Positions 1 to 24,226 of a stretch of 24,226 bases of DNA are shown in pieces; the first letter of the stretch is position 1; every line of letters starts with the position of its first letter. Under the pieces are notes generated by a model that saw only the letters and a program-made list of their open reading frames with translations, did not search any database and was not told where the DNA came from. Source of the stretch: a virus. Position numbers and translations under genes: made by a program. Location of the stretch: IMG/VR virus record IMGVR_UViG_3300027714_000119, positions 1-24,226 of that record, one strand, 5' to 3'.

Positions 1-66
1 TGGCTCAAACGTAGTGTTAGGTGTAGTTACTGCTGCCCAGTAGGCAGTGCCTTGTAGTATTGCCAT
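1..66 (-). CDS. 5' part of a protein, possibly phage ssDNA-binding protein (cut by window edge)
   Basis: The ATG at 66 reads leftward off the window edge and gives 22 residues beginning MAILQGTAYWAAVTTPNTTF. A strong ribosome site (AGAAGGA) sits about 7 nt upstream. The N-terminal pattern GTAYWAAVTTPNTTFEP resembles the start of phage DUF2815-type single-stranded DNA-binding proteins as I remember them. That assignment rests on a short match from memory, so the gene is well supported but its function is tentative. It lies downstream of the MazG gene in the same leftward run, with a 69-nt gap that holds only a weak promoter-like pair (TTGCAT, 17 nt, TAACAT). Confidence 0.55.
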   Translation of the reverse strand, partial: MAILQGTAYWAAVTTPNTTFEP

Positions 67-135
67 GTTACTTTCCTTCTGTTGGTTTAAAAAATGTTAT
101 GTGGATGTTACCACAATTAATATTGGAATGCAACT

Positions 136-465
136 TTATTTGTTGCCGTCCATATCTCCTTCCTTGACAAAGATACCATCTATCATCTTGCCCTTGCGAT
201 CCTTGATGTCATTGTAAGCATGATTTAAACAGCCAGTAACCGTCAAACCATTACGGACTATGATGTTGATTAACACAACCATGATGTCTCCAATGTCATC
301 AATAGGTGACTGCTCCTTACAAATACTATCGGACAGTTCACCAACTTCCTGTATAAGTTTAAGCACTTGATCCTTGTCGCTCGAACCATGAATAAGGTTA
401 CGGGCTAAGTGCCATGAAACTACCTGCTGTATTGCATGTTTAATATGAACTTCTTCTTGCATCAT
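136..465 (-). CDS. MazG-like nucleotide pyrophosphohydrolase
   Basis: A 109-aa protein of the all-alpha NTP pyrophosphohydrolase (MazG-like) family. Known members hydrolyse nucleoside triphosphates to monophosphate plus pyrophosphate, using Mg2+ held by acidic residues. The metal-binding signature is visible: E40 and E43 in QEVGEL, then D57 and D60 in DDIGDIM. The C-terminal IKDRKGKMIDGIFVKE stretch is typical of short phage versions. It starts with ATG ATG at 465, overlapping the stop of the upstream gene (ATGA), so translation is probably coupled; GGGAGA precedes it. Phage MazG proteins are thought to adjust nucleotide or alarmone pools during infection. The substrate here is unknown. Confidence 0.85.
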   Translation of the reverse strand: MMQEEVHIKHAIQQVVSWHLARNLIHGSSDKDQVLKLIQEVGELSDSICKEQSPIDDIGDIMVVLINIIVRNGLTVTGCLNHAYNDIKDRKGKMIDGIFVKEGDMDGNK

Positions 466-746
466 TCGCTCTCCCCCATCTTATAAATGTTGCCGTGCAT
501 TGTAGCGTACTGCTCAATAGCATCTTCAACAGCACTACGCTCATTCCGATCTACAAACTGTAGACTTTCTGTTGCCGAAACAGGATACCCTATTGCTTGA
601 ACAAACGCCCTGAAATGCTCAAGAAGATCCTGTCTGTTCAAGTCCTGATCATAGATAGAGAACTCTACTGCTGCATCACTAGCTTCATCATCTAAAAAAT
701 CATACGGGTTCGCTTTTAAAACTATATAAGGCGTATCTCTAATCAT
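462..746 (-). CDS. Hypothetical acidic phage protein, 94 aa
   Basis: A small acidic protein I cannot assign. It has an N-terminal beta-like stretch (TPYIVLKANPYDF) and a predicted helix DLLEHFRAFVQAIGYPV, followed by a short strand (LQFVD) and a C-terminal helix. I choose the ATG at 746, whose A overlaps the stop of the upstream gene (TGATG), rather than the in-frame GTG at 749; GAGGAAG lies 7-8 nt upstream. The 3' end overlaps the MazG gene start by 4 nt. The tight coupling on both sides suggests it is co-expressed with MazG. Confidence 0.7.
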   Translation of the reverse strand: MIRDTPYIVLKANPYDFLDDEASDAAVEFSIYDQDLNRQDLLEHFRAFVQAIGYPVSATESLQFVDRNERSAVEDAIEQYATMHGNIYKMGESE

Positions 747-940
747 CACTTCTTCCTCATGCTAACCACTGTGTCGTACTCAGTGCTGTCGATTATGAAT
801 TTAATTACAGCTTGCTCTCTGACATTATACATTGAACATGCTGTACTGAGTGGAACCTTTCCCTCTACTACATCTGTTGCGGCCTTCGCTGTTGCTATAG
901 CTTCGGCACTAGGATTACCTGACATGCTTTCTGCAAACAT
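746..940 (-). CDS. Small helical protein with possible helix-turn-helix, 64 aa
   Basis: A 64-aa protein with an alanine-rich N-terminal helix (AEAIATAKAATDVVEG) and a segment STACSMYNVREQAVIKFI that has the spacing of a helix-turn-helix (sense helix followed by NVREQAVIKFI). DNA binding is only an inference. The ATG at 940 is preceded by GAGGTG, which itself overlaps the end of the upstream 58-aa gene. It is probably part of one leftward operon with the genes on both sides. Confidence 0.6.
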   Translation of the reverse strand: MFAESMSGNPSAEAIATAKAATDVVEGKVPLSTACSMYNVREQAVIKFIIDSTEYDTVVSMRKK

Positions 941-948
941 ACATCACC

Positions 949-1125
949 TCATGTTAATAAAAGTAATACAACTGTTAGGACATAGAAGATACCAAAGATC
1001 ACAATGAATCTAGCGATCCTTACCTTCACGGGTGGTGCGGGATATTGCTCCAACACATTAGTCTTCACCCACTCTACCATCGCGGGGAAGATCCCGCTTA
1101 GAATTTCCTTTACTTTCTTGATCAT
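949..1125 (-). CDS. Small single-pass membrane protein, 58 aa
   Basis: This short gene has ATG at 1125, stop TGA at 949-951, and a textbook AAGGAG ribosome site 7 nt upstream. The product begins MIKKVKEILSGIFPAMVEWV and ends in a strongly hydrophobic segment (about residues 41-57, IVIFGIFYVLTVVLLLL) preceded by basic residues K34, R36 and R39. This predicts one C-terminal transmembrane helix with the N-terminus in the cytoplasm. Its first 68 nt overlap the 3' end of the upstream 59-aa gene in another frame. Function is unknown; membrane-active phage mini-proteins may act in exclusion or host takeover, but nothing here proves it. Confidence 0.65.
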   Translation of the reverse strand: MIKKVKEILSGIFPAMVEWVKTNVLEQYPAPPVKVRIARFIVIFGIFYVLTVVLLLLT

Positions 1126-1237
1126 CTTTTAACTCCTTAAATTTCTTTCTGAATATAGCATCGAAGTTACTGTTGAACTTGTCAGCATTAGTCTTACGTT
1201 GTCTATCTCCTTTGCCACCATGCGTAGCATTACTCAT
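1058..1237 (-). CDS. Small basic protein with FDAIF motif, 59 aa
   Basis: A 59-aa very hydrophilic protein starting MSNATHGGKGDRQRKTNADK and containing NSNFDAIFRKKFKEL near residues 28-42. The MSxATHGGKG opening recurs, as I recall, among small phage proteins of unknown function. The NFDAIFRKK segment is close to NWDAIFGKK in the 57-aa protein at 17911-18084 on the other arm. ATG is at 1237; the upstream ribosome site is modest (AAGG/AGGTG). The last 68 nt overlap the next gene downstream (949-1125). It is probably disordered apart from the helix around the motif. Function is unknown. Confidence 0.6.
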   Translation of the reverse strand: MSNATHGGKGDRQRKTNADKFNSNFDAIFRKKFKELKDDQESKGNSKRDLPRDGRVGED

Positions 1238-1245
1238 AGTTGCAC

Positions 1246-1446
1246 CTACCTTGAAGGGATTTCAAGTTTCTTAGGTATCCATTCAAAGTGACCTGTCTTT
1301 GGCGAGAACCTAGCGCACTCAGTTTGAGCAGCATCATAACTCCAATTGTTCTGGACTGATATTGCCATCAGCATTGAACCACCCAACAGACCGAAAGAAA
1401 AGGCAATCACTGCTAAACCTATATTAAAATTAGATGTATCAGGCAT
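1246..1446 (-). CDS. Small N-terminally anchored membrane protein, 66 aa
   Basis: A 66-aa protein with a clear transmembrane segment near its N-terminus (about residues 7-29, IGLAVIAFSFGLLGGSMLMA) and a soluble tail containing ECARFSPKTGHFEWIPKK. I prefer the ATG at 1446 because AAGGAG lies 7 nt before it. The ATG at 1452 would add two residues but leaves almost no spacing from that site. The start overlaps the end of the upstream gene. The tail, with a single Cys and an SPKTGxFEW stretch, looks like a small beta element. Function is unknown. Confidence 0.6.
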   Translation of the reverse strand: MPDTSNFNIGLAVIAFSFGLLGGSMLMAISVQNNWSYDAAQTECARFSPKTGHFEWIPKKLEIPSR

Positions 1447-1702
1447 CTTCATTCTCCTTAACTATTGCCGGATGTTCCCGCTGTAAGCGAAGCCAGTCTT
1501 CTCTGCTTGGAGAAGGTGGTGACAGACTAGAATCACTCACCATATGTAGATCAAAGTGTATACTGATCTCATCATACAGTGCTTCCATAGACTCTACCTC
1601 ATCGCAGTTTGGCTCAAAGCCTTGTATTGATTCTAATGCCTGTGCATTGATCGAGACATCTCGTAACATCATATAGAAATAATCTTTACGTTCACTCATC
1701 AT
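1439..1702 (-). CDS. Hypothetical acidic protein, 87 aa
   Basis: An acidic protein (MMSERKDYFYMMLRDVSINA at the N-terminus) rich in E and D, ending in a PSREDWLRLQREHPAIVKENEDA-like helix. An in-frame ATG exists at 1756, but it would overlap most of the gene upstream. The ATG ATG at 1702/1699 directly follows AGAGGA and overlaps the upstream stop (TAATG), so I place the start there. I do not recognise a family. Confidence 0.6.
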   Translation of the reverse strand: MMSERKDYFYMMLRDVSINAQALESIQGFEPNCDEVESMEALYDEISIHFDLHMVSDSSLSPPSPSREDWLRLQREHPAIVKENEDA

Positions 1703-1905
1703 TAATCCTCTGGTAAGAAACACTGTCCAAATGTTATAACACAGAAAGGCAAACAAATTACTGCGCCTTCAAACTGTGCCGCCTCATACTTATCACTGTC
1801 TGCTATTGTAATCCATACTGCTCTGCTATCAGTAAACTCTAAGTCAATACCTACACCGTTCCGCAGATTGAAACTCAGGTGATAGTCTCCAAAGTTCTTA
1901 GTCAT
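1702..1905 (-). CDS. Hypothetical protein, 67 aa, beta-rich
   Basis: A 67-aa protein with alternating hydrophobic residues (LSFNLRNGVGIDLEFTDS, then VWITIADSD), which suggests a small beta sheet, and a hydrophobic C-terminal half (FEGAVICLPFCVITFGQCF) that may be a membrane or hydrophobic-core segment. ATG at 1905 overlaps the upstream stop (ATGA) and AAAGGAAAG precedes it. No family is recognised. The many overlaps imply a single leftward transcript. Confidence 0.6.
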   Translation of the reverse strand: MTKNFGDYHLSFNLRNGVGIDLEFTDSRAVWITIADSDKYEAAQFEGAVICLPFCVITFGQCFLPED

Positions 1906-2129
1906 ACTACTTTCCTTTTATTAAAGTTATTGATGTACTCACCAACAGTTAGGTCAGATGATTCTATTTTAGATGTAACTGCCACCCATTCCTTGACACT
2001 CCACTTAGCTTTCTCGCCTGCCACAATGTCTAGCACTGCATCTTGTAGCTGACTAGGTTTGTCTAGAATATAGCGCACCTTTCGATGCGCCAGTGAATCT
2101 ATACTAAAAGGTTTCGAGGGTATCTGCAT
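1902..2129 (-). CDS. Hypothetical protein, 75 aa
   Basis: A mostly helical, soluble 75-aa protein, basic at the C-terminus (NNFNKRKVV), with a central AKWSVKEWVAVTSKIESSD helix. It follows the DUF932 gene immediately: the DUF932 stop lies next to its ATG at 2129 and AAGG is a few bases upstream. It overlaps the next gene by 4 nt. I do not recognise a family; it may be functionally tied to the DUF932 protein because of this coupling. Confidence 0.6.
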   Translation of the reverse strand: MQIPSKPFSIDSLAHRKVRYILDKPSQLQDAVLDIVAGEKAKWSVKEWVAVTSKIESSDLTVGEYINNFNKRKVV

Positions 2130-2130
2130 A

Positions 2131-3096
2131 CTAAGCCGCCTTCATAAAGTAATTACTTTGAACAGCCTGACGTACTGTCTGCTGTCTGTCGTTCTGGATA
2201 GACGCAATGTTAGCTTGGCTTGTATCCCGCGAAGCACTTGCATGAGTTGACCAGTCAGTCAGTGCATTGTACACCGCCCAGTAGTTATGTCCAAGGCGTT
2301 TAGAATATACATTCTTATATATATTCCAGATGTATTCTAGTTGAAGGTTACGTCTAGGCATCTCAGCTATGCTACTTTCTATATGGACTTGGTTGTTCGT
2401 GCCGTCCAACAGACCTGACGTAGCCGTCCCACACTTCAACGCCTCTGCAAAGAACCTGAAGGCAGTCTCCATGTTGCAGTCTGTACCGTGCCACTTCTGC
2501 CAGAGGTCACGCTCATTGTGAAAGACCCCCAAAGACTTGGTGATAATCCTACCGCCCCGCTCAATGTCTAGTGACTGAGTGTGCTTGGCTTTATATACAG
2601 CCACCTCACCGCCCACAAATACCTGAAGATTAGTACACGCCATCTGTATTGCCGCCGCACTGATCATCAACGGCCATGTGCCATCGGTAGATGAGATAGA
2701 TAACAGGCTCAGAGATGCGCTGTCACCGTCACTGGTGGTGTAGGTATGCTCTGGCAAAGTGTACTTGACGAACACACGCGCCCCGTTATGAGATGTCCTG
2801 ATTGTTTCCTGCATGTTATTAATAGACAGGTCAGACCGCTCAATGATATTGCGGGTAACATCAATCAGATGCTTCGGTGCAACAGGTGCATACTTGTGGC
2901 CGTGAATACCTAACTCAGCCCCAGTATCGGTGCGATAGATAACAGACTTGGAGCTTTGATAGTTTACATACGCCCCCTCCCCTAGATTATACATCAAAGG
3001 CGTGACACCTATATCAAAGTCGGCTGATCCATAACCTCCATCTCTTATGGCTGTGAGTGCTGTGTTGTTTGCAAACATCGGTGTAATATTATTCAT
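2131..3096 (-). CDS. DUF932 (phage/plasmid-like TIGR03299-type) protein
   Basis: A 321-aa protein matching the DUF932 family found in phages and plasmids, with unknown biochemical role. Visible family features are an N-terminal YxxxxxVTPLMYNLGEGAYV region, a central beta-rich part (ARVFVKYTLPEHTY and SISSTDGTWPLMISAAAIQMACTN, about residues 107-156) and a C-terminal helical region ending in NYWAVYNALTDWSTHAS, typical of the ssDNA-binding-like DUF932 fold. The start at 3096 is preceded by TTGGAGA. A good promoter (3150-3179) lies just upstream, so this gene probably opens its own transcription unit running to the left edge. It is among the larger genes of the leftward arm. Confidence 0.85.
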   Translation of the reverse strand: MNNITPMFANNTALTAIRDGGYGSADFDIGVTPLMYNLGEGAYVNYQSSKSVIYRTDTGAELGIHGHKYAPVAPKHLIDVTRNIIERSDLSINNMQETIRTSHNGARVFVKYTLPEHTYTTSDGDSASLSLLSISSTDGTWPLMISAAAIQMACTNLQVFVGGEVAVYKAKHTQSLDIERGGRIITKSLGVFHNERDLWQKWHGTDCNMETAFRFFAEALKCGTATSGLLDGTNNQVHIESSIAEMPRRNLQLEYIWNIYKNVYSKRLGHNYWAVYNALTDWSTHASASRDTSQANIASIQNDRQQTVRQAVQSNYFMKAA

Positions 3097-3129
3097 TTTG
3101 TATCTCCAAAAATTAAGTTTGATTTGAGG

Positions 3130-3157
3130 TTGACAACATTTGAACCTGCATTATAAT
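3130..3157 (+). promoter_or_regulatory. Consensus sigma70-like promoter facing right
   Basis: TTGACA at 3130-3135 and TATAAT at 3152-3157 are separated by 16 bp. It points away from the DUF932 gene and would start RNA near 3164, reading antisense into the 3' end of the gene at 3266-3499. It shares its -10 bases with the leftward promoter, so the two should compete. A 15-bp hairpin lies just downstream. Confidence 0.5.
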
Positions 3158-3179
3158 CCTTATAAGGTTCCAAAGTCAA
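3150..3179 (-). promoter_or_regulatory. Promoter for the DUF932 transcription unit, with palindrome in spacer
   Basis: On the minus strand, TTGACT (3174-3179) and TATAAT (3150-3155) are spaced 18 bp apart. The predicted start is near 3143, about 47 nt before the DUF932 ATG. The spacer contains the perfect 10-bp palindrome CCTTATAAGG (3158-3167), a plausible operator. Confidence 0.65.
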
Positions 3180-3189
3180 CTAAGCTAAT

Positions 3190-3236
3190 ATTAGATCTTA
3201 TGAGTAATCTTTATAAACATTCTCATAAGATCTAAT
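3190..3236. repeat. Perfect 15-bp inverted repeat between two leftward operons
   Basis: ATTAGATCTTATGAG (3190-3204) and its exact reverse complement (3222-3236) flank a 17-nt loop. It lies after the stop of the 3266-3499 gene and before the DUF932 promoter. It may end or stabilise the upstream leftward transcript, although no clear U-run follows on either strand, or it may be a protein-binding site. Confidence 0.75.
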
Positions 3237-3265
3237 CAAGGTTTAAAAGGACTTTAAAGTACCAC

Positions 3266-3499
3266 TCAGCCCTCATCCTGCACCGCTTCTTCCTTGACTA
3301 TCAACTCTGCTGACACAGGTGTTGTCTCAACCACCATGATCTCAGACTTGACATAGTTCTTACGCATCTTAGTGTCGTTGGCATACGCCTGCGCTTCTTC
3401 AGGACTAGCCGCAGGTATCGTTATATAATAGCCCAACAATTCAGACATAAGAACTTTGTAGTTATGTACTGGTTGATCTAAATCCATTGCTTTTTTCAT
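3266..3499 (-). CDS. Hypothetical protein, 77 aa
   Basis: A 77-aa protein with a short beta/helix pattern: MSELLGYYITIPAASPEEAQ, where strand GYYITIPA leads to the helix SPEEAQAYAND, then a strand SEIMVVETT and an acidic tail. This resembles the many small phage proteins with a strand, an 'A-EEAxxxA' helix and a strand. ATG at 3499 overlaps the stop of the upstream gene (ATGA), and AAGGAG lies upstream inside that gene. It is the last gene before the 15-bp hairpin. Confidence 0.6.
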   Translation of the reverse strand: MKKAMDLDQPVHNYKVLMSELLGYYITIPAASPEEAQAYANDTKMRKNYVKSEIMVVETTPVSAELIVKEEAVQDEG

Positions 3500-3777
3500 G
3501 CTCCATACTCCTTATAGTCTGGATCTATTTTAGTTAGAGGTACTCGAAGCCATTTGTCCATAAGTATCTCTGACTCTGTACTCAGCTTCAGTGGCGTTGG
3601 TACTACCATCGGCGGTAACAACAGTTCATCTGTCATCTTACCGTAGCGATAGAGCCTAGCATTTATCCTGCCAATGCTTGTGCCACTGGCCTCTGAATAC
3701 TCCCGCGAGTTATACCACTTGCCTGTTACTAACTTTGGATGAGTCCCAAAGAACTGCACCTTCCTAGCTGTTATCAT
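3496..3777 (-). CDS. Small protein with possible DNA-binding helix-turn-helix, 93 aa
   Basis: A 93-aa basic protein. After an N-terminal strand region it has NSREYSEASGTSIGRINARL followed by YRYGKMTDELLLPP, which looks like a MerR- or HTH-type element: sense helix SREYSEAS, turn GTS, recognition helix IGRINARLYRYG. DNA binding is an inference. Start at 3777 has TTAGGAGAAG upstream. It overlaps the 3' end of a 44-codon gene by 14 nt and the next gene by 4 nt. Confidence 0.6.
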   Translation of the reverse strand: MITARKVQFFGTHPKLVTGKWYNSREYSEASGTSIGRINARLYRYGKMTDELLLPPMVVPTPLKLSTESEILMDKWLRVPLTKIDPDYKEYGA

Positions 3778-3898
3778 TTGCTTCTCCTAAAAAAGTTATT
3801 ATATAAAATAAACCACCGCGCTGTCCAATCTTATGCGCGTCTTCTAAAGTGTTGGCGTACTCCGTACACCCCTGCTCTGTCCAGTTGACTGCCCACAT
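3764..3898 (-). CDS. Small hypothetical protein, 44 aa
   Basis: A short open frame filling the gap between two leftward genes. ATG is at 3898, three bases after the upstream stop; the stop TAG (3764-3766) lies 14 nt inside the next gene. The product begins MWAVNWTEQGCTEYANTLED and ends GGLFYIITFLGEANDNS. The pattern of a strand, a 'TLEDAHKIGQ' helix and a hydrophobic strand is like other strand-helix-strand mini-proteins in this arm. The ribosome site is weak (CGGGGT), so coupling with the upstream stop is probable. Confidence 0.45.
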   Translation of the reverse strand: MWAVNWTEQGCTEYANTLEDAHKIGQRGGLFYIITFLGEANDNS

Positions 3899-3900
3899 AT

Positions 3901-4260
3901 CTAGTACCCCGCTGTTGTAGTGAATGTTAGGTTGCTTACTGCTTCATCAACTAGTCTACCTACCATGTCTTCTATTAAAGCTTCGTTATTCTCAGCACCA
4001 CTATCATCTTGTAGTTCACTGACTCTAGCATTTAAAGTATCAATAGATTCCAATGCAGTGTTTAGCTTCCATTCTAATGTCGCAATTCTATTAGCATCCC
4101 GCACCGCTACTGTCTCGTTTCCATGCGCTCTTTCTTTTAGAGCATCAGCTTTCTCACTCAGCTTCCGAATAAAACTCTCTCGATAATTCACATCGACTTG
4201 AATTCTATCATCGAGATATTTCTTTATTACTACGTCTAGTTCCTGCATTAAGTTATTCAT
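3901..4260 (-). CDS. Coiled-coil hypothetical protein, 119 aa
   Basis: A highly charged, mostly helical protein. A coiled coil is suggested by RESFIRKLSEKADALKERAH and then DANRIATLEWKLNTALESID continuing into TLNARVSELQDD, with hydrophobic residues at heptad-like spacing over about residues 25-88. ATG at 4260 immediately follows the stop of the mom-like gene, with TTGGAGA 7 nt upstream; that ribosome site lies inside the last codons of mom, so the two are linked. Function is unknown. Confidence 0.65.
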   Translation of the reverse strand: MNNLMQELDVVIKKYLDDRIQVDVNYRESFIRKLSEKADALKERAHGNETVAVRDANRIATLEWKLNTALESIDTLNARVSELQDDSGAENNEALIEDMVGRLVDEAVSNLTFTTTAGY

Positions 4261-4261
4261 T

Positions 4262-4867
4262 TCACTTCTCCAATTTTAAGTTTGATTGCCCGCCTAACAT
4301 TAATGCTTTTGGGTAAGGTTGAATCGCATAGTTTAACGATTTTATGTACATTTTCTTTTGTTTTTTACTGCAAACAAAAATAACATACCGATGTTTTGGA
4401 CTCCTGTAAACCCTGTTTTGCTTGTCTCCTAAACTATGTCTACTATGCTTTCCGTTTGCGGACGCTTGGTCTGTCCTCCCTTTGGTTGTGCCTGTAAATA
4501 AAAAGTTAGTAGCTTGATACACTACGCCACAATGGTTCTGAGCGGTGTCGGCATAGCTAACTACTATTTTAGGTTTCGGTAACAGCTTTAGCGAGTTACT
4601 TATAAGGTAGCTTGCTTCGTTTTTCTCGTTGTTTATCAGCACTAACCTGTTTAACTCAATGACATCTTGTTTATATTCAACTCCGCAAATCCCTTTGCAT
4701 AGAAAAGGTGACGCAGGTGATCCGTAAGTGACAATGCCAATGATTTTATTGTCTTTAAATAAACCATAAGCAAAAGAAATAGAAGGCATCCGTCCTGCAT
4801 AATGCACGTTTAAAATTAAATCTTTTGTTTGCTCATAGGATATCTGTTTAATCTCTAAATCTTTCAT
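4262..4867 (-). CDS. mom: Mom-family DNA adenine modification protein
   Basis: A 201-aa protein of the phage Mu Mom family, a GNAT-like fold that converts adenine in DNA to N6-carbamoylmethyladenine and so blocks host restriction enzymes. Family signatures are in order: HYAGRMPSISFAYGLF (H22, Y23) near the N-terminus, TYGSPASPF (47-55), the EL-N-R motif (E71, N73, R74), SYADTAQNH (S104 to H112) followed by GVVYQATNF (114-122), and a basic C-terminal part with KHRYVIF. Length is near that of Mu Mom. The gene is bounded by an imperfect 38-bp direct repeat (4269-4306, 4879-4916). Mu mom expression is tightly controlled; here it has only a weak GGAAT ribosome site, which fits low expression. Family assignment is firm; enzymatic activity is inferred. 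Confidence 0.85.
   Translation of the reverse strand: MKDLEIKQISYEQTKDLILNVHYAGRMPSISFAYGLFKDNKIIGIVTYGSPASPFLCKGICGVEYKQDVIELNRLVLINNEKNEASYLISNSLKLLPKPKIVVSYADTAQNHCGVVYQATNFLFTGTTKGRTDQASANGKHSRHSLGDKQNRVYRSPKHRYVIFVCSKKQKKMYIKSLNYAIQPYPKALMLGGQSNLKLEK
4269..4306. repeat. Direct repeat, copy 1, at the 3' end of mom
   Basis: A 38-bp segment matching 4879-4916 at 33 of 38 positions. It encodes the last residues of Mom (ALMLGGQSNLKLE) and supplies the ribosome site of the next gene. Spacing between copies is 610 bp, the length of mom plus 4. Confidence 0.8.
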
Positions 4868-4878
4868 GCTAATACCAT

Positions 4879-4916
4879 TCCAATTTTAAGTTTAATCACC
4901 CGACTAACATCAATGC
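4879..4916. repeat. Direct repeat, copy 2, just upstream of mom
   Basis: The partner of 4269-4306 (33/38). It covers the last codons (ALMLVG, stop) of the 67-aa gene at 4896-5099 plus the untranslated leader before mom. The pair looks like a duplication that brackets mom. Confidence 0.8.
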
Positions 4917-5099
4917 CTTGAGTGCTGACTCATATGACATAAACAATGGACTACCGTAATTGTCCTGACCCACGTAATAGCTATTAGCTATAGGTTCGTG
5001 AGCCGCCCAAGCTTCTTTACTTACACCATGCACATGATACATGGGTACTACCCTACCTTTGTCGTAAACTTGTACAAGATCAATTGACATCATGCTCAT
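4896..5099 (-). CDS. Hypothetical protein, 67 aa
   Basis: A 67-aa soluble protein (IDLVQVYDKGRVVPMYHVHG, later NSYYVGQDNYGSPLFMSYES). I do not recognise a family. Its C-terminus KALMLVG is nearly the same as the KALMLGG near the end of Mom because both lie in the 38-bp repeat, which suggests that the Mom C-terminus was derived from this gene or the reverse. Start at 5099 has TTGGAG 7 nt upstream and an AT-only palindrome (5116-5130) 16 nt upstream. Confidence 0.6.
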   Translation of the reverse strand: MSMMSIDLVQVYDKGRVVPMYHVHGVSKEAWAAHEPIANSYYVGQDNYGSPLFMSYESALKALMLVG

Positions 5100-5115
5100 T
5101 TTAACACTCCAATAT

Positions 5116-5130
5116 TTATAATAATTATAA
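5116..5130. promoter_or_regulatory. AT palindrome TTATAATAATTATAA, copy 1
   Basis: A perfect 15-bp palindrome (7+1+7) lying 16 nt before the ATG of the 67-aa gene at 5099. On the minus strand TTGAGA lies about 19 nt upstream of an internal TATAAT, so this copy could act as a promoter -10. Confidence 0.6.
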
Positions 5131-5150
5131 GGATTCCCAGAGGGGAACTC

Positions 5151-5336
5151 TCAATCAAACAACCTGTACCAACTACGAAGTTCCTCTGGCGATATCACCT
5201 TAACTGACCTCATGTTAGGGCGTAGCCTTGGATGATCGCCGTACTCAGCTTTCACTTTAGCCTGTGCTTCCGCTAATGTGTCGGCCATCACGGTATTCCA
5301 ACCGCCCGAATCAAAATGGAATATAAAATCTTTCAT
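5151..5336 (-). CDS. Hypothetical protein, 61 aa
   Basis: A strand-helix-strand mini-protein: MKDFIFHFDSGGWNTVMADT, then the helix LAEAQAKVKAEYGDHP and a strand MRSVKVISPEEL. The layout 'FIFxFxxGGxNTVxAxTLxEA' is common among phage mini-proteins of unknown function. ATG at 5336 follows the upstream stop by one base (TGATATG), with GGAGAG inside the upstream gene acting as ribosome site. Confidence 0.6.
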   Translation of the reverse strand: MKDFIFHFDSGGWNTVMADTLAEAQAKVKAEYGDHPRLRPNMRSVKVISPEELRSWYRLFD

Positions 5337-5337
5337 A

Positions 5338-5523
5338 TCAATCTCTCCAATCTGGTGTGATAGTATCTATGGTGTAGCCTAGCTGTTCGATCAAGGCCAG
5401 TGCCTCCGGTGTTAATGTCTTGGTGCCTGCTATCTTGGCGAATGTCTCTGCGTTATTACACGCAGGATAGATAACCTTGCGCCCATAGCTATGCTTGACT
5501 GCAACCAGTATTGATTTGCTCAT
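5338..5523 (-). CDS. Conserved-looking phage protein, 61 aa
   Basis: A 61-aa protein reading VAVKHSYGRKVIYPACNNAE, then TFAKIAGTKTLTPEALALIE, and ending LGYTIDTITPDWRD. The segment 'VK-YGxxxIYPxCxNAExFAxxAGTKTLTxxAL' looks like a small family I have met in diverse phages, of unknown role. The single Cys (C22) and following helix could form a small alpha/beta domain. ATG at 5523 has TTGGAG 7 nt upstream and an AT palindrome (5539-5555) 15 nt upstream. Confidence 0.65.
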   Translation of the reverse strand: MSKSILVAVKHSYGRKVIYPACNNAETFAKIAGTKTLTPEALALIEQLGYTIDTITPDWRD

Positions 5524-5538
5524 TTTAATACTCCAATA

Positions 5539-5555
5539 TTATAATTAAATTATAA
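5539..5555. promoter_or_regulatory. AT palindrome, copy 2 (17-bp variant)
   Basis: TTATAATTAAATTATAA is a perfect 8+1+8 palindrome, one base longer per arm than the other five copies. It sits 15 nt before the ATG at 5523. Confidence 0.55.
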
Positions 5556-5557
5556 TT

Positions 5558-6253
5558 CTAACCGCCAACTGCGATTAGGTTTGAGTTGACCACAAAACCA
5601 GTGGTATCCTTCTTTGCCCGTCCTTTTGCTGACAACCCTACCACCACATGCCCACCGCGCAGATTATCGAGGTCGCTTTTATCACCATCAATAACCTTGC
5701 GACCCATGAAATGCGTAGGCAGATCACCACTAAACACAACGGCCATTGGGTATCCGTCCGGCAATCTATCGACCTGCTTTTTATAGGTAGCTACGCCCGA
5801 ATAGCTGAACATCAATTTATAATTGGCCGGAGTCTTACCGATTCTGTGGACTCGTTTTGTGTAGTCGTAAAAACTCAGGTCTGGAAACGCTTGCGGTATC
5901 CCAAAATTTTCCCATGCGATGTCGCTAATGGTATTCAGTCGCACCACACCTGCCGAACCCTTGCGCTTACAAAGTTTAGAAAAGTTGCCTAGCTCTTTTC
6001 GCAGTTGATTCAAGAAACCCGATGGGTCATCGTGAAACCAATCCGTCTTTGCCTTACGACCTGCCGCTACATTACTAAAAACACCCATGCCCGCAGTTAC
6101 TAGGCATGCCTCCCGACATCCTGCCGCCTTGCTACCCGCGCAGATAATGTCATCTGGATAGAGCGACAATGACGCGACCCGCGTTGGGATCTTCTCAGCT
6201 TTTTGAGTCTTTGCAATTTTGGTATTGCTTGCACTAGTTGATAATAATTTCAT
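5558..6253 (-). CDS. GP88-like phage protein with cysteine cluster
   Basis: A 231-aa protein resembling the phage 'gene product 88' / DUF7227 type. It opens MKLLSTSASNTKIAKT, then SLSLYPDD, and has the cysteines C38, C46 and C50 (C-x7-C-x3-C) in ICAGSKAAGCREACLVTAGMG. Later comes VVRLNTISDIAWE (about 103-115), then FPDLSFYDYTKR and a C-terminal region with GDLPTHFMGRKVIDGDKSD. No biochemical role is established as far as I know. The cysteine spacing with an RLNxxSDxxxE block is reminiscent of radical-SAM-like DUF5131 phage proteins, which would make it an iron-sulfur enzyme; that is inference. Start at 6253 has TCGGAG upstream, with an AT palindrome 19 nt away. Confidence 0.7.
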   Translation of the reverse strand: MKLLSTSASNTKIAKTQKAEKIPTRVASLSLYPDDIICAGSKAAGCREACLVTAGMGVFSNVAAGRKAKTDWFHDDPSGFLNQLRKELGNFSKLCKRKGSAGVVRLNTISDIAWENFGIPQAFPDLSFYDYTKRVHRIGKTPANYKLMFSYSGVATYKKQVDRLPDGYPMAVVFSGDLPTHFMGRKVIDGDKSDLDNLRGGHVVVGLSAKGRAKKDTTGFVVNSNLIAVGG

Positions 6254-6272
6254 GTTGTATTACTCCGATTAG

Positions 6273-6287
6273 TTATAATAATTATAA
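6273..6287. promoter_or_regulatory. AT palindrome TTATAATAATTATAA, copy 3
   Basis: A perfect 15-bp copy, 19 nt before the ATG at 6253. On the minus strand it is followed by CTAATCGGAGTA, shared with copy 5. Confidence 0.6.
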
Positions 6288-6587
6288 AAAAGTATCTAGA
6301 TCACCTTCACCTGTAAATATCATACGCGCCATATAATAATCCCACTCTTCAGGGTAGTCGCTCTGATCGTGCGCGGCATTGATACCCGCTAGCTCATTGT
6401 CACTAACAACCCGATCAGCTTTGCAGACACTACCTGCACCCTCAATGCGCTGTCGCAGTATCTTGAAAACCATACAGCCTTGCAACTTAAAAGCATTCGC
6501 CGCTTGCATGTAATTCATGCCTTCCACATCGTGAAGCATGTCTTGTTCCCACGGTTCGCCACAATGGGCGCAGTAAATGTCAAACAT
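6282..6587 (-). CDS. Small protein with N-terminal zinc-ribbon-like motif, 101 aa
   Basis: A 101-aa protein beginning MFDIYCAHCGEPWEQDMLHD. The CxxC pair (C6, C9) followed by GEPWE looks like half of a zinc ribbon; other cysteines at C38 and C55 (GCMVF, SVCKAD) could complete the site. The opening matches a recurrent group of small bacterial and phage proteins ('YCxxCGEPWDxxELHDV'), function unknown. The C-terminal half is acidic and helical. Start at 6587 has AAGGAA upstream; the stop falls inside AT palindrome copy 3. Confidence 0.65.
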   Translation of the reverse strand: MFDIYCAHCGEPWEQDMLHDVEGMNYMQAANAFKLQGCMVFKILRQRIEGAGSVCKADRVVSDNELAGINAAHDQSDYPEEWDYYMARMIFTGEGDLDTFL

Positions 6588-6598
6588 AATTTTATTCC

Positions 6599-6613
6599 TT
6601 ATAATAATTATAA
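6599..6613. promoter_or_regulatory. AT palindrome TTATAATAATTATAA, copy 4
   Basis: A perfect 15-bp copy, 11 nt before the ATG at 6587. This is the shortest spacing, and here the ribosome site directly abuts the palindrome (AAGGAA). Confidence 0.6.
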
Positions 6614-6616
6614 ATA

Positions 6617-6814
6617 TTAATTAGGCGCTATATATCTTGCGCCCCGCGCTTTTAATTCCATGCCCGCATAATGGATTTCATCCATATACTGGCCCGCTTT
6701 TGGATTGTCCGGCATGGCCGAAATCGCCCGCTTACAATCTAAAATTATATAGCATAGAGTCTCATTTGAGACGCCCTCAAAGCGCCGCATCGTTTCCGCA
6801 TGCCAGTTAATCAT
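6617..6814 (-). CDS. Conserved-looking small phage protein, 65 aa
   Basis: A helical 65-aa protein: ETLCYIILDCKRAISAMPDN, then PKAGQYMDEIHYAGMELKAR. The pattern 'LxYIIxDCxxAIxAxPxxPKAGxYxDEIxYxxMEL' is one I associate with widespread small phage and bacterial proteins of unknown function. Its ATG at 6814 overlaps the stop of the upstream gene (ATGA), so it is probably translated by coupling. Confidence 0.65.
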   Translation of the reverse strand: MINWHAETMRRFEGVSNETLCYIILDCKRAISAMPDNPKAGQYMDEIHYAGMELKARGARYIAPN

Positions 6815-7017
6815 GATTCTAATGATCCCAATAATTTTATCTCAAGATCCCGCAGAGCGTCCAGAGCTTCCCTTATTGCGGGCGTATCGCGACCATACAT
6901 TAGCAGGTCGCAGGCATAGTCACCAAGTTCGCCCACTCTATGCGCTAACGTGTGGATCTGCTGAACATGTCGCGCATGGTCGGCATCCAATAAAGCGTTT
7001 AATTTTTCATATTTCAT
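6811..7017 (-). CDS. Helical hypothetical protein, 68 aa
   Basis: A 68-aa all-helical protein (LNALLDADHARHVQQIHTLA, then HRVGELGDYACDLLM and AIREALDALRDLEIKLLGSL) that may form a helical hairpin or coiled coil. No family is recognised. The ATG at 7017 has TCGGAG upstream and AT palindrome copy 5 ends 18 nt upstream. Translation is coupled to the next gene through a 4-nt overlap. Confidence 0.6.
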   Translation of the reverse strand: MKYEKLNALLDADHARHVQQIHTLAHRVGELGDYACDLLMYGRDTPAIREALDALRDLEIKLLGSLES

Positions 7018-7035
7018 AGAAAATACTCCGATTAG

Positions 7036-7050
7036 TTATAATAATTATAA
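7036..7050. promoter_or_regulatory. AT palindrome TTATAATAATTATAA, copy 5
   Basis: A perfect copy, 18 nt before the ATG at 7017. The stop codon of the 43-aa membrane protein lies inside it. Confidence 0.6.
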
Positions 7051-7176
7051 ATATTGGCCTTGAGTAGCCATAGAATAAAGCAAACCACCAAAAATAAAGG
7101 CAATTCCAACGCTAACAACAGCAATCCAAGCGACCGCCAGATAATGGGTGATATTTTTTCGTCTAGATTTGCGCAT
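7045..7176 (-). CDS. Tiny single-pass membrane protein, 43 aa
   Basis: ATG at 7176, stop TAA at 7045-7047, with TTGGAG upstream. The product starts MRKSRRKNITHYL and continues into a hydrophobic stretch (about residues 12-35, with AVAWIAVVSVGIAFIFGG), then a short polar tail. The basic N-terminus followed by one transmembrane helix predicts an inner-membrane protein with the N-terminus inside. AT palindromes lie on both sides: copy 6 is 19 nt upstream of the start, and copy 5 contains the stop. Function is unknown. Confidence 0.6.
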   Translation of the reverse strand: MRKSRRKNITHYLAVAWIAVVSVGIAFIFGGLLYSMATQGQYL

Positions 7177-7195
7177 GTTAAATACTCCAAGTATT

Positions 7196-7210
7196 TTATA
7201 ATAATTATAA
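7196..7210. promoter_or_regulatory. AT palindrome TTATAATAATTATAA, copy 6, next to GGCTTTAAAGCC
   Basis: A perfect copy, 19 nt before the ATG at 7176. It is directly followed by another perfect palindrome, GGCTTTAAAGCC (7211-7222). Confidence 0.6.
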
Positions 7211-7221
7211 GGCTTTAAAGC

Positions 7222-7263
7222 CTACCAATAAAACCCGCTAATGTATAACGGGCTATATGGTAG
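7222..7263 (-). terminator. Possible leftward terminator or hairpin
   Basis: CTACCA (7222-7227) pairs with TGGTAG (7258-7263), and CCCG (7234-7237) pairs with CGGG (7249-7252). On the minus strand the inner stem is followed by TTTTA. It lies just after the 179-aa gene, so it could reduce read-through into the downstream genes. The stem is short, so this is a modest call. Confidence 0.4.
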
Positions 7264-7268
7264 TCTTT

Positions 7269-7808
7269 TTATTGAGCGGATTCCGCATTAGTTATCAGGA
7301 CATAGAGGGTGTATCGCAAGCCTTCAAGCGTTTTTTCATCGGACTCTTTGGCGATTAGCGCGTCCAGAATTTTGATTGACGACAACAATGCGATCTTATC
7401 AAACATGGGGGCGCTTTTTGCGGGTTTTTTCGCGGAGCTATCGGTTTCACCCGTACTTTCACCATCACCACTGCCAGTTCCGGCCTTCGAAGGTGAACTG
7501 TTACGCATTGGCGCGTCTTCCAGAATGCCTTCTTTGTTTATCCGCAATCCGGCAGGCTTCTCAATGCCATTAGTCATCCTGACTTTTTTAGACGCGATGC
7601 TGAGTTGTTGCTTAAATTTAGCAACTGCTTTAGGGCTATGCTTTATTTTATTAAAGAAATTTTCAAGAGCTTCTTTCGCATCTGAATTTTTATCATCTAT
7701 CCACAATGTGCAAACTTCTGCAAGCGCCTCAGTCATTTTAGCATTGTTATTAATAGCAGTAATATATTTGGTTGCAAATGCCTTTTCGTTCAATATTAAA
7801 ATAGTCAT
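7269..7808 (-). CDS. Hypothetical protein, 179 aa, first gene of the leftward arm
   Basis: A lysine-rich, mostly helical protein with two helical ends joined by a low-complexity linker (about residues 102-133, rich in S, T, G, K and A, such as SKAGTGSGDGESTGETDSS). The N-terminal half (KAFATKYITAINNNAKMTEA to KFKQQLSIASKKVRMTNG) is a helix-rich domain; the C-terminal helix pair spans DKIALLSSIKILDALIAKES and LEGLRYTLYVLITN. I recognise no family. As the first leftward gene it would be the first protein made from the leftward promoters. Start at 7808 has AAAGGAAA upstream. Confidence 0.65.
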   Translation of the reverse strand: MTILILNEKAFATKYITAINNNAKMTEALAEVCTLWIDDKNSDAKEALENFFNKIKHSPKAVAKFKQQLSIASKKVRMTNGIEKPAGLRINKEGILEDAPMRNSSPSKAGTGSGDGESTGETDSSAKKPAKSAPMFDKIALLSSIKILDALIAKESDEKTLEGLRYTLYVLITNAESAQ

Positions 7809-7853
7809 GTCGGTATTTCCTTTAAAGTTATTTAGATTTAAGTAAGTTGGGTA

Positions 7854-7882
7854 ACAATAACACCTGTTTTATCAAAGTACAA
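7854..7882 (-). promoter_or_regulatory. Weak leftward promoter before the 179-aa gene, with CAGGTG box
   Basis: On the minus strand, TTGTAC (7877-7882) and TATTGT (7854-7859) are 17 bp apart. CAGGTG (7861-7866) sits just upstream of the -10, nearly as in the two strong promoters near 8.8 kb. The shared box is the main reason to list it. Confidence 0.4.
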
Positions 7883-8000
7883 CTTTTTTGCAAAATAAAA
7901 GTAAATTAATTTTATAAGTAAATTATAAGACTTCAAAATCCCAATGTCGTTAATAGATAAGATGTCGCAAATAGATACGCCTACTCTTTATATAGGTAAT

Positions 8001-8030
8001 TTTTTGGGTGGTTTTTGGGTGGTTTTTGGA
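8001..8030. repeat. 11-bp tandem repeat TTTTTGGGTGG
   Basis: Two full copies (8001-8011, 8012-8022) and a partial third (TTTTTGGA). It lies in non-coding DNA. Confidence 0.75.
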
Positions 8031-8362
8031 ATTGATAAATCGCCATAGAGCGGCCTAACATTGCGCTAGATTTAATTGCTCAAAAGAGGAGGCGTACTAT
8101 CGGGGATTAGATAGTGGCTTAGAAAGGCTAATAGGTACATTGTGTTGGATTTGACAGCGATTGTGCCAATAGTTGAACTGGTTAAAAAATGATCAATTTC
8201 AGAGGTTTTAAAGATTGTCAATATAATTTTAATTAATCTTTGAAGTCTTTTTAGATTCTGGGGCTGTATTACATAACTCTATGAATTGTGGAGCCTTTAT
8301 AGTTTAAAGCTATTAAACTTTAAAAGTCTTCGAAGTCCTACCAGTTTGTACACCAGTTGTCC

Positions 8363-8398
8363 AGACTTTTTAGACTTTAAAGTTTTTGTAGACTTTGA
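8363..8398. repeat. 9-bp AGACTTT-type repeats
   Basis: Four consecutive 9-mers: AGACTTTTT, AGACTTTAA, AGTTTTTGT, AGACTTTGA. Three begin with exact AGACTTT (8363, 8372, 8390). Related CTTTAAAGT 9-mers occur in tandem at 8558-8575. Confidence 0.6.
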
Positions 8399-8483
8399 AG
8401 GGCGCATATGCTAGGGAATCTGACCTCCGCCTGTAAAACCCTTATAAAATGTAGGGCCTTTAGGGTGGGGCAGGTGGCCAGTA

Positions 8484-8533
8484 CCCCTCCCCCCCATATA
8501 TACACAATGTTATACATTTTGGGGGAAAAGGGG
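8484..8533. repeat. C-run and G-run forming an inverted pair
   Basis: CCCCTCCCCCCC (8484-8495) faces GGGGGAAAAGGGG (8521-8533) across an AT-rich 25-nt loop. They could pair imperfectly into a stem. Confidence 0.5.
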
Positions 8534-8557
8534 ATGTATACCAGTTGGCGCGGCAGG

Positions 8558-8575
8558 CTTTAAAGTCTTTAAAGT
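8558..8575. repeat. Tandem CTTTAAAGT pair
   Basis: Two exact adjacent 9-bp copies (8558-8566, 8567-8575), each containing the palindrome CTTTAAAG. The same 8-mer also occurs at non-coding sites near 3253, 7213, 7830 and 8374. Confidence 0.65.
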
Positions 8576-8591
8576 GTCTCATCTATGTCAA

Positions 8592-8643
8592 AGCCCCATT
8601 GCAAGGCTAATCTACTTTATAGCAATTAGCCTTGCAAGGGGCT
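8592..8643. repeat. Long hairpin, 19-bp stem with one bulge
   Basis: AGCCCC (8592-8597) plus TTGCAAGGCTAAT (8599-8611) pair with ATTAGCCTTGCAA (8625-8637) plus GGGGCT (8638-8643), leaving a single bulged A at 8598 and a 13-nt loop. No U-run follows on either strand, so it is not a standard terminator. Confidence 0.75.
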
Positions 8644-8651
8644 AATCGACT

Positions 8652-8688
8652 TATTAGGAATGAGTCCTTATTAGAATTGTTCCTAATA
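8652..8688. repeat. 9-bp inverted repeat TATTAGGAA / TTCCTAATA
   Basis: Arms at 8652-8660 and 8680-8688 with a 19-nt loop. It directly follows the longer hairpin. Confidence 0.5.
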
Positions 8689-8765
8689 CTATACAAAACC
8701 TATTATTAGAAACACTGAATAACAGTGGCTGGAATGACTATATAACCCCGGTGGGCTTAATATCT

Positions 8766-8794
8766 ATTATACACCTGAAATCACGTTTTGTCAA
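8766..8794 (-). promoter_or_regulatory. Strong leftward promoter (perfect hexamers, 17-bp spacer)
   Basis: On the minus strand TTGACA (8789-8794), 17 bp, TATAAT (8766-8771), a perfect sigma70 consensus. The 15 bases CAGGTGTATAATAGA (8763-8777 as reverse complement) are identical to those of the rightward promoter. RNA would start near 8759 and run about 950 nt before the first leftward ATG at 7808. Confidence 0.75.
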
Positions 8795-8836
8795 GACATT
8801 TCGTATATTTATTTATACCTTTTTGGAATATAAAGC

Positions 8837-8865
8837 TTGACAAACCTGCAATACAGGTGTATAAT
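8837..8865 (+). promoter_or_regulatory. Strong rightward promoter for the late/structural operon
   Basis: TTGACA (8837-8842), 17 bp, TATAAT (8860-8865), a perfect consensus. The spacer contains ACCTG-caata-CAGGT, a small inverted repeat that could be an operator. RNA should begin around 8872, at the terS start codon. Confidence 0.8.
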
Positions 8866-8872
8866 AGAGTAC

Positions 8873-9271
8873 ATGACAAACAAAAAAGAATTAACAACAA
8901 AGCAGGAAGCTTTCCTTAGTTACTTAACTGAAGCAGGAGGTGATCCAAAAAGAGCAGCAGAGATGGCAGGATATGCTGTATCAAGCACGAATGCAGTTGT
9001 GAAGTCTTTGAAGACGGAGATCCTAGACCTAGCAACAAACATCTTGGCTCAGAGCGCCCCTAAAGCCGCTATGAAGCTCGTAGCAATAATGGATAGCTCA
9101 GAGCCTATACCGCAAGCAAACATGCGTATACAAGCAGCACAGACCATCTTAGACCGCGTAGGCTTGGGTAAAACAGATCGCCTCGATGTAACTGTCAATA
9201 CCAATGGCGGTCTGTTTATTTTACCCGCTAAACAAGAAACCGTCATAGAAGGAAATTATGAGGAGATCTAG
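8873..9271 (+). CDS. terS: Terminase small subunit
   Basis: A 132-aa protein with the layout of small terminase subunits, which recognise phage DNA and regulate packaging. It has LTTKQEAFLSYLTEAGGDPK followed by RAAEMAGYAVSS (a helix-turn-helix at about residues 7-45), a central oligomerising helical part, and QAAQTILDRVGLGKTDRLD near residues 89-107, a typical TerS ending. An upstream in-frame codon at 8837 would place the start inside the -35 box, so I use the ATG at 8873. That ATG has no ribosome site and lies at the predicted RNA start, suggesting a leaderless message. It overlaps the next gene by 14 nt and lies just upstream of the large subunit. Confidence 0.75.
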   Translation: MTNKKELTTKQEAFLSYLTEAGGDPKRAAEMAGYAVSSTNAVVKSLKTEILDLATNILAQSAPKAAMKLVAIMDSSEPIPQANMRIQAAQTILDRVGLGKTDRLDVTVNTNGGLFILPAKQETVIEGNYEEI

Positions 9272-9485
9272 CAGTACTATTCCATTTGGTTATAAGCTAG
9301 ACGAAGGTAACGTAGAGTTACTAACAGCAATACCAGAACAACTCGAACAACTAGACAAGATGATCGTAATGATCAAAGAGAAAACACTCAGTTTACGCGA
9401 AGCTGCGATATTCTTAGAACACAAGACAGGGCGAACTATTAGCCACATGGGTTTAAAGAAGATAGCAGACAAAAGATATGACTGA
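9258..9485 (+). CDS. Small protein between terminase subunits, 75 aa
   Basis: A 75-aa protein beginning MRRSSSTIPFGYKLDE, continuing PEQLEQLDKMIVMIKEKTLS and LREAAIFLEHKTGRTISHMG and ending LKKIADKRYD. The 'IPFGYxLDE' and 'SLREAAxxLExxTGRxISHxGLKKI' parts resemble the linker and helix-turn-helix region that follows the catalytic domain in serine recombinases, and similar short proteins sit before terL in other phages as I recall. It may be a DNA-binding packaging accessory. AAGGA lies upstream of the ATG at 9258; it overlaps terS by 14 nt and terL by 8 nt. Confidence 0.65.
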   Translation: MRRSSSTIPFGYKLDEGNVELLTAIPEQLEQLDKMIVMIKEKTLSLREAAIFLEHKTGRTISHMGLKKIADKRYD

Positions 9486-11163
9486 ACAACTAGACTGGGA
9501 ACTAAATCCCGACAACTACGCCAAAGATGAATCCGGAGAGTTTGTACTCAAAGTAGACGGTACACCGCGTAAGAAATCAGGACGCGCAAAAGGATCTAAA
9601 GGCCGTGGTTATACTTATCATTCTAGAACTAAAGCAAAGATGGACGCAACAAAGGCTGTCAGAGAAAAACAAAAGAAGCTCAAAGCAGCACAAGCTAAAG
9701 TAGAAAGCTACAAGAAGTCAATAAGCACCACCACCAAAACTTTAAACAAGTTAGACGGTACTGCTACTTCAAACATAACAGAGCAAGAAGATCTAAACAA
9801 GCTACCAAATGCTCTGGCAGACGAAGTAAAAGAAGACATAATCTTCAAGGCCAACGAAGGCCCACAGGAAGACTTCTTAGCAGCCGCAGAAACAGACGTT
9901 CTGTACGGTGGAGCAGCAGGGGGAGGTAAGTCCTATGCCATGCTCGTAGACCCGCTTAGATACGCTCACAGGCCCGCTCACAGGGGCCTAATCATAAGAC
10001 GCTCTATGCCAGAACTTAGAGAGCTTATAGACAAGAGTAGAGAGTTGTACCCGAAAGCATTTCCGGGGTGTAGATATAAAGAAGTGGAGAAGCTTTGGAA
10101 CTTCCCAAGTGGCGCTAAGATTGAGTTTGGCTTCTTGGAACGTGATGCAGATGTATATAGGTATCAGGGACAAGCATACAGTTGGATAGGATTTGATGAG
10201 ATCACACACCTGCCCACAGAATTTGCTTGGAACTACTTAGCTTCAAGACTTCGTACCACTGATTCAGAGATTATCCCGTATATGCGTTGTACAGCAAATC
10301 CGGGCGGTACAGGAGCTACATGGGTTAAGAAGCGTTACATAGACCCCTCGCCACCCAACGCATCTTTTGAAGGCGCAGACGGTCTAACAAGAAAGTTCAT
10401 ACCTGCTAGATTGCAGGACAATCCGTTCTTAGCTCATGACGGAAGATACGAGAAGATGTTACAGGCTCTGCCGCCAACACAGCGACAACAGCTTTTAGAC
10501 GGCAACTGGGACGTTGCAGAAGGTGCAGCATTCACAGAGTTTGTACCACAGCTACATGTTATCACACCGTTTGAGATTCCATTGCACTGGGAACGGGTCA
10601 AAGGAATAGATTACGGTTACGCTTCAGAGAGTGCTTGCGTTTGGGGAGCAGTAGACCCAAGTGACGGCACATTGATAATATACAGAGAGTTATACCAGAA
10701 AGGACTATTAGGTACAGAGCTTGCAAGCCTAATTACTAACATGGAGTTAGGAGATCCCTTCAGCGTCCAAGGAGTGCTTGATACAGCGTGTTGGAGTCGA
10801 ACAGGTACTACAGGCCCAACAATCGGTGAAACGCTTCAGAGAGCCGGACACAAGCTCAGAAGAGCAGATAAGAACCGAATACAAGGCAAGATACAAATCC
10901 ACGAATACTTAAAAGTCATGCAAAGCGGTAGGCCCAAAATACAGATACTGAACACATGCCCTAACCTGATACGCGAACTGCAAAGTATTCCTCTGGATAA
11001 ACGCAACCCAGAAGATGTAGATACACATGCGCCTGACCATGCTTATGACGCACTTAGGTATTTGATTATGTCTAGGCCACGTATAAATGATACGTTGAAT
11101 CAAATGCGACAATTTCATAGGGAGAGAATCTATTCTCCGATGGACTCAACTTTTGGATATTAA
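9478..11163 (+). CDS. terL: Terminase large subunit
   Basis: The ATP-driven DNA packaging motor and headful/cos nuclease, 561 aa. An N-terminal basic and coiled extension (1-115, with KQKKLKAAQAKVESYKKS) precedes the ATPase. The Walker A loop is GGAAGGGKS (144-152), Walker B is WIGFDE with D240 and E241, and TANPGG (around 279) fits the coupling motif. The RNase H-like nuclease has D378 in GIDYGYA and D520/D524 in DHAYDALRY near the end. Length is usual apart from the extra N-terminal ~100 residues. It starts inside the preceding gene. Strongly A-rich DNA separates it from the next gene. Confidence 0.95.
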   Translation: MTEQLDWELNPDNYAKDESGEFVLKVDGTPRKKSGRAKGSKGRGYTYHSRTKAKMDATKAVREKQKKLKAAQAKVESYKKSISTTTKTLNKLDGTATSNITEQEDLNKLPNALADEVKEDIIFKANEGPQEDFLAAAETDVLYGGAAGGGKSYAMLVDPLRYAHRPAHRGLIIRRSMPELRELIDKSRELYPKAFPGCRYKEVEKLWNFPSGAKIEFGFLERDADVYRYQGQAYSWIGFDEITHLPTEFAWNYLASRLRTTDSEIIPYMRCTANPGGTGATWVKKRYIDPSPPNASFEGADGLTRKFIPARLQDNPFLAHDGRYEKMLQALPPTQRQQLLDGNWDVAEGAAFTEFVPQLHVITPFEIPLHWERVKGIDYGYASESACVWGAVDPSDGTLIIYRELYQKGLLGTELASLITNMELGDPFSVQGVLDTACWSRTGTTGPTIGETLQRAGHKLRRADKNRIQGKIQIHEYLKVMQSGRPKIQILNTCPNLIRELQSIPLDKRNPEDVDTHAPDHAYDALRYLIMSRPRINDTLNQMRQFHRERIYSPMDSTFGY

Positions 11164-11202
11164 AAAAACTAAAAAAAACTAAAATAAAAAGAGGAAGAAA
11201 TT

Positions 11203-11778
11203 ATGTCAACAGCTACAGGTCAAGTAAACATCCGTAAAAACATTAACGATGGGGCAATAGCCTCAGACGTTCGTCTTCTGTCAGAGCGCGTTGGCGCACA
11301 AACAGAAGTAACTACAGCTACTATTGCAGTAACTGATGACACTCACACTGACGTTTCTTTTGTGCAACCTGCCGGAACAATCATCCGTAACTTGATTGCT
11401 ATCCCTGCGGGTAACATTGTAACAGGCGGTAGTAGCGGCAATGACGTAGACTTTAGTCTGGGTACGGCTGCGGGTGGTGGGCAGATTATCGCTACTGAAG
11501 CTATTCTAGATGACGGTGGTGCTGCTGTAACTTGGGCTGCTAATGCTCCTTTGTATCTTATTAAAGATTCACACGGACATGCAGCTAACCAGTTTGTAAC
11601 TACCTCTGTAACCGCAGGTGTTGTAGGTGGCCCCGCTACTTCAGAAGCTATTGTAATTGCAAGCACTTTGTACTCTGCTGCTAATCGTACACTACATGCT
11701 CGTTTAACTCCTATTGGAGCTGATCTAGCTACTGCTGCAACAACTGTTAAGTACATTGTTCAGTTCCAAGCACTATAA
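11203..11778 (+). CDS. Unknown protein between terminase and portal, possible virion decoration
   Basis: A 191-aa protein rich in A, T, V and G with few charged residues after residue 40, suggesting an extended beta-sandwich (VTTATIAVTDDTHTDVSF, then IRNLIAIPAGNIVTGGSSGN). It begins with a short helical arm (MSTATGQVNIRKNINDGAIA). The composition and its place between terL and portal suggest a capsid decoration or head fibre protein; no motif confirms this. It has a good ribosome site (AGAGGAAG) after an A-rich spacer and its own terminator downstream, so it may be expressed at a high level. Confidence 0.6.
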   Translation: MSTATGQVNIRKNINDGAIASDVRLLSERVGAQTEVTTATIAVTDDTHTDVSFVQPAGTIIRNLIAIPAGNIVTGGSSGNDVDFSLGTAAGGGQIIATEAILDDGGAAVTWAANAPLYLIKDSHGHAANQFVTTSVTAGVVGGPATSEAIVIASTLYSAANRTLHARLTPIGADLATAATTVKYIVQFQAL

Positions 11779-11792
11779 AACTAAGTACTACG

Positions 11793-11825
11793 CCTGCCTG
11801 ATTCTTCGGATGACGGCAGGTTTTT
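11793..11825 (+). terminator. Rho-independent terminator
   Basis: CCTGCC (11793-11798) and GGCAGG (11815-11820) form a GC-rich stem followed at once by TTTTT. It sits 15 nt after the 191-aa gene and just before portal, so it probably limits read-through. Confidence 0.75.
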
Positions 11826-11847
11826 CTGTATAATGTAGGGAAATTAC

Positions 11848-14028
11848 ATGGCTAACGAAAAAGACGGATTATTTGGAAACGCGGGTGAGATCTACTTTGA
11901 AGCTGTTGAGGGCGAAAGTGGTCTTGACTTAACTCTTGAGGAATCCATTCGTCTTCAGTTTGTAGGTTTAGTTCAAGATCGCTTTGCACAAGCAGAGTCA
12001 GCAAGAGAATCAGATGAAGCTAGATGGCTACAAGCCTATCACAACTTCCGTGGACTCTATGGTAAGAACGTAAAGTTCCGCGAGTCAGAAAAGTCTAGAG
12101 TATTTATCAAAGTTACAAAGACTAAAGTAATTGCAGCATTTGGTCAGTTAGTAGATGTAATGTTCGGAACAGGTAAGTTCCCTATTGGTGTTAAAGAAAC
12201 AAAAATACCGGAAGGTGTGTCAACATATAGACACCTAGACATGGCTCCTAACATTGAAACAAGCGAACCAGAAGCCAAAGAACCAGAAACAGCAGAAGAA
12301 AAAGCACTAGACCCCTTTGACGTAGGCTACGAAGGTGACGGAAGAGTACTGAAAGCAGGAGCAACTTTCTCAACAGGTGAAAATGCTTTTGAAGACGCAA
12401 TAAAAGAAGCAGAACTTGAATTTAAAGACGGTGTACATCCAAATCCACAAGTTTTAGAAATAGCTCCTGCTAAAGATGCAGCACGTTTAATGCAGAAACT
12501 TATACACGATCAGATCGAAGAGTCTAACGGGTCTTCTGAACTACGTAATGCGCTATTTGAATCTGCTTTGTTTGGTACAGGTATTGTTAAAGGCCCGTTT
12601 AACTTCAACAAAACACTTAGTCGTTGGGAAAAAGACGAAGAGACAGGCGAAAGAACGTACAATCCGCTATCTGTTCGTGTTCCGCGCATTGAGTTTGTTT
12701 CTATTTGGGATTTCTTTCCCGATCCCAATGCTACTACTATTGAAGAGTGCGAATACACGTTTCATAGACATAAATTAAACCGATCACAGCTTAGAAACCT
12801 AGCTAAACTTCCGCATTTTAGCAAAGATCAGATTCGTGAGTGCTTAACGATGGGATCAAACTACGTTGAGAAAGACTACGAGTCTGAATTGAAAGATGAT
12901 CACCGCAATGAAGACTACGGCAGTGGTTTATTTGAAGTTTTAGAATACTGGGGAGTCATGGATGCTCAATACGCAAGAGAAGCAGGCATGGACATCCCTG
13001 ATGAAGTGGATGACCTAGATGAAGTACAAGTTAATGCATGGATTAGTAATGGTAAGCTGTTACGTGGCGTTGTTAATCCATTTACTCCGTACAGACTCCC
13101 ATACAATGCCTTTCCTTACGAGCGTAATCCTTATTCTTTCTTCGGTATTGGCGTTGCTGAAAATATGGATGACTCTCAACAGATAATGAACGGACACGCA
13201 CGTATGGCAATAGACAACCTAGCGTTGTCAGGCTCTATAGTCTTTGACGTAGACGAGTCTGCTTTAGTTGGCGGGCAGTCAATGGAAATATATCCCGGAA
13301 AAGTCTTTAGGCGACAGTCAGGAATGCAAGGTCAGTCAATACACGGCTTAAAGTTCCCTAACACTACGCAAGAAAACTTACAAATGTTTGATAAGTTCCG
13401 TCAGCTTGCAGATGAGCAGACCGGAATACCTAGTTACTCGCATGGACAGACAGGCGTACAGAGCATGACTCGTACAGCGTCAGGTATGTCGATGCTTCTA
13501 GGTGCAGCAAGTCTTAATATTAAAACAGTTGTTAAGAACGTAGATGATTTCTTGTTGAAGCCTTTAGGTAAAGCTTATTACCAGTGGAACATGCAGTTCT
13601 TTGAAGGCGAATTAGATATTGAAGGCGATTTAGAAATTAACGCAATGGGTACTAACAGCCTAATGCAAAAAGAAGTTCGTAGTCAGCGTTTGACCATGTT
13701 CTTACAAACCGCACAGAACCCCGCTATTGCACCGTTTGTTAAAATCTCTAAGATTGTTAGTGAACTTGCATACAGTTTAGACTTAGATCCTGATGAGATA
13801 CTCAACGATCCTGAAGAAGCTGCAATCATGGCACAGATCATAGGAGCGCAAAATGTTGGACAAGCAAATGGCAGCGAGGTTGTCACCCCTGACGAGCAAC
13901 AAGGAGCTATGGGAGGCGCTCAAGGAGCATCTCAACAACCTCAAGGACTTGGAGCTACAGGGACTGGCGGTGGCAACATTGGAACTGGAAGTGTTCCGCA
14001 AGCAGGGGAAAGTGAGTTCTCTGGTTAA
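11848..14028 (+). CDS. Portal (head-tail connector) protein
   Basis: A 726-aa protein with the size and order of a podovirus portal, the dodecameric ring through which DNA enters and leaves the head. It opens with an acidic helical part (ESIRLQFVGLVQDRFAQAES to WLQAYHNFRGLYG), has the portal core with FRESEKSRVFIKVTKTKVIA, EFVSIWDFFPDPNA, FEVLEYWGVMD and PYRLPYNAFPYERNPYSFFG, then TGIPSYSHGQTGVQSMTRTA near residues 525-545, typical of podoviral portals, and a helical barrel-like end followed by a Q/G-rich tail (from about 670). Its last 176 nt overlap another gene in a different frame. A weak AGGG ribosome site precedes the ATG. Confidence 0.9.
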   Translation: MANEKDGLFGNAGEIYFEAVEGESGLDLTLEESIRLQFVGLVQDRFAQAESARESDEARWLQAYHNFRGLYGKNVKFRESEKSRVFIKVTKTKVIAAFGQLVDVMFGTGKFPIGVKETKIPEGVSTYRHLDMAPNIETSEPEAKEPETAEEKALDPFDVGYEGDGRVLKAGATFSTGENAFEDAIKEAELEFKDGVHPNPQVLEIAPAKDAARLMQKLIHDQIEESNGSSELRNALFESALFGTGIVKGPFNFNKTLSRWEKDEETGERTYNPLSVRVPRIEFVSIWDFFPDPNATTIEECEYTFHRHKLNRSQLRNLAKLPHFSKDQIRECLTMGSNYVEKDYESELKDDHRNEDYGSGLFEVLEYWGVMDAQYAREAGMDIPDEVDDLDEVQVNAWISNGKLLRGVVNPFTPYRLPYNAFPYERNPYSFFGIGVAENMDDSQQIMNGHARMAIDNLALSGSIVFDVDESALVGGQSMEIYPGKVFRRQSGMQGQSIHGLKFPNTTQENLQMFDKFRQLADEQTGIPSYSHGQTGVQSMTRTASGMSMLLGAASLNIKTVVKNVDDFLLKPLGKAYYQWNMQFFEGELDIEGDLEINAMGTNSLMQKEVRSQRLTMFLQTAQNPAIAPFVKISKIVSELAYSLDLDPDEILNDPEEAAIMAQIIGAQNVGQANGSEVVTPDEQQGAMGGAQGASQQPQGLGATGTGGGNIGTGSVPQAGESEFSG

Positions 14029-14086
14029 TTTAATGCAGCTTAAAGACCAAGTTGGCGAAGCTAAACAACGAACAGAAGGTTCTTAA
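13853..14086 (+). CDS. Small helical protein overlapping the portal 3' end
   Basis: A 77-aa protein in the +1 frame relative to portal. The first 176 nt lie inside portal; only the last 58 nt are free. A perfect AGGAG ribosome site stands 6 nt before its ATG. The product (NKELWEALKEHLNNLKDLEL, then EVFRKQGKVSSLVNLMQLKD and QVGEAK) is a helical hairpin of a kind I recall directly after portal genes in related phages, with the pattern E-x-x-R-x-QG-x-x-x-x-L-x-x-L. The portal tail in this part is low-complexity G/Q/A, consistent with the overlapping frame constraining it. The role is unknown; possibly a portal- or assembly-associated factor. Confidence 0.65.
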   Translation: MLDKQMAARLSPLTSNKELWEALKEHLNNLKDLELQGLAVATLELEVFRKQGKVSSLVNLMQLKDQVGEAKQRTEGS

Positions 14087-14088
14087 TT

Positions 14089-15846
14089 ATGAATAAAATG
14101 TATAACATGGGTGGCGAAACCGCTGACGATAAGCGTTACAGAATGCAAATGCAAAAGAAGCGCGGCTCGTATGACGAAGGTGGTGGAGCTGAAATGTCTG
14201 ATGTTGATAAGTTTATAAAATTAAACGCTGATTTAGACGCAGCCCAACAAAAATACAAAGGCAATTCTGAAGCTTTAGAAAACGTAGCTCGACATCGCCG
14301 TGATATTGAAAATAGTTTTAGCTCAGAAACCCGCGCCGAAGCGTTTCAAAAAATGGATGCAGATGCAGAAGCCCTTGATTCAAGTGAACGAAGAAACAAG
14401 CAACAGACTATTCAAGATTCTGGTGCGGGTCTTCTTGAAGAAGTTCGCAACCGCAGGAGCATGGGCGGTGAAATGGATGACCGTGAAGGCTACGCTTCTG
14501 GCGTTTCACTTGTTAACTATTTTATTAAGTCTAAAGAAGGCCAAAGCATTATAAAAGATCTAGTAAAAGGCGTAGATAAGCCTCTTAAAGCTGATGCTAG
14601 AGTGGCTAAAGTTCTCACAGACGACTACGATTCGGTTGATTTGCAAAGAATGGCTGAAGCTTTAGCAACAACTGTACAGGCAAATACAAAATACAGTGCT
14701 GACGGTGTAGCTTCTTTAACAACAAACAAGTCAAATATTGTAAACGAAGCAGCCAATCAAGCTAATATAGGAATCAGTGGGACTAGCCTTAAAACAATAA
14801 GCCCTCAAGCTTTAGAAACTATGCTATATTTAAACAATCAAGGAGCAGGGGGAGGCAAGTCTAAAGGGATTTTAAATACTATTGTTCAGTTTAAAAGAGC
14901 CTTAACAGAAAAACCAAGTTTAATGTCTGGGTATACTCCTGATATTTCATCAACTGGAAAAGGAAAAAAAGCAGTAGGGCAAGGAATTGTAGCAGGAACA
15001 GGAGTAGGAATTGTAGCAGGAGCAGGTGGAGTATTGCTTTTTGCAGACGAAGACAAAACTGAAAAATCAGTTGAAGCTCCAATGTCAGAAGAAATTGAAA
15101 AAGATGCAAAAACTTTAGAAGCCGAAAACTTTGATAGGGTATTCAGTAAAAAAATAAAAAATGCTGAAAAAGGACAGACTTCATATATGTATAAGCCTTT
15201 AGATCCAGACGCGCCTGAAAGAGAAATTGCACTTGAACTTGAAGCGGGAGACACTAAGCTAGTTCCAAAAAACAAAGGCGGCATGATGAAGTACGCTGAA
15301 GGCTCTATGCTTATGCCACCCGAAATGGAAATGGAAGAAGACATGCCTGAAGATACCTACGACAACATCCCAGAAGATGAGATGGATGCTGTAGAAGCTT
15401 CACAGCTTCCAGACTCAGAAATGGAAGAGGACTACACAGGCTATGTATTAGGGCAGTCTTTAGACACAGAAGAACAAGATTATTTAATGGGCGTTCTAGA
15501 AACAGACGAGCGTTTAAGTGGCATCTTTGACAAGGTTATGGATGTTGCAGGAGAATTTGCCGGAGAAGGAGCCGTAGAAGGCCCCGGAACTGGCACATCA
15601 GATTCGATACCCGCAAGGTTGTCGGATGGTGAATTTGTTTTCACCAAGAAAGCCACCGATCAAATGGGTGCGGATCAGCTACAAACTATGATGGACGATG
15701 CTGAACGTGCTTATGATGGTGGTTACATGAAGAAAGCATTCGGAGGTTTAACTAGCGAAGACGATATAAAAATGTCTTCTTATGACAGTGATGACGAAGT
15801 TAAGAAACAAATGGTCACTGCTAACCGGATGCCAAGCGTAAGATAA
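14089..15846 (+). CDS. Virion-associated protein with glycine-rich hydrophobic segment and SDGEF motif
   Basis: A 585-aa acidic protein, start MNKMYNMGGETADDKRYRMQ. It repeatedly carries short GG/M-rich patches (YNMGGE, YDEGGGAEM, RSMGGEMDD, GGMMKYAEGSM, YDGGYMKKAFGG). Residues about 295-319 form a hydrophobic glycine-rich run (VGQGIVAGTGVGIVAGAGG) that could enter membranes. Near residues 498-535 is the GPGTGTSDSIPARLSDGEFV motif followed by TKKATDQMGADQLQTMM, a signature I have seen in many marine-phage structural proteins of unknown role. The position between portal and scaffold suggests an internal or ejected virion protein. No enzyme domain is visible. Confidence 0.65.
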   Translation: MNKMYNMGGETADDKRYRMQMQKKRGSYDEGGGAEMSDVDKFIKLNADLDAAQQKYKGNSEALENVARHRRDIENSFSSETRAEAFQKMDADAEALDSSERRNKQQTIQDSGAGLLEEVRNRRSMGGEMDDREGYASGVSLVNYFIKSKEGQSIIKDLVKGVDKPLKADARVAKVLTDDYDSVDLQRMAEALATTVQANTKYSADGVASLTTNKSNIVNEAANQANIGISGTSLKTISPQALETMLYLNNQGAGGGKSKGILNTIVQFKRALTEKPSLMSGYTPDISSTGKGKKAVGQGIVAGTGVGIVAGAGGVLLFADEDKTEKSVEAPMSEEIEKDAKTLEAENFDRVFSKKIKNAEKGQTSYMYKPLDPDAPEREIALELEAGDTKLVPKNKGGMMKYAEGSMLMPPEMEMEEDMPEDTYDNIPEDEMDAVEASQLPDSEMEEDYTGYVLGQSLDTEEQDYLMGVLETDERLSGIFDKVMDVAGEFAGEGAVEGPGTGTSDSIPARLSDGEFVFTKKATDQMGADQLQTMMDDAERAYDGGYMKKAFGGLTSEDDIKMSSYDSDDEVKKQMVTANRMPSVR

Positions 15847-15899
15847 CGATAAAGCCACTTTATTAATTTAAACCCTTTATCACAAAATATAATCCAGAG

Positions 15900-15957
15900 G
15901 CCACCTTGAAGTATCAAGACCCTATATTACAAACGCGAGTAATATAGCCACCTTGAA
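15900..15957. repeat. Repeated GCCACCTTGAA with hairpin between copies
   Basis: GCCACCTTGAA occurs at 15900-15910 and 15947-15957. Between them CTATATTAC (15922-15930) pairs perfectly with GTAATATAG (15939-15947) around an 8-nt loop. The structure lies in the 143-nt gap before the scaffold gene and may be an RNA element controlling capsid gene expression. Confidence 0.6.
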
Positions 15958-15989
15958 AGACTAGCAAGCCCCAAAAGGAGAGTGACAAG

Positions 15990-16832
15990 ATGAGTAATGT
16001 AACAGAACAACTTGATGAACCCGAAGCCAATCCATACAATTCTCGAAAGGCGTGGCACACAGAAGACGCCCCCAGTCGAGGATCAGCAGATGGGCTATAC
16101 CAAGAAGAGACACCTAAGAAGGCTACCCGCAAAGCGGCCCCTGAAGAGGAAGCTCAGACAGGTACTACAAATTATAAGAAACGATACGATGATCTAAAGA
16201 AACATTACGATCAGAAAATTGCAGACTTTAAGCAGAAAGAACTACAACTTACAGCAGCGGCAACAGAAACGCAACCTGCGTATGCCCCGCCTAAGTCAGC
16301 CGAAGATCTTGAAAACTTTCGTGAGCAATATCCTGATCTATATGAAACCGTAGAAACTGTTGCACACTTACAAAGTGAACAACAAATGCAAGCTTTAAAA
16401 ACTAAAATGTCTGTTCTTGAAGAACGAGAATTAAACATACAGCGAAAAGAAGCTGAATCTACACTACGCTCACGGCATCCTGATTTTGAGGATATACGAG
16501 GCGATGATAAGTTCCACGAATGGGCTAAAGAACAACCTGAAGTAATTCAAGGTTGGATCTATGAAAACCCAGACAATGTTAATTTAGCAGTCAAAGCTAT
16601 TGATCTTTATAAAATGGAGAACGGCATCAAGACAAGTAAGAAGCAAAAACCGTCTAAGTCACAATCTTCCAACTCTTCAGCAGCAGATATGGTATCTACA
16701 AGAACTACTCGCGTAGATTCTAAGCAGCCAAAGATTTGGACACAACGGGAAATTGCAGCTTTGTCTATACAACAATATGATAAGTTTGAACAAGAAATTG
16801 ATTTAGCTATCATGGAAGGCAGAGTGCAGTAA
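15990..16832 (+). CDS. Capsid scaffold protein
   Basis: A 280-aa highly charged helical protein placed directly before the major capsid gene, as scaffolds are. It has a disordered N-terminus (to about 60), a coiled coil (NYKKRYDDLKKHYDQKIADF, and later QMQALKTKMSVLEERELNIQ), a RSRHPDFEDIRGDDKFHEWA block (about 161-180) with EQPEVIQGWIYENPDN, a S/K-rich linker and a C-terminal helix (REIAALSIQQYDKFEQEIDL) likely to contact coat protein. Scaffolds guide procapsid assembly and leave the head. AAAAGGAGAG is 7 nt before the ATG. Confidence 0.85.
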   Translation: MSNVTEQLDEPEANPYNSRKAWHTEDAPSRGSADGLYQEETPKKATRKAAPEEEAQTGTTNYKKRYDDLKKHYDQKIADFKQKELQLTAAATETQPAYAPPKSAEDLENFREQYPDLYETVETVAHLQSEQQMQALKTKMSVLEERELNIQRKEAESTLRSRHPDFEDIRGDDKFHEWAKEQPEVIQGWIYENPDNVNLAVKAIDLYKMENGIKTSKKQKPSKSQSSNSSAADMVSTRTTRVDSKQPKIWTQREIAALSIQQYDKFEQEIDLAIMEGRVQ

Positions 16833-16865
16833 CTACTTATTGTCTTTTTTTAGGAGTAACACAAC

Positions 16866-17855
16866 ATGGCTTTTAACCAATCGGACGCTCTATTTGAGCA
16901 AGGCACAGACACTAACGGTAACTTCGGTAACTCAGTAGCTGGCCAAACTAACAGTTTCTTTCTTCCTTCGATTTACTCGAAGAAAGTTCTTAACTTCTTT
17001 CGCAAAGCTTCTGTAGCTGAAGCAATTACCAACACTGATTACAGTGGTGAAATTTCGTCTTTTGGTGATTCTGTAAAGGTTATCAAAGAACCAGTAATTA
17101 CTGTTTATCAGTATGAGCGTGGTGCAGACGTAACTCAAACTAAGCTAACTGACCAAGAAATTACTTTGGTTGTTGACGTAGCCAACGCATTTAAATTCAT
17201 CGTTGATGATATTGAAACTGCAATGTCTCACGTTAACTTTAAAGAAGTTGCTGCTTCTTCTGCTGCTTACGCATTGAAAGATGCTTTTGACGCAGGTGTA
17301 ATTGCGAAGATGATCGCGGGCGTTTCAGCTTCAAGCCCTAACCACATCCTTGGTAGCGACAGTGCTACTGACCTAGCCGCCGGAACTTTTGACGGTACTG
17401 GTAACTTGGATATTGGTTTTGGAACTAATGAGCATGATCCTCTTGATCTTATGGCGTACATGGCCCGTCTTCTTGACGAGCAAAGCATTCCAGAAGAAGG
17501 TCGTTGGTTCTTGGCTCCACCTAGCTTTTACGAGCAGTTGTCTCAGTCTAGCTCTAAGCTAATGTCTGTAGACTTCAACGCAGGCCAAGGCTCTATCCGT
17601 AACGGTCTAGTATCATCTGGCAAGCTACGCGGCTTTGACATGTACAAGTCTAACAACATTGCTACTCCAAGCAATGCTGCGGGTCAAGTACTGTCTGGTC
17701 ACATTAGCTCCACTGCAACTGCACAGACTATCACAAGCACTGAGGTCATCCGTGATCCAGATAGCTTCGGTGACATCTGTCGTGGTCTGCACGTATATGG
17801 TGCTAAAGTATTACGTCCTGAAGCAATGGTTTCAGCGTTCTACGGTATCGACTAA
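16866..17855 (+). CDS. Major capsid protein
   Basis: A 329-aa coat protein, most probably HK97-fold. It has an N-terminal arm rich in N, Q and G (MAFNQSDALFEQGTDTNGNF), then SFFLPSIYSKKVLNFFRKAS typical of this podoviral coat group, a beta/helix core (SVKVIKEPVITVYQYERGAD, NAFKFIVDDIETAMSHVNFK), and C-terminal FGDICRGLHVYGAKVLRPEA. It follows the scaffold and has a strong ribosome site (AGGAG). Codon use is cleaner and more GC-ending than its neighbours, as expected for a highly expressed gene, and a hairpin follows. Confidence 0.9.
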   Translation: MAFNQSDALFEQGTDTNGNFGNSVAGQTNSFFLPSIYSKKVLNFFRKASVAEAITNTDYSGEISSFGDSVKVIKEPVITVYQYERGADVTQTKLTDQEITLVVDVANAFKFIVDDIETAMSHVNFKEVAASSAAYALKDAFDAGVIAKMIAGVSASSPNHILGSDSATDLAAGTFDGTGNLDIGFGTNEHDPLDLMAYMARLLDEQSIPEEGRWFLAPPSFYEQLSQSSSKLMSVDFNAGQGSIRNGLVSSGKLRGFDMYKSNNIATPSNAAGQVLSGHISSTATAQTITSTEVIRDPDSFGDICRGLHVYGAKVLRPEAMVSAFYGID

Positions 17856-17871
17856 GTAAGTAACTAGAGAT

Positions 17872-17889
17872 GGGGGTGTAAAAGCCCCC
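17872..17889 (+). terminator. Hairpin after the capsid gene (weak terminator)
   Basis: GGGGG (17872-17876) pairs with CCCCC (17885-17889) around an 8-nt loop, 17 nt after the capsid stop. Only scattered T residues follow, so it may stabilise the capsid message or partly terminate. Confidence 0.5.
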
Positions 17890-17910
17890 TGATCTTTATA
17901 AGAGGTATTT

Positions 17911-18084
17911 ATGCCACTAGTAGGAAGCGACAACAAGCCTGTAATGATTAAAGGAAACAGCAAGAAAAGAATTCTTGGAGACACAGGTAACTGGTACAAG
18001 CCAGAGAATAAAAAAAAATACGAAGATAACTGGGACGCTATTTTCGGAAAGAAAGAAACTGAAACTAAATCAAAGGCGCAATAA
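17911..18084 (+). CDS. Small protein with NWDAIF motif, 57 aa
   Basis: A 57-aa basic protein between capsid and adaptor: MPLVGSDNKPVMIKGNSKKR at the start, then WYKPENKKKYEDNWDAIFGK. The ATG at 17911 has AGAGG 6 nt upstream, and the stop is 3 nt before the adaptor start, so co-translation is likely. The EDNWDAIFGKK stretch (about 38-48) is strikingly like NSNFDAIFRKK in the 59-aa leftward protein at 1058-1237. It may be a short docking helix or a head-completion peptide. Function is unknown. Confidence 0.65.
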   Translation: MPLVGSDNKPVMIKGNSKKRILGDTGNWYKPENKKKYEDNWDAIFGKKETETKSKAQ

Positions 18085-18087
18085 TTT

Positions 18088-18858
18088 ATGGCAACAACCT
18101 ACCTTGAATTAACTAATGAGCTTCTACGAGAACTCAATGAAGTTGCCCTTACATCAACAACTTTCGCAGGCGCGTTAGGTGTTCAACAACATGTCAAAGA
18201 CTCAGTAAACCGCGCTTACTTTGATATTATAACTGAAGAACCACAATGGCCTTTTCTAGCTTCGGCAGAAAGTGGTGAGACAGATCCCATGTACGGCAAC
18301 GTATATGTTGAGACTGTTGCAGGCACAAGATTTTATGAACTAAAACCCGCTAGTTCAAACATTACAACGGATTTTAGTTCAATAGACTGGGACAACTTCT
18401 ACATGACCACCGTAGGTGTCTCAGGTGAAGTAGCTCCTTATGTAGCTAGAAACTTACGCTTTATGACTATAGAAGCTTGGAAAGACTTTCGCAGAATTTC
18501 GGAGAACTTAGATGATGCAGACTCTCAACAATTTGGTGTACCTAACGCTGTTATACGTAGCCCTGACTCTCGCAAATTTGGACTCAGTCCCATTCCTGAC
18601 AAGGTCTACCGCGTCTGGTTCTACGCTTGGGATCTTCCTTCAAGACTCTCTGGACACGGAGACACTATAGTTTTTCCAGATTTGTATACGGGCGTTCTAC
18701 AAGCTAGAGCTAGGTACTACATCTGGCAGTTTAAAGATAACCCGCAAGCAGCAGCTTTTGCACTAGAAGATTATAGAAAAGGTTTACGTAGCATGCGCTC
18801 TAATCTTATTGAGCCAGTACCTGCGGATATTAAAGATGACCGGATGAGGTTCGTTTAA
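18088..18858 (+). CDS. Head-tail adaptor (SU10-type)
   Basis: A 256-aa protein matching podoviral adaptor proteins that form the ring between portal and nozzle. The N-terminal helix LELTNELLRELNEVALTSTT followed by VKDSVNRAYFDIITEEPQWP is characteristic, with the conserved D-x-VN-A and P-WPF motif near residues 37-57. A beta-rich middle (VAGTRFYELKP, DWDNFYMTTVGV) and a C-terminal helical part (VLQARARYYIWQFKDNPQAA, then LEDYRKGLRSMRSNLIEP) follow. Ribosome site is weak (AAGG). Its stop overlaps the next start (TAATG). Confidence 0.85.
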   Translation: MATTYLELTNELLRELNEVALTSTTFAGALGVQQHVKDSVNRAYFDIITEEPQWPFLASAESGETDPMYGNVYVETVAGTRFYELKPASSNITTDFSSIDWDNFYMTTVGVSGEVAPYVARNLRFMTIEAWKDFRRISENLDDADSQQFGVPNAVIRSPDSRKFGLSPIPDKVYRVWFYAWDLPSRLSGHGDTIVFPDLYTGVLQARARYYIWQFKDNPQAAAFALEDYRKGLRSMRSNLIEPVPADIKDDRMRFV

Positions 18859-20462
18859 TGGCTGCTTCACAACCCTTTGGTATTTCATGCAGAGGTGGTT
18901 TAAATACTAACCTTAATCAACTTGAAATGCTCGCACAGCCCGGAGTTGCTACAGAGTTATTAAACTTTGAAGTTAATCCAGATGGCGGGTACAGACGTAT
19001 AAACGGTTACTCAGCTTTTGGTGATACTCGACCTAACGGTGGTAATCGTATTCTTGGTGTGCAAGTATATGCAGACGGAGTAATTATTTGTAGTGGCGTT
19101 GGAATTTTCTTTAGTCAAGATGGCGAAACTACTTGGTTACAGATTAACAAAGCAAGCGTTGCAAGTGGAGGAGATAACTTCTCAACTTTTTCAGGCCGCA
19201 GTGCAGACGATAGAACTGCACAAGCTCAAACATCTTTTGCAGTATTTGAAGGAAACACCGATTACGGCTCAGTTGTTATTACTGACGGAGTTAATAAGCC
19301 TTTTCTTTTTAAAATGACAGGAACAGGAACTTTAGCTAACCGTACATTTTTTGCAGAAGAAGTAACTGTTAGCGGGACAACAGCACCGACCACATGCGCT
19401 ATACATAATAATCACTTAGTTGTAGCAGGCGCACCAACCGCAAAAAACACAATCTTTTATAGCTCAACACTTGATCCATCTAGTTTTTCTGGTTCAGGTG
19501 CAGGCAGCATCTTATTGCCAGACCAAGTAGTAGGCATCAAAAGCTTTCGTGATGACTTAATTATCTTTTGTCGCAATAGCATACACAAGCTTATCAACAT
19601 TACTAGTTCTTCTAACATTGCAATTGTTCCAGTTACTAAAAACGTAGGTTGCTTGAGTTCACATAGCATCCAAGAGATTGGCGGTGACTTGGTGTTTCTT
19701 TCACCGGATGGCATACGTTCAGTAGCAGGTACAGCACGTATTGGTGACGTTGAATTAGGATCAGTAAGTCGGCAAATACAGTCTGTAATATCTACACTTG
19801 CAAAGTCTGTAAATACTTTTACGCTTGCTAGTACAGTACTCCGAAGCAAATCACAATACAGATTATTTTTTAGTCAGGTTGGTGGTGCTTCGTCTATTGC
19901 GCTTGGAATTATAGGAACATTAACACCTAACGGTTTTGAATGGTCTGAAACAAAAGGAATACAAGCAACAGGTCTAACATCGGGCTTTAACAAAGATGGC
20001 GTGGAAAAAACATTTCACGGAGATAGCAAAGGCTATGTTTATAACCATGACTCAGGCAATGCATTTTCTGATGATGGAACAGCTTTTAATATTTCAGCAA
20101 AATATAGCACACCCAATTATGATTTTGGAGACATTGGAACTCGAAAGACTTTGTACTACGTTAAAATATCTGTGTCTCCTGAAGGCCAGATACTTCCGTT
20201 TCTAAGACTTCGATATGATTACGAAGACTTAGACATTCCTCAACCTGCACCATATCCCGTAGTAGGAATTCCAATTCCTTCTTCTTTTGGAAACGTAGCG
20301 TTTGCAGCATCAACATTTGGCGGCAGTAAAGATCCAATGTTTAGACAAGCAGTAGAAGGAAGTGGACACGTAACAAACTTTAGAATTACCAGTGATGACC
20401 AAAACGCACCCTATGCAATTAACGGCTTGTACGTTGATTACGTCCCATCAGGCAGGAGATAA
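18858..20462 (+). CDS. Tail nozzle protein (beta-propeller type)
   Basis: A 534-aa protein in the position and with the look of podoviral nozzle/tail stabilisation proteins (P22 gp10 or T7 gp12 analogues). It starts MAASQPFGISCRGGLNTNLN with a conserved GGLNTxxNQLEMLAQPGVAT opening (residues 13-31). It continues with repeated beta strands: YRRINGYSAFGDTR, GVQVYADGVIICSG, AFGVFEG-like blocks, VVGIKSFRDDLIIFCRNSIH and VFLSPDGIRSVAGTARIGDV. The nozzle forms the hexameric tail tube and may seal DNA exit. The ATG overlaps the adaptor stop by one base. A strong AGGAG near its 3' end serves the fibre gene. Confidence 0.8.
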   Translation: MAASQPFGISCRGGLNTNLNQLEMLAQPGVATELLNFEVNPDGGYRRINGYSAFGDTRPNGGNRILGVQVYADGVIICSGVGIFFSQDGETTWLQINKASVASGGDNFSTFSGRSADDRTAQAQTSFAVFEGNTDYGSVVITDGVNKPFLFKMTGTGTLANRTFFAEEVTVSGTTAPTTCAIHNNHLVVAGAPTAKNTIFYSSTLDPSSFSGSGAGSILLPDQVVGIKSFRDDLIIFCRNSIHKLINITSSSNIAIVPVTKNVGCLSSHSIQEIGGDLVFLSPDGIRSVAGTARIGDVELGSVSRQIQSVISTLAKSVNTFTLASTVLRSKSQYRLFFSQVGGASSIALGIIGTLTPNGFEWSETKGIQATGLTSGFNKDGVEKTFHGDSKGYVYNHDSGNAFSDDGTAFNISAKYSTPNYDFGDIGTRKTLYYVKISVSPEGQILPFLRLRYDYEDLDIPQPAPYPVVGIPIPSSFGNVAFAASTFGGSKDPMFRQAVEGSGHVTNFRITSDDQNAPYAINGLYVDYVPSGRR

Positions 20463-20468
20463 CCAGAC

Positions 20469-23400
20469 ATGGCAGGATCAAGTTATACTAGACAAAGCAC
20501 ACTTACAGATGGCGATACAATCACCGCTGCACTTTTTAATGACGAATACAATAAACTTGTATCTGCGTTTGCATACACTTCTACTGGAACTACCGGACAC
20601 CAACATGACGGTGGAGCAGGAGAAGGTGGTAACATTGAAATTATTGGCGATCAAGATTTCTTAAACAAGCTTGTAGTCGATACCACTAACAACCGTTGGG
20701 GATTTTTTGTACAGGTAAGCAGTGCAGCAGTAGAACAGATTCGCATCCAAGACGGTGCAATTGTTCCTGTAACTGATTCAGACATTGACTTAGGTACTAG
20801 CTCTTTAGAGTTTAAGGACGGCTTCTTTGACGGAACTATCCATGTAGATACACTAGACGTAGATGCTAACGCAACCATTGCAGGCACTCTAGGCGTAACA
20901 GGCAACACAACTGTTGGTGGCACACTAGGTATAACAGGCAACACAACTATCGGTGGAACTCTTGTAGTCACTGGTACTACAACACTTAATGGCGGTACGC
21001 TTACTCTAGGTGACGCAGCAAGTGATAATGTTGTATTCGGTGCAGATGTAAATAGTAATATTATCCCTAACACTGACAGTGCATTTGATCTTGGAAGCTC
21101 TGGACAAGAGTGGCGTGATCTTTACTTAGACGGTACAGCACACATAGATACACTAGATGTAGATGTGAACGCAACCATTGCAGGTACACTTGGTGTTACG
21201 GGTGTGTTGACTGCTTCTTCTTTAGACATTTCTGGAGATATAGACGTAGACGGCACTACAAACCTTGATGTTGTTGATATTGACGGAGCTGTTGACATGG
21301 CTACAACGCTTGCAGTTGCAGGCAACGTAGATTTTAATGGCGATTTAGATGTAGACGGCACTACAAACTTAGATGTTGTTGACATTGATGGTGCTGTAAA
21401 CATGGCGACCACTGCACTCGTTACAGGCGTATTAACCACAACCGCTGCTACTGTGTTTAATGGTGGCTTTGCTTCTAATGCTGATTCTACTCTTGGCACT
21501 GATAAAAAAGTCCAGTTCAGAGACTCAGCAATCTACATTAACTCTAGTGCTGATGGACAACTAGACATAGTAGCTGACACAGAAATTCAAATAGCTGCAA
21601 CTACAATTGATATTAACGGAGCTATCAATGCAAGCGGTGAGATAATCGCTGCATCTCTAGACATCTCAGGTAACGTAGATATTGACGGAACTACTAACCT
21701 TGACGTTGTGGATATTGACGGTGCGGTTGATATGGCTTCTACGCTGACTGTTGCAGGTGTTCTAACAGGAGCTTCTTTAGACATCTCTGGCGATATAGAT
21801 ATTGACGGAACTACCAACCTTGACGTTGTGGATATTGATGGCGCAGTTGACATGGCTTCTACACTGACTGTTGCAGGAGTCCTAACAGGTGCTTCCTTAG
21901 ACATTTCAGGCGATATAGATATTGACGGCACGACTAACCTAGACGTTTTAGATGTTGACGGTGCATCTAACTTTGCAGCAGATGTCACCTTTGCTACGGG
22001 TGCAGACATCATCACGGCTTCAGCAGGAACAAGTAACTTCCGCGCAGGCGTAAACGCAGGTAACAGCATTGCAAGCGGTGGTAATTATAATGTGGTCGTG
22101 GGCGATGAAGCAGGTACTGCGATTACTACTGGTGATTTTAATGTTGCGGTTGGTACTTTCACTTTAGAGGCAGATACTTTAGGCGCTCGCTCTACTGCTA
22201 TTGGATATGGTAGTTTGAGGACACAAAATTTCACATCTGCTACCGATGCCTACAACACAGCAGTGGGTTTTGCCGCAGGAGCCGCAGTAACCGCAGGCGT
22301 TCAAAACACCCTCATCGGTGGTCTTGCAGGTGATGTCCTGACTACTGGCTCTTCTAATGTAGCATTAGGGCAATCTGCATTAGGGTCGGATGTAGCAGGA
22401 GCCAGAACTACTGCCATAGGTTATCAAGCCTTAACTTCTCAAAGTTTTTCTTCAGGAACTTATAGCTACAATACAGCATTAGGCTATAACGCAGGAGCCG
22501 CAGTAACCACAGGCAAAGAAAACACCCTAATTGGTGCTCAAGCGGGTGATTCGATTACAACTGGCTCTTCTAATGTTGCAGTAGGACAAGGCTCTTTAGA
22601 CGCGAACACCACCGCTAATAACAATACCGCAGTTGGACATGACTCTATGAAGTCTAATACAACTGGTGCAGAAAATACGGCAGTGGGCAAAGGTGCTTTA
22701 AATGGGAACACTACAGCTTCAAACAACACAGCAGTGGGCAGAAGTGCTTTATTAGCAAACACCACGGGCACAAGAAACAACGCAGTAGGAGCCTTAGCTT
22801 TAGACGCAAACACTACAGGTAATTACAACAATTCTTTTGGCTACGCTTCGTTAAGCCAAAACACCACAGGGTCTAATAACCTCGCACTAGGAGATGCCGC
22901 TTTAAATGCTAATACAACAGGCACATACAACGTAGCCGTTGGTGATCAAGCAGGTCTATCAGTAACCACAGGCGTTCAAAACACCATCGTGGGCGCACTA
23001 GCCGGTGACGCTTTAACGGATGCTGATTTTAATGTAGCTGTCGGTCAACGCGCTCTTTCAGCAGACACTTTAGGCAGTAGGTCTGTTGCTATAGGTTATC
23101 TATCTTTACTTTCACAAAACTTTACTTCGGCAACCAATGCATATAATACAGCCGTAGGTTCTCAGGCAGGAATGTTAGTCACCACAGGCGTTCGTCAAAC
23201 TTTAATTGGCGCACTAGCCGGTGACGCTCTAACAACTGGAGATAACAACACCGCAATCGGCTACAACTCTTTAAGCACAATGACTGTGGGTGACAGGAAC
23301 GTAGCAGTTGGTGTAGGCACGTTAGCCACTGCAAATGTAACCTCAAACGCTGATACCTACAACACCGCAGTGGGTTTTGATGCAGGTAAATCAGTAACCA

Positions 23401-24226
23401 CAGGCGTTCAAAATGTTCTTATGGGTGCTTTAGCAGGTGATGCTTTAACTTCCTCAAATAACAACCTTGCGATTGGTTATAAGGCACTTAGTGCTGACAC
23501 CGTTGGAACAAAAACTACTGCCATAGGTTTTGAAGCTCTTATGAGCCAAAACTTTACTTCAAATACGGATAGTTTCAACGTGGCTGTGGGTTACACCGCA
23601 GGTAGGGGAATCACCACAGGCACTGAGAATGTTTTAATCGGTGGTCTTGTAGGTGATTCAATCACTACTGGCGAAAGAAATACCGCTATAGGCGGTCAAG
23701 CATTAAGCAGCAATACAACAGCATCTGCTAACTCCGCAGTGGGTTACAAGGCATTGTTTGAAAACACGACAGGCGCTAATAATACTGCGGTGGGTCAAGA
23801 CGCTTTAAGGCTTAACACCACTGCCTCTAACAACACAGCCGTTGGATTGTCTGCTTTACGCGCAAACACCACAGGCGCTAACAACACTGCTGTCGGACAC
23901 TCATCAGGAACCGCAGTAACAACAGGCATTGAAAACACTTTTCTTGGCTCTGTTGCAGGTAATGGTGTTACATCTGGCAGTAAAAACGTTTGCATTGGAT
24001 ATAATGTTGATAGCGGTAGCGTAACTGATGAACACGTTATCGTTATTGGTCATGGAATTACAGGAAATGGCAATGACTTTAGTTTCGGTAAAGCTTCCCA
24101 TGTTGTAAGTAATGACTTTAACGCTGACGCTAACTGGTCACGTTCTTCAGACGAACGACTAAAGAAAAACATTACAAATCAAACACTAGGTTTAGATTTT
24201 ATCAACGCCCTTCGGACTGTTAAGTA
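20469..24226 (+). CDS. Tail fibre with S74 intramolecular chaperone (3' end beyond window)
   Basis: An open frame of 1252 codons running off the right edge. The N-terminus (MAGSSYTRQSTLTDGDTITA, then ALFNDEYNKLVSAF) is a virion-attachment type. Residues about 118-500 hold repeats of beta-strand units such as DISGDIDIDGTTNLDVVDID and GTLGVTGNTT. From about 538 to 1177 come NTAVG-type left-handed beta-roll repeats, including 17-aa units and seven copies of an AG-VTTG-NTLIG-AGD block. At the end, SDERLKKNI (about 1224-1232) begins a peptidase S74 chaperone domain that helps trimerise and then cleaves itself. AGGAG lies 10 nt before the ATG. Host recognition is the likely role. Confidence 0.88.
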   Translation, partial: MAGSSYTRQSTLTDGDTITAALFNDEYNKLVSAFAYTSTGTTGHQHDGGAGEGGNIEIIGDQDFLNKLVVDTTNNRWGFFVQVSSAAVEQIRIQDGAIVPVTDSDIDLGTSSLEFKDGFFDGTIHVDTLDVDANATIAGTLGVTGNTTVGGTLGITGNTTIGGTLVVTGTTTLNGGTLTLGDAASDNVVFGADVNSNIIPNTDSAFDLGSSGQEWRDLYLDGTAHIDTLDVDVNATIAGTLGVTGVLTASSLDISGDIDVDGTTNLDVVDIDGAVDMATTLAVAGNVDFNGDLDVDGTTNLDVVDIDGAVNMATTALVTGVLTTTAATVFNGGFASNADSTLGTDKKVQFRDSAIYINSSADGQLDIVADTEIQIAATTIDINGAINASGEIIAASLDISGNVDIDGTTNLDVVDIDGAVDMASTLTVAGVLTGASLDISGDIDIDGTTNLDVVDIDGAVDMASTLTVAGVLTGASLDISGDIDIDGTTNLDVLDVDGASNFAADVTFATGADIITASAGTSNFRAGVNAGNSIASGGNYNVVVGDEAGTAITTGDFNVAVGTFTLEADTLGARSTAIGYGSLRTQNFTSATDAYNTAVGFAAGAAVTAGVQNTLIGGLAGDVLTTGSSNVALGQSALGSDVAGARTTAIGYQALTSQSFSSGTYSYNTALGYNAGAAVTTGKENTLIGAQAGDSITTGSSNVAVGQGSLDANTTANNNTAVGHDSMKSNTTGAENTAVGKGALNGNTTASNNTAVGRSALLANTTGTRNNAVGALALDANTTGNYNNSFGYASLSQNTTGSNNLALGDAALNANTTGTYNVAVGDQAGLSVTTGVQNTIVGALAGDALTDADFNVAVGQRALSADTLGSRSVAIGYLSLLSQNFTSATNAYNTAVGSQAGMLVTTGVRQTLIGALAGDALTTGDNNTAIGYNSLSTMTVGDRNVAVGVGTLATANVTSNADTYNTAVGFDAGKSVTTGVQNVLMGALAGDALTSSNNNLAIGYKALSADTVGTKTTAIGFEALMSQNFTSNTDSFNVAVGYTAGRGITTGTENVLIGGLVGDSITTGERNTAIGGQALSSNTTASANSAVGYKALFENTTGANNTAVGQDALRLNTTASNNTAVGLSALRANTTGANNTAVGHSSGTAVTTGIENTFLGSVAGNGVTSGSKNVCIGYNVDSGSVTDEHVIVIGHGITGNGNDFSFGKASHVVSNDFNADANWSRSSDERLKKNITNQTLGLDFINALRTVK
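21216..21975 (+). repeat. Beta-strand coding repeats in the tail fibre gene (120-bp period)
   Basis: Near-identical 120-bp (40-aa) units at 21651-21770 and 21771-21890, with a third partial at 21891. Two diverged copies lie earlier, from about 21216. They encode ASLDISGDIDIDGTTNLDVV-type units. The second unit differs from the first mainly at third codon positions, so the protein pattern is selected. Confidence 0.8.
22080..24000 (+). repeat. Composite NTAVG repeats in the tail fibre gene
   Basis: Translated sequence shows NTAVG-type units, at one place with an exact 17-aa period (23768-23893), plus seven copies of the AG-VTTG block and five 'NFTSATDAYNTAVG'-like links. The DNA of some blocks is almost identical, for example GGCGCACTAGCCGGTGACGC at 22992 and 23206. 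Confidence 0.75.

Follow-up and report, generated by a model that had tools for sequence, protein, structure and literature searches.

A one-gene mom cassette bracketed by short target duplications at unrelated sites in phage genomes

The stretch of DNA analyzed here in full, hereafter the window (24,226 nt; positions 1 to 24,226 of IMG/VR record IMGVR_UViG_3300027714_000119), is a 24-kb phage fragment whose portal protein is 63% identical to that of Pelagibacter phage HTVC115P, related to the HMO-2011 group. Between positions 3300 and 5600 it has no similarity to isolated phages at the DNA level. This region encodes a 201-aa protein that matches the Mom family PF25680 across the whole domain (E = 3.5e-37; 128.5 bits against a cutoff of 27.1; profile positions 1-202 of 202), as well as PHROG 1384 and, over residues 2 to 187, the structure of Mu Mom (PDB 8bv8; E = 5.3e-12). 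The Mu protein, a methylcarbamoylase, resembles the window Mom in family and in chain end, since the 8bv8 chain stops at QPYPK, the same point at which the cassette described below ends; the genomic setting of the two genes differs. Positions 4262-4867 also match PHROG 3339, "homing endonuclease," weakly (E = 1.6e-5), and Mom domains fused to nucleases have been described in jumbo phages (PMC7824862). The genes and segments at the locus are the following:

4262..4867, minus strand: mom ORF, 201 aa, 606 bp (ORF list, Pfam, PHROG, PDB)
within 4262..4867, minus strand: Mom catalytic core, residues 1-187, to YPK (PDB 8bv8 aligned over 2-187)
within 4262..4867, minus strand: Mom residues 188-201, whose codons lie in the downstream target copy and in the bases that follow
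4307..4878, minus strand: inserted cassette of ~570 bp, consisting of the 11-nt filler ATGGTATTAGC (4868-4878) and the mom core; missing in empty-site relatives
4879..4919, minus strand: upstream target copy, with the end of the 67-aa gene, its stop and the spacer to TTGGA (repeat comparison)
4269..4309, minus strand: downstream target copy, with the Mom C-terminal codons and the ribosome-binding site (RBS) region of the coiled-coil gene; TAA changed to CAA, stop lost
4896..5099, minus strand: 67-aa gene that precedes mom and forms the left flank of the target (ORF, relatives)
3901..4260, minus strand: coiled-coil gene (119 aa) that follows mom and forms the right flank of the target (ORF, relatives)

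The initial annotation described a 38-bp direct repeat around mom (4269-4306 and 4879-4916; 33 of 38 positions matching, 610 bp apart). This repeat is real and well above chance, and it extends to 41 bp (4269-4309 and 4879-4919; 35/41 identical, 85%) at the same spacing of 610 bp, which is the length of mom (606 bp) plus 4. The flank-repeat score at this gene is 23, against a maximum of 10 in shuffled sequences, and the repeat has no further occurrence in the window at up to 3 mismatches (0.00 in shuffled sequences). The contents assigned to the copies also held: 4269-4306 spans the final codons of Mom together with the RBS region of the coiled-coil gene, and 4879-4916, in the mom leader, contains the end of the 67-aa gene. 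A point absent from that annotation is that both copies lie in one and the same reading frame. Elsewhere in the window, a second direct repeat (5093-5116 and 5517-5540; 23/24), which contains an RBS and start codon, lies on either side of two 61-aa genes (5151-5336 and 5338-5523), possibly another inserted pair; no relative with an empty site was found for it. A Pfam match of the coiled-coil gene to Vpu (1.6e-4) is below threshold and most probably an artefact of the coiled coil. The gene carries an extra internal segment in some relatives (L057:416-928, L062:1-303).

Relatives without mom had been predicted to carry a single copy of the repeated segment, joining the 67-aa gene directly to the coiled-coil gene. 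Four records (L064, L065, L066 and L067, also listed as L057-L060) have exactly this arrangement, with the junction sequence ...AAGGCATTAATGTTAGTCGGGTAATTAAACTTAAAATTGGAGAAGTGAAATG..., which the window contains twice with the 11-nt filler and mom core in between. In blastn alignments of the window to these records (L057-L060/L064-L067), the window differs by an insert of 569 bp, and the matches on its two sides overlap by 41 bp in the empty allele. We call this position site A. It is filled in three records (the window, L001 and L002), and one metagenome (3300028925) holds both alleles, L001 being filled and L064 and L065 empty. Site A has no basal empty outgroup, and its polarity rests on the empty relatives and on recurrence; the reading as an insertion follows from the insertion of this gene at unrelated sites that are empty in relatives. 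On these grounds, the initial view of mom as an inserted cassette is supported. Among the empty-site relatives, L057:1556-1768 compared to L067 is a 211-bp gene insertion with a 17/18-bp duplication of an RBS and ATG.

The suggestion that the 3' end of a neighbor replaces or extends that of mom also proved apt, as the cassette stops at QPYPK and the remaining tail comes from the duplicated target. Two changes separate the upstream copy from the empty site (TTA to TTG and TAA to TGA), and neither alters the 67-aa product. Changes in the downstream copy alter the Mom tail and include the loss of the inherited stop (TAA to CAA), lengthening Mom. Mom would originally have ended in ...YPKALMLVG-stop, using its neighbor's codons and stop, and later stop loss would have extended it to ...GGQSNLKLEK. 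The sole match in the window to the 11-nt filler, with 2 mismatches allowed, was the filler itself. The gene is under purifying selection (dN/dS = 0.14, window versus the marine contig L003), and this low ratio, together with the intact ORF, suggests that mom is functional.

The same gene recurs at unrelated sites in other marine phages. In L003, a member of a different phage group (DNA polymerase nearest DSL-LC04 and HTVC023P), the mom core is 95% DNA-identical to that of the window (534/561) and lies between perfect 37-bp copies of a site unrelated to A (site B, filled in three samples). Relatives L070-L072, with flanks 99.6-99.9% identical, have one copy and no mom, and all more distant relatives (L074-L091) are empty. 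At site C, in the CRP-212-like phage L004 (mom 73% DNA-identical), the duplication is ~24 bp, L092-L094 are empty and the filler has no match in L092. Site D, in L015, has an 18/19-bp duplication with GCAGTA microhomology, and L258-L262 are empty. Mom cores 94-97% identical in DNA occur amid unrelated flanks, with homology ending near the ORF ends (L002/L003; L015/L016/L018), and Moms of the marine clade share a common core to YPK followed by unrelated tails of 0-20 residues. The right ends of the cassettes at A and B coincide to ~2 bp, and cassette ends are near constant in both. Divergence between repeat copies tracks flank divergence (0/37 at 0.3% in B, ~1-2/24 at 1.3% in C and 6/41 at 6-11% in A), as expected if the duplication arose at insertion. 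Weak flanking repeats were found at L006, L008-L010, L108, L118, L148 and L150, and none flanks the mom of CRP-902. A scan of bacterial genomes for a donor returned only relatives of 30-33%. The phage group of site B also has a 189-bp small-gene insertion with a perfect 26-bp duplication containing a hairpin (L084:4124-4314 versus L079).

Since sites A to D (four of the seven duplicated insertions) were found via their repeats, named phages with mom were picked regardless of repeats and mom-less relatives then sought, to reduce ascertainment bias. Target duplication was present in 3/5 resolved cases: a 46-bp repeat in DillTech15 versus one copy in Nivrat (site E), a 35-bp promoter repeat (33/35) in Riggi versus one copy in Finn (site F), and a 41-bp repeat (36/41) in JeffCo versus one copy in Barton (site G). 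Comparison of Rohr to Bob3 revealed a mom insertion with an overlap of only ~8 bp at the RBS, without the larger duplication. In the fifth resolved case, Proteus phages pPM_01 and PLY284, the latter is a deletion that keeps the mom 3' end and not an empty site. Listeria phage LP-125 was set aside, as its mom-less relatives have another gene at that place and so no simple empty site. The DillTech15 cassette is 97.8% identical to that of Rohr and includes 32 bp of what is upstream-gene sequence in both Rohr and its mom-less relative Bob3, which indicates transfer from Fromanvirus (cluster A) to Cheoctovirus mycobacteriophages. The DillTech15 repeat copies differ like two alleles, so the mechanism there may be a variant in which two divergent genomes exchanged DNA. 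The segment from the mom stop to the right repeat in DillTech15 (L272:2190-2231) resembles Nivrat L275:803-844, a sign of mosaic exchange.

Altogether, at least seven mom insertions with an empty-site relative (the window, three other marine contigs, DillTech15, Riggi and JeffCo) show a target duplication of 19-46 bp. They lie at unrelated sites in marine, Mycobacterium, Bacillus and Acinetobacter phages, and the repeats are target-derived and different at every site. Flanking repeats scoring at least 12 occurred at 15/86 mom loci (17.4%) compared to 13/346 similar-sized control genes on the same contigs (3.8%), and at least 16 at 7/86 compared to 4/346; in these counts related loci are incompletely thinned and some matches are of low complexity. 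Among gene-sized indels (59 clusters in 254 loci), four non-mom cases had a good duplication of at least 17 bp (L084, 26/26; L205, 36/41; L057, 17/18; L145, 17/20). The footprint is thus enriched at mom, yet not exclusive to it. A Fisher test of 7/8 mom insertions against 4/56 other indels gives p = 4e-6, a value inflated by ascertainment, and 3/5 named-phage cases against 4/56 gives p = 0.009; both tests involve small denominators and approximate indel clusters.

We consider it reasonably probable that mom was acquired horizontally as a one-gene cassette of ~570 bp, joined by illegitimate recombination with backward re-entry into the target. In this process, joining would leave the target after the RBS stretch TTGGA, pick up mom and re-enter the target ~41 bp upstream of the exit point, yielding the two 41-bp junction copies. 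The upstream copy would preserve the end of the 67-aa gene, and the downstream copy would preserve the RBS of the coiled-coil gene while giving Mom its tail and, at first, its stop codon. Template switching or annealing may be the joining route, and insertions that delete target sequence may be removed by selection. Junctions carry 0-32 nt of additional bases (fillers of 11 nt in A, 5 and ~27 nt in C and ~10 nt in D), with short microhomology at some (GCAGTA in D, TGA in B); these fillers, microhomologies and variable lengths favor illegitimate recombination with backward re-entry. Against it, duplication lengths cluster at 19-46 bp, when random joining with selection would also yield much shorter and much longer ones; random breakpoints give no reason for A and B to share nearly the same right end; and the Rohr insertion has an overlap of just ~8 bp relative to Bob3. 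The downstream copy in JeffCo has no obvious function, so selection alone fails to account for its retention. Like morons, which typically have a promoter and terminator (PMC3029335), the window mom is a single gene of foreign base composition (GC 36.7% in sequences of 42-47%) between neighbors that are contiguous in relatives. Unlike morons, the cassette has an 11-nt leader and no promoter or terminator of its own, and the duplicated target supplies its end.

A rather unlikely alternative is a dedicated enzymatic process acting in trans, for example one in which the two strands are nicked 19-46 bp apart, a captured mom copy is ligated and the gaps are filled, leaving duplications of variable length. 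Such staggered nicking is favored by the fairly narrow spread of lengths and by the matching right ends at A and B, where cassette ends are nearly constant. Duplication also accompanies 7/8 simple insertions with a sequenced empty site, compared to 4 of ~56 gene-sized indels not involving mom across these contigs, a contrast inflated because A to D were ascertained by repeats. However, no transposase, integrase or shared nuclease lies within the cassettes or recurs beside them, terminal inverted repeats are lacking, and junction bases and microhomology vary. A related reading, that mom is a specifically mobilized single-gene element without a transposase, probably mobilized by nicking or strand-transfer activity supplied in trans in phages of unrelated hosts, is in our view unlikely. 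A classical DNA transposon or IS was rejected: mom is the sole gene in the window cassette, with no transposase; the best inverted match at the ends of eight mom loci is 5-7, within the shuffle range; and duplication lengths are not fixed (41, 37, ~24, 19, 46, 35 and 41 bp, plus ~8 bp). Mycobacteriophage elements MPME1/2 are 439 bp long, bear inverted repeats at their termini and have 6 bp inserted on the left (PMC3029335). Mom cassettes are likewise very small mobile DNA at differing sites in close relatives, but they lack inverted repeats and have target duplications of 19-46 bp.

It is quite improbable that homologous recombination between pre-existing regulatory or start-associated repeats brought mom in, in the manner of PeSL- or SAS-like exchange. 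In the PeSL cassettes of T4-type phages, attributed to Arbiol 2010, direct repeats of regulatory sequences reportedly flank shuffled genes. Duplications at A, B and D do include an RBS or start codon, that at F is a promoter, and some control genes are also flanked by such repeats. PeSL repeats would be common to many genome sites, whereas every mom repeat is site-specific and single-copy in the empty alleles at A to G, the upstream copy in the window occurs there once (the repeat being unique within 3 mismatches), and mom repeats include coding sequence, those at C and G being coding sequence of the upstream gene.

That mom and both repeats are ancestral, with empty alleles formed by deletion between the repeats, is very improbable, although deletion is the customary account of such segments in bacteria. 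Loss between direct repeats of 35-46 bp would yield an identical empty allele, and repeats are seen as the cause of deletion in small variable bacterial segments flanked by short direct repeats, for which illegitimate recombination is invoked (PMC2884548). Unlike at those segments, outgroups of the mom sites show that insertion created the repeat: L074-L091 (B) and L093 and L094 (C) are all empty. One core (95% DNA identity) occupies the unrelated sites A and B, and few of the >200 Rohr relatives and ~400 DillTech15 relatives that match the flanking DNA have mom. A genuine loss of mom, that in Proteus PLY284, instead left a piece of its 3' end behind. Ancestral mom conflicts with the evidence at sites B to F, a basal empty outgroup being missing for A. 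Chimeric contigs fusing mom to unrelated flanks are exceedingly improbable: these are metagenome contigs with a repeat at both junctions, but A is filled in three records, B in three samples, and three cases are finished isolate genomes. Neither a reverse transcriptase nor a poly-A signature was seen, and retroposition of mom mRNA is unlikely.

The entry of single genes into crowded phage genomes, with the genes beside them left working, has long been a question, and the usual answer, "illegitimate recombination," comes without before/after pairs. Moron-like gene gain is already known; we found no description of a recurrent duplication footprint tied to one gene in the searchable open literature. 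For mom, seven such pairs are available, and isolated phages provide three of these. The duplicated join point suggests how an insertion survives, as the neighbors keep their ends and signals while the new gene may borrow a tail, a stop or a promoter. The anti-restriction gene mom also moves between phages that are unrelated, one transfer being from cluster A (Fromanvirus) to Cheoctovirus mycobacteriophages.
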